DNA of 50,930 nt. Source: Thraustochytrium sp. TN22. Taxonomy: Eukaryota; Sar; Bigyra; Thraustochytrida; Thraustochytriidae. The position numbers were made by a program, and so were the translations under genes. Where the stretch lies: assembly GCA_013306675.1 (NCBI GenBank), contig JABLUY010000257.1, forward strand, positions 1 through 50,930. The letters run 5' to 3'. The notes under the pieces are model-generated. The model saw only the letters and a list, made by a program, of their open reading frames with translations, had not been told where the DNA came from and made no database searches. Shown one piece after another: positions 1-50,930 of the stretch (position 1 is the stretch's first letter; each line of letters starts with the position of its first letter).

Positions 1-2
1 GG

Positions 3-740
3 TACTACGGGGAGGCGCTGGACATCCGCCGGGAGGCCCTCGGGCCGCGGCACCCGTCCGTGGCGGAAACGCTCAACAACATGGCGGCTGCATACGACTC
101 ACAGGGCCTCTACGAGGATGCGCTGCGGTCCTACGGGGAGGCGCTGGACATCATGAGGGAGGCCCTCGGGCCGCGGCACCCGGACGTGGCGGGAACGCTC
201 AACAACATGGCCATCGTGTACAGGAATCAGGGCCGCTACGAGGATGCGCTGCGGTACTACGGGGAGGCGCTGGACATCCGCCGGGAGGCCCTCGGGCCGC
301 GGCACCCTTCCGTGGCGACAACGCTCAACAACATGGCCGTGACGTACGACTTCCAGGGCCGCTACGAGGATGCGCTGCGGTACTACGGGGAGGCGCTGGA
401 CATCCGCCGGGAGGCCCTCGGGCCGCGGCACCCTTCCGTGGCGGCAACGCTCAACAACATGGCGGCTGCATACGACTCACAGGGCCTCTACGAGGATGCG
501 CTGCGGTACTACGGGGAGGCGCTGGACATCAAAAGGGAGGCCCTCGGGCCGCGGCACCCTTCCGTCGCGGGCACGCTGTACAACATGGCGGCGCTGCACA
601 TGAAAAAGGGTCACTTCGCGACGGCGATGCCGCTGTTTGAAGAATCGCGAAGCATCTTTGAGGAGGTGCTTGGCCCGGCCCACGCAGAGACGGTGGACGC
701 TGCAGCTCAGGTCCGAGCCTGCCGCGATCAGATGCGTTGA
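3..740 (+). CDS. TPR (kinesin-light-chain-like) repeat protein, 3' part only
   Basis: The frame is open from the window edge to the stop at 740, so the start lies outside. It consists of 42-residue tetratricopeptide repeats of the kinesin-light-chain/TPR_12 type, each built around YEDALRYYGEALDI and REALGPRHP, giving about four full copies after a partial first one. The last unit is degenerate (from GHFATAMPLFEES) and ends CRDQMR. This tail matches the tail of the whole gene at 1699-3957, which ends CRDQLR, so the two are tandem paralogues. By analogy the missing N-terminus may carry the same HET/TIR-like module, but that is inference. TPRs of this class bind protein ligands; the partner is unknown. 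True kinesin light chain is unlikely, since no heptad N-terminus is visible and the repeats are far more uniform than in that family. Confidence 0.85.
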   Translation, partial: YYGEALDIRREALGPRHPSVAETLNNMAAAYDSQGLYEDALRSYGEALDIMREALGPRHPDVAGTLNNMAIVYRNQGRYEDALRYYGEALDIRREALGPRHPSVATTLNNMAVTYDFQGRYEDALRYYGEALDIRREALGPRHPSVAATLNNMAAAYDSQGLYEDALRYYGEALDIKREALGPRHPSVAGTLYNMAALHMKKGHFATAMPLFEESRSIFEEVLGPAHAETVDAAAQVRACRDQMR

Positions 741-1698
741 CTCGGGCTCTTACGACATGAGATGAGGGAGGCGAAGTCTCGAGAGATAAAGGAGATGTGA
801 GATAAAAATTGTCCTGCGTGTTGCAACAGATGCTGGTCTTGCCTGACAGTGAACACGATGCGGTCAGCATGGCTTGTAGTTCCTGACGGCAGCTGACTTC
901 CCAGAGAGACTCACTCTCTCAAGAACGAGCTTGCGTTTTCCACGCTCCTCGTCAGCGACGAGGTCCTCTCGACAGCCAGCGCAGTCGCAGCGGTCCAGCT
1001 CGTTCGAAGCACGATCCTTCATTGCTCACACCTTCGCCAAAGGTGCTGCACATCTACCGCGACGCCAGCGACGAGCTCCGCCTTGCCGTGGCGCGCTACA
1101 CTCTCCCGCGCAGCCGAAGAAGACGCCCGAGCCCGGCGCTTGCGCAGAAAGGACAGCCGCCGCCCGTCCCCAGCGGCGCCGCCCACTTCGAGGCACGCGG
1201 CAAGATGCCATGCACCTCGACGACCAGGTTGTCGCCGCCGCCGCGCCGAGCGCGCCGGAGATCGCGAGCGCAGCAGGCCCCTCCTCCCGCGGCGTCCGAG
1301 TCCTCGGCGGTGATGAGTGCTTGCGCGCAGTGCGCGAGCGCCCTCTGAGTCGGGCAGGCTGTGCAGGCGAGGACCGGGACCCGGCGCTTGCCGTGCAGGC
1401 GCGTGAGCGCAGCGCAATCCTGAGCGCGGCTGAGAGCGGGCGAGGGCGGCTGAGAGCGGCTGAGAGCGCTGAGAGCGGCTGAGAGCGCCTCTTCTCGCTC
1501 TCCTCCGTTCTCCTCCGCTGCAGCCTGCTCTGCCCAAGCCCGGCTGTGCAAGCCCGCACACCCCGGGCCAGCGCGCCGGCCCGAGAGCGGCCGAGTCGAG
1601 CCTGAGAGCGGCCGCCGGCGCGCCCAGCGCCGCCTGCAGAGCCCGTTCGCCTCGTCTCGCCGGCGGCGCGACGCCTCAGCGCCGCGCGCGCCGCCAGC
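741..1698. other. Intergenic region with decanucleotide repeat
   Basis: No gene is recognised between the two TPR genes. At about 1429-1490 there is a run of imperfect copies of GCTGAGAGCG, and the wider stretch 1060-1690 is very GC-rich. Frames open on both strands here are Arg/Ala/Ser-rich and look like composition artefacts. The region presumably holds the 3' end of the upstream gene and the promoter and leader of the downstream one. Confidence 0.5.
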
Positions 1699-3957
1699 AT
1701 GTCGGGCTTCTTCTCGCACGCGCGGGCCAGCCTGCGCCGCAGCCTGGACGGCCGCCGCGAGAGCGCGCGCTACCTCGCCGAGGAGGCCAAGATCGTGGAC
1801 TACCGCAGCATCAGCCTCTACGCGGTGCAAATGGTGCTCAAGGGCGTGCTGGACGGCAAGCTCGCGGAGGACGTCGTGCTGGTCGTGGCGCTCCGCGAGC
1901 TCGGTGAGAAGGTGGACAAGGGCGCCACGCTGCGGATCGTGGCCGAGGTCGGGGACGACCTCGTCCAGGTCAAGGCCGCGTACGTGGACGAGGAGCTCTT
2001 TGTGATGCTGGGCCAGGACGTGGCCCTCAAGCCGCGCGAGGACTGGAGCACCGAGGACATCGCGGAGCACGTCGTCATGTCGCGCACGCTCAGGATGCCC
2101 CCGGACCAGGCCTTTTACCTCAACGCGCTCCCGCCAGGAGCCGTGGGCGGGCGCTTCCAGGGCACGTTTACAAGCCAGGCGCGTCGCTGCCGCTTCGCCG
2201 ACCTCGTGCACGCGCTCGAGGGGCACTTCAGGGACCAAGACCCCAAGGGTGTCTTCGTGTGGCTGGACCTGTTCTGCGCCAGCCAGCCGCTCCTCACAAG
2301 CCAGGACCGGCCCGCCGCTGCGGTCCAGGCGCGGCGCGAGGAGATCTTGACGACCGGCCTCCACGAGGCCATCACGCGCTTCGACAGCGCCATCATCTTC
2401 TTCGACAGGTGGGACAAGCCCCTGCCCCTGCAGCGCGCCTGGTGCGTGTGGGAGATCTACGGTGCCGTCCGCAGCGGCCGCCCCATCGACGTGGTCTACG
2501 CGCCCGGCGAGGAGGACCGCTTCGTAGAGCAGCTGCTCAACGATCCACGCGCGATCGCCACGATCATGGCCCGCAACATGGACATGCGGGGTGCGGCATG
2601 CTGGAAGGCCGAGGACAAGGCCATGATCGACCGGTCCGTGACCGAGAAGCTGGAGGGCGGCTACAGCACCCTGAACATGGAGATCCAGGGCCGGCAGCGC
2701 GCCTGGCTCGCCGCGATCGCTCGCGACCGCGTCGCCCAGCTCAGGCAGCGCGGCGACGGAGACCCCCTGGAAATGAGCAGAATGCTGAACCAAGCGGCGA
2801 TGCTGCTGAATCGCCATGGCGACTATGAGGAAGCGCTGCAGTACTTCGGGGAGGCGCTGGACATCATGAGGGAGGCCCTCGGGCCGCGGCATCCCGATGT
2901 GGCGACAGCGCTCAACAACATGGCGAGTGTGTACGACTCCCAGGGCCGCTACGAGGATGCGCTGCGGTACTACGGGGAGGCGCTGGACATCAGCCGGGAG
3001 GCCCTCGGGCCGCGGCACCCGGACGTGGCGGACACGCTCAACAACATGGCGGTCGTGTACGACTCCCAGGGCCGCTACGAGGATGCGCTGCGCTACTACA
3101 ACGAGGCGCTGGAGCTGTACAGGGAGGCCCTCGGGCCGCGGCACCCGTCCGTGGCACAGACGCTCAACAACATGGCGATCGTGTACGCGGCCCAGGGCCG
3201 CTACGAGGATGCGCTGCGCTACTACAACGAGGCGCTGGAGCTGACACGGGAGGCCCTCGGGCCGCGGCACCCGGACGTGGCGGACACGCTCAACAACATA
3301 GGCATGGTGTACGACTCCCAGGGCCGCTACGAGGATGCGCTGCGCTACTACAACGAGGCGCTGGAGCTGTACAGGGAGGCCCTCGGGCCGCGGCACCCGT
3401 CCGTGGCACAGACGCTCAACAACATGGCGATCGTGTACGCGGCCCAGGGCCGCTACGAGGATGCGCTGCGCTACTACAACGAGGCGCTGGAGCTGACACG
3501 GGAGGCCCTCGGGCCGCGGCACCCGGACGTGGCGGACACGCTCAACAACATGGGCATGGTGTACGACTCCCAGGGCCGCTACGAGGATGCGCTGCGCTAC
3601 TACAACGAGGCGCTGGAGCTGTACAGGGAGGCCCTCGGGCCGCGGCACCCGTCCGTGGCACAGACGCTCAACAACATGGCGAACGTGTACGAGGCCCAGG
3701 GCCGCTACGAGGATGCGCTGCGCTACTACAACGAGGCGCTGGAGCTGACACGGGAGGCCCTCGGGCCGCGGCACCCGGACGTGGCGGTATCCTTGTACGG
3801 CATCGCGAACGTCCGCTTTGCCCAGCGCCGATTCCGTGATGCCTTGCCTCTATTTGAGCAAGCCCGAGACATCTACACGGAGGCCATTGGTCCCGAGTAC
3901 GAGTGGGCGGTGAATGCACGAGCTCAGATCCAACGCTGCCGCGACCAATTGCGCTGA
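1699..3957 (+). CDS. HET/TIR-like effector-domain protein with eight KLC-type TPRs
   Basis: The 752-residue protein starts at the ATG at 1699. Residues about 1-145 form a domain I do not recognise. Residues about 150-285 resemble the HET/TIR-like fold: a hydrophobic strand ending in WLDLFCASQ (188-196, compare W-I-D-x-x-C-I-N-Q of HET domains), then a helix-rich part, then a strand and RAWCVWE (246-252, compare R-G-W-T-x-Q-E). Residues 374-709 hold eight 42-residue TPRs with REALGPRHP in each, and a degenerate ninth closes the protein. From unit three on, the repeats alternate as near-identical 84-residue pairs. HET and TIR domains often act as cell-death or NADase effectors, and TPR arrays as ligand sensors, so a role as an NLR-like receptor is an attractive inference. 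The assignment rests on motif pattern only. The upstream gene is a paralogue. Confidence 0.85.
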   Translation: MSGFFSHARASLRRSLDGRRESARYLAEEAKIVDYRSISLYAVQMVLKGVLDGKLAEDVVLVVALRELGEKVDKGATLRIVAEVGDDLVQVKAAYVDEELFVMLGQDVALKPREDWSTEDIAEHVVMSRTLRMPPDQAFYLNALPPGAVGGRFQGTFTSQARRCRFADLVHALEGHFRDQDPKGVFVWLDLFCASQPLLTSQDRPAAAVQARREEILTTGLHEAITRFDSAIIFFDRWDKPLPLQRAWCVWEIYGAVRSGRPIDVVYAPGEEDRFVEQLLNDPRAIATIMARNMDMRGAACWKAEDKAMIDRSVTEKLEGGYSTLNMEIQGRQRAWLAAIARDRVAQLRQRGDGDPLEMSRMLNQAAMLLNRHGDYEEALQYFGEALDIMREALGPRHPDVATALNNMASVYDSQGRYEDALRYYGEALDISREALGPRHPDVADTLNNMAVVYDSQGRYEDALRYYNEALELYREALGPRHPSVAQTLNNMAIVYAAQGRYEDALRYYNEALELTREALGPRHPDVADTLNNIGMVYDSQGRYEDALRYYNEALELYREALGPRHPSVAQTLNNMAIVYAAQGRYEDALRYYNEALELTREALGPRHPDVADTLNNMGMVYDSQGRYEDALRYYNEALELYREALGPRHPSVAQTLNNMANVYEAQGRYEDALRYYNEALELTREALGPRHPDVAVSLYGIANVRFAQRRFRDALPLFEQARDIYTEAIGPEYEWAVNARAQIQRCRDQLR
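2818..3825 (+). repeat. Tandem 126-bp TPR-coding repeat with 252-bp higher-order period
   Basis: Eight in-frame units of 126 bp encode the TPRs. Units 3-8 (3070-3825) fall into three successive 252-bp blocks that are almost identical in DNA, third codon positions included; they alternate ELYREALGPRHPSVAQ and ELTREALGPRHPDVAD types. Such silent-site identity points to recent unequal crossing over or gene conversion. Confidence 0.9.
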
Positions 3958-4879
3958 TGCGGCGATCGCGAGACTCATGAATGATGTTTGTTTTCTTGCA
4001 ATGTGTCGCTGCCATGCATGGCTGCTGTTCCTCATGCTGACCTTGATGAATCGCGCTGTAAGATGTGGCGAGGGAAGTGATGGATGCGGTGATGGGCGAC
4101 TTGCGCTTCCCCGCGGTGGTTGGCGCCAACAAGAACGTGCAACCACAGCTGCTCGCGTCATGGACAGTACGACATGGCGTGGAGGGGCTCCCAGGAAAGC
4201 GAGCGCTTCCTTGTCCCGCACACCTTCCGCAACGGGACTTGAGGCGATCACACCAACGACTACGGCATCGTAGTCAGCAAAGAGGAGCGCAAGCATGTGC
4301 TGCGCGTCGCCATGGCCGCCTTTGAGGACAGCACGGGCATGCAGCGCTTCTTCGACGTGACGGACAGGTCCACCGCGGCGCGGGCCGGCACCTACGTCTG
4401 ACCAGGGCGACGACTGCGCGCTGCACCGGGCCTGGTTGGGATCGGTAACTTCCCCCACGCACAAGGGCTGCTTCAGCTACGACTCGGACTATCATACCGC
4501 TGACCGGGCCCACCTAGACGTTCGTGTGAAGGAGCGGTGGATGGTGCCGCCGTCTTGCACGGCGCGCAGCTCGACATTGGCGTCGTGCCGCGGCCCGCGT
4601 CCTTGCTCGACTTCGCCTGCATGCCCTGCCTGCGCCTCATCTTTCTCGCGATGACGACGGCTCGCACAAGTTTCAGTACCATGCCTTCAACAGCTTCTCC
4701 AAGGACAAGGACAAGGAGGTCGCCCCGTCAGCTGCACGTCCAACGGCGGCACCTCGGGCTCCTGCACGCTCAAGCTGCTTCGCAAGCCGTGAATTTGCTC
4801 CGCCGCCGGCGGTACATGACAGACACAGGAAACCATTGCTAAAACCATTTGATGATGTGAGTTATTTTGTCAGGTTGGC
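3958..4879 (+). pseudogene. Decayed coding-like segments, family uncertain
   Basis: No intact gene is present. Short stretches on the plus strand read like real protein in different frames. At about 4256-4401 the peptide includes SKEERKHVLRVAMAAFE and ends at a stop after AGTYV. At about 4464-4490 there is GCFSYDSDYH. At about 4646-4720 there is KFQYHAFNSFSKDKDKEV. The order (an ER..I..AM..F-like helix, then GC.S) faintly recalls astacin metalloproteases, but no HExxH zinc motif is readable, so the family is a weak guess. Stops and frame changes separate the pieces, which suggests a dead gene rather than introns. Confidence 0.25.
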
Positions 4880-6559
4880 TTAAGCCGCCACCGGCTGCGG
4901 TGGCTTATGGATCGCCGGCGGTGCGTCTTGTTGCTGCTGCACCAGCGGAAGAACAGGGCGTCCGGAGTCAGCTTTGATGCTGGAGATACCGGCCTTGCCC
5001 ATGGAATTCGCGGCCTTGACAAACGCAGCGCCATGCGTGGAGCTTACCCGCGAGCGCTTGGTCGTCGAGGTCTTGGGCGTGCGCGTGCTGGCAACCTGCT
5101 GCGAGTCGGTGTTCTCCTCGCCATCAGAGATGTCCACGTAGATGGGCTCGCGACTGAAGACCGGCCTTGGCGCGCTCCGTGGAGCTGGGGTGGGCGACGC
5201 GCTCCGCAGGGCCGGTGCAGGCGAGGTGCTGCGGCCGCCGGTCCCGCTGCCGCGCTGGTCGCCCTGGTTGCACTCGCCCCCAAGGAACGCCGCGAAACCA
5301 TCTGTTGCGCTGACGAGCTCTGCAACGTCGCGCTGGACCTTCATTGTCGAAGCCGTGTACGCCTCCCACGCAGCAGACCGACCGGTGCGCAGATTCTGGC
5401 GCTTCCTGTCCAGGTCCTTCAGCTGCTTGCAAAGCTCGCCCTCTTCCGCGCGCTTCTGTACCACAACTTCCCTCCGCTTGGCCGCTTCTTCCTCAGCCTG
5501 CTTCGCCGCGTTCAGGAGCTCCTCGAGCCTCTGACGCTTGCTCTCGAGGCGGCGTTCCTCCTCCGCAAGGCACTCCTTGATCCAGGTGGCCTTTTGCTTC
5601 AGGAGCTCCGACCTCCGCTGGACCTTGCCTCGGTGGCCCTCTGCCTCCTGCAAGTCGGCTTTGACCGCAGTGCGCTTCTTCTGGATCGCGGCGCACGCGG
5701 CGTCCACTTCGGCGTACTCCTTCATCTTCTCGGCCTCCAGTTGGCGGAATTCGGCCTCCTTGGTCTTGATTGTTTGCGTCTCGCGTTGCACCTTCTCCCG
5801 TGTCTCGAAGATGGCGGCCAGAGCGGGCTGCAGCTTCTTCAGAAAGGCAGTCTTGGCGACATCCGTCTGTGCTTGGGCCAGCGTCTGCCTGATGGCCAGG
5901 CTTTGTGTGGCCTGGAGCGCCTCGTTGGCTTGCTTCAGCGCCGGCATCGCCGACCCCGTCATCGTCTCGTAGAAGGACATGATCCCGCCCTGAATGTCCT
6001 TGATGCTCTTGGCGGCGTCCTGGTACGAGCTCGTCTCGGGCAAGCGCTGCACCATCAGCGTCACAAACTCGCTCGCCTCTCGCCAGCCGGCATGGATTTT
6101 GGTGGCGAGCTCCATGCACTGAGCGAGCCGGTTGTCGCCGGAGGCCCTGCAGGAAGCAAGGAGCAGCGAGAAGGTCGGGACGCGCCGCGTCGCCTCCTGC
6201 ACCGCAACCAGCGTGGGAGCCGCCGTGGTGCTCTGCAGCCGCTTGTCCTGCTTCGCCGCTGCCTCGCTCAGCGCAGCGATGGCCTCCCCGCAAACCCGCA
6301 TGAAGTTGCCCAGGAACGAGTGCAGCCCCTCGCGCGCGCGGTACGCCGCCTCCTTGGCGTCGTCCAGCCCGCGCGTGACCTCGTCCCCCGTCAAGACCTC
6401 GAGCGCCCCTTGGGGCTCGCGGGCACCCGCCGCCTCCATGACGCGCGACTTGACCTTTGCCCACTTGGTCGCGCACGGCTCCAGCAGCTGCTGCAGCGCC
6501 TCCAGCGACGCCGCCACGGCCTGCACCTTGGTCTTGGCCTCCTGCTGCCGCTGCATCAT
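4880..6559 (-). CDS. Uncharacterised coiled-coil protein
   Basis: The 559-residue protein starts at the minus-strand ATG at 6559 and ends at the TAA at 4880-4882. The first 250 residues are predicted helical and alanine-rich. A long charged coiled coil with many E/K/R/Q heptads follows (roughly residues 220-390, for example KTKEAEFRQLEAEKMKEYAE). The C-terminal 150 residues are low-complexity and Ser/Pro/Thr-rich, including repeated SPAPALRSASPTPAPRSAP-like sequence, and are probably disordered. No enzymatic motif, signal peptide or membrane segment is visible. A cytoskeletal or scaffolding role is possible but unproven. The neighbour at 7447 is also a coiled-coil protein and is divergent, without obvious sequence similarity. 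Confidence 0.75.
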   Translation of the reverse strand: MMQRQQEAKTKVQAVAASLEALQQLLEPCATKWAKVKSRVMEAAGAREPQGALEVLTGDEVTRGLDDAKEAAYRAREGLHSFLGNFMRVCGEAIAALSEAAAKQDKRLQSTTAAPTLVAVQEATRRVPTFSLLLASCRASGDNRLAQCMELATKIHAGWREASEFVTLMVQRLPETSSYQDAAKSIKDIQGGIMSFYETMTGSAMPALKQANEALQATQSLAIRQTLAQAQTDVAKTAFLKKLQPALAAIFETREKVQRETQTIKTKEAEFRQLEAEKMKEYAEVDAACAAIQKKRTAVKADLQEAEGHRGKVQRRSELLKQKATWIKECLAEEERRLESKRQRLEELLNAAKQAEEEAAKRREVVVQKRAEEGELCKQLKDLDRKRQNLRTGRSAAWEAYTASTMKVQRDVAELVSATDGFAAFLGGECNQGDQRGSGTGGRSTSPAPALRSASPTPAPRSAPRPVFSREPIYVDISDGEENTDSQQVASTRTPKTSTTKRSRVSSTHGAAFVKAANSMGKAGISSIKADSGRPVLPLVQQQQDAPPAIHKPPQPVAA

Positions 6560-7446
6560 CGCTCGCTTCCCCCTTTCTGCTCAGCTGTTTGGGTTCTGCT
6601 GCTGCGCCGCGCCGTGCTCGCCAAAGGGGACAGGACACTCCCGTCGCGTCTTGCGAGACGGCACGCGGGAGCGCCGTGGGATTGTGGCAGGAGCCGGGCG
6701 CGCGTCTCGGACCAAGGCAACGCCGAACGCCGAGACGGAGTCAGAGCTGCACTGCTTCCTCGCTCGCTTCGCCTGCTCGCTCCGAGCCTGCCTGGCCGTG
6801 CTTAATTGCGGGGTTCACCACGCCGTCGCATCGCGTCCTGCGAGACTGCGACAGGAGCGCGAAGGGATTCTCGCACGAAGTTGCCCGTGAAAACCTTGCG
6901 GACAAGCTCCTCGCAGCACCGACTGTGGTATCCTGTCAAGTCTGGCGGTCGCGGCAGGCGGTGCCCCACGACCGCGTCAGCGCAAGCGACCAGCTCCGCA
7001 CGGCGGCGTCGCGCTGCATGGCCTTGGTCATCCTCCTCCAGCCCGACGCGACAACCTGCTGCACCGCCTGCGCCGAGATGGGCAGGCACCGCCCGTGCCC
7101 GGCTACGACAAGCTTCGCTTCCAGCTCGAGGTGATGCAAGAGCACCGCAGCTGCCCAGGCGTCCTCCGCGATGTCCTCCGCGGCGCTCGTACCGCAGTGG
7201 CCGTGCCGGAGCACCGCGGGAGCGCGGTGGGAGCGCAGCACACTGTGGCACGGGCAGGAGGGCGGCTGCGTCTGGCGAGACGGGGCCGGGCGCAGCGCGG
7301 CGTCGGCGGCGGCGGCGGGGAGAAGAGGAGGCAGCAGACCCGCAACCCGACCTCAGCACAATAAGGACGAGCCAAGTAGAGCAGAGCTGGGCAGAGCAAC
7401 GAGAAGGCAGCAGACCCGCAACCCGAACCGGGCGGAGCGGAGCAGC
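6560..7446. promoter_or_regulatory. Shared intergenic region between two divergent coiled-coil genes
   Basis: This 0.9-kb stretch separates the divergent starts at 6559 and 7447 and must contain both promoters. It carries an imperfect 40-bp direct repeat (about 6648-6690 and 6836-6880, both with CTTGCGAGAC/CCTGCGAGAC followed by GGGATT) and an exact 22-bp repeat near the downstream start (7329-7350 and 7405-7426). No protein family is recognised in its open frames. Confidence 0.45.
7329..7426. repeat. Exact 22-bp direct repeat before a start codon
   Basis: The sequence beginning AGGCAGCAGACCCGCAACCC occurs at 7329-7350 and again at 7405-7426, 76 bp apart. The second copy ends 20 bp before the chosen ATG at 7447, so it lies in the leader. 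Origin by local duplication is likely; a regulatory role is only possible. Confidence 0.8.
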
Positions 7447-8757
7447 ATGACCAGGAGCGGCCAGCATTCGCAGCACACGCAGAGCGACAGCTCGGTCGCG
7501 TCCATGCTGACGGTGGACGGCACGGCGCGGGGCAAGCGCCGCGCTGACCGCGCACCGCAAGAGCCGCAGCCGATCAAGTCGGCGCGCAGCAACCACGCGC
7601 GCAGCACCCATGCCAGCGCCATCGCCAAGGTCAACGGGCTCACGCAGGGTGACAACCTGGTGGACGTGTACACCGACCAGTACGAGGACGAGAACCAGAC
7701 GCAGGTGCAGCTGGACAGCAACCTGATGGCCACGCTGGGGTCTGCCGATCGCGAGAATGAGAATGCCACCAGGGCCGTCCAGGTGGTGGTTCGGCACATC
7801 GACGAAACTCGCAACTTCATCCGCCATGCGCAGAACCAGGCCATGGCCTGCATCCAGGGCGCTACTGAGCGCCGCCTGGAGCAGGCTCGCGAGATCGTCC
7901 AGCACAAGCAGAAGAGCGCCGAGCAGACCCAGCGCATCGCGCAGATGAAGGCGCAGGTCAACGAGCTCATCGCCAAGCGCAAGGAGATGAAGAAGCAGGC
8001 CCGGGAGACGCTCGACAGGGTCAAGCGCGCGGAGGACGCGCTGAGGGAGCGAGAGGAAGCGGACGCCAGGGTCGTGCCAGTGGACCCGGCCCCTGCAGCC
8101 GCCGCGGACGAGGCGGCTCTCGAGCAGCTCAAGGAGGAGTTTCGGGAACTCAAGAGGGAGCTCGACGAGGCCAAGGCTGAGAAGGAGAATCTCGAACTGC
8201 TGCTCAAGGAGGCCGAGGAGGCCAAGAAGGAAGCCAACAGCAACATCGGCGAGCTGATGCAGACTGCGGAGGGTCAGGACTTTTTGCGGAACTGGGTCTT
8301 CACTGACCTCGCCGTGAAGGAGATCCGCGACCGCCAGGCCGCCACCATGCTGGCGAGCTACAACTCCTATGTGACGGCGCGCACCGGGTACGAGAGCGAG
8401 GCTACTGCCTTCGTGGCCCGCATCCTGGACGACAGCTTCAGCCTCGTCATCTCGGCCGAGCAGAAGGCGGCCCTCCAGAATGACAAGTGGAGGTGCGGCC
8501 CGGTGCGCAAGGGCGCGGCCTACCCGGTCGTCCGCGACATTCTGGCGGCCAATGGCCTAGCTCCTGGCCTTGCTGGCTTTGACCAGATCCTGAAGAAGAC
8601 CAACCAGGACTGGGATGGTGCCTACGAGCTCGTGTGTAAGCTGCTGGTGGAGGCGGCCGAGCTAGAGGCTTGCGATAAGGTCACCAGCGTCATCACGGCC
8701 GCGCTCAAGTCGCTCCGCGAGGAGACCATGCCCCGCGCCCTCCTCACGAACGCCTAA
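7447..8757 (+). CDS. Uncharacterised coiled-coil protein
   Basis: I choose the ATG at 7447 (436 residues). The same frame is open upstream, but that part is Arg/Gly/Ala-rich and unlike protein. The first 80 residues are polar and probably disordered. Residues about 90-290 form a long coiled coil (for example EQLKEEFRELKRELDEAK). The C-terminal 150 residues look like a compact helical domain (from about GQDFLRNWVFTDLAVKEI to the end) containing DKWRCGPVRKGAAYP. I do not recognise that domain. A potential AATAAA polyadenylation signal lies 27 bp after the stop. Function is unknown; a structural cytoskeletal or ciliary role would fit the coiled coil but nothing proves it. Confidence 0.8.
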   Translation: MTRSGQHSQHTQSDSSVASMLTVDGTARGKRRADRAPQEPQPIKSARSNHARSTHASAIAKVNGLTQGDNLVDVYTDQYEDENQTQVQLDSNLMATLGSADRENENATRAVQVVVRHIDETRNFIRHAQNQAMACIQGATERRLEQAREIVQHKQKSAEQTQRIAQMKAQVNELIAKRKEMKKQARETLDRVKRAEDALREREEADARVVPVDPAPAAAADEAALEQLKEEFRELKRELDEAKAEKENLELLLKEAEEAKKEANSNIGELMQTAEGQDFLRNWVFTDLAVKEIRDRQAATMLASYNSYVTARTGYESEATAFVARILDDSFSLVISAEQKAALQNDKWRCGPVRKGAAYPVVRDILAANGLAPGLAGFDQILKKTNQDWDGAYELVCKLLVEAAELEACDKVTSVITAALKSLREETMPRALLTNA

Positions 8758-9533
8758 GTGGACGAACACGATAACTTGAAAGAAATAAATTTTACTTCAA
8801 CCAGTGCCGGGTCGTGTTGCAGCGCCCGCTGGTGACTTGCGCTCTTTTCGGCGCTTGGATGCGGGAATGCTGTGTTGTGAGTGATGATGGCCTGGGTTGG
8901 CTCATGGTCCTTCATTGTGGCCTCGCGCTTGCACATGGGGACCATCTCCACAGCCGGGTAGAGCGAGAAAAAAGCCGCGTTGAGACGCGTGAGCGAAGCG
9001 CGAAAGCGGGAAAGTAGCGAAGTGATGAAGATGATGTGGCGATGAAACGGCGGTGCGGCGATGCTGCAGACCCGGCGTCGCTTTCCGAATATCACACGTC
9101 GTGGCTTTCCAAACATCACATGTCGAGCGACCTGCCCAGCCCGAACGGCACAACTAAAAAGTTGAGGGCACGCCGAAAACAGTGCGGGCCGTGGAAAACA
9201 GTACGCGGCACGCCGTCGCGAAAAACGAGACCATGTCCATGCCACTGCCGCAGCAGAGCGGACGGTCCGTCTCTCAGGCAGCCCAGCCCAGCCACACGTT
9301 TGCTCGCGCTCGAAGCCCTCCAACGCTGGGATCATCAACGCCGCAGAAGGGACAGAGATGTGCATGCGACAGAACTGTACTGTCCCCGGCAACGGATAGG
9401 CGCCCCTTGCGCAGCAGCCTGACTGTGAGGTCATCATGTTGCTTCGCTTCACTTCGGACTCGACTCGATCTCGCTGCGGCAGAGAGGGGTCTGCGGAAAG
9501 GCGCGAGCGGCGCGGAGGCGCGCGCGCGCGAAG
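8758..9533. other. Intergenic region with AATAAA and a short tandem repeat
   Basis: No gene is recognised. A potential polyadenylation signal AATAAA is at 8784-8789, suited to the gene ending at 8757. At 9080-9101 and 9104-9125 two 22-bp copies of GCTTTCC(G/A)AA(T/C)ATCACA(C/T)GTCG lie in tandem with three differences. The rest presumably contains the IQCG promoter and leader. Confidence 0.5.
8784..8789 (+). terminator. Candidate polyadenylation signal
   Basis: AATAAA stands 27 bp after the stop of the coiled-coil gene ending at 8757, in a locally AT-rich stretch. This is the usual position for a eukaryotic polyadenylation signal, but no cleavage site can be shown from sequence alone. Confidence 0.4.
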
Positions 9534-10836
9534 ATGGCGAGCGCGGGCGAGCAGCTGTCGCTGGTGAGTAGCCAGCGCGTTGTGGCCGTGCTGGAGGACA
9601 CGCTCGAGAAGCTCTCGTTCCTGGCCAGGTAAGTGCACTCACTCGCTAGCTAGTTGCGCCCTCTTGCAAGAACGTGCGTGCGGGCGTGCGGGCGTGCGTG
9701 CGTGCGGGCGGCCGGGCATGTACAAGAGACTGACGCGGGCGGTACGCGGACGCAGCATCACGCCGGACGTGCTGGCGCACCGCGACGAGCTGTCGGAATT
9801 CGTGGGCGATGAGATCTCACGCGTGATTGAGGAGCAGCGCAAGCTGGAGACGCGGTATGAGGAGCTGATCGCGAACCGCGGCATGCTCAAGGGACTGGCG
9901 AACAAGTCCAAGTACAAGCAAAACCAGCAGGAGATCCAGGAGGTGAGCCGTGCACTGCGCGAGTCGACCAAAAATCTGTGCCGCAATCTCAAGGACAACC
10001 CGAACGTGACGGGCAACCTGCTCAAGATCCAGCACGAGCGTGGCGAGCTGGAAGAGCTGATCGCCAAGACCGTTGCGGAGATCCGTGAGAAGCGCACCTT
10101 CGGCGCGCTCGCGGACCGCGTCAAGGAGACGCGGCACGAGCAGGAGCGACTGCGCGAGACGATCGAGCGCGAGAAGACCACGACCAACGCGGTGCACGAG
10201 CTGGAGGAAGAGCTCGAGCACGAGCGCTCTGAGCATGAGAAGGAGGAGTCGGAACGCGCCGAGATGATCGCGCAGCTCAAGGAGGAGCTGCAGGAGATTC
10301 GATCCAAGCTGACCTTTAAGACGCAATACGCACGCCGCGAGGCGCAGGCCAAGCTGTCCAGCACAGCGCGCATCTACGAGCAGGAGGAGCACGAACTGCT
10401 GGCCAGCATCGACAACCTGCGCCGCATCAAGGACATGGAGCACGCCGTGCACCAGGACACCGTCGACTTCCTCACGCAGAAGCAGGAGAACCTCCTCGAG
10501 CAGGCGGGCGAGTGGGCGGACCGCTACACGAACGACATGGAGGAGCTTGAGACACAGCTCAGCGAGCTCACCGATACGCGCGAGGCAGCGCTCGCGCGCC
10601 TCAACGAGCTCCAGGCGCGCTGGGACCAGCAGGTCGCCGAGGAAGAGGCGCGCAAGGAGGAGGCACGCCGCCAAAAGGAGCTCGAGGAGCTGCGCAAGAT
10701 CGAGGAGGCCGCTGAGAATGCAGCAGCCATCAAGATCCAGCGCCGCTACAAGGCCTTTGCGTCCACGCGCAACGTTGGCAAGGATGCCGGCAAGAAGGGC
10801 GGCAAGAAGGGTGGCAAGAAGAAGGGCAAAAAGTGA
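9534..10836 (+). CDS. IQCG: Dynein regulatory complex subunit 9 (IQCG/DRC9), two exons
   Basis: This gene is read as join(9534..9628, 9756..10836), 391 residues. Exon 1 starts at the ATG at 9534 and encodes QRVVAVLEDTLEKLSFLA, typical of the DRC9 N-terminus. It ends at CCAG|GTAAGT, and the 127-bp intron ends ..ACGCAG before ATCACGCCG. Splicing joins LEKLSFLAS to ITPDVLAHRDEL without a frame change. Conserved family stretches follow, such as RNLKDNPNVTGNLLKIQ, then long coiled coil, then an IQ calmodulin-binding motif (AAIKIQRRYKAF) near the C-terminus and a Gly/Lys tail. DRC9 is part of the nexin-dynein regulatory complex of motile axonemes, so the organism makes flagellate cells at some stage. 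The family call is strong. Confidence 0.9.
9629..9755 (+). other. Spliceosomal intron in IQCG
   Basis: The 127-bp intron has donor GTAAGT and acceptor CGCAG. It contains GCGTGCGGGC-type repeats. Without splicing, exon 1 would end at a TAA straight after the donor. It is the only intron in the window that I can support. Confidence 0.8.
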
Positions 10837-10962
10837 TTGAAGAAAAAACATTGAACTCTCTGACAACAGCGACGCTCGCCCAACCATGCATGGTGGTTGG
10901 GGCTCATCCTCCTGCGAGAGTGTGCTGCTCTTGCGCCCGAGTTCGAGCGTCGATGAAGGGAT

Positions 10963-12624
10963 TCACTTCGAAGGGCTCAGTGATCGACGCGTGCTCTCAC
11001 GGCCGTGACGAAGAGCTTGGCGCGCACGCCGCCTTGCCGCGAGGCGCGCCTCCCGCTTCTCCTCGCTTGCGCGAAGCTCGTCCTGCGAAGTTGCACTGCC
11101 CTTGGGATCAGGCCTCCTTGCGTTCCGCGCCGACCACTTGGCGGCATCGGTCCTGGTCTGCTCCAGCCGGAGCCGTGGAATTGCCGATGTGCTCGCACTT
11201 CGGCCGACGTGCAACCGCGGTGCGGCCGTGTCGTCGGCCTCGTACCGCTGAGTCAGTTTGCGCTCCAGCACGTCAATATCAACCTTAACGCGTTGGATTT
11301 GTGGATCGGAGGCGCCAAAGTGCTGCTCGCCCGGGGATTCGCCCGCCCATTCCACGAGCTTTTGGAGCTTGACGCGTAGGCGCTTGAGCTCGAGCTGCGC
11401 CTGGCGGCGCGCCGCTGGTGATAGCGGCTGAGTCGTCCTGGCAGTCGCTGGTGCCGGGCTCGCAGGCGACGGTGCTTCGACCTCCAGTTCTTCTTGTTCG
11501 GGCTGAAGGCTCTCGCTGGCGCTCTCCTCGGTCCTGTGCGTGTCCTTGTTCTCCTCTTTTTCCTCGGCAAGCTCGAGGTGGGCCATGGCGTCTCGCAAGG
11601 GCATGCGCTTGGCTGGGTCGACTTGCAAGAGCCCATCCAAGACGGAGCACAGGGCGTCATCCGCGATGCGAGGGGCCGGGTACGTGCCCTTGGCAATGCT
11701 CTGTGCGAGTGCGAGGATGCTAGGGCCTTGAAATGGGTGCGAAAGTTCACACATCTCGTAGAGCAAGACGCCCAGCGACCAGAGATCCGTGCGGTAGTCG
11801 TAGGGCCGGTTGTCGCAAATCTCTGGAGACGCGTAGAGAGGCGTGCCGTAAAAGGTGCGCAGTTCTCGTGTGGACTGCGAGCAGGCGCGGCTCACGCCGA
11901 GATCGCCCAGCTTGAGCGTATAGGCGCGATCCGGGGCGCAGGACCGAATAATGCCGCGCACGCAGTGCGCGCTCATGGCCGGCCCGTTTCCGGGCGCGGC
12001 ACCATCGAAGACGAAGACGTTCATGCTCTTGATGTCGCGATGCACGATGCGATTCGCGTGCAGATGTGCGAGGCCACGCATGACATGCAGCGCCATGTTG
12101 CGTAGCTGCGCGGGCTCGAACCGCTCGGCGGGTTTCTTGCGCGCCTCGATCTCGCGGCCAAGGTCGCCGTGCGGTGCGAACTCGAGCTCCATCCACAGCA
12201 CGCCCCTCTCTGTGAAGCTGCCCAGCAGCCTTACGATGTGGGGGTGCGAGATCTCGCGCAACAAGTCCACCTCATTCGCGACGGACTTGCCGCGGCCGAG
12301 CTCCGCGCCGCGGCGCTCCTTGAGCACGAGCAGGTCGTCCTCGTCGAGCAGGTCACGGTCTTGCCGCGGGCGCCGGCGCGCCTTCCACACGCTGCCCTTG
12401 GCGCCGCGCGCCAGCTCCTCCAGCAGCTGGAAGCCCTCCATGGCGCCGCCGCGGCGCTCGCCGAGTTCTGTGCAAGCCTTGTAGGATTCCTGCAGTGGCC
12501 GTGGCGCACGCCGCAGTGCAGCCTGAGTGGTGCCGTTGACCTTGCCGTCGTCACTCGGGTCATCATGTGCGTGTGTCCCCGCGCGTCCCCGCGCTGCGGC
12601 GGACAGTCCCATCCGAGCGCACAC
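10963..12624 (-). CDS. NEK-like serine/threonine protein kinase
   Basis: The frame gives 553 residues from the ATG at 12624. An equally plausible start is the ATG at 12439-12441 (Met62), directly before the kinase domain (MEGFQLLEELARG). The kinase domain spans about residues 64-350: glycine loop ARGAKGSVWKA, VLK (Lys102), helix-C NEVDLLREI, HRDIKSMNV (195-203), DLG in place of DFG (241-243), SPE in place of APE, and DLWSLGVLLYEM. DLG and the overall pattern fit the NEK (NIMA-related) family, which regulates cilia and mitosis. About 35 residues lie between HRDIKSMNVFVF and KLGDLG, much longer than usual, so there is an insert next to the catalytic loop. The C-terminal 200 residues are acidic then basic and contain a coiled coil. 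It converges on IQCG with 126 bp between the stops. Confidence 0.85.
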   Translation of the reverse strand: MCARMGLSAAARGRAGTHAHDDPSDDGKVNGTTQAALRRAPRPLQESYKACTELGERRGGAMEGFQLLEELARGAKGSVWKARRRPRQDRDLLDEDDLLVLKERRGAELGRGKSVANEVDLLREISHPHIVRLLGSFTERGVLWMELEFAPHGDLGREIEARKKPAERFEPAQLRNMALHVMRGLAHLHANRIVHRDIKSMNVFVFDGAAPGNGPAMSAHCVRGIIRSCAPDRAYTLKLGDLGVSRACSQSTRELRTFYGTPLYASPEICDNRPYDYRTDLWSLGVLLYEMCELSHPFQGPSILALAQSIAKGTYPAPRIADDALCSVLDGLLQVDPAKRMPLRDAMAHLELAEEKEENKDTHRTEESASESLQPEQEELEVEAPSPASPAPATARTTQPLSPAARRQAQLELKRLRVKLQKLVEWAGESPGEQHFGASDPQIQRVKVDIDVLERKLTQRYEADDTAAPRLHVGRSASTSAIPRLRLEQTRTDAAKWSARNARRPDPKGSATSQDELRASEEKREARLAARRRARQALRHGRESTRRSLSPSK

Positions 12625-13080
12625 GCGAAGTGGCCGGCGCGGTGACCGGCGGCGGCAAGCCTTGGTTTGGCGAACTCGAAGGCTTCAAGGAATCAAAGCG
12701 CGCAGCAAAAGGCGAGCAGCCGCCGTGCTGCGCCGGGGCTGTGGCTTTCACGGCCCGTGCTGGCTGCTTGCGCTCGCGGGAGCGGGCGCGAGCGGCGCGG
12801 GGCCGCTGCGGTTTTCATCGCCGCGCCGCGTGCTGGGCGCTTCCTTGGCAGTTCCGACGGGCTAGGGCTCAAAGCTTCTCGCGACCGCCGAGCGAGCTCT
12901 AGCCTGAGCCCCGCGAGCTAGCCCTCACGCCAGCCAGCCAGGCCTGAGGGCAGCGGCAGCAGACCTAGAACGTAGCCAGAGCAAGCCAAGCAACCAAGCG
13001 CAAGTTCGGAGCGATCAGATAGATCGAGAGAGCGAGAGAGAGGGCGGAGAGCGAGACAACACAGTTTTGAGGAAAGAGAG
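12625..13080. promoter_or_regulatory. Divergent intergenic region, kinase and small mitochondrial protein
   Basis: The 456 bp between the two divergent starts hold no recognised gene. The part nearest 13080 is rich in AGAGCGAGAGAG-type purine repeats (13020-13080), probably leader sequence of the plus-strand gene. Confidence 0.4.
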
Positions 13081-13491
13081 ATGATGCACCAGCTGGGACG
13101 CGTGGCGCGCATCGAGCTGCAGAGTGCGCTGCTGCGGCAGCGGCCGGGCAGCCTGCGGCGCATGGCCGGCAACATGCGCGGGTTCGCAGGCGCGGCCGGC
13201 GGCAAGCCGACCGAGGAGGAGCATTTCGCCGAGGCGCTGCACGACGTCAAGGAGGCAATCAAGAACCCGTCCAAGATCAAGGAGACCATTGAGCACAACA
13301 TGCAGTTCGTCGGTCCGCTGGAAAACTATCTCGAGTCCAAGGAGCAGCCGGAGCTGCACCGCTGGGGCGGCGATGAGGACCGCAAGGCGTACAACGCCGC
13401 GGCCGGCAGCAGCGATCACAGTCTCGACTCGGGCTCGTACCAGGAGCTGTCGGAGGGTGAGGAGCCGACGACGCGCGAGAAGTCCATGTAA
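13081..13491 (+). CDS. Small protein with predicted mitochondrial presequence
   Basis: This encodes 136 residues from tandem ATGs at 13081 and 13084. The first 40 residues are rich in Arg, Leu, Ala and Gly and nearly lack acidic residues (for example RRMAGNMRGFAGAAGG), as in a mitochondrial targeting peptide with a cleavage site near RGFAG. The rest is acidic and polar and includes KEAIKNPSKIKETIEHNMQF and a Ser/Glu-rich tail. I do not recognise the family. The purine-rich leader, clean stop and shift from basic to acidic composition favour a real gene. Confidence 0.65.
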   Translation: MMHQLGRVARIELQSALLRQRPGSLRRMAGNMRGFAGAAGGKPTEEEHFAEALHDVKEAIKNPSKIKETIEHNMQFVGPLENYLESKEQPELHRWGGDEDRKAYNAAAGSSDHSLDSGSYQELSEGEEPTTREKSM

Positions 13492-13967
13492 GGTCTGGAC
13501 GCGGCAGCCCGGACAACAGTCTTCTTTCAGTTTTTGGTTGGAGCAAGGGGAAACCCCGTCTTCGAGAGGCAGGCAAGTTTGCGATCGCAGGCGCACGGAT
13601 TTGACGTCGGTGCGCTGTCAGCTGCGCGCAACCCGCCGGCGAGTTTAGGTGTCACCACGCGGTAGGTGTAGCCACACAGACACGGACGGTGCTAACCCAC
13701 CCGCCAACCCCACCCCCCCCCCGTGCGCTCGCGGCGAGTGCCCCAATGATGAACGCCTCTTTCGATTTTGCTTTGCCGTCACACGGTGAAACGCACAGAG
13801 TCTACTACTTTCTAAAACGAGAGCAAATGTAGCTTTTCTTTTGTATTTACTTGGCACATAAAAGTTGGTCTTTTCCTCTCTCTCTCTCACTCCGAGCTTC
13901 CTTCCAGCTCTCTCGTCATGTGACACGCCATCCGCTGCCCTGCGGTGCTGTCCCTTCCTCCTCACTG
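13492..13967. other. Convergent 3' region
   Basis: Between two convergent stops there is no gene. Composition drops to moderate GC around 13740-13870 (for example TTTTCTTTTGTATTTACTTG), as expected for 3' untranslated and termination sequence. A run of C is at about 13710-13723 and a CT run at about 13875-13892. Confidence 0.5.
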
Positions 13968-14864
13968 TCAAGCCTCAGGAGGCTCGAGCGAGACGACGAC
14001 GTCCTCGGCACCCACAATGGGCTGCACGCCCGCAGACCACTGCGTCGGGGAAGACTCGGCAGCGGCAGCGGGGTCGTCGGAGTGCACAGACTCGCTCTGT
14101 GCCGCAGTATCCTGGCTCCGGGCTACCGGGAGCGGCTTGGAGAGCACGTGCTCCTGAAGCGCAGCCTGCAGCGCCGGGAGCGACACGCGGCTGGCGAGGT
14201 CCGAAGGCGGGAGCTGCAGGCGCTCCTCGGCGTTGCGGCTGACGCTGAGCGTCTGGCGCTTGAAGGCCTCCACGATGCGGTCCCAGCGGTTCTCCTCGGC
14301 GCGGATGGCAGAGTTCGGCGCGCCGTCGGCGTCGGCGTTCTGGCCCTGGCCGGCGTGCTGCGCGCCGCCCATATCCTGGCCCTGGCTGGAGCCGGGCGCA
14401 CCGGGCGCCGGGCTGCCGGCGCTGGCGGAGGCGTCGGCGCCGTTGGCGCCCTGGCCGTCGGCGCGGCGGTCGCCGGCCGTCTGGTCCGCGAGGTTGTGGA
14501 TAGACTCCGGCACGTACTGGTCCGGATCGAGCGAGAGGAAGAGGCAGAGCAGGCGCCAGGCCGCCTCCGCTGGCAAGTTGGCCACGATCTTGTTGACGAG
14601 GTCGTCGAGGAAGGCCTGCAGCTCGCGCTGGCGCTTGGCCACGAAGTCCGGGTTGGTGTTGCCCCAGAACTTCTTGGGCGGCACCTCCGGGATCGGGAAC
14701 GGGTGCCTGAACTTGCACAGCTGCGCGTGCAGCTCCACGAACTCGCGGAAGCGCCGCTCCACCGTCGACAGCTTCGCAGCGCCGGCGCAGAGCTCCACCT
14801 TGTACACCACGTGCTCGCCCTTCATCTTGTGGCTCCGGATCACGGCGCGGATCGGCTGCGACAT
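13968..14864 (-). CDS. PX-domain (phosphoinositide-binding) protein
   Basis: I choose the minus-strand ATG at 14862-14864 (298 residues, beginning MSQPIRAVI). The frame is open further upstream but is a poly-Ala/Gly run coded by a GCC repeat, so not credible as protein. Residues about 2-120 are a PX domain: RRFREFVELHAQL carries the Arg that contacts phosphoinositide, FPIPEVPPKKFWG is the proline loop, and RQRELQAFLDDLV is the C-terminal helix. PX domains bring sorting nexins and related proteins to endosomal membranes. The remaining 170 residues are Ala/Gly/Asp-rich and probably disordered; no BAR or RGS domain is visible. It is divergent from the reductase gene at 15251. Confidence 0.85.
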   Translation of the reverse strand: MSQPIRAVIRSHKMKGEHVVYKVELCAGAAKLSTVERRFREFVELHAQLCKFRHPFPIPEVPPKKFWGNTNPDFVAKRQRELQAFLDDLVNKIVANLPAEAAWRLLCLFLSLDPDQYVPESIHNLADQTAGDRRADGQGANGADASASAGSPAPGAPGSSQGQDMGGAQHAGQGQNADADGAPNSAIRAEENRWDRIVEAFKRQTLSVSRNAEERLQLPPSDLASRVSLPALQAALQEHVLSKPLPVARSQDTAAQSESVHSDDPAAAAESSPTQWSAGVQPIVGAEDVVVSLEPPEA

Positions 14865-14896
14865 CCTGAAGCGCTCCCTCCGGCCCCGGCCGCCGC

Positions 14897-14927
<31 letters not shown>

Positions 14928-15250
14928 TGCCCGCCGCCCGCCGCGCGCGCAAGCGACGCCAAGGCGAAAGCCGCTTTGACGCGGCGGCTCCGCTCGACCG
15001 CCATCGTCGACTCCAACGTCGCCCCCGCCGGTACCGCAAACAGGCACCGGTACCACGGCGCCGCGGCGCCACTCGCACGATGCGGAGTCAGCGGCAGACA
15101 GACTCGCAGACCCCGACGCCGTAAGCGCCGCTCGAGCGATCCTGCGACTCCGCGGCGGGCCGGAGGAGCCCGCGCGGCCGCGTTGCCCCGCAACCTGCCC
15201 GGCGGGACCTGCCCGGCCGGCGCCCGCGTCGTGCGTCCGGCGACAGCAGC
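14865..15250. promoter_or_regulatory. Divergent promoter region between PX gene and triple-FMN reductase
   Basis: The 386 bp between the two start codons contain a GCC-type trinucleotide repeat at about 14880-14940 next to the PX start. No gene is seen. Both promoters must lie here, but no specific element can be named. Confidence 0.4.
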
Positions 15251-18200
15251 ATGGCGCAGAACAAGGTGACCATCCTGTACGGCTCGGAGACGGGCAACGC
15301 GCAGTCCATCGCGGAGGGACTGCTGGAGGCGAGCGCGGAGGAGGGCTTCGAGGGCGTCCTGGCGCCGCTGGATGACTTCAAGAAGGTCGGCCTGGGCGCG
15401 GGCGGCGGCGGCGGCGGCGAGGGCGACCAGCGCCTCGTGCTCATCGTGACCTCGACGACCGGCAATGGCGAGCCGCCGCGTAACGCGGACAAGTTCTGGA
15501 GGTTTTTGAGGAGGCGCACGCAGCCCGCCGACCTGCTGGTCGGCACGGCGTACGCCGTCCTGGGCCTGGGCGACACCAACTACGACCAGTTCTGCCTCGT
15601 TGGCAAGCGCGTCGACGAGCGCATGGCTGACCTGGGCGCCGCGCGGCTGCAGCCGGTGGCCTGCGCGGACGAGGGCACGGACATGGAGAAGACTGTAGAG
15701 CCCTGGCGCCTCGGCATTTGGGACGTGCTGCGCAAGCACACCGCCCCGACGCCGCGCGCGCGCGCGCCCAGCGGCGACGAGAGCTCGGAGCAGCCGGTGG
15801 ACGCTGCGCCCGCCGTCGGCGCCGCCGAGGCCACGCCGCCGGCCACGCCGCGCGGCGAGGACAGTGCCGAGTCGCGCAGCGCCAGCTCGCCGAGCGCGGG
15901 CGCCGGCGCGGCTGGCCTCGCCACGGCGAGCGAGGCCGCCACGTCGGCGACGGCTGCGGCACCGGCGGCCTCGCAGCCCAAGGAGCTCCTGGTCATGTAC
16001 GGGTCCGAGACTGGAAACGCCGAGGCCATTGCCACGCAGGTGCACGAGCTGGCCGCGAGCCACGGGTTCGCCTCCAAGGTCGCTGAGATGAACGCCTTCA
16101 AGGATGTCAAGCTGACCGAGCAGACGCTCGCACTCTTCGTCGTGTCCACGACCGGCAATGGCGAGCCGCCGCGCAACGCGGACACGTGCTGGCGCTTCTT
16201 GCGGCGGCGCACACAGCCCAAGGACCTGCTGCAGGCCATGCGGTACGCAGTGCTGGCGCTCGGCGACACCAACTACGACCAGTTCTGTAACGCCGGCAAG
16301 CGGCTGGACCAGCGCCTCGAGGAGCTGGGCGCCGTGCGCGTCAAGAGCATCGCCTGCGCCGACGAGGCCGTGGGCCTGGACCAGGTGGTGGAGCCGTGGA
16401 AGGAAGACATTTGGGCCGCGCTCGCCACCGCTGCCGGGCCTTCACCAGCCGCCGCAGCGCCTGCGGACGCCGCGCCGGCTGCAGCGTCTCCGGACGCCGC
16501 GCCGGCGGCCCCGCCGCAGACGAAGGAGACCGGTTCGGGCGACCCCTTCCGCGACGAGGTGCTTGTCCTGTACGGGTCTGAGACGGGCAACGCGGAGGCG
16601 ATCGCGACCAAGCTTCATGAGAAGCTGGGCGATCAGGGGGCGCGCACCAAGCTGGCGCCCATGGACGACTTCAAGAAGGTGGGCTTTTTGGAGGCCAAGG
16701 AGGCGGTCTTTGTGATCTCTACGACGGGCAACGGCGAGCCGCCGCGTAACGCCGAGGTGATGATGCGGTTTTTGCGGCGGCGCTCGCAGCCGGAGAACCT
16801 CTTGCAGCACCTGCGATGCGCGGTGCTGGCGCTAGGCGACACCAACTACGATCAATTTTGCAATGCCGGCACCTCGCTGCACCGGCGGCTGACGCAGCTG
16901 GGCGCCTCGAGCTGGCTGCCGCTCGCGCGCGCCGACGAGGCCGTCGGCCTGGACCAGGTCGTGGAGCCCTGGATCGCGCAGGTGCTAGCGCGCGGCGTCG
17001 CGCCGGCGGTTGATGCCGCGCCGGCGCCGGCGCCCGCGCCGGCGCCGCCGGCGCCGACCCTGGCGGGCACCAAGCCCGCCGCCGCGGCCGCATCCGCCCC
17101 CAAGGCCGTGCAGCAGCCCGCCGGGCTCCCTGTGCGTGTGGCAGCCGCGGCGGGCAAGCCCCCGGCGCCCAGCTCGTACGCGTCGGCGACGAGCAGCGCG
17201 TCGGCGGGCAACGGAGACAAGGCCGACGGGGACGCGCCTGGGTGGCGCGAGGCCGGCGCGCCGCTTCGGTTTGCGGACGTGTGCGAGCTGGCGTCCTTGG
17301 AGGAGCTGGAGAAGAGCACGGTGCGGCCGGGGAACCTGGAGGCCTGCCTGGCGCGCGTCAAGGAGCTGGGCGAGGTGGCCAGCCCGGACGGGAGCGACCC
17401 GGCGACGGCGGCGGCGGCGGCCGGGCGGCGGCTGCGGTTTCGGTCTTCCTCGGGCGAGTCGCCGTCGAGCGTGGTGGGCACGAGCGCGGCGCACCCGATC
17501 GACGCCGACCTGGTGGAGGCCGAGTACCTGTCTCGTGGCGAGGACGTGAAGCGCGTGCTGCGCGTCGTCCTGGAGCTCAAGAGCGCGGAGCTGCCGGTGC
17601 AGTGGAACCCGGGCGATGCGCTGGGCATCGTGTGCCCGAACCCGGAGACGCTGGTGACCAAGGTGCTGGCGCGGCTGGGGCTGCGCGGCGGCATGCAGGT
17701 GGAGGTGACGACGCGTGCGCGCGGGCCGGCCGGGTCGGCCGCCACGGCCGGCGCGACGCAGACGCAGGAGCGGCCCATGTTCTCGAGCCTGGGCGCCGTG
17801 ACGAGCCTGCAGCAGATCTTCACGTGGGGCGTGGACATGACCTCGACGCCGCGCAAGGCGTTCTTCCGCATGCTCTCCGAGTACTGCAGCGACGCGCTGG
17901 AGCGCGCGCAGCTGCGGTACCTGAGCTCGCTCAAGGGGCGCGACGTCTTTGTGAAGCTGGTGGAGGCGCAGCAGCTGACGCTGCTCGAAGTGCTGGAGCT
18001 CTTTCCCTCGTGCGCCCCGCCGCTCGAGTACCTGCTGCACGGATTGCCCAAGCTGGCGCCGCGCTTCTACTCGGTGGCGAACTCGCCGCTGGGCCCGGGC
18101 GGCTACCGGCGCGTGACGCTGGCCGTCACGGTTGTGGAGACGGAGCTGGCGGGCCCCGCCGGTGCAACACGCCTCGTGCACGGGCTCTGCTCCTCGTGGC

Positions 18201-18970
18201 TCGAAAGCCTGTCGGCGCGGGTGGCGCAGGGCGCTGCCGCGGGCGGTGGCGTCGCCTCGCTGCCCGGGTCGCGCCCGCGCGCCCTGGACGCGGTGCTGCG
18301 CAAGGTGGGCCGCGTGGGCGCCGCCCAGGTCGCGCCGCCGCGTCTGTGCGTCTTCTTCCGCAGCTCGTCCGCCTTTCATCTGCCTGGCGACGTGGAGATC
18401 CCGCTCATCATGATCGGGCCGGGCACGGGCGTCTCGCCCTTTGTGGGCTTTATCGAGCACCGCCGCTACACCAAGTCGCTGCAGAATGCCGTGCAGGGCG
18501 ACCTGTACGAGGGCTACTGGCGCGGCGGCACGCGCCTGCGCGCCACGGACCTGACGGCCAGCCTCGCTTGCGAGCCCGAGCAGGAGCTCAAGTCCGAGGT
18601 CGCGCCGAGTGACTTATACTACGGCTGCCGCTACGAGGACCGCGACTTCCTCTTCAAGTCCTTGTTGCGCCGCGAGGAGTGCGCCGGCGACGTCCTCGGC
18701 CGCTTGCGCTGCGCCTTCTCGCGCCAGGGCGCCGAAAAGGTCTACGTGCAGGATCTGCTGCGCGCCGACGGCCAGGCTGTCGCCGACTGCATCCTGCGCC
18801 GCGGCGCCTTCATCTACGTCTGCGGCGACGGTGTCGCCATGGCGAAAGATGTTCACAAGGTGCTCGAGGAGGTCCTCGTCCAGCACGGCCGCCTCTCCAA
18901 GCAGGACGCGTTGGCGAAGCTCGACGAGCTCGCCAAGCGCGGCCGCTACAAGCGTGACATTTGGTCTTGA
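15251..18970 (+). CDS. MTRR: Methionine-synthase-reductase-like flavoprotein with three tandem FMN domains
   Basis: The protein is 1239 residues, starting at the ATG at 15251. Three flavodoxin-like domains stand in series (about 6-160, 245-390, 436-580). Each has the FMN phosphate loop YGSETGNA, the STTGNGEPPRNA loop and LGDTNYDQFC, and each ends in a (V)EPW segment. Ala/Pro linkers separate them. An FAD/NADPH reductase unit follows: FAD motif RFYSVANSP (938-946), NADPH loop GPGTGVSPF (1056-1064), LYYGCR, CGDG (1191-1194) and the C-terminal DIWS, which matches methionine synthase reductase closely. Normal members have one FMN domain and about 700 residues. The family passes electrons NADPH to FAD to FMN to cobalamin-dependent methionine synthase or a related acceptor. 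Domain 1 is the most diverged, with a glycine insert at 49-56 and TDMEKTVEPW instead of VGLDQVVEPW. The acceptor is not known from this window. Confidence 0.9.
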   Translation: MAQNKVTILYGSETGNAQSIAEGLLEASAEEGFEGVLAPLDDFKKVGLGAGGGGGGEGDQRLVLIVTSTTGNGEPPRNADKFWRFLRRRTQPADLLVGTAYAVLGLGDTNYDQFCLVGKRVDERMADLGAARLQPVACADEGTDMEKTVEPWRLGIWDVLRKHTAPTPRARAPSGDESSEQPVDAAPAVGAAEATPPATPRGEDSAESRSASSPSAGAGAAGLATASEAATSATAAAPAASQPKELLVMYGSETGNAEAIATQVHELAASHGFASKVAEMNAFKDVKLTEQTLALFVVSTTGNGEPPRNADTCWRFLRRRTQPKDLLQAMRYAVLALGDTNYDQFCNAGKRLDQRLEELGAVRVKSIACADEAVGLDQVVEPWKEDIWAALATAAGPSPAAAAPADAAPAAASPDAAPAAPPQTKETGSGDPFRDEVLVLYGSETGNAEAIATKLHEKLGDQGARTKLAPMDDFKKVGFLEAKEAVFVISTTGNGEPPRNAEVMMRFLRRRSQPENLLQHLRCAVLALGDTNYDQFCNAGTSLHRRLTQLGASSWLPLARADEAVGLDQVVEPWIAQVLARGVAPAVDAAPAPAPAPAPPAPTLAGTKPAAAAASAPKAVQQPAGLPVRVAAAAGKPPAPSSYASATSSASAGNGDKADGDAPGWREAGAPLRFADVCELASLEELEKSTVRPGNLEACLARVKELGEVASPDGSDPATAAAAAGRRLRFRSSSGESPSSVVGTSAAHPIDADLVEAEYLSRGEDVKRVLRVVLELKSAELPVQWNPGDALGIVCPNPETLVTKVLARLGLRGGMQVEVTTRARGPAGSAATAGATQTQERPMFSSLGAVTSLQQIFTWGVDMTSTPRKAFFRMLSEYCSDALERAQLRYLSSLKGRDVFVKLVEAQQLTLLEVLELFPSCAPPLEYLLHGLPKLAPRFYSVANSPLGPGGYRRVTLAVTVVETELAGPAGATRLVHGLCSSWLESLSARVAQGAAAGGGVASLPGSRPRALDAVLRKVGRVGAAQVAPPRLCVFFRSSSAFHLPGDVEIPLIMIGPGTGVSPFVGFIEHRRYTKSLQNAVQGDLYEGYWRGGTRLRATDLTASLACEPEQELKSEVAPSDLYYGCRYEDRDFLFKSLLRREECAGDVLGRLRCAFSRQGAEKVYVQDLLRADGQAVADCILRRGAFIYVCGDGVAMAKDVHKVLEEVLVQHGRLSKQDALAKLDELAKRGRYKRDIWS

Positions 18971-20437
18971 GGCTGGGTCGCTCGTTTTTGTAGGGGGGTT
19001 ACTCCCGCCGCCGTACAACCAACGATTTTTGCCACCTTGCGCTACGTCGAACTCGTGCGGAATTGAAAACTTCATGAAGGAGAACATAGAGATGCGGCAC
19101 TCACGCCGAATTCCCAACCAGGCCAAACTTGCTGCGAGGAGACCTTGCAGGCGCGTGCGCCTTGCTGTGCTGACTCCTGCACATCCCGACCTCACGTCGT
19201 CGTGGAACACGCAGAGACGCGTCTTCCCAAGCCTTCCCACCCACCACACATTCATTCCTCGACATGTGAAGCCCAGAACTCCGGCACGCACGCCGGTCGT
19301 TCCTGCCAATACCAAGAACCCCGCCCACTCTCCGCTGCTCCGCACGCACGCAACCTTGCGCCCGATCTGTTCGTCGCCATCACCACGCACTACTGCAGGC
19401 TCCGCACACCGTGACGCCTCTGCACGTCCACCCTGACTGCCAAGATGCAGCTGCGCTTGCAGCTGCGCCTGCGACCCCTCTTCAAGTTGCACTACAGCCG
19501 CAGCAAATCAAGCATTCCGTGCCCTAGCACTGCCGAGACAAGCCCTCTTCCACTGCCCACGGCCCTCGGCGCTCGCGGCGCAAGATGCGCGCCCCGGCCG
19601 CGGCGAGCCGCCTGCGCGAGAGCTCCGCTCGCCTGCTGCACCTGCACCTGCACCTGGACCCGGGCCTGGACCTGGACCTCCCGGACACGGCCGCCGAGAT
19701 GCGCGCCGCATCTTCGGGGGGGCAGGCCGGCGCGGCGCCCTGCTCCGGCGGGGGGCAGCGGGGGAGCAGCTGGAGATTCCGCGGCGGCGCGGCGCGCGCG
19801 GGACGCGCGCGGCGCCCCCCGCCGGCGGCGGCGGCGCGCGCGCGGACGTGGCGCGCGGCCGCGGCGCGGGGGCAGCGCGCGAGAGCGCGCCGCATCTCGA
19901 GCGCCGCCGCGCAGCGATCACGAGCGCGACGGCGACGGAGAGGAGGAACCCGGAGCAGGCGAGCGAGGCCCAGGCGAGGCCGCAGAGCGCGATCGGGGCG
20001 CGGCGCGGCGGCGCGGCGCGGCGCGGCGCGGCGCGGCGGAAGGCGAGCGCGGCGAGCCCGCGAGGCGAGCTGGCGGGCGAAAGAGGCCGAGGTTGGAGGG
20101 CTGGGGACTCGAGCGCGGCGACGACGGGACCTGCCTGCAGCGCGAGGCGGACCGCGACGAGCAGCTGGGCGACGCGGAGGTGGAGGAGGAGAAGGAGGAG
20201 GAGAAGGAGAGGAGGAGCACCTGCACGGCAAGGAGAAACGCGGGCGGAGGCGAGGCGAAGCCGCGAGGAGCGCAGCGGCGCGGAGGGACGGGGAGCGAGC
20301 GACTCGGAGCGGCGAGCCTCGGGTGAGGCGGACGTTGCGAACGGCCGGTAGTAGCACGCAGGGCTGACAGGCAGGCAGGCAGGCAGGCAGGCAGTCGAGC
20401 CGGCAAACTTCTGCGGAGGACGGCGGCGGAGGGGAGC
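18971..20437. other. Intergenic region and long GC-rich leader of the CCCH gene
   Basis: About 1.5 kb with no recognised gene. From 18971 to about 19440 composition is moderate and likely holds the 3' end of the reductase gene. From about 19560 to 20437 it is extremely GC-rich with repeats such as CCTGCACCTGCACCTG (about 19640), a GGCGCGGCGCGGCGC run (about 20005-20035) and (GGCA)n at about 20368-20394. The Arg/Ala-rich frames open here on both strands are composition artefacts. Confidence 0.5.
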
Positions 20438-21721
20438 ATGGCGGGCGAGCGCGGCGGCGCGCGGAACCCGGCGGCGGCGCGCGAGGACGGCCAGCGAAGC
20501 CGCAAGAAGACCACCGGGCCGATTCACAACCCGAGGTACAAGGCCAAGATGTGCCGCAACTGGGTGCGCGAGGGCAAGTGCCCGTATAGTGAGAAGTGCC
20601 AGTTCGCGCACGGCGTGAGCGAGCTGGAGAAGTGGAACGAGATCCGCAGGCGCCAGGGGGAGGGCCGCCTCAAGGGCAAGCCCGTCGCCAGCGCCGCTGA
20701 CGGCCAGGACGCCGAGCCCGTCCCGTCGCCGAGCCCGGTGCAGGCGCCCGCACAGGCGCCGACGCCCGCGCCGGCCGTCCGCCTCTTGCAGCACCAGTAC
20801 CAGCAGCCGGGCCGGCAGCCGCAGCCCGCGCCGCACCAGCAGCAGTTCTCGCCGTGCGGCGCGAGCGACCGTGCGCTTCGGCAGGGCGTCAGCGGTCAGC
20901 AGCGTCTCCCGGAGACGGCGTGCTGGGGCACCCGCATGCCAGAGCAGCAGCGCCTCAAGCAGCTGCGCGTGAGCACATCGCCGGACTCCTTTGTCGCGTA
21001 TGACTCGGAGAACTCCGCGTCGACGCCCTATTACCGCCACGGCAGCATCAGCGAGGACGGCGTTCTGAACCCACTCGCACACTCGTTTTCGTCGTCGTGC
21101 TCGGTCTCGTCGTCGTCCTCGTCCTCGCTGCCGTCCTTCGGCTCCTTCGTCTCGTCTGCGTCCACGACCTTTTGCTCGGCCACGCCCGTGCGCCGCACGG
21201 ACAGCACGCTGTCCATGTACTCGTCGCTGGATGCCCAGAGCTTCCGCCAGCCGTCGGGCTCCTTCGACTACAGCAGCGCGCGTCGCTACTCGACGCTCTC
21301 GACTGGCACGTCTGGCACGCTGGAGACGCTCTCGTGCACATGCCCGACCAGCGCCAGCGCGCGCGCGTCGCAGTGCGTCTATTGCGCCGACTGCGTCGAC
21401 GATCTGCTCAAGATCCCGTCCGACCTGCTTAACACCGACGCCCAGCCCTATCCTTACCAGCAGCCTGAGCGCAGCGGCGCCGCCACCACGCCACCGCCCA
21501 TTCTTAGCTTTCTCCAGCAGAAGGAGCTCGAGCAGCAGATGCAGATGCAGCAGCGGCAGGACCAGCAGCAGCACCAGCAACTGCGGCCGACGGACGCCTT
21601 CGACGCTGGTCTCCTCGGGTCGCCCTCGTCGCCTTGGGCTATGAGCCCACGCGATTCGTCTCTTTATTCGCTGCCGGAGCACCCCCACCAGCACCAGCGC
21701 ATGGCCAATGCCATCATGTAA
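20438..21721 (+). CDS. CCCH-type zinc-finger protein, predicted RNA-binding
   Basis: The 427-residue protein begins at the ATG at 20438. A single CCCH finger lies near the N-terminus with spacing C-x8-C-x5-C-x3-H (Cys39, Cys48, Cys54, His58), preceded by RYKAKMCR. This matches the lead-in of tristetraprolin/TIS11 fingers, which bind AU-rich RNA. Members usually have two fingers; only one is present here. The rest is low-complexity: Pro/Ala/Gln-rich, a Ser run at about 205-240, and a Gln-rich segment near 360-390 ending in a short tail. Regulation of mRNA stability or translation is the likely role, inferred from the finger. It could be called a TIS11-like or general CCCH protein. Confidence 0.8.
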   Translation: MAGERGGARNPAAAREDGQRSRKKTTGPIHNPRYKAKMCRNWVREGKCPYSEKCQFAHGVSELEKWNEIRRRQGEGRLKGKPVASAADGQDAEPVPSPSPVQAPAQAPTPAPAVRLLQHQYQQPGRQPQPAPHQQQFSPCGASDRALRQGVSGQQRLPETACWGTRMPEQQRLKQLRVSTSPDSFVAYDSENSASTPYYRHGSISEDGVLNPLAHSFSSSCSVSSSSSSSLPSFGSFVSSASTTFCSATPVRRTDSTLSMYSSLDAQSFRQPSGSFDYSSARRYSTLSTGTSGTLETLSCTCPTSASARASQCVYCADCVDDLLKIPSDLLNTDAQPYPYQQPERSGAATTPPPILSFLQQKELEQQMQMQQRQDQQQHQQLRPTDAFDAGLLGSPSSPWAMSPRDSSLYSLPEHPHQHQRMANAIM

Positions 21722-22878
21722 GAGTATCATTAAAAAAGCGAGCGGCGCTCCCTCGCTCCTTGTAGCAGCAAAGTAGTTATTCGCAATCTCCATGTGCATT
21801 CGCTCTTCCTCTTGGTCCCCTGGCTTCGCGGACCGCGTCGCTGGCTGCTTCTGGTACCTTCCCGCTACCATGGTCTCGTCCGATCCTTCCAGGCTCTCTC
21901 TTCGTTCTACCTGCGGCGACCTTTACGCCCGCCTCTTCCACATCCAGCCGCATCCAACCCATGAAAGCCTCCCGCCGGCCGTCCCATCCTCCTGCCGCTG
22001 CGCGCGCTCCACGCGGCGCGCGCCGTGGCCGCCAATCACCGCAATGCTCGTCGATAATCCTGGCACCCCCGCGCCTGTCCCAACTAACTGTAAACTTCAT
22101 GTCCCGCGCATGTACGCCTGCGGAGACTCGACCTGGACCTCGACCTGGACCTGGACGTCGACCTCGACGTCGACGTCCTCTCGCCCCCTCCCAGCCGCGC
22201 CGCGCGCGAGCCTCGGCCTGGCGACCTGGCCCGACGCCAGCTCCAGGGCGGCCTCCAAGGCCGCAGCGCGTGGCGGGACGGGACGTCCGCCGGGTACGAG
22301 CCCGAGAGGGAGGCGGGCCAGCGCGACGGCGGCCTCGCGCGCGAAAGGCCGAAGCAGAGCCGCAAGAGAGCTCCAGGAGCCCGCCGCCCGGCCTGCGCAG
22401 ACGCCCGCCGCCCGGCCGCCCGGCCGCCGGCGAGCGCGCCGCGCGGGCGGCCGCGGCGAGGCGAAGAGGCGACAGGCGCCGAGTGACGCGGCGGCGGCGA
22501 CGCGGCATGGCGGCGGCATGGCGGCGGCATGGCGGCGGCATACCGCCAACGCAGCCGCGCAGCCGCGCAGCGCGAGGGCGGGGCCGGGGCGCGCGCGGCA
22601 GCGCAGCGCCGCGGGGCCGCGCAGCGCAGCGCAGCGCCGCGCAGCGCCGCGGGCCGCGCAGCGGCGCGCGGCGGCGGCGGCGGCGCGGCGGCCGTCCGCT
22701 AGCATCGAGCCCAGCTGGCGGCGAATAGCGACCGACCGGCGGCCGCGCGCGCGGGGCCGCGCGGCGGGGCGCGACGCGGGGAGCGAGCCGCGCGGAGGCG
22801 CCGACGCGGAGATCGACGGCGAGCGAGCGAGCGAGCGAGCGGGCGAGCGAGCGCGGGCGAGAGGCGGAAAAGGGCGAC
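21722..22878. other. Intergenic region rich in short tandem repeats
   Basis: No gene is recognised. Around 22125-22185 repeats of GACCTGGACCTCGACCTGG type occur; around 22501-22541 the 12-bp unit GCGGCATGGCGG repeats three times or more; around 22820-22855 there is (GCGA)n. Extreme GC content keeps long frames open on both strands, including one of 561 codons on the minus strand, but none has protein-like composition. The last few hundred bases are probably leader of the gene at 22879. Confidence 0.5.
22501..22541. repeat. 12-bp tandem repeat
   Basis: The unit CGGCATGGCGG(C) is repeated in direct tandem about three and a half times. It is a simple low-complexity repeat in the GC-rich region before the membrane-protein gene. 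Confidence 0.8.
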
Positions 22879-24510
22879 ATGGCGGCAGCCTCCGTGCTGG
22901 AGAGCCGCGGCAGCGCGTCGCGGCGGCGCAAGCGGGACGCGCTGGGCGCGGAGAGGGCCGGCGTTGGCGGCGGCAGCAGCAGGCGGGCGGGCCGCGCGGC
23001 TGCGCATGGAGCTGTGACGCCCCAGGCGACAGCGTGGACGACGCCGCCGACGCCGGCGCCAACGCCGGCGCCGACGTCTGCGGCGGCTTGGCCAGCACCC
23101 GCGCAGCACCCGCAGACACCGTCGCCGTCGTCAGGGTCAAGCGCGTCGACGTGGTCAGGGAGCGGCAGCGGCACGGCAGCGGCGTCGGCGTCGGGGACGG
23201 CGACGGCGACGGCGGGTTCGCTGGCGGCCGTGGCGCCGAGCGGGAATGAGAACGCGGCCGGGCCGACCGGCCCTCGGCCGTGGACGAACAAGGCGCTGTG
23301 CGCGTGGGCGCGACGGCGCGCGGGCTTCCAGCCCTTTTCCGATGGCGAGGCGATGCCGGGCGGGCTCGTGAGCATGGTGGACGGCGACGAGCACGTGCTG
23401 GATTTTTGGGCCTCGCTGAGCGCGCAGGACAAGGCCGAGGCGCTCGCGCTCACGCATGACACGGTGCGGTGCTTCAGCCGCGTGGCGGCCTACCAGATCG
23501 CCGGCACCGACCCGCGGCTGTGCTCGTGGACCCTGGAGGTGCCCCAGGCCACCCTCGCGGAGTGGCAGGCCATCGTACACCGCGTCCTGGACGGCACGTG
23601 CGCGATGCGGCAGCGCCGGCGCCGCCTCGGCGAGGTCATGGGCTCGGCCGCCGCTGCGGCCGCCGCTGAGGACAAGCGCCACCCGACCGCCGCCTCGCGC
23701 ACCCTGTCGGAGGTGGCGCAGCGCCACGCCCTGGTCGTGGTGCAGGACCCGGACGCCGTCACTCTGGCCGTTCTGCTGCTGCTCAAGCTGCAGCTCAAGG
23801 CGGCGCTCGAGACGCGCAAAGCCAGCAACAAGGTGGCCAACCTGGTTTGCCTCTGCGCCTGGGAGCTCCCCTTGCCGCTCCCGCTGCGCCTGCTGCTCGC
23901 CGGCGTGGCGCTGCTCATGCACACGCGCTGGGACATTGGTGCGCCCGGCGTGCTGCAGCCCGCCTACACCACCTTGGACTGTGGCATGCGCAGCATGTTC
24001 GCCTCCACGGACCCGCTCCAGCCCGCTTACATTGAGTGGAAATCCGACGCCTTCGTCTCGGCCGCGCTGGTGCTGCTCATGGTGCACCTGGACGCGGTCG
24101 CCGAACTCTGGGTTCTGTGGATCGCTGGCCTCGTCCTCCTGCCCTACGTCTTTGGTGCGCTCGAGTCCATCCCACGCGACGCCGGCCACGCGGCCGACTT
24201 GGCGCGCGCGCGCGGCGCCGCCGTCAAGATCAACAAGGGCCTCCTCGTGTACTTTGGCTGGTCCTCGTGGGCTCGCCTGCTCGTCGCAGGCCTCTCCTTC
24301 TTCCCGGTGCTGCTCTCGCTCCTCGCGCAACTCGTCATCAGCCTCGTCTGCGCTGGCCTCTTTCGCCGAAACCGAGAGGCCGGCGCGGACTCGGACGAGA
24401 GCTGGCACGAGTCGGCTGGCGATGGCGGGGCGAGGCCGGAACAGCAGCAGCAGCAGCAGGAGGGACGGAATTTCCGTGGCGATGCCGATCCCGATGAGGA
24501 GGAGAACTAG
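22879..24510 (+). CDS. Uncharacterised multi-pass membrane protein
   Basis: The 543-residue protein starts at the ATG at 22879. Residues about 1-135 are low-complexity (Ala/Ser/Thr/Pro/Gly) and probably cytosolic and disordered. Residues 135-300 form a soluble, probably helical region with WTNKALCAWARRRAGF. Several hydrophobic segments then follow: AVLLLLKLQLKAAL, a stretch around LPLPLRLLLAGVALLM, VSAALVLLMVHL through WIAGLVLLPYVFGAL, and LLVAGLSFFPVLLSLLAQ with LVISLVCAGLF. The tail is acidic with a glutamine run coded by CAG. The hydrophobic pairing loosely resembles membrane hairpins of ER-associated proteins, but I cannot assign a family. There is no signal peptide. Confidence 0.7.
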   Translation: MAAASVLESRGSASRRRKRDALGAERAGVGGGSSRRAGRAAAHGAVTPQATAWTTPPTPAPTPAPTSAAAWPAPAQHPQTPSPSSGSSASTWSGSGSGTAAASASGTATATAGSLAAVAPSGNENAAGPTGPRPWTNKALCAWARRRAGFQPFSDGEAMPGGLVSMVDGDEHVLDFWASLSAQDKAEALALTHDTVRCFSRVAAYQIAGTDPRLCSWTLEVPQATLAEWQAIVHRVLDGTCAMRQRRRRLGEVMGSAAAAAAAEDKRHPTAASRTLSEVAQRHALVVVQDPDAVTLAVLLLLKLQLKAALETRKASNKVANLVCLCAWELPLPLPLRLLLAGVALLMHTRWDIGAPGVLQPAYTTLDCGMRSMFASTDPLQPAYIEWKSDAFVSAALVLLMVHLDAVAELWVLWIAGLVLLPYVFGALESIPRDAGHAADLARARGAAVKINKGLLVYFGWSSWARLLVAGLSFFPVLLSLLAQLVISLVCAGLFRRNREAGADSDESWHESAGDGGARPEQQQQQQEGRNFRGDADPDEEEN

Positions 24511-24852
24511 GCGCTGGACCCGCAAGGAGGAGACACGAGCAAGAGAGCGGAGCAGAGAGAGAGAGAGAAAAAGAAAAGCTGTCTCGTTGGGCCGTGACAA
24601 TAGGCCCAGGCAGATCCGTGCCAGACTGCTGCTGACCTGAGTATATCCCAATCCCATCGCCCTAGACGGAGTTTAATCAGGATAGCCATATTATCCCTAG
24701 TAAATCGGCTCTCCTGCTTGCGCTCGACTGACCTGTTGCTATCATGATTCTAATCATTTTTGGAACTTTCAACTACTGGGTTTGTATGGAAGCGTAAAGT
24801 GTTGGTCACTTCCGACTGGCCTGTGCGGATGCTGAGGCCAACTTGGGCTGCA
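24511..24852. other. 3' region of membrane-protein gene and left flank of transposon relic
   Basis: No gene is present. A GA-rich run is at 24535-24580, then composition falls sharply in GC from about 24640. The 11-bp sequence ATATCCCAATC at 24643-24653 is the left half of the candidate terminal inverted repeat described separately. Confidence 0.4.
24643..24653 (+). repeat. Candidate left terminal inverted repeat
   Basis: ATATCCCAATC here matches the reverse complement of 26977-26987 exactly, and the next bases agree partly (CCCATC against ACACCT). The pair brackets the transposon-like coding signal. A chance match of this length between the two flanks is possible, and no target-site duplication is clear. 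Confidence 0.3.
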
Positions 24853-25845
24853 TCAAGGGCACGATGGACTCGTGCTGAGGCTGCTGCGAGAGGATCTTGA
24901 ACTATGGCTTGATGGGGTGTCGGTGTAGCTGGCTTGGGCTACGTGGTCGTTCCTGCTCTGCGCTGTAGGGGTACCGGACGAGGCACTGGCGCTGCTCGAA
25001 TCGACATGATCGAGGCAAATGGGCGAAGGTGTTCCGTTGACGTTTGTCTTGCGCTTCTTGAAGCCTTCGTGAGGCTCGACGCGCACGCGCGTGTGCCACT
25101 TGGAAAAGCAGGTTGTGCGTTCATTCTTTCTCATGAACACGTGCAGAGGCACACCGCAGATGGTGCAACGACGGTGCGTTTGCTTGCCGCAGATGACGCA
25201 GAGCCGCTTGGCGGGAATCCTCTTGTTGTTGGCGTTGAAGGATGCCTTTCCCGCTGCCTCTGAGTCATGTTGCAGTGCGGCATCGAGGCGGATGTCGCGG
25301 GCTTGGCCGTGGTTGAAGAACTTCTGCACCTCGGGGGTTCGCTGGCGCGTACCGGCGGGCACGAGGTCCCTCGCCGCTTCACTCGTGAGCCGAGTGGGCT
25401 TGGGCATGCTTGGCTGCATGTTGATCTCCACCTGCGCCGTATCGAGCTGCCTGCTCCTGTAGACGTGACGGACCATGTCGACAGTGAGGCGGAACGAGAC
25501 AGTGCTGAGCGCTTCAGAGCGGTTCACCTTGTCGCGGAGGGCCTTTAGCCCGTCGCTGTCTTCGAGGTTGCTCTTCCTCGCAGCCTGTAAGTAGCGGTAG
25601 ACCACGATGGCGTTGACAACGAGCTGCTTGTACGTGCGCAACGCGATGTTCTGGTCGCAGCTCAGATTCATGCACTGCGTGTTGGTGATCTGCTCCACGT
25701 ACTGTGTGCTTCCGTCGACGCCGCCCTTTGCGACGTTGTATAGCTCCTGCGGTAAGCACTTGATGACATGCACGGGCCGCATGGGCCCCTTCAGAGCGAC
25801 AAGCTTGCGCATGGCGCGCCACAGCCGGAAGTGCGAGCTCAGCAC
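24853..25845 (-). CDS. piggyBac-like C-terminal region with Cys-rich zinc-binding domain
   Basis: This is the longest clean reading frame of the element (330 residues as an open frame; it continues a little upstream without a convincing start of its own). Residues about 28-80 carry YNVAKGGVDGSTQYVEQ and LVVNAIVVYRY, corresponding to the YNxxMGGVDxxDQ and (V)NAxxLY motifs of piggyBac transposases. Residues about 210-250 carry two C-x2-C pairs plus CFSKWH, like the zinc-binding tail that binds transposon ends in that family. The last 70 residues are Ser-rich. The frame alone lacks a DDE catalytic core, so an active transposase is not expected from it. Confidence 0.5.
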   Translation of the reverse strand: MLSSHFRLWRAMRKLVALKGPMRPVHVIKCLPQELYNVAKGGVDGSTQYVEQITNTQCMNLSCDQNIALRTYKQLVVNAIVVYRYLQAARKSNLEDSDGLKALRDKVNRSEALSTVSFRLTVDMVRHVYRSRQLDTAQVEINMQPSMPKPTRLTSEAARDLVPAGTRQRTPEVQKFFNHGQARDIRLDAALQHDSEAAGKASFNANNKRIPAKRLCVICGKQTHRRCTICGVPLHVFMRKNERTTCFSKWHTRVRVEPHEGFKKRKTNVNGTPSPICLDHVDSSSASASSGTPTAQSRNDHVAQASYTDTPSSHSSRSSRSSLSTSPSCP

Positions 25846-26976
25846 CGCCCCCTCCTCCTCGCCGAAGATGGCAGGTGGCTTGGGCGGCGCACCCGCTGTC
25901 GATGCTCTGGTGCGCCCATGTCGTGAGCTTGTCCGCCCACGGTTTCAGAGCGCGCTCCATGGCGAGCCGGGCGTCCGGAGGCACTTCAACGAGGCAGGCG
26001 TACAAACACGAACTCGTGCTGGCAGCAACGTAGAGCACGTGATCGATTTGGAGGACCACAGCTTGGTGCAAGACTTGCGCGCGGTGCTCGGCAGGTATGG
26101 CCTTCCACCAAGTCTCGTCCCCCACGTGTTCATCTGGGTGCTCACGATACGTGCGTCTACCGCGCCTCCAGGCGCGACGCGCGTCTTGATCTCGACGCTG
26201 CATAGTACTGACGATGCGTCGCACTCCGCGCCTGGAAGCCGGACGCGAGCGACTCCATCCGGCGAGACTGCGAGCCCCGGAACGGTCTTGTGCTGAATGA
26301 GGCCGACCTCGAACATGCACTCGCACCACGCGTCGGGTCGTCGACCAACGCAAGTATGTCTTCGAAGTCTTGCTGCGCAGCGGCCTCAGCACGAGCATCC
26401 TCGTCGCCAAGCTCCTCTCCTTCTTCGTCTTCGTCCCCTGTGTCCCGCTTGTCCAGGGGCACGAACTCGCTGTCGCTGTCGCTGTCGCTGTCGTCCTCCA
26501 CGCGGTGGTTAGGCCTCGCCGATGCCATGATGTCGCAGTGCGGGCCCGACTCCACGTCCAAGCGCTGCGGCAGGGGCGTGCGAGCTGAGAGCAGGCACAA
26601 GGCACCCGCCAGGGCCGCCTGCAGCCGCGCGCCGCAGCGCCTGCGGCTCCAGCGCGCTCCGCGACGAAGTCGCGCGCGAGCTCCCCCCAAAGCCGCTCTG
26701 GGCGAACTGCCGAGCTCATCTCATCCTAACCACCACGCCTTCGGCCAAAATGAATAGGGGGCAGGAGCCTTGGGTCGCTTCGAGTGGGCCTCTTCAAGCT
26801 CGGCCCCATCGCTGCGTTTTTGATCGAATGCGGAACTAACTTCGCCAGACTCTAGGCCACTTTTTTGGAGCAAATCGGGAGTAAAGTACCCTCTTAATAC
26901 GCTTTAGTGCCCCCTGTGCCGGGCGTCACCGAGGGACCCCCGCGTGGTAGGCGGATACGAGTAAGCATAGAGGTGT

Positions 26977-26987
26977 GATTGGGATAT
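26977..26987 (-). repeat. Candidate right terminal inverted repeat
   Basis: GATTGGGATAT is the exact reverse complement of 24643-24653. It lies about 260 bp upstream of the first coding signal of the element on the minus strand. The TTAA site expected for a true piggyBac insertion is not next to it. Confidence 0.3.
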
Positions 26988-26995
26988 GATTGACT

Positions 26996-27140
26996 ATCCA
27001 AATTTCCATTTCCTTGCATGCGCGCATGTGCGTCTGCGCTGCGTATGCGTGCTACTGTGCTGTGTATGCGTGCAACTGCGCTGCGTATCCAAACTGCTAT
27101 TTCCTTGCATGCGTGCGTCTGCGCTGCACTGCGCGAGGAC
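26996..27140. repeat. Imperfect direct repeats with TGCGTCTGCGCTGC units
   Basis: Two longer related copies begin TATCCAAA at 26996 and about 27086, and both run through TTTCCTTGCATGCG to TGCGTCTGCGCTGC. Between them short units like CTGCGTATGCGTGC recur about every 22 bp. This stretch lies between the transposon-like element and the carrier gene and holds no gene. Confidence 0.65.
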
Positions 27141-27197
27141 GGGATGACTTCGGAACACACACACGCACCCCCCCCCCTGACTGTTGCTGGCTGTAGG

Positions 27198-27270
27198 CAT
27201 CATGATCGCATTAATTAGCTAGCTATTGTCGTCACATCATGATCGCATTAGTTAGCTAGCTATCGTCGTC
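27198..27270. repeat. 37-bp tandem duplication across the carrier gene's stop codon
   Basis: The 36-bp sequence starting CATCATGATCGCATTA occurs at 27198-27233 and 27235-27270 with two differences. The second copy contains the stop codon and last codons of the carrier gene on the minus strand; the first lies in its 3' untranslated region. Confidence 0.85.
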
Positions 27271-28560
27271 GTATTCATCGCTGTCACCCCATGTCTGCAA
27301 GCGCTCAAAGAGGAGCTCATAGGACAAAAACGTAATGGCACAGGCCGGCGTGGTGCGCAGGATCTGCGTGCCAAGGCCCTGGTAAAGGCCGACAAAGCCC
27401 TCCCGGCGCACGATGTTGCGGATGACGCGAAAGGCGTGCACGCGCATAAGGCCCTGCGGAGGCGCCTCGGCGCTACCGCCAAAGCCCATGGCGACCTCGA
27501 CGTGAAGGCGCGCGCGCGCAATATCGTGCGGGTAGGTCACGGTCGTGGCGACGAGCTTGGAGAGCGTGGACGCGACAATCAGCATGGAGATGTGACCCCA
27601 GGAGCTGTCCTCATCGCCCGAGGGAGAAAAGTGCGCCGGGTTGAGCGTCTTCTTGAGATGCTCATAAAGCGGGAACTGCACGGCGACGTGCGAGAGACCC
27701 AGCATGGAGGCGCTGAGCCCCTTGTAAAAGGCCAAGGCGCCCTCCTGGCGGTAGATCTTGCGGAAGGCGTCAAAAGTACCGCTATAGATGGGCTTGGCGT
27801 CCACGTGCTCCTGCACCTGCAGGCGCGTGCGCACCACCCAGAACGGGTTGGTGCACATGTTCGTGATGCCGCCAGCCAGGACGGCGCCCGAAATAGTGCC
27901 CACCATGGGCCAGTCCTGGAGGGCCGTCGACGTGAGCCGCTCCTTGAAGTAGCCGTAGGTGGAGAAGTATATTGACCACGACGGCACGTAGCCCATAATG
28001 GTGGACGGAAGCCCGCGGAAGAGTCCCGGCACGCCCTCGCGCTTGAAGATGTACCGAAAGGCCTGGAAGGTGCCCGTGTACTGCCGCTTGGCGCCCTGCA
28101 GCTCGGCGCGCGCGCTCGCGCTCGCGTCGGCGCTCCCGTTCTCCGCCACGGCATGCAGGTGCTGCGTGCGCGCGCCCTGCACCTGCATGCGCGCCTTGAC
28201 CACGTCGAAGGGCGCCACGGCCAGGGCGCCCAGCAGGCCCGAGCCCGCGCCCGCCAGCGCCGAGTACAGGTGGTCCGTGTGCGGCACGCGCGGCAGCCAG
28301 CCGCGCACCCTCTTGCGCGACCCCTCGCGCGGCCGGTGGTAGAACTCGCCCGCGCCGAAGCCGTGCGCCTCGTCGCCGCCGCCCTCTGCCAGCTCGCCCA
28401 GGCCGCCGCTCCCGCCGCCGCCGGCCGCGCCATTCGCGCCGAGGCCCTGGCCCTGGCCTTGGCCGCCTCCCTCCGCCAGCTCTCCGCCCGCGCCGGCGCC
28501 CAGCAGCCGCAGCGCGCCGCCCGCGCCGCCGCCGCCGCCCGCGCCGCCCTCGCGCCCCAT
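27256..28560 (-). CDS. Mitochondrial carrier family protein, NAD+/nucleotide-type
   Basis: The 434-residue protein starts at the minus-strand ATG at 28560. After a Gly-rich N-terminal extension of about 70 residues come three carrier repeats with signature motifs PFDVVKARMQ, NPFWVVRTRLQVQ and YPHDIARARLHV. Each has the Px[DE]xx[KR]-like helix end, except that Trp replaces the acidic residue in repeat two. That change and GLSHVAVQFPLYE match the SLC25A32/33/36 and plant NDT group that imports NAD+, folate/FAD or pyrimidine nucleotides into mitochondria or plastids. The exact substrate cannot be decided. About 300 residues is normal; the Gly-rich extension and a polar insert after the first signature make this one longer. 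The frame ends inside a tandemly duplicated 37-bp unit. Confidence 0.85.
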   Translation of the reverse strand: MGREGGAGGGGGAGGALRLLGAGAGGELAEGGGQGQGQGLGANGAAGGGGSGGLGELAEGGGDEAHGFGAGEFYHRPREGSRKRVRGWLPRVPHTDHLYSALAGAGSGLLGALAVAPFDVVKARMQVQGARTQHLHAVAENGSADASASARAELQGAKRQYTGTFQAFRYIFKREGVPGLFRGLPSTIMGYVPSWSIYFSTYGYFKERLTSTALQDWPMVGTISGAVLAGGITNMCTNPFWVVRTRLQVQEHVDAKPIYSGTFDAFRKIYRQEGALAFYKGLSASMLGLSHVAVQFPLYEHLKKTLNPAHFSPSGDEDSSWGHISMLIVASTLSKLVATTVTYPHDIARARLHVEVAMGFGGSAEAPPQGLMRVHAFRVIRNIVRREGFVGLYQGLGTQILRTTPACAITFLSYELLFERLQTWGDSDEYDDDS

Positions 28561-29878
28561 GCTCCTTGACGGCCGCCTGCCTGCTGCTGCCTGCCCGCCC
28601 GGATCGGATGCCCGCGCCGGATCCGGCCCCGCCGCCGCCGCCGCGCCCGGCCGCGCCGCAGCTGCGCGGCCGCGCGCCCGCCGCCGCCGCCGCCGCGCCG
28701 CCGCCGCCGCGCGCGCCGCTGGGCGTCTGCCGCGCCGCGCGCGCGAGCGCCGACTCGACGGCGCTCAGAGCGAGGCCAGCGAGCTGCGGCTAGCTAGCCA
28801 ACTTAGTTGACTTGCGCGCCGCGCGCAAGTGGGCGCCGCGCGCTTTGCGCCACTGGCCGCAAAGGGCCGCCGCCGCCGCGCAAGTGGGCAGCCGCCGCTG
28901 CAACCGCGGCCGGCGATTTCCGGCGAGGAGGCGGAGGAGGAGGTCGAGGAGGAGGAGGAGGAGGAGGAGGAGGAGGAGGAGGAGGAGGAGGTGGACGAGA
29001 TTGGGCAGAGGACGAGGAGGGAGGAGGATTGTGGAGGTGGAGGAGATAATATCGAGGAGGAGGAGGAGGACGGAGCGGAGCGAGCGAGCTGCAGGGATTG
29101 ACGCGGGCGAGGAGGTGGAGCGGGGCGAGGAGATGCAGCGGGAGCGGGGACGAGGAGGACGTCTCGCGGATGCAGAGCAGGACGATGCGGAGGAGGGCGC
29201 GAAGTTGGAGGGACGGGAGAGACTGCCACAGGCTGGGATGGGTGTGGCTCGTGTGAGGGCGGGCGTGGTCTTGGCCCCTGGGAGTTTGGAAGGACGGATG
29301 TACCACAACCAGCGGAGTGGGAGCGCGGCCGTGGATGCAAAGGTGGAGGTCCGGAGGAGGACGCGGGCGAGGGCGAGGAGCGCTGTGGAGAGGGAGGGTG
29401 ATACCGTGATAGAAGTAACAGTTAGTTGCTTCTGCGGAAAGGAAAGAGTGGCTCGTGCAAGGCGGGAGGATACGTGGGAAGTTGAAGGGGAGCGCTGAAT
29501 GGAGGGAATGCGAAGAGAAGGAGCGTGGAATGCTGCGCGGCGGGCGCGAGCCTGATCGGGAAAGAGTAGTAAAGTGATGAGACCGCAAAGTGGTGAGCTG
29601 TGCATGATGCATCTCACCGTCGTGCCAACCGTGTGATCCTGATGTCCAGCGCTTCTTGCCTCACATGAGTGCTTCGTCGACGCACACAACTCGCACGTGT
29701 CAAAGCCGCAAGGTCAAAGCCGCCCATGTAACTGCTCCTCCTTGCCTCTCAACGAGGATCCTTTAGAAGGCCTGACCTTGGGATCGCCGAGCTCTGATGA
29801 CTGGTGCTGGGCTTGCATCGCGAGAGCATTCAACGGACTGCTCCCACGGCGACGGCGGCAAAATGACGATGCCAAGAC
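28561..29878. other. Divergent intergenic region with GAG tract
   Basis: About 1.3 kb between the divergent carrier and GAF genes contains no recognised gene. The first 200 bp are extremely GC-rich (GCC/GCG runs). A (GAG)n tract with a few interruptions spans about 28926-28995 and purine-rich sequence continues to about 29200. From about 29400 composition is more ordinary. Poly-Glu, poly-Arg/Gly and poly-Ser/Leu frames through the tract are artefacts. Confidence 0.5.
28926..28995. repeat. GAG trinucleotide tract
   Basis: Almost uninterrupted GAG/GGA trinucleotides run for about 70 bp and give a strong purine strand bias. Such mirror-symmetric purine tracts can form triplex DNA in principle; nothing in the sequence shows that one forms here. 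Confidence 0.9.
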
Positions 29879-32800
29879 ATGCAGCGGTCTGCGCGGTCGC
29901 CGCGGCAGCATCGCGGGGCCGCGAGCCGCGAGCCGCGCGCAGCGCCGGCCGGGCCGGTCGCAGTGCGGCTGCCTGATGCGGCAGGACCTGAGCAGCGCCA
30001 TGACGAGGGCCCCGCCCAAGCCCGCGCTGGACGCGCAGCGCCGGGCCGGCCGTCTCCGTCGCCGAGGTCGTGGACGACGGCGCGGAGCAAGAGCAGCGCA
30101 TTCGATCAGCTGACCAGCGTGGCGATGCAGTCCAAATGGGTCAGGAGCGAGGAGGACCAGGTCCGCCTGACCGAGGGCGCGGTGCTGGAGAGCTCGCTGC
30201 GCGTCGCGCAGGTGCACGTGGACGGCCCGGAGCTCCTCGTCCATGCCAAGGTGCCTCCGCATCGCGCCACGCCGCCTCGTACCACGTCGCCCCGGGTAAA
30301 ACGAGGCGTCCTGCTCAGTCAGTCGCGTGAGGCCGTGCAGGCGGGCGTGCGCAAGCTGGACCGGGCCGCCAAGATGGACGCTGTGGAGGACATGCATCGG
30401 ATGGCGCGCTCACTGCGGCGCTTCCGCGCGGCCTGCACGGCATTGCACGCGCCGGACTCGGCCTTGGAGGCCAAGCTCGCCGCGCTGCGCACGGCGTTGC
30501 GCTCCGCGTTGCCCCAGCTCGTCACCGGCTGTTGCCTTGTGCTCCAGGTCCTGCTCCCGCAGGAGACATATCCCACGTGCATGGGCCCGCCAGTCGTCCT
30601 GCTGGGTTCGTCGGCCACGGAGCCGCGCATGGTGCTCAATCGCGCCGCGCACGCGGACGTGGATGCCCGACAGCAGAACGGCCTGCCCGAGGCGGTCCTG
30701 CGCGAGGCGCTTGAACTGCGGAGCTTTGCGGTGGTCGAGGGCTTTGCGGTGGCGCCCGTGCGCGACGGCAGCGGCAACCTCGTCGCATGCATCTGCAGCG
30801 CGCCCGGGGAGAGCGAACGGCCGGCAGACCCGACCTTTGTGGCGCTTCTGCACAGAAGCGCGGCGGCGCAGCTGAGCATGCTCCTCGAGCGTCAGCGCAT
30901 GCCGCGCTCGACGCAGACAGACCTGGACACCGCGGGATTCAAGGCGCTGCGTGTGGATGCCGCAGCCTGCATGGCGCGCCAAAGGCTCGGAGCCAGTGCC
31001 GACCTCTTCACGTTGGCGCGTAACCTGCGCTCGGCGCTGCGAACGCACGTCGGGCTGTGCACGGACTTTGTGGTTGTCTTCAGGGACGGCAAGGAGGCCT
31101 TCTTGCTCCTGGACAAAGTGCCGGCGTCCGGCGCCGTGTACTCGCACTCCGGCGCCGTGCGCGTCGTGCTTGACGATCGAACCGACCCGGAATCCAACGC
31201 GCTACTCTCCACGGCACAGGTGCGCGCCTCGCTCGGCCCGGACCGCCTCCCGGCACTGCTGCGCTGCTTGCGCCAGACGACGCGGGACCCGGTGTGCGAG
31301 CCGGCCGGCACGCCGCTGCCGGACGTGCTCGGCTTCGCGATCGAGGACCTCGCGCCAGCGGTGCGCTCCCAGCGCTGCGTTGCTCAGACTTGCGTGCCGG
31401 TCCCGCGCACGCACGCCAAGCGCTTCGAGCGGCCGCTGGCGGCCATGTGCGCGCTCAGCGCCGCTCCGCTGCCCACGTCCGAGGTCGACAAGCTCCAGGC
31501 CATCGCAGCGGCCGTCGCGTCCACCGTCGAGGCAGCGCACACGCTCTACGAGCGCGGCCGTGAGCGCCTGGCGGCGTCCGTGACCCTGCGCGCCAGCATC
31601 GACAGCCGACGTGACGAGCGCGCCGCGCAACAGGCGCTCACCGACATGGTCGGCACGGCGGTGACGCTGGACCGGCCCGAGGACCTGCTGGCCACGCTCC
31701 AGGAGTGCGCCACTGAGGTGCTGGCCACCAAGACGCGCCCGCGCGTGTGGCTGCGCGAGGACTACGCGCTGCTGCTGGCCGACGTCGCTCGCGGCGACGC
31801 GGCCGCCGATGCAGCGGGCCGCCGTCTCGTCGCTCTCGCGCTCGACGACCCCACCAAGCTCGAGTGGCGAGACCTCGGCGTGGGGGACCTGTACGAGCAT
31901 GTCGTGCTGGAGGACGCCGTGCGCATGCTTGTGCCGCTCGTGAGCCAGCCGGAAGGCCACTTTGTGGGCCTGCTCGAGACCTCCTCGCCCATTCTGTACA
32001 ACGTGGAGGAGTCGCGCCTCAGCAACCTGCACGGCGCGGGCGGTGTCGTGCCCAAGCGTTGGATCGTGCACAGCTTGCATTTCGCGCGCGTCGCGGCCGA
32101 CGTGACGCGCGCCGTTCTGGTCGCCTCGCACGGGGCGACGCGCCTGCGGGGGCTGGCCGTGCCGCAGGAGACCGCGCTGGCGCGCGCGCAGTCCCTGCTC
32201 GAGGCCGTGGCGTCGGCGCCCGGGCCTTGTGGCGCGCTCGCTGTGCCCGTGGACTACTTTATCTCGCTGGGCCGCGCGCTCTTGGACGCGCGCGTGGCCT
32301 CCGCCTTCTCCTTTGACAACACCGTGAACCCGCGCGCGCTCGTCCCCGTCTGCTCCTCGACGGCCGTCTCTGGCGCGCAAAACCTCGCGCACATGGACGC
32401 CGTGTATTTGCAGCGGCGCGTCGGCTGCTCCGTGGTTCTTCGCAGCATGGCGCCGACCAACGCCGCCGGCCTCATTCCTGACGAGGACTACGACGGCGAC
32501 GTGGTTGGCGCGGTTCGCGTCGCCTGGGAGGGCGGCGAGGGCGAGGAGGCGGCTGCTGTGGCAACCTCTGAAGAGGAGGACGCCTGCATCCGCAATTTTG
32601 TGCGGCCCGGCGCGGCCAGCGACCACGACACGCTCGCGCTGGAGCTCAAGAACCTCAGGATCACCACAGCGTCCTCGGTCAACTCGACGAGCGGCGGCGG
32701 CGCAGGCGGCCCAGGCGGCCCAGGCGGCCCCACGGAGGGTGGCGATGGTGACAACAGCCATGCCGAGGAGGAGGACTACGACGATTGCGAGAACGTGGTA

Positions 32801-34408
32801 GACCCGGATCCACGGCGCATGGACTCCATCGTATGCGGCGCCGAGCACCTGTACACAGCGCTGCGGCCGAGCGTCGCCACGCGCATTGCGCAGGCCGAGA
32901 TCGACGCGGACATGAGCGTGCGGCAGCGGCGCTACTGGAGCGCGCAAACCGGACTTGTCGCCCACTTCTCGCGGCCGCGCGTGCTGGACAAGCCCGCCAA
33001 TGCCGAGGCCGGCTGGCTCGAGGCGCAGCGGCGGCTGGACATCGTGCGCGCCGGCTTCAACGTGGCCGAAGTTCGCCTCGCCGAGGTCCTACTGGCGCAG
33101 GTCTCCGTGCTGTGGCGCGGCGTCTGGTTGCTGGACGAGGTGCAGGCGCGCCTGCGCCGCGCCACGTGTACCCAGGACGTCTTTGTGGCGCTCGCCACCT
33201 GCCTGCAGCCGGACGCCACGGCGCTGGGCGGGCTTGCGACGCGCCTGCGCGAGCTTGTTGCATGCCATCGCCTCACGCTCTGCGCCGTGTACGGGCCGGT
33301 CATCGTCCCCGTCGCCCAGGCCGAGTACGGAGTGGCGGCCTCCTCACACGCGTCGCGCTTCATCGTGGCTGCGACCAGCGGCGAGCGACTCGCCCTCTGC
33401 GTGCGCGAAAAGGCCTGCGTGGCGTCGAGCGCCATTGGCGAGGGCGCCTCGAGCGGCGGCGCGGCCACTCCGTCCACGTCGGCGTGCGGGATCATGCTGC
33501 GGTCCGAGCCTGTCGAGGGCGGCAAGGCGTACACAATTTGGTCAGAGCTCTGCGTGCCGGTCGTGGACCCGGAGTCGGAGCGCGTCGTGGGCGCCATCCA
33601 GGCGTGCAACCGCGTCCCGCTCGGGCGCGACGCTGGCCACGACCTCGACCCCGTGGGCGGCACCGGCTACGCTGGCGACCGCGCCCACTCACTCGAGTCC
33701 TTCACTGACGCCGACGTGCGCGCGCTCGCAAAGAGTGGCCTCTTGCCGCTGCTGGCGCGACTGCTGGCCAGGGCTGATGTCGCGGCGCTGCACCCCAAGG
33801 CGCAGCGCGCCGCCGTGACCTCGGACGGCACGACGGACATTCACTCCACCCAAGTCGCGCTGAGCCGCGCCAAGGCGTCCTTCTTGCGGGGCATGATGCG
33901 CGCCAAGGAGCGCATGGAGCGACGGCAGCAGGCCAGCAACGTCATCATGGAGCGCCGGTCCTCGGCGCGCAAGCGCGAGTCTCTGGAAAAGGTGGACACC
34001 GAGGCGGTGCGCGATCAGAAGCAGCGCGATGAGGCGCAGCGTCGTCGGCACGAAGAGGAGAGCAAGCTTTCACCCGAAGAGCGCCGCCAGCGCCGCATGG
34101 CCAAGCTCGCCCAGGAGGCCGGTGACGCCGTCGTGGTAGGCGACCCGCGCAAGTTCGTGCGCATGGCGGCCAAGCGCTTCTTGGAGGATGAGGCGCTGCG
34201 CCGCGACCGTGAGAAGCGTAGTATTCTCGAGCGCCGCAAGGAGAACCGCGATTGGGCCACCATGGTTGGCATCTCCTCCAGCGCCGCACACCAAAGCTTC
34301 AAGGTGCGCTCTGCGCATGTCGAGACAGGCTTCTCTGCGGACACGGAGCTCACCAAAGCGCAGAGCACGGCCAGATTGCCTGGCTCGCCCGTGCGCAGGC
34401 GACGCTGA
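29879..34408 (+). CDS. Very large GAF-domain protein with basic coiled-coil tail
   Basis: The frame encodes 1509 residues from the ATG at 29879. A second candidate start is the ATG at 30125 (Met83), and residues 1-82 are Arg/Ala/Pro-rich and less protein-like, so the start is uncertain. Several GAF-like regions are suggested. One lies at about 390-560 (strand FVVVFRDGKEAFLLLD). The clearest lies at about 1180-1290: SELCVPVVDPESERVVGAIQACNR followed after a loop by FTDADVRALAKSGLLPLLARLL, the standard GAF ending. A Gly-rich, then acidic linker is at about 938-970. Residues 1330-1460 are highly charged and coiled-coil-like (SPEERRQRRMAKLAQEAGDA). GAF domains bind cyclic nucleotides or other small ligands; no kinase, cyclase or phosphodiesterase domain is attached. 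A scaffold or ligand-sensing role is inferred. Confidence 0.75.
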   Translation: MQRSARSPRQHRGAASREPRAAPAGPVAVRLPDAAGPEQRHDEGPAQARAGRAAPGRPSPSPRSWTTARSKSSAFDQLTSVAMQSKWVRSEEDQVRLTEGAVLESSLRVAQVHVDGPELLVHAKVPPHRATPPRTTSPRVKRGVLLSQSREAVQAGVRKLDRAAKMDAVEDMHRMARSLRRFRAACTALHAPDSALEAKLAALRTALRSALPQLVTGCCLVLQVLLPQETYPTCMGPPVVLLGSSATEPRMVLNRAAHADVDARQQNGLPEAVLREALELRSFAVVEGFAVAPVRDGSGNLVACICSAPGESERPADPTFVALLHRSAAAQLSMLLERQRMPRSTQTDLDTAGFKALRVDAAACMARQRLGASADLFTLARNLRSALRTHVGLCTDFVVVFRDGKEAFLLLDKVPASGAVYSHSGAVRVVLDDRTDPESNALLSTAQVRASLGPDRLPALLRCLRQTTRDPVCEPAGTPLPDVLGFAIEDLAPAVRSQRCVAQTCVPVPRTHAKRFERPLAAMCALSAAPLPTSEVDKLQAIAAAVASTVEAAHTLYERGRERLAASVTLRASIDSRRDERAAQQALTDMVGTAVTLDRPEDLLATLQECATEVLATKTRPRVWLREDYALLLADVARGDAAADAAGRRLVALALDDPTKLEWRDLGVGDLYEHVVLEDAVRMLVPLVSQPEGHFVGLLETSSPILYNVEESRLSNLHGAGGVVPKRWIVHSLHFARVAADVTRAVLVASHGATRLRGLAVPQETALARAQSLLEAVASAPGPCGALAVPVDYFISLGRALLDARVASAFSFDNTVNPRALVPVCSSTAVSGAQNLAHMDAVYLQRRVGCSVVLRSMAPTNAAGLIPDEDYDGDVVGAVRVAWEGGEGEEAAAVATSEEEDACIRNFVRPGAASDHDTLALELKNLRITTASSVNSTSGGGAGGPGGPGGPTEGGDGDNSHAEEEDYDDCENVVDPDPRRMDSIVCGAEHLYTALRPSVATRIAQAEIDADMSVRQRRYWSAQTGLVAHFSRPRVLDKPANAEAGWLEAQRRLDIVRAGFNVAEVRLAEVLLAQVSVLWRGVWLLDEVQARLRRATCTQDVFVALATCLQPDATALGGLATRLRELVACHRLTLCAVYGPVIVPVAQAEYGVAASSHASRFIVAATSGERLALCVREKACVASSAIGEGASSGGAATPSTSACGIMLRSEPVEGGKAYTIWSELCVPVVDPESERVVGAIQACNRVPLGRDAGHDLDPVGGTGYAGDRAHSLESFTDADVRALAKSGLLPLLARLLARADVAALHPKAQRAAVTSDGTTDIHSTQVALSRAKASFLRGMMRAKERMERRQQASNVIMERRSSARKRESLEKVDTEAVRDQKQRDEAQRRRHEEESKLSPEERRQRRMAKLAQEAGDAVVVGDPRKFVRMAAKRFLEDEALRRDREKRSILERRKENRDWATMVGISSSAAHQSFKVRSAHVETGFSADTELTKAQSTARLPGSPVRRRR

Positions 34409-34576
34409 TCACGCAGATTGGCAGCGGGATCAGGTGCACATTTTACTACCGGCTGCCTTTTACGCCTCTCGCACGCCGTCGGCGAGACGGGCGTACTCGC
34501 CCCGCACGACCGCGCGCAGGCGACGCTGATAATCCTGTACAGTGAAAATGAAGAATTAGTGTTCAGAGTCAGTCAG
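34409..34576. terminator. Short convergent 3' region with a repeated motif
   Basis: Between two convergent stops 168 bp hold no gene. GCGCAGGCGACGCTGAT occurs at about 34393-34409, overlapping the stop of the GAF gene, and again at about 34514-34530, 121 bp on. A lower-GC stretch (ATTTTACTACC) follows the first copy. Confidence 0.4.
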
Positions 34577-36415
34577 TTAGTCCCAGAGCAGCAGCGGGTT
34601 CAGGTGCACAATCTGGTTGTTGCCGCCATAGCGCATCTCCTTGAGCTCTGGCGGGTCCTCGCCCTCGTCGCGCTTCAGAAAGCGCGTCTTCATCATGTAG
34701 TGGCCGCGGTACGAGATGTTGTCGTGCCAAGTCTCGGCAAGCTCGCGCACGGCTTCCTCGCAGACCGGCGCGACCTTGTCCAGAATGGCATGCGCCCAGG
34801 TGGCGCAGCTTGCGCCGAACATTTGTGCCATGCTCACGTAGCAGCCAAAGGCCTCCAGGTCCTCGGTCTCCTCGTCGGAGAACGCCGAGCTTGCTTCCAC
34901 CTTGCGCTCCTTGGCGAGCAGGATGACCTTGATGACGCGCTCGTGCAGCACGACCAGGCGGCCGACGCGCTGCCAGTCCGCGACGACGTCCGTCAAGTCG
35001 CTAGCACGATCCGGTTCCGAGTACTTGATCATGAGATCCATGCGCTGCGCGGGCGGCATCTCCAGCGAATTCAGGATGGCTTGGAGCTGCACGAGCAGCT
35101 CGCACTCCTCGGCAGCCTCTCCGTTTTGGACGGAGGACCGCCGCCGCAGGCGCGATCGCCGCTTGCGGCGCGCGCTCGGGCCCTCGCCCTCACGCTCCAC
35201 ATCGTCCGCGTCCACCGCCCCCTCGGACGCGGGCGGCAGGCCCGCACGCGCGCGCTCCTCCGCGTCCATCTGCGCGACGTGGTCCGCAAAGCGCTGCCGC
35301 TGCTGCTCCTGCTCCTTTCTTTGCTTGAAGGACGCGGAGCTGCCGCCGCCAGAGGCCGGCGGCGGCCGCGGCTTGCGGGACCCGCGCGAGATCTCGCCCA
35401 CCTGCACGCCGTGCCGAGGCCGGCGCAGACGCAGTTTGTCGTTGGTGTGGCCGCCCAGTGCGCGCGCTTGCACGTGCATGCCGGGCCGCTCCTCGCGCGT
35501 GCCCGCCTCGATCTCCTCGGCGCGCTCCGCCTCCACTTGGGCCTTGTACTCCTCGAAGCTCAGAACGGGTTTACATGAGCGAAAGGCGCTCTCGGCGCCC
35601 GGGTCGTCGTCCGCAGGGTCCTCACCGCCTCCCTCTTTGGCCGCCTCGCCGACCTGGGCGGTCTCAGCCCCGGCGCCCGAATCACCCACGGCACCGCGCG
35701 AGGACGCGGTGCGCAGCTCGCGCTTGGTGGTGCGAAAATTGGCCTCCAGCTCGGCCGCGCCCCGCTCGGCCGCCGGCGCGCTTTGCAGACGCTCGCGCGC
35801 CAGCATATCGTCCAGCACGGCGCGCTCCAGCGCCTCGTAGTGCATGCTGTGACTCAGCTCCACCTGCATTTGCGCTTCCATGCGCAGCTGGTTGGCCTCG
35901 GGAAGGAAGACGCCGGCCTCGTCCATCTCGCGCTTCTTGGCCGCATACCGCTCACGTATCCTGCGCGAGCGCGCCTGGCCCAGCTGGATGACGCGCTTGT
36001 GCACGTTCTCCCAGTCGTCCGTGCCGAGCAACGAGGCGAAGCGCTTGAGCTCGAGCGGCCGCAGGTAGGTTGCGGCCGGCTCCATGGCGCGCGGGTGGTG
36101 GTCATGCAGGTGCTTGGCATTTTCCGCGTCCCTCGGATCCACGGCCTCGACCTCCTCGGCCTCCTTGGCCGCAGACGCCGCCCCTGCGCCGCTGGCCGCG
36201 GTCGCGGGCCGCACGTCCGACTCCGCCGTGGATGGCCTCAGCGGCTGCGCTAGCTCAGCTCCGCGCTCCCTCTTGGCCGGCAGGCTCACCTCCTCGAGCG
36301 GCTTGATCTCGCGCGCGTCCAGCAGGCCGTCCTGCGCCACCTCGAGCGCGGTGGCGCGCCGGCGTAGCACGCCCTCGGCCGCGCCGCCGCGCCGCTCCAC
36401 GCTCGGCAGTTGCAT
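34577..36415 (-). CDS. Uncharacterised coiled-coil protein, possibly cilia-associated
   Basis: I choose the minus-strand ATG at 36413-36415 (612 residues, beginning MQLPSVERRGG). The open frame extends further upstream but there encodes His/Arg/Ala-rich tandem-repeat sequence. Helical charged regions occur at about 130-230 (RSRRIRERYAAKKREMDEAG) and 330-440. The C-terminal 170 residues are the most protein-like: QLQAILNSLEMPPAQRMDLM, a D-W-Q-R helix, then AFGCYVSMAQMFGASCATWA and a Tyr-rich end. The EMPPAQRMDLMIKYS part recalls a motif in CCDC87-like ciliary coiled-coil proteins, but this is a weak resemblance. It is divergent from OGG1 over 274 bp. Confidence 0.75.
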   Translation of the reverse strand: MQLPSVERRGGAAEGVLRRRATALEVAQDGLLDAREIKPLEEVSLPAKRERGAELAQPLRPSTAESDVRPATAASGAGAASAAKEAEEVEAVDPRDAENAKHLHDHHPRAMEPAATYLRPLELKRFASLLGTDDWENVHKRVIQLGQARSRRIRERYAAKKREMDEAGVFLPEANQLRMEAQMQVELSHSMHYEALERAVLDDMLARERLQSAPAAERGAAELEANFRTTKRELRTASSRGAVGDSGAGAETAQVGEAAKEGGGEDPADDDPGAESAFRSCKPVLSFEEYKAQVEAERAEEIEAGTREERPGMHVQARALGGHTNDKLRLRRPRHGVQVGEISRGSRKPRPPPASGGGSSASFKQRKEQEQQRQRFADHVAQMDAEERARAGLPPASEGAVDADDVEREGEGPSARRKRRSRLRRRSSVQNGEAAEECELLVQLQAILNSLEMPPAQRMDLMIKYSEPDRASDLTDVVADWQRVGRLVVLHERVIKVILLAKERKVEASSAFSDEETEDLEAFGCYVSMAQMFGASCATWAHAILDKVAPVCEEAVRELAETWHDNISYRGHYMMKTRFLKRDEGEDPPELKEMRYGGNNQIVHLNPLLLWD

Positions 36416-36689
36416 CGCGCTGCTCGCCGGCCTGCGTGCCTGCCCGCGTGCCTGCGTGCCTGCGTGCCTGCGTGCGTGCCCGCCTGCGCCGCGCGCTGCA
36501 GCGCCCTCGCGCTCGCGCGGTGACTGTGGTCGCGACGCAGAGAGACTTGGAGAGCCTGACGGAGAGGGAGAGAGAAAATGCAAGAGCGTAACAGCTCGTG
36601 GGGCAGAACGCGCGCGGCACGGCGGCGGAACGGACACGCGCGGCTCGACCAGCCAGCGCCAGTCAGGCAGGCAGAAGAACTCCGCCGGC
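36416..36689. promoter_or_regulatory. Divergent promoter region of coiled-coil gene and OGG1
   Basis: This 274-bp stretch is the only space for both promoters. At about 36431-36485 there is a tandem repeat of GCGTGCCT-type units. No other element can be named. Confidence 0.4.
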
Positions 36690-37958
36690 ATGGCGGGCGC
36701 GGCGCGCGGGCGCTGGCAGGCGCTGGCAGGCCGCGGCCAGCTCGTGCTGCGCCACACGCTCGAGAACGGGCAGTGCTTTGGCTGGAAGCGCCTCGGCGGA
36801 GATGCCGCCGGCGCCAGCTACGCGGGCGTCGTGGACGGCCTCGCGGTGCAGCTGCGCGAGGCCGACGGCGGCGAGGTGGAGTTCCGCGTGCTGGCGGCCG
36901 CCCGGGGACAGGCGCGCGACGACGCGCGCCGCGCGCTGACGACGTACTTTCAGCTGGACGTGGACCTGGAGCGGCTGCGCGGCGACTGGGCTGCCAAGTG
37001 CGCGCGGATTGCCACCGTGGGCCAGTGCCTGCCGGGCATGCGCGTGTTGCAGCAAGACCCGTTCGAGTGCCTGGTGTCCTTCATCTGCTCGAGCAACAAC
37101 AACATCGCGCGCATTACGCTCATGCTAGACAGGCTGCGCGCGCGATACGGCGAGGCGCTGGCTTTGGAGCGCGAGGACGCCGCGCTGCTGGTGGGTCCGG
37201 CCGGCGAGGCGCTGGCGCTGTACAGCTTCCCGACGCCCGAGGCGCTGGCGCGCGCGTCCGAGGCGGAGCTGCGCGCGCTGGGCTTTGGGTACCGCGCCAA
37301 GTACATCCAAAAGTCGGTCGGGGCCTTGCTCGCCCACGAGGGCGGCCCGCACGCGTGGCTGGCGCGCCTGCGCGCCATGGACCAGACCGAGGACAGTCTG
37401 CGCGTGGTGCGCGAGGCGCTGCTGGGGCTGGACGGCGTCGGGCCCAAGGTGGCCGACTGCGTCGCGCTGTTTTGCCTCGACCGCCGCGGCGTCATCCCGG
37501 TCGACACGCACGTGTGGCAGATCGCCTGCCGCGACCTGGACCGCGACCTGGTGCATGTCAAGTCGTTGACGCCAACGGTCTACGAGCGCATCGGGCGTCT
37601 CTTTCGTGAGCGCTACGGCCCGTACGCCGGCTGGGCCCATAGCCTGCTCTTCGCCGCGGAGCTGCCGCAGTATCTGAGTCTGCTCCCCGCAGACATGCAG
37701 GAGGAGGTGCGCGCCTTTGCCGCCACGGAGAAGGCGCGAAAGGCGGAGGCGCGCCAGGCGAAGCAGGAGCGCCAGGCGCAGCGCGCTGAGGAGGTGAAGG
37801 AGGAGCCAGGCGCGCCGCCACGGACGAAGAAGCGGGCGTCGGTGGAGAAGGTCACGAAGAAGCGGACGAAGAAGCGGGCTTCGGCGGAAAAGGTCAAAGA
37901 GGAGCCGGCCCGCGCGGCCAAGACGAAGCGGCCGCGGCGCACGCGCGGCGCGACCTGA
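36690..37958 (+). CDS. OGG1: 8-oxoguanine DNA glycosylase/AP lyase OGG1
   Basis: The 422-residue protein starts at the ATG at 36690 (MAGAARGRW). The family marks are in order: QCFGWKR (28-34), SFICSSNNNIARI (130-142), LGFGYRAKYI, and the helix-hairpin-helix LLGLDGVGPKVADCVALF with catalytic Lys253, followed by the PVDTHVW segment with catalytic Asp272. These correspond to human Lys249 and Asp268. The enzyme removes 8-oxoguanine opposite cytosine in base excision repair. Residues after about 330 form a Lys/Arg-rich tail with repeated TKKRAS and KVKEEP units, longer than usual and a likely nuclear localisation or DNA-binding extension. The upstream frame is open but belongs to the leader. Confidence 0.95.
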   Translation: MAGAARGRWQALAGRGQLVLRHTLENGQCFGWKRLGGDAAGASYAGVVDGLAVQLREADGGEVEFRVLAAARGQARDDARRALTTYFQLDVDLERLRGDWAAKCARIATVGQCLPGMRVLQQDPFECLVSFICSSNNNIARITLMLDRLRARYGEALALEREDAALLVGPAGEALALYSFPTPEALARASEAELRALGFGYRAKYIQKSVGALLAHEGGPHAWLARLRAMDQTEDSLRVVREALLGLDGVGPKVADCVALFCLDRRGVIPVDTHVWQIACRDLDRDLVHVKSLTPTVYERIGRLFRERYGPYAGWAHSLLFAAELPQYLSLLPADMQEEVRAFAATEKARKAEARQAKQERQAQRAEEVKEEPGAPPRTKKRASVEKVTKKRTKKRASAEKVKEEPARAAKTKRPRRTRGAT

Positions 37959-38066
37959 CTGACTGTGTGACGGTCGGCACCGGCAGGCACCGGCAGGCAC
38001 CGGTCGGCACGACTCAACCCGAGACGCGCCGCGCCGCGCCGCAATGTGCAGGGCGCTGCTCACATG

Positions 38067-39200
38067 TCAGTGCAAAACGTGTGCGAGGATGTGTCGGGCA
38101 TTGTCGATGAGCGCGCGCTTGAGGTCCGCGTCGCCCCGTGCGCGCTCGGCCTCTGCCTGACGCAAATCCGCCTGGCGCGCGGCAAGATCGGCGCGCAGGC
38201 CCTCTAGCTCAGGCGGCAGGCGGCGATCAACCTCGGAGCAAGCAGCGCGCAGCTGTTGGAGCTGCGGCCCGAGCGCGCGCGAGAGCGTCGCCTGCAAGCT
38301 GTCGCAGCCCTCGGGCAGCCGCAAGCCGGCGTCGTCCTCTCGCTGCTGAGCCAAGAGGTGCAGCTGGTCGCGCAGCCGCTGCATCGCCGGGTTCTCCTCA
38401 TGCAGCGCGAGAAGCACGTCGCGCGTGCGCAGCGCATCGTCGCGGCGCGCAGCGGTCTCGGAGGCGGCCTCAGCGGCAGCACGGTCGGCGCGGCGCGCTG
38501 CGACCTCTGCCTCAAGGCGCGCCAGGTCGGCGGTGAGCCGCTGCTCCTCTTGTTCGAGCTCGTCGCTGAAGGCGGCGACCTCGCTGGAGCGTGCGTCGCG
38601 GTCGGCGCAGGCGCGGTCGAAGAGATCCGCCTCGGTGTCGGCGAGCGCGCGCATGCTCTTGAGCAGCGCATCGGCCGGCACGTCCGCGCGCAGGACCGCC
38701 TCGCTCTCGAGCGCTGGCAGCGGCGGCGCCGGCGTGCCGTCCGCGTCCTGCACGGGCGCGCGCGCCACGCGCGCCTGCATGGCGGCCAGGCTGAGGCACC
38801 ATACGAGCACCTGTGCGCTGCGGCCGCGCGCCATGTTGAGCGTGGATCCGCGGCCGACGCCGAGCGGCAGCGCGCCGTGCGCCTCGAGGTCGGCGAGCGC
38901 GTCGCGCAGGCGCGCCTTGAACTCGCGCCGCTGCGCGTTATCCTGCGCTGGGTAGCATGATTTAACCGCCTTGCGAATTTCCGCGCCTTTGATGCGCAGC
39001 AGCAGAAAGTACACGGCGGCCAGCAGGCCGCCCTCGTTGCTCCCCGCGCCCTCGAACATGTCGGCGCCCAGCTTGGCGCCCGCCGCCTCGCGCGCCTCCG
39101 CGGACCTCGAGAACCCGAGCAGCGTCAGGTTGCGCCAGAACCCCTCGGCCGCGGCGCGCTGCAGCGCGGCCTCGCTTGCGCGCGACGCCGCGGTCGCCAT
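38067..39200 (-). CDS. HAUS6: HAUS6-like augmin complex subunit
   Basis: The 377-residue protein starts at the minus-strand ATG at 39200. Residues about 18-150 match the HAUS6 N-terminal domain: FWRNLTLLGF, MFEGAG, VYFLLLRI, SCYPAQDNAQRREFKARL, and a LP..R.....RG.S...L....SL ending. Helical, Ala/Arg/Glu/Asp-rich coiled coil follows to the end. Augmin binds along spindle microtubules and recruits gamma-tubulin to branch new ones. The protein is shorter than animal HAUS6 (about 950 residues), lacking the long disordered C-terminus. The call rests on the N-terminal pattern and is fairly good, not certain. Its stop faces the OGG1 stop across 108 bp. Confidence 0.7.
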   Translation of the reverse strand: MATAASRASEAALQRAAAEGFWRNLTLLGFSRSAEAREAAGAKLGADMFEGAGSNEGGLLAAVYFLLLRIKGAEIRKAVKSCYPAQDNAQRREFKARLRDALADLEAHGALPLGVGRGSTLNMARGRSAQVLVWCLSLAAMQARVARAPVQDADGTPAPPLPALESEAVLRADVPADALLKSMRALADTEADLFDRACADRDARSSEVAAFSDELEQEEQRLTADLARLEAEVAARRADRAAAEAASETAARRDDALRTRDVLLALHEENPAMQRLRDQLHLLAQQREDDAGLRLPEGCDSLQATLSRALGPQLQQLRAACSEVDRRLPPELEGLRADLAARQADLRQAEAERARGDADLKRALIDNARHILAHVLH

Positions 39201-39613
39201 CGTCCCGAGCCCGCGCCGCGCGCCCGCGAGGTCCAGGCGCGCACGGCGGTTAGCGTTTTGGTGATGGACCTTGATGCCTAAGTTAGGTCATGTATGGATG
39301 GTCTCGACGCTCCAAGTCACTCACACGTCTTCGCCAACGCGAGCAGTGGCACCCGTGCAAGACCTGAACAGGGAGCTCGCTCGCTCGCTTGCTCGCTCGC
39401 TCGCTCGCTTCCTGGCTCGCTGGCGAACGTGCCAAGCGGCATGACGCACGCGCTTGGCTGGCCAGCGAGCTGAGCAATGACGGAGCGGCGCCAGACCTCG
39501 AACTCGCGCTCGACCTCGAGCCCGTGGCGCGCGCGGCGGCGCGCGACAAAGCGGCGGAGCAGCGGCGCGCCCCGGCCGACTGCGCGGCGCGCCGCGCTGC
39601 GCGCGACGGCAGA
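39201..39613. promoter_or_regulatory. Divergent intergenic region, HAUS6-like gene and PRPF31
   Basis: About 410 bp with no gene. A (CTCG)n tetranucleotide tract is at about 39375-39411. The frame of PRPF31 stays open upstream here but is not homologous to known PRPF31 N-termini. Confidence 0.45.
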
Positions 39614-41170
39614 ATGAAGCGCGCCGCGGAGCTGCTGGACGACTTCGACGAGCTAAGCGAGGAGGAGGGCGACCTGCAGCAGCAGCAGCAACAGGAGGAG
39701 GAGGAGGAGGAGAAGGCGCAGACGCAGGTGAAGGAGGAGAAGGATGGCGATGCGAGTGCGCCGCAGCCTGCGGGCAAGCTGGCGTCCGCACGCGAGCTGG
39801 CAGACGACCCCGAGGTGGCCGCGACGGTGGCCAAGGTGCGCGAGTTGGCAGCGCTGCCCGAGGAGAGCCTGAGCTCGGGGCCGGGCGCCGTGGCGGCGTA
39901 CAAGATGGTGGTGGAGGCGACGAGCCTGGCGTACCGGATCGAGGACGAGGTGGTGCGCATCCACGGGCTGCTGACCGAGGCCTTCGGGCAGCGCTTTCCC
40001 GAGCTGCAGTCGCACGTGCCGGAGGCGCGTGCGTATGCACGCGTGGCGAAGTTGATCGGGAACGAGTCGGACATGACCAAGGTGGACCTGGCGAGCGTGC
40101 TGACGCCGGCGCAGTCCATGGCGGTGTCGATGACCGGGTCGAAGCTCAAGACGGAGCCCCTGGCCGAGGAGGTGCTGCGCGGGGTGGCAGCGGCGGCGGA
40201 CGCGATCGAGTCGCTCGAGGTGACGCGCAAAAGCGAGCTGCTGCCGTTCGTGGCGAGCCGCATGGCGTCGATCGCGCCCAACACGACGGCACTGCTCGGT
40301 AGCGAGGTGACGGCGCAGGTGCTGGGTATCGCTGGCGGCCTGGAGAAGCTGACGCGCATCCCGGCGTGCAATGTGCGCGTCCTGGGCAAGGACGCGTCAG
40401 CACTGAACGGGTTCTCGCGCGTCGCGTCGATGCGGCACTTTGGTGTGCTGTACGCGTGCCCGCTGGTGCAAGAGTGCCTGCCGGAGCACCGCGTCAAGGC
40501 GATGCGCGTGGTTTCTGGGCGCGTCTCGCTGGCAGCGCGCGTGGACCACGCACGGACGGACCGGGACGGCTCGGCGGGGCGCGCATGGTGCGAGGAGATC
40601 AAGGGCAAGCTGGAGAAGTGGCATGCGCCGCCGCCGGGCAAGACGAAGCGCGCGCTGCCCGTGCCCCAGACCGTGTCAAAGAAGCGGCGCGGCGGGCGCC
40701 GCGCGCGTGCTGTCAAGGCGCGTCTGGGCATGACGGACGTGCGGCGCGAGATGAACCGAACCAACTTTGGCGAGGCGGAGGCGGACGAGTACGGCGACTC
40801 GGCAATGGGCAACACGTTCGGGCGCCTCGGCAAGGACGGAAGCGGCCAGGTGCGCATCACGGAGAAGGTCATGAAACGGCAAAAGGTCGACTTTGCGCAG
40901 TACAAGTTCGAGAACAAGAGCGCCGAGGCACAAGCGCGGCAGGAGATCATGGATCGCCTCCGCGACGACGCGGACGAGCCGTCTGCCTCCGCTCGGGCAG
41001 CACTGCTTGGCGCCGCGTCGCACGCGCAAAAGCACAAGGGCCCAGCGCTCGCCACAACAGATGGCATGGGGATCTCCTTGGCGAACCCGGGCACCCGGCC
41101 GTCAGCGAGTGGCAGTGCGCCTGGGTCATCTCGGTACGTGACAGGTGGGCTCGACTTCCGGAAGAAATAG
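39614..41170 (+). CDS. PRPF31: U4/U6 small nuclear ribonucleoprotein Prp31
   Basis: I choose the ATG at 39614 (518 residues, MKRAAELLDDFDELSEEEG), which fits the acidic start of the family better than the longer upstream frame. After a Gln/Glu run (coded by CAG and GAG) comes the NOSIC/Nop region: ELQSHVPEARAYARVAKLIGNE, TPAQSMAVSMT, then the Nop domain SRMASIAPNTTALLGSEVTAQ, GGLEKLTRIPACNV and FGVLYACPLVQ. The C-terminal Prp31 domain follows (QTVSKKRRGGRRARAVKARLG, ending VTGGLDFRKK). Prp31 clamps the U4 5' stem-loop with the 15.5K protein and is essential for tri-snRNP assembly. Length and order are normal. Confidence 0.95.
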   Translation: MKRAAELLDDFDELSEEEGDLQQQQQQEEEEEEKAQTQVKEEKDGDASAPQPAGKLASARELADDPEVAATVAKVRELAALPEESLSSGPGAVAAYKMVVEATSLAYRIEDEVVRIHGLLTEAFGQRFPELQSHVPEARAYARVAKLIGNESDMTKVDLASVLTPAQSMAVSMTGSKLKTEPLAEEVLRGVAAAADAIESLEVTRKSELLPFVASRMASIAPNTTALLGSEVTAQVLGIAGGLEKLTRIPACNVRVLGKDASALNGFSRVASMRHFGVLYACPLVQECLPEHRVKAMRVVSGRVSLAARVDHARTDRDGSAGRAWCEEIKGKLEKWHAPPPGKTKRALPVPQTVSKKRRGGRRARAVKARLGMTDVRREMNRTNFGEAEADEYGDSAMGNTFGRLGKDGSGQVRITEKVMKRQKVDFAQYKFENKSAEAQARQEIMDRLRDDADEPSASARAALLGAASHAQKHKGPALATTDGMGISLANPGTRPSASGSAPGSSRYVTGGLDFRKK

Positions 41171-42259
41171 TAGGGGCTGTTGTGCGTGTAAAGTTTCGTG
41201 TGCTTTTGATTGGCGGGAAGAGCCCTGACGCGCAGGCAGGCACGGGTAGCTGCTAGCTGGAGGCATCTCGAAGTCTCGTGGTCTGTGTGCACGGCGGGAC
41301 CTTGCGACGTCCCCAAGACGCGGCGCGGCAAGCGTCTCGACGAAACGTTACGGCCGCGCGCGAAGCCACGGTCGTGGAGTAACCTGGCTGGCTGGCAGGC
41401 AGGCAGGCAGGCTGGCTGGCTGGCTGGCGTGTGAGCGGCTTGCCTGCCAGTGAGTGAGCACAAGGCCGGATTTCGCGTGCGTGATGGCGTGCAGGTCCCG
41501 GAAGCTGTGGGCTGGATAGTTTCGTTGGTCGTGCGTGGTACATGCAGCAGGAGTGAGGCCTTGAAGTGCACTGCACCCCCTCGTTGTTCCTGCTTTCTGT
41601 TCGTCAGAAGAGGCACTGCACTTGCAATGTCTTGCAAGCGGCGAGTGAGAGTTCTCGCTTTTCATTTCTTTCTTGTTTGGGCAAAATGGGGACTCGGACG
41701 CGCGCAAGCGTCCGCGTGCCCAACTCGCGCAGCACTGCGTAGCAGCCCGCGCCTCTCGTGCTGGCTGCCGGATAATGGGCGGCGCATCGCCGCCTGCAGG
41801 CTGCAACTGCCGCAACCGGCCCGAGCGGCTCGGCTTTGCAAAGTGCTGGCGAAAGGCGTAGCGTAACGACTAGTTGATTGCCGGGAGACGTGGCGTGCCC
41901 CAGGCGCGCCACAGCGCTGCGGGCCGAGACAATGGCGACGCGGCGACGTGGGGCCACGGTGGGGAGCAGACGCGGAGCGCGTGCAGCTTTTCGGGCATGT
42001 AACTGTCGTTGAATGGCGCATGTGGAGCACCGCGATTGAGCGGTTGAGCGCCCGAAAGGACAGTGACCATGTGTCTCTGCGCTCTTCGTGGAGTGCGGTT
42101 TTGGCTCAAGCTTGTGCAGGCAATTGACGTGGAGGCAGACCTCTTTCGGGCGTGCTGCGGAGGACGAGCCGCCGGTCGCTTCGTGGGAGGGAGCAGGAGA
42201 GGCCGTAGCAGCAGAAGCACAAGCACTAAGCGAGCGCACCACCAATACCAGCACCAGCC
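41171..42259. other. Gene-poor intergenic region
   Basis: About 1.1 kb with no recognised gene. A GGCA/GGCT tetranucleotide tract is at about 41388-41428. Frames open here are short and of mixed, non-protein-like composition. The end near 42200-42259 (AGCAGAAGCACAAGC) looks like leader of the secreted-protein gene. Confidence 0.5.
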
Positions 42260-43720
42260 ATGGTGCGCGCAGCGCTCGTGGTGGCCGCGCTGGCGCTGGT
42301 GGCGCCGAGCGCCCAGGCGATTGTGGAGACAAACGGCGGCATCCAGGTCGTGCACACGGGCTCGGACTACAACCTGCAGTACGAGTGGGAGTATGTGGAC
42401 GAGGCGGAGCCCTTCGTGTACTTTGACGTGAAGCTCACGGGCGCCTCCAAGGCGAACTCGAATGAGCTCGTCGGTTTTGGTCTCGGCCTCGTGTCCCAAA
42501 ACGTGAACCCGCAGACGCAGAGCGACCTCCGCTACATGAAGGGCGCCCGTCACATCCACTTCCTCTTCGCGGCCACCAACCCGGTGACCGCGTCCATCTT
42601 CCAGCTCGTGCGCGAGACGTGCGCCAGCGACAGCGAGTGCGATAACGTGAGCTGGAACTATGCCAAGTACTGGCCGTCGTACCGCAATCTCATCGACGAC
42701 TCGCGCAGCGATGGCTGCGAGGTGCCGGAGGGCTCGCTGGAGATCGTCAGCCTGACGGTCTCCGAGACTTCGTCGACCGCGGACATGGACATGCGGCTCA
42801 AGATCTACCCTGAGGTCTTCCAGTCCTGCTCGTCCAACAACGAGAACGCAGGCGACTTTGAGTTCTCGCTCGAGCCTCACACGAAGATCAGCGTCACGAG
42901 CGACTTCTGGCTCGACACGACCCGCGAGGCGCCCAACACCTTCCGGCGCGCGCGCCAGCACATGTGGAACGACGGCGACGTCATGGACCTGGTGCTCACC
43001 ACCTCGCCGCCTACCAAGGAGCCCACCAAGGCGCCGACCTTCGCGCCCACGACGGGCACGCCGACCCGGGAGCCCACCTTTGCGCCCACCTTTGCTCCCA
43101 CCAAGGAGCTGCAGTGCCCGGACCCGATCGAGTGGACCGAGTGCGGCCGCGTCAATGACATGTTCCGCCACATCAAGAAGTCTGAGAAGCGCAAGGACGC
43201 CATCAAGCGGAAGTGCGGCTCCAAGGAGTTCCGCAAGCAGTGCGTCTACTGCGACTCGGGCCGCGATTCCTTCACCGGCTGCCGCCCCAAGGACGACGCC
43301 TCCGGCGACCGCTACCCGACGGCCGACCTCTGCGCCAGCTCGATTGTGCCCTTCGCCGACAAGGGCTGCGAGAAGTTCCCGACTTGCCCGGATCCCCTGC
43401 TCATGGACGCCTGCCGCGCAGTCAACAACCTTCCGGTGCCCGGCACCCCGCGCAACAAGCGCCCCATCTGCATCAACGCCTTTGAGTACGGCGACTTCCA
43501 GGTCAAGCGCGGCGAGTGCATGTGGTGCCGCGGCCGCTGCCTCGCCATCTCCGACACGTACAACGACTCCAAGTACGTCAAGGCCATCGTCTGTGAGAAC
43601 AACAACTTCTTCAACCAGATTTACGGCTGTCCCTACGGCTCCGGCCCCGGCGCCCAGGGCATCTCCTCCAAGTACTACGAGAACAACGGCGGCGTCGTCG
43701 ATGGCACGGTCGGCAACTGA
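42260..43720 (+). CDS. Secreted Cys-rich protein with PT-rich linker and two CPDP modules
   Basis: The 486-residue protein starts at the ATG at 42260 in a CC-ATG-G context. Residues 1-20 form a signal peptide ending AQA. Residues about 21-245 are a globular extracellular domain with four or more cysteines that I do not recognise. Residues about 248-284 are a Pro/Thr linker of repeated PTKEPTKAPTFAPT units, a style common in stramenopile secreted proteins. Two related modules follow, each starting CPDP (about 286-380 and 382-470) and sharing R-V/A-V-N and C-x-W/Y-C patterns. No membrane anchor is seen at the C-terminus, so secretion or cell-wall association is likely. Function is unknown. Confidence 0.85.
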   Translation: MVRAALVVAALALVAPSAQAIVETNGGIQVVHTGSDYNLQYEWEYVDEAEPFVYFDVKLTGASKANSNELVGFGLGLVSQNVNPQTQSDLRYMKGARHIHFLFAATNPVTASIFQLVRETCASDSECDNVSWNYAKYWPSYRNLIDDSRSDGCEVPEGSLEIVSLTVSETSSTADMDMRLKIYPEVFQSCSSNNENAGDFEFSLEPHTKISVTSDFWLDTTREAPNTFRRARQHMWNDGDVMDLVLTTSPPTKEPTKAPTFAPTTGTPTREPTFAPTFAPTKELQCPDPIEWTECGRVNDMFRHIKKSEKRKDAIKRKCGSKEFRKQCVYCDSGRDSFTGCRPKDDASGDRYPTADLCASSIVPFADKGCEKFPTCPDPLLMDACRAVNNLPVPGTPRNKRPICINAFEYGDFQVKRGECMWCRGRCLAISDTYNDSKYVKAIVCENNNFFNQIYGCPYGSGPGAQGISSKYYENNGGVVDGTVGN

Positions 43721-44300
43721 TTCTGATTCTGATGTGGGCACCACCATCACCCTCTGACCCGACCAGGGATACGACCCCGACCAGGGAAACGACTGAGTGT
43801 GGAGACGCTGCCTTCAGCTGCCAAGGCGTCGACGACTAAAGGAGCACCTTCAACGACTTCGAGAAGGTCTTCAGCGAAGGCGAGAGCCACCTTCAGCACA
43901 GGGCGAAAGGCACCTTCGACGACCCCCTTCAGCAAAGACATTTCCCTCCCACTCTCTATCTGGATGATGAGCTGCTTCATGCGAAACCAAACGACGAACC
44001 CATTTGATCTCATTCCACAGTAAGCAAACGATCCGGTCTCATTCGAGCGAAAGCAACCGCTTCGATCTCAATCGAGAGAAAGCAAACGACGAACATCCTG
44101 CGAAGTAACATCCGAGCCTTCGAGCCTTGAGCATGGCAGTCCTTCGCCGTGCGAGTATACTTGATCAACTGGCAGTGCTCAACACTTGAAAAATACGCCG
44201 CACCGTTGTTCGTACACCTGCGCCACGACCGTGTTTCGTGCGTCACGATCTTTGCGCGTGATCGCTCTTCTTCTCCTGCAGACATCGAAGACGCAGCGTC
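43721..44300. repeat. Intergenic region with degenerate short repeats
   Basis: No gene is seen. Between about 43755 and 44095 several short motifs recur: ACCCCGACCAGGG(A) twice (43757 and 43774), CACCTTCAACGAC/CACCTTCGACGAC, and AGCAAACGA with GATCTCAATCGAG/GGTCTCATTCGAG. The stretch looks like old tandem duplications. The last 200 bp are ordinary and may hold the SNARE promoter. Confidence 0.45.
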
Positions 44301-45467
44301 ATGATCGTCACGTTGAGAAGAAGCTTGAAGTCGGTAACTTCGGTCGAGTCCCAGAGTTCCAACGAAGCGCCTTCGCGCCTTCGCCGCGCCTTCGGCGCCT
44401 TCGCGCCTTCGCCTCGCGGCGGCGGCAGCGGCGGGCGCGGGCGCGCGACGCGCGGGCACGCGGCGCGCAAGGAGGGCCGCCGCAGCAGCAGCGGAAGCCG
44501 CGGCGGCAGCGGCAGCCGGCAGGAGCTGGAGCGCGAGGCGGGGATGCGCGGGGATGACGACGCGCGCGGGCGCGGCCTGTACGAGCGGCTGACGGAGTCG
44601 GACGGGCGCGACGTGCGCGAGCTGGGCGGCGCGGCGTCGGCGGAGGACTCGCTGCGCAGCACGAGCAGCTCGTTCGGGTCGTCGGCCGGGCGGCTGACGG
44701 CCGGGGCGTCGGTGGCGCGCAAGGAGGCCGCGCGCGCGCTGCGCGAGTTCGAGACCGAGGCGCGCGCGGCGCTGCAGCAGCAGAGCAGCACGGCGCGAGG
44801 CGTGAACGAGCGCGCGGACCGGGCGACCAAGGCGGCGGAGCGAGCGAGGTCGGCGCTGAGCGCCTTCGCCAAAGAGATCCAGGCGCTGCCCGAGGAGGAG
44901 CGGCCGCGCGCCGAGCCCCTGTACCAGCGGCTGGTGAGCGCCTTTGAGACGCAGGCGCGCGCGCTGGACAAGGGGCTGCGGTCGACTTTGGCGGCGCAGC
45001 AGGACCTGGAGGCCGGGGGCGCCACGGCCGGCGGGCGCAGCGACAACCCGTTCGGCGATGCCGCCTGGGGCTCGCGCATGCAGCAGCAGCAGCAGGTGAT
45101 GCAGGAGCAGGAGCACGAGGAGCAGAAGCGCGCGCTGGAGCAGCGCTTGCTGCATGAGCGCGCAGTGTTCAACCAGGAGAATCTAGCGCAACGCGAGTCG
45201 GAGTTCTCGCGCCTCCAGCAGAACGTGCACCAGCTCAATGAGATCTCGCGCGAGGTGGCCACGCTCATCCACGCGCAGGGAGAGGATATCGAGCAGATTG
45301 GCGCCAACGTCGACCATGCCAACGACAACACGCGAGCGGGCCTCGAGGAGCTGCACAAGACGGCCATGTACCGCCGCAAAATCAACCCGTACACATGCAC
45401 TTTTGCTGTGCTGCTCTTCCTTTTTGTCGTGGTGTTGGTCACCCCGCTCGCGACGCACCAGATTTAA
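44301..45467 (+). CDS. Qa-SNARE (syntaxin 7/Pep12-like)
   Basis: The frame gives 388 residues from the ATG at 44301. A second candidate is the ATG at 44544 (Met82), since residues 1-81 are basic and low-complexity. The C-terminus is a classic syntaxin: SNARE helix from LAQRESEFSRLQQNV through NEISREVATLIHAQGEDIEQI with the central-layer Gln in IHAQGEDI, NVDHANDNTRAG, a basic RRK clamp, and a tail-anchor helix of about 18 residues (CTFAVLLFLFVVVLVTPL). An N-terminal helical bundle (Habc-like) is suggested at about 140-240. The Q position and helix wording put it in the Qa group of endosomal/vacuolar syntaxins. A decayed copy of the 3' end lies directly downstream. Confidence 0.85.
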   Translation: MIVTLRRSLKSVTSVESQSSNEAPSRLRRAFGAFAPSPRGGGSGGRGRATRGHAARKEGRRSSSGSRGGSGSRQELEREAGMRGDDDARGRGLYERLTESDGRDVRELGGAASAEDSLRSTSSSFGSSAGRLTAGASVARKEAARALREFETEARAALQQQSSTARGVNERADRATKAAERARSALSAFAKEIQALPEEERPRAEPLYQRLVSAFETQARALDKGLRSTLAAQQDLEAGGATAGGRSDNPFGDAAWGSRMQQQQQVMQEQEHEEQKRALEQRLLHERAVFNQENLAQRESEFSRLQQNVHQLNEISREVATLIHAQGEDIEQIGANVDHANDNTRAGLEELHKTAMYRRKINPYTCTFAVLLFLFVVVLVTPLATHQI

Positions 45468-45643
45468 GTTAAAAGTGACGCCGACGACCTCACGCGAGCG
45501 GGCCTCGAGATTCTGCGCAAGACGACCATGCACCGCCGCACGATTCGCCCGTTCACGTGTGCACTTTCGCTGTGCCCCGAGTCAAAATAAAATGCTCGGT
45601 CACACGCTACGCTCCTCGCGACGCATCAAACTTGACGCCGACG
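45330..45643 (+). repeat. Tandem duplication of the SNARE gene's 3' end, second copy decayed
   Basis: Copy one (about 45330-45487) spans the last 45 codons of the SNARE gene and its first 3' bases; copy two (about 45492-45643) is a diverged repeat of it. Shared landmarks are ACGCGAGCGGGCCTCGAG, CACCGCCGCA, TCGCGACGCA and TTGACGCCGACG/GTGACGCCGACG. In copy two the corresponding peptide reads TRAGLEILRKTTMHRR and stops before any membrane helix. It contains AATAAA at 45586-45591, which could serve as the polyadenylation signal of the intact gene. Confidence 0.8.
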
Positions 45644-46055
45644 CGCCGGCGCTGTATACACATCATGAGAGTGGAAAAACAATTGGTATCGATTCGAGGA
45701 GAACGCGACCTGATGAGAAGCGAAGAGAGAGCAAAAAGAGAGTCTGTGGTCAATGGCAGCGCGAGCCGTTCGCTCTCTCGGACGCGCGCACTCCCGCGCT
45801 CGCGCTGCACGGTTGCGTCGTCTTGGCGACCCTGCCAAACACGACGCCGTCCCTCGGCGTGCGCCCGCCAGCTTCCTGGCTGCATTCATGGGTGCGTCCG
45901 TATGGATGTGCGCATCCCGGCCGCCTCGCGCTTCCACCTCGACGGCGCCAATCTACACGATGGCTGTCCACATCGGGCGGCGAGGCCGCGGCAGGATGAC
46001 TGACTGACGAGTCAAAATGCACGGCGGTGCGCGCGCTCTCTGTCTCTCTCTCTCT
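45644..46055. other. Intergenic region
   Basis: About 410 bp between the duplicated SNARE end and the Mpv17-like gene show no gene. A CT-rich run (TCTCTCTCTCTCT) is at 46036-46054, just after the stop codon of the minus-strand gene. Confidence 0.5.
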
Positions 46056-46832
46056 CTAATCGCCGCGGAAGATCGAGAGCACGCAGCACCAGATGAAGGA
46101 GATGGCGTGGTTGAGCGGAAGACGCAGGTAGACCGGGACGGAGTAAATGACAATGTCCATGGGGAGCCAGAAGGCGCACATGCCGAAGTTATCCTGGAGG
46201 AAGTTGGTGCGCCAGTTGGTAAAGGCGGAGCTGATGCGCGCCGAGAGGCTGCTCTGCACCTCCGGGTCGGTGTCCAGGAGCGTCTTGAAGCTATAAAAGA
46301 CGGGAAAGTACATGAAAGGCTGGATGAAGGTGAAGTCGAGTGCGATCTGGCCCACGAGCGCCCGGATGCCCTCCTTGTTGCGCAGCTTGTCGCGGATGGA
46401 CTGGTTGCAGAAGGTGTCCATGGCCGGGAAGAGGCGCTGGAAGAGGCGCACGTAGACGAACCACTGGAAGACGCCCAGGTAGGCGCCGCCGAACATGATG
46501 AAGAGCATGTTGCGGCGCCAGTCGATCTCCTCGAGGCCCTCCACGCGCTTCTGCACGATGAGGTCGGCCAGCGACGTCTTGGTCGTCGCGATGGTCACCT
46601 GCGCCGTGAACGGGTTGGCCTTCATCAGGCCCAGCAGGCCGCCGACGCCGGCCGCGCCACCCACGGCCGCGCCGGACGGCACCGAGCTCGACGCCACATT
46701 GCGCAGCTTGCTCGACTCCGTCTTGAACGAGCGCGCGCCGCCGCGCGCCGCGCCGCCCATGCGCGAGCCCGCCTTGGTCAGACCCTGGCGCGTCACGCCA
46801 AGGCCCGCCGTCGCCGCGCGCATGCCGAGCAT
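46056..46832 (-). CDS. Mpv17/PMP22-family inner-membrane protein
   Basis: I choose the minus-strand ATG at 46830-46832 (258 residues, MLGMRAATAG). The frame stays open far upstream, but that part is Arg/Ser/Ala-rich leader sequence. Residues 1-40 are basic with GGARSF, like a mitochondrial presequence. The Mpv17 pattern follows: hydrophobic GLLGLMKANPF, WRRNMLFIMFGGAYLGVFQWF, DFTFIQPFMYFPVFYSF, then NWRTNFLQDNFGMCAFWLPM, VYLRLPLNHAISFIWCC. Normal members read W..WP..Q..NF.yVP...R; here the WP-Q part is replaced by FWLPMDIVIYSVP, so it is a divergent member. These proteins form small channels or affect nucleotide supply in mitochondria or peroxisomes. Membrane helices number about four. Confidence 0.85.
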   Translation of the reverse strand: MLGMRAATAGLGVTRQGLTKAGSRMGGAARGGARSFKTESSKLRNVASSSVPSGAAVGGAAGVGGLLGLMKANPFTAQVTIATTKTSLADLIVQKRVEGLEEIDWRRNMLFIMFGGAYLGVFQWFVYVRLFQRLFPAMDTFCNQSIRDKLRNKEGIRALVGQIALDFTFIQPFMYFPVFYSFKTLLDTDPEVQSSLSARISSAFTNWRTNFLQDNFGMCAFWLPMDIVIYSVPVYLRLPLNHAISFIWCCVLSIFRGD

Positions 46833-48862
46833 CCTTCTAGGCTGGGCCGGGCTGGAGCTAGCGCCTGTGCCGCCGCCGCAGTCCTCGTTCGAGCTTTGCC
46901 CCGCGTCCACGCGCGACCTCGGCGCCGACGCCTGCCAGTGAGTGCTCAGCTGATCTGCCTGCCCACCTTGTGCCCTCGCACGCGCACCACGCCCGTGCGT
47001 TCGCCGCTCGCTGCCCAAAGCCAGCCAGTCGGCTGCGCGTGCTCGCGTGCTCCGGTGAGGCGTGCGGGCGTCTGTGTCCGCCGCGGCGCCGCGCGCTGCT
47101 CGCCAGCCGCGCCCGAGCGCTCGACCCGACCTGGTCGCCCGCCGCGAAGCCGGGGTCCCCCTCTTGCGCGCTGATACCGCTCCTTCTTCTCGCCCGCCGC
47201 TGCGCTCCTCCCGGCCTCGCCCCGCCGCGAACCGCGGAGCCTCCGAGCGCGCGGAGCGTCGCGGAGCGTCGCGGAGCGCGCCTCCGACGGCGAGCGCTCG
47301 GCGCGGCGCGGGCGGCGGGCGCGGGCGCGATGCGGGTCTGGCTGCGCGGCGCGGCGGCCTCGGCTTCGATTTGAATTTGAATTTGAAATGCGCGCGAGAC
47401 GAGGCGAGGCGAGGCGACTTGGAGCGGCGCTGCGCAGTGGCGGCCGCGCCAGGACTGCGGAAAAGCAGCGGCCGCCGTCCCCCGCCGGTCGATTTCACTG
47501 GGAGCCTCGCGCGCGCACCCCGGGCGCGGGCGGCGCAAGGCGCGCGCAGGGCGGGCTGTGAGTTTCTGCGAAAGGGCGGCATTCGCTTTGCGCGACTGGT
47601 GGTGGGCGCCGCGATAGGCGACTTGCAAATGTCGCACACCACACAGCTGGTGCACACGCGGAGGTCACTGCGTGGCGCGGCGCGGCGGCGGCGGAGAAGG
47701 CAGCGGTGATGGTGACGGCCAGGATGATGATGCCTGGGTTGCGAGCATGAGGCGCGGCAGTGCGGCATCGTTCTTGGTGGTGCGCACTGCGCCGCGCGCG
47801 GCGAGCGGAAGGCGGCGGCGGCCGTCGGAAGCTCCGACCGTGACCTTCAGCCTCGAGTCGAGGCTCCGACGGCTTCGCTGCGACGCTGACTGATAGGCCG
47901 CGGCCCGCCGGCGGTGCCTTCAACTCGACACGCGGCGGGCCACGGTCTTGGCCGAGTCCCCGACTAGCGACCGGCACTGCAGCAGCGCAATGCAATGCAT
48001 GCAATCACGTCGACGGCGGCTTTGAAGCTTCGAAGCGAAGGTTTGACCGTCGTGACCACGGGAGTCGTCCTGCGGTGCTGGCACTGCAAGCCGCTGAGTC
48101 TCGGAGGCCCGGGCCAGCCGCCGCGGCCGCGCCGGCCGCAGCTGTGGTCACTGACATCGGCGACCTATGCACCGTCGCGCACCTGCGCGCTGACAATCAT
48201 TCTCCGCTTCACTCGGGCAGGGTTGAGCCCTCTCTGCCCACCGGAGGGAGGGAAAATTCTGCGGATGCGACTTGTGCACGAAATGTGCGGTGGCATCCGG
48301 ATCGTGCACGACATTGAGTTTTATCGTGCACGATAGGATGATTGCTGGAATTGGAAGAAGAGTGGAGACTGTCGTGGTCGCGATTGCGATGTACGACAGC
48401 AGTGGGAGTGCCAGTGCAGCCTCCGACACGGTCCGCCACAGGCAGTCCAGGTTCCTTGTTTCATCACAGTCAACACTGCTGTGAGTGGTCTGGCGTTCCG
48501 GTCGCGAACGTCGCGTGACGCGGCAGCACTGCACGGCAGCAGTCGCAGTCTCTCTCATCTCATAGGCGGTGCAGTGTGCACGCACGCCATGCACGTCAGT
48601 TTCAGCAGGTAGCGCAGTCGCGGGGAAGCCATGGATTGCTGGGCACTAGCTGCCAGTGGTAGCTGGGCCTGGCTTCGAGAAGGAGGGGATGAGGCGGCTT
48701 GAACGACAGACTTCGAGGGGCTGCTCGGGGCTGCTCGGGGCTACTTGGTTGAAGAGGCGGCCGGCCGCCTCGCGGCTGCCAGCGCGACAGAGCAAAACCG
48801 CAATCCATCCAGTCTATCGATCTCCTGCTACGAGTTGGGTAGAGAGCAACAAGCAAGCAAAG
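46833..48862. other. Large intergenic region between Mpv17-like and ADH genes
   Basis: About 2 kb without a recognised gene between divergent starts. From 46833 to 47480 it is GC-rich, with GCGGAGCGTC repeats at 47250-47280 and TTTGAATTTGAATTTGAAAT at about 47371. From about 48000 to 48600 GC falls and a palindromic GTGCAC motif recurs (see the separate entry). Near 48715-48745 GGGGCTGCTC repeats. No protein-like frame is seen. Confidence 0.5.
48301..48335. promoter_or_regulatory. Repeated palindromic GTGCAC motif
   Basis: TATCGTGCACGATA at 48322-48335 is a perfect 14-bp palindrome. A second copy of most of it, ATCGTGCACGA, is at 48301-48311, and TTGTGCACGA is at about 48273-48282. They lie about 540 bp upstream of the ADH start. 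Spaced palindromes of this kind often bind dimeric transcription factors, but no factor can be named. Confidence 0.3.
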
Positions 48863-49939
48863 ATGCCCCGCACGGTCAAGGCGCTTTTCGCGGAGAGCGC
48901 GAGCTCGGGCTTCAAGGTCAAGGACCTGGAGCGCCGCGACCTGTCGCCCAAGGACGTGGACATCGACGTCAAGTACTGCGGCATCTGCGCGTCCGACATC
49001 CACCAGTACAAGGATGAATGGCACAACTCGGACTTTAGCGGCCCCGGCCTGGTGCCTGGCCACGAGGCCGTGGGCATTGTGCGTGCCGTCGGCTCCGAGG
49101 TGACCAAGTTCAAGGTCGGCGACCGCGTCGGCGTTGGCTGCATGGTGGACTCCTGCCGCAGCTGCAGCTCGTGCAAGGAGGACCTGGAGCAGTTCTGCGA
49201 GAAGGGCACCGTCAACACCTACAGCTCCAAGTTCCGGTACCCGGAGCGCCCCGAGTGCGGCAACACCACCTATGGCGGCTACTCGACCGGCATGGTCGTC
49301 GATGAGGCCTTCGCCCTCAAGGTCCCGGAGAACCTCGACCTGGCCGCCTGCGCGCCGCTCCTGTGCGCTGGCATCACCACCTACAGCCCGCTGCGCCACT
49401 ATGGCCTGCAGAAGGGCATGAAGCTCGGCGTTGCCGGCCTCGGCGGCCTCGGCCACATGGCCGTCAAGTTCGGCGTTGCCATGGGCGCCGAGGTCACCGT
49501 CCTCTCGCGCGGCACCTCCAAGAAGGAGCTTGCCGAGTCCCTGGGCGCCACCGGCTACATTGACACCACCGACGCCGATGCCATGCGGGCGGCCATGTGC
49601 ACGCTCGACATGACTGTTGACACCATCTCGGCCAAGCATGACCTCATCAACTACCTCATGCTGCTCAAGCGCGAGGGCAAGCACCTCGTCGTGGGCGCCG
49701 CCGGCGAGCCGCACCCGCTCAACGCCTTCGGCCTTATTATGCCGCGCCGCATGATCGCTGGCAGCCTGATCGGCGGCATCGCCGAGACCCAGGAGATGCT
49801 CGACTTTTGCGCCGAGCACAATGTGACCTCGGACATTGAGATGGTCAAGGCCGACCCTGAGGCGGTTGCCACCGCTTACAACCGCGTGGACAAGTCCGAC
49901 GTGCGCTTCCGCTTCGTCATCGACCTCAGCACCATGTAG
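48863..49939 (+). CDS. Zinc-dependent alcohol dehydrogenase, cinnamyl-alcohol/NADP type
   Basis: The 358-residue protein starts at the ATG at 48863 after AACAAGCAAGCAAAG. It is a medium-chain dehydrogenase: catalytic zinc ligand Cys in YCGICASD, PGHE motif, four structural-zinc cysteines in CMVDSCRSCSSCKEDLEQFC, nucleotide-binding GLGGLGHMAVKFG, and SRGTSKKELA after the second strand. The Ser-Arg-Gly-Thr at that place, instead of an acidic residue, points to NADP(H). Members of the CAD/YahK-like branch reduce a wide range of aldehydes in the cytosol. The substrate here is unknown. The length is normal and no targeting signal is visible. Confidence 0.92.
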   Translation: MPRTVKALFAESASSGFKVKDLERRDLSPKDVDIDVKYCGICASDIHQYKDEWHNSDFSGPGLVPGHEAVGIVRAVGSEVTKFKVGDRVGVGCMVDSCRSCSSCKEDLEQFCEKGTVNTYSSKFRYPERPECGNTTYGGYSTGMVVDEAFALKVPENLDLAACAPLLCAGITTYSPLRHYGLQKGMKLGVAGLGGLGHMAVKFGVAMGAEVTVLSRGTSKKELAESLGATGYIDTTDADAMRAAMCTLDMTVDTISAKHDLINYLMLLKREGKHLVVGAAGEPHPLNAFGLIMPRRMIAGSLIGGIAETQEMLDFCAEHNVTSDIEMVKADPEAVATAYNRVDKSDVRFRFVIDLSTM

Positions 49940-50323
49940 AAGACCCTGATGGAAAGCGAGTTTGGCTTTATGAGAACGATTGCTTCACGTCGATGCTGCT
50001 TGTCAAAATCTACGTGGAGTGGTGAGCATCGTTTGTGTCTTGCGCACATAAAGCACCACCAGGCTTGATAAGGTTTGACGCTTTCGCTTGCTTGCTGCCC
50101 AGGTGCAGTCGCGTTGGTTGGGAGGTGGCGACCTGCACAGCAGCATGCACGAGCTCGTGTGGCGATCTGGAACCTTTGGGTGTCGTACAGTGTGTGTCGC
50201 CGCCTGCTGACTCTCAGTGAGTCACAATCAGGATGCCGGCCCAGGCCGGCCCAGGCTCAGGAAGCAGAATGTCCTTTGGGAACATGTGGGGGGGTGTGGA
50301 GCCGGGAAAAGAGTCTGAAGCTG
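49940..50323. other. Intergenic region after the ADH gene
   Basis: No gene is seen. ACATAAAG at about 50045-50052 may be part of the 3' end of the ADH gene. The rest is of mixed composition; a CAGGCCGGCCCAGGC-type short repeat is at about 50241-50257. Confidence 0.4.
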
Positions 50324-50930
50324 TCAAGGGACGGCGTGCGACAGGGCCCGAAGGCGGAAGATCAACAAGAGCAAGCGGCAAAATCTCATGTGGCGAGACC
50401 ACGAAATACTTCGCACGCTGCCGAGAAGGCACCCAGTGGCTGACCGCGCAGATCCATGAGCTGCTCCCCGACCAGCTCTGCGCCAATCGAGGCGCTCACC
50501 ATCTTGTACCCTGTACGAAGTCCTAGGCAGCATCCACTGCGAAGACCTCTGGCACCGCGCCGCCCTACGGCGCCCAACAGACTCGCAACTCCGCTCAAGC
50601 TGGCTTTCTTCCAGCTCTCGGCTACATTTAACCGTGGTGGGAGACGACGTGGTGGGAGACGACGTGGTGAGGGGCTCCGTATTGACAGGGCCAGCGACAT
50701 TCAGCACGGGCGTCATGACTGTCGGCACGCTATCATAGCTCTCGCCGACGATGAGGTGAAACCAGTTGGCGCCCCACGCAAAGCACGCGTCGTTGTCGGT
50801 GCCGACAAAGATGGTTTGCGTGATGACAGTGCTTCTGATGCTCGTGACGGCTTCGGGTGCGATCGATGCGACGGTAAGGTTGAGCGCGACAGGGACAGCA
50901 TCGACGGAGTCCTGCGCGCCTCCATCCTCA
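50324..50930 (-). CDS. Partial reading frame at window edge, uncharacterised
   Basis: The minus-strand frame is open from the right edge to a stop at 50324; the start is outside. The first 80 codons look like real protein (VALNLTVASIAPEAVTSI, DACFAWGANWFHLIVGESYD). Then comes a Thr/Ser/Pro-rich repeat (TTSSPTTSSPTT) and a Arg/Ser-rich stretch that looks less genuine. The true coding end might be nearer 50640 if an intron or a missed stop exists. A beta-rich secreted domain with a PT/TS linker is possible. The family is not recognised. Confidence 0.35.
   Translation of the reverse strand, partial: EDGGAQDSVDAVPVALNLTVASIAPEAVTSIRSTVITQTIFVGTDNDACFAWGANWFHLIVGESYDSVPTVMTPVLNVAGPVNTEPLTTSSPTTSSPTTVKCSRELEESQLERSCESVGRRRAARCQRSSQWMLPRTSYRVQDGERLDWRRAGRGAAHGSARSATGCLLGSVRSISWSRHMRFCRLLLLIFRLRALSHAVP

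Follow-up and report, generated by a model that had tools for sequence, protein, structure and literature searches.

Diflavin reductases with one and three flavodoxin domains

Diflavin reductases are believed to be limited in their electron transfer by how their single FMN domain shuttles from donor to acceptor. NDOR1, taken as a whole protein, has one such domain, and MTRR is the enzyme that re-activates vitamin B12 methionine synthase. As described in PMC3509625, the donor and acceptor sites of flavodoxin overlap and are mutually exclusive, and the FMN domain must therefore move; the hinge between the FMN and FAD domains comprises about 80 residues in MTRR compared to 10–15 in the other characterized diflavin reductases; and CPR combines an N-terminal membrane anchor of 50–60 residues and a short linker with one FMN domain. 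The long MTRR hinge is likewise reported in PMC13376404, where the FMN domain of human MTRR is positioned at the Act domain of methionine synthase and the remaining part of MTRR also binds the C-terminal half of that enzyme. The original prediction for the TN22 locus held that all known diflavin reductases carry one FMN domain, which is correct for the characterized enzymes (PMC3509625) but not for predicted proteins, because a three-flavodoxin layout has already been reported for Volvox, for many other green algae, and for the Phytophthora clade (PMC10617192). In that 2023 account, the predicted Volvox carteri protein Vocar.0018s0107 possesses three flavodoxin domains plus an FAD-binding domain, an arrangement described there as common to many green algae and the Phytophthora clade and as uncharacterized in any species. 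The same source reports that the Volvox gene has several exons, with spliced transcripts and alternative N-termini, that its two isoforms differ in predicted localization, and that its Chlamydomonas ortholog is Cre16.g683550 (PMC10617192), which is tabulated elsewhere as NOS1, NO synthase ferredoxin reductase (PMC10413257). The B12 genes of algae and plants have also been surveyed, and MTRR is listed there with flavodoxin, FAD, and oxidoreductase Pfam domains (PMC11439496). The domain layout is thus already known as a prediction, and what we add here is the link to MTRR and an analysis of the three FMN sites; no functional study of the three-flavodoxin layout was found within open-licence PMC text. 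Compared by its published description, the Volvox-type family resembles the TN22 protein in having three flavodoxin domains followed by the FAD domain; the Volvox gene has several exons, however, whereas the TN22 locus is a single unbroken frame.

Organization of the TN22 open reading frame

The window, i.e., the whole 50,930-nucleotide stretch of Thraustochytrium sp. TN22 DNA that was analyzed, contains on its forward strand an unbroken frame of 1239 codons (15251–18970) with the following features.

15251..18970 (+), whole ORF with its Pfam domains, 1239 aa, stop included, ATG start
15263..15748 (+), FMN domain 1, residues 5–166; the best PDB match of its model is the NDOR1 FMN domain
15749..15979 (+), linker 1-2, 77 aa, Ala+Pro fraction 0.45
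15980..16438 (+), FMN domain 2, residues 244–396
16439..16555 (+), linker 2-3, 39 aa, Ala+Pro fraction 0.59
16556..16996 (+), FMN domain 3, residues 436–582
16997..17455 (+), hinge from FMN domain 3 to the FAD unit, about 153 aa, Ala+Pro fraction 0.41
17486..18199 (+), FAD-binding and connecting domain (PF00667, residues 746–983); best PDB match MTRR
18410..18859 (+), NADPH-binding domain (PF00175, residues 1054–1203)
18956..18967 (+), C-terminal DIWS, the same as the end of human MTRR

The Pfam search of the ORF product recovered PF00258 (Flavodoxin_1) in three stretches (whole-protein E 3.2e-97), PF00667 (FAD_binding_1) at residues 746–983 (E 2.7e-35), and PF00175 (NAD_binding_1) at residues 1054–1203 (E 2.5e-7). 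The order in the chain, three FMN-type flavodoxin domains followed by the FAD/connecting and NADPH domains, is that of a diflavin reductase, and the ratio of 3 FMN domains to 1 FAD domain, as read from the sequence, departs from the usual one FMN per FAD. The three FMN domains, the single FAD/NADPH unit, and the one continuous frame that had been noticed in the letters alone were all confirmed, the first by the three PF00258 stretches and by three motifs that each occur at three places, the second by the single occurrence of PF00667 and of PF00175, and the third at the DNA level. An in-frame stop lies upstream at 15122, 42 codons before the ATG at 15251, and there is no in-frame ATG between the two. 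Apart from the four residues at the N terminus, all ORF segments had GC3 values of 0.77–0.94, and the donor-like motif GTRAG was absent from all seven segments. Loose in-frame GT[AG]..YAG candidates numbered three in the first linker, zero in the second, and four in the hinge, where one of them (17176–17382, before the FAD unit) had a somewhat stronger donor. With candidates in two of the three linkers, some linker sequence might conceivably be spliced out. An Ala+Pro fraction of at least 0.45 was reached by 10 of 4557 39-residue windows taken from ten neighboring ORFs, and base composition was rejected on these numbers as the sole cause of the Ala/Pro-rich linkers. In the model of domain 3 plus the FAD unit, the first two thirds of the hinge had pLDDT values under 50, with helices predicted after that point.

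The reductase unit and its three FMN domains

To assign the protein to a family, we compared its reductase unit and its FMN domains separately with solved structures. Residues 701–1239 matched 47 distinct PDB sequences, with human MTRR at the top (233.4 bits), ahead of the best CPR (168.9 bits), NOS (129.5 bits), and CysJ (98.5 bits) sequences; the MTRR entries among these matches (2qtl and 2qtz) align over the FAD/NADPH part only. The alignment with MTRR was unbroken over residues 729–1073, all four of the CPR alignments listed (two of them with rat) broke at about residues 986–1034, and the extra residues at that place are common to MTRR and the TN22 protein. The protein has no N-terminal anchor, its first FMN domain beginning at residue 5, and Pfam detected no heme oxygenase domain in the ORF product at E values up to 0.1. 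The hinge of about 153 residues fits the long hinge of the MTRR type, and the CPR counterpart of the terminal DIWS is DVWS in the mammalian alignments listed. On the basis of these sequence comparisons, the assignment of the FAD/NADPH unit to MTRR is well supported, and the MTRR-like identity of the original prediction is upheld for this part of the protein. Human MTRR (2qtl) is like the TN22 protein in having the closest FAD/NADPH unit, a long hinge, no anchor, the DIWS end, and the extra residues between the FAD and NADPH parts, but the TN22 protein differs from it in having three FMN domains, a hinge about twice as long, and Ala/Pro-rich linkers. CPR shares the FMN-FAD-NADPH fold and the cofactor residues but scores lower (169 bits) and possesses one FMN domain, a membrane anchor, and a short linker.

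The FMN domains were less clearly assigned, which tells against the MTRR-type reading. By sequence, the best solved structure for domain 2 was NDOR1 (95.7 bits), and by fold the NDOR1 FMN domain (4h2d) was also the best PDB match of domain 1 (TM 0.87 by query), although the identity to NDOR1 falls in the 31–36% class. The three copies were 35–39% identical to the FMN domain of human MTRR, 35–36% identical to NDOR1, and up to 40–45% identical to bacterial domains. An FMN-domain tree was poorly resolved, with 2 of its 22 inner branches starred and 11 open; a branch with 78/87 support, present in 76% of 200 bootstrap trees, had all three copies on the same side, and MTRR, which sat on a long branch, could not be placed relative to them and to the bacterial CysJ-type domains. 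The NCBIfam matches were confined to CysJ and flavodoxin models, and the whole protein scored 505 bits, below the CysJ cut-off of 668. Bacterial CysJ-type reductases resemble the TN22 protein in their FMN domains (33–47% identical over the matched part) and in the FAD unit, present in 78 of the 80 bacterial ORFs examined (the best 80 of 106 relatives), but differ in that none of these 80 contains a second FMN domain. No relative was found in viral contigs by the single-protein, domain-alignment, FAD-unit, and domain-2 scans, and none of the matched phage (8) or plasmid (123) records covered 80% of the query. Within the sets searched, the possibility that prokaryotes or viruses have relatives sharing this layout was rejected.

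Each FMN copy retains the motifs GSETGNA (at residues 11, 251, and 442), STTGNGEPPRNA (at residues 68, 299, and 490), and LGDTNYDQFC (at residues 106, 337, and 528). The columns that we take to contact FMN, set from the contact loops of rat CPR, were identical across the three copies in 23 of 23 cases, in comparison to 42 of the 124 other columns (Fisher p 5e-10), in agreement with the earlier reading that the FMN loops are intact in all three. The copies as a whole were 56% (1-2), 51% (1-3), and 63% (2-3) identical at the protein level. At identical residues, their codons differed in 27 of 84 (1-2), 27 of 75 (1-3), and 40 of 92 (2-3) cases, close to the 31.8, 29.9, and 36.2 differences expected from independent draws according to the codon use of the gene itself, a sign of saturation at synonymous sites and of old duplications. 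Chance, misassembly, a collapsed assembly, and a recent duplication were rejected because of this saturation and the 51–63% identity. The conservation of the contact loops despite saturated synonymous sites points to a long-kept constraint on all three FMN sites. A model of residues 1–166, built with 37 other rows in the alignment, adopted the flavodoxin fold (mean pLDDT 91.2), and degenerate outer FMN domains were rejected on the basis of the 23 identical contact columns and this domain 1 model. The sequence suggests that all three predicted sites could hold FMN. The weak spot for site integrity is domain 3, which is shorter at its C-terminal end and is missing the second Trp that domains 1 and 2 have in the end helix, as is usual. 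Domain 1 has a Gly-rich insert of 9 columns that is missing from domains 2 and 3. The latter two share GLDQVVEPW near their ends, the human MTRR counterpart of which is presumably GLELVVEPW.

A possible three-armed reductase and its alternatives

The reading that we favor, with a probability of about 60%, is that the locus encodes a soluble NADPH-dependent reductase of the MTRR type whose FMN domain has been tandemly tripled to give three tethered arms, and whose acceptor is most likely cobalamin-dependent methionine synthase; the FMN occupancy, the acceptor, and the advantage of the arms are the inferred parts of this proposal. Electrons would pass from NADPH to FAD, from there to FMN, and then to the acceptor, probably cobalamin-dependent methionine synthase, with each FMN domain moving to and from the FAD on a flexible Ala/Pro-rich tether to reach the acceptor. 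A lone FMN domain uses overlapping sites for donor and acceptor and so has to release one partner before it meets the next, whereas among three arms one could be docked on the acceptor at the time that another is being reloaded at the FAD. This arrangement would predict faster turnover, with as many as three reducing equivalents stored for each FMN redox step. A more tentative proposal, against which the odds are weighted, is that one NADPH/FAD unit loads three independent FMN arms as a relay in which reloading and delivery overlap and up to three reduced FMN stand ready, lifting the limit of one partner at a time; the protein would then represent an old and widespread variant of MTRR in which the additional arms determine how fast methionine synthase is repaired. 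By analogy, multi-lipoyl E2 proteins and tandem-ACP synthases similarly attach tandem carrier domains by Ala/Pro-rich linkers to one catalytic core, but their folds and cofactors are unrelated.

The same layout might instead serve as a general electron distributor, in which the three FMN domains deliver electrons from a shared NADPH/FAD input to different acceptors (e.g., methionine synthase, cytochromes, and an NO-synthase-like or Fe-S partner). The copies diverge outside the FMN loops, where 42 of 124 columns are identical, and have net charges of −6, −4, and −1, so that their docking faces may differ, and the Volvox account, with its two isoforms of differing predicted localization (PMC10617192), also fits this role. 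The surface motif RFLRRR(T/S)QP, however, is common to all three FMN copies and rather suggests a common partner or a common docking on the FAD unit, and we regard the distributor as fairly unlikely. An ordinary MTRR in which only domain 3 works would have domains 1 and 2 as spare copies of little effect or as ballast for expression or stability. This arrangement would suit the position of domain 3, which sits where the normal FMN domain does, and that of the outer domains, which lie 39 and 77 linker residues further off; yet loops kept in three copies despite saturated synonymous sites are not easily accounted for unless each FMN site is under selection, and it is domain 3 that lacks the end helix Trp present in the other two. 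We consider spare copies unlikely.

A partnership of the CPR or NO-synthase reductase type rather than of the MTRR type appears quite improbable. It is suggested by the model of domain 3 plus the FAD unit (mean pLDDT 73.8, pTM 0.60), for which Foldseek placed CPR and NOS chains first and MTRR was absent among the 50 matches listed, and by the NOS1 label of the candidate green-algal ortholog in one table (PMC10413257); by sequence, in contrast, the FAD/NADPH unit reached 233 bits with MTRR versus 169 and 130 bits with the best CPR and NOS, and the protein has neither anchor nor heme domain. Separate genes or a misassembled tandem, mistaken for one gene, would be compatible with the loose in-frame intron candidates in two linkers and with an ORF known from DNA alone, but we judge such an artefact highly improbable given the one open frame with a GC3 of 0.77–0.94 throughout, copies that have diverged to 51–63% identity, and the occurrence of the same layout with spliced transcripts in Volvox (PMC10617192).

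If the tripled MTRR-type reductase is the correct reading, its MTRR identity would make a role in B12-dependent methionine synthesis a candidate function for the uncharacterized three-flavodoxin proteins of Volvox and Phytophthora. If a natural enzyme does carry three arms on its one FAD unit, it would also make it possible to test directly whether the rate is set by the number of arms, by the length of the tethers, or by docking. Against the MTRR-type reading, the 30 other Pfam-scanned ORFs of the window included no recognizable gene for methionine synthase or for another B12 function. ARAGORN found no tRNA in the window. The neighboring ORFs encode, according to Pfam, TPR arrays, a protein kinase, a PX protein, a CCCH zinc finger protein, and a mitochondrial carrier, along with OGG1, HAUS6, Prp31, a SNARE, and an alcohol dehydrogenase. 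The GC content of the window was 0.61–0.77 in 2-kb steps, and the locus is a eukaryotic nuclear one with compact genes largely free of interruptions.

Basic motif and PX-domain neighbor of the reductase

The basic motif RFLRRR(T/S)QP was present in all three FMN domains of the MTRR-like reductase and is not part of their FMN-contact loops. One copy is found per domain, at these approximate positions:

~15506-15541, (+) strand, RFLRRR(T/S)QP in FMN domain 1
~16199-16234, (+) strand, RFLRRR(T/S)QP in FMN domain 2
~16772-16807, (+) strand, RFLRRR(T/S)QP in FMN domain 3

The motif may provide a docking surface common to the three domains. Head to head with the reductase lies a PX-domain ORF (13968-15056, (-) strand), the annotated start of which is 195 bases from the reductase ATG (15251), and it is possible that the two share a promoter region.

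Other long frames in the window

For the 1509-aa ORF at 29879-34408 (+), a Pfam search at E up to 0.001 returned zero matches; this frame may be coding or may be a chance frame of GC-rich DNA. Close to the window start, two frames (60-740 and 1699-3957, both (+)) gave strong Pfam matches to TPR_12/TPR_10 arrays, with repeats that are kinesin-light-chain-like. A long frame antisense to the TPR array (1096-3774, (-)) matched COQ9_N via repeated short stretches only, and this match is probably a shadow of the TPR repeat.
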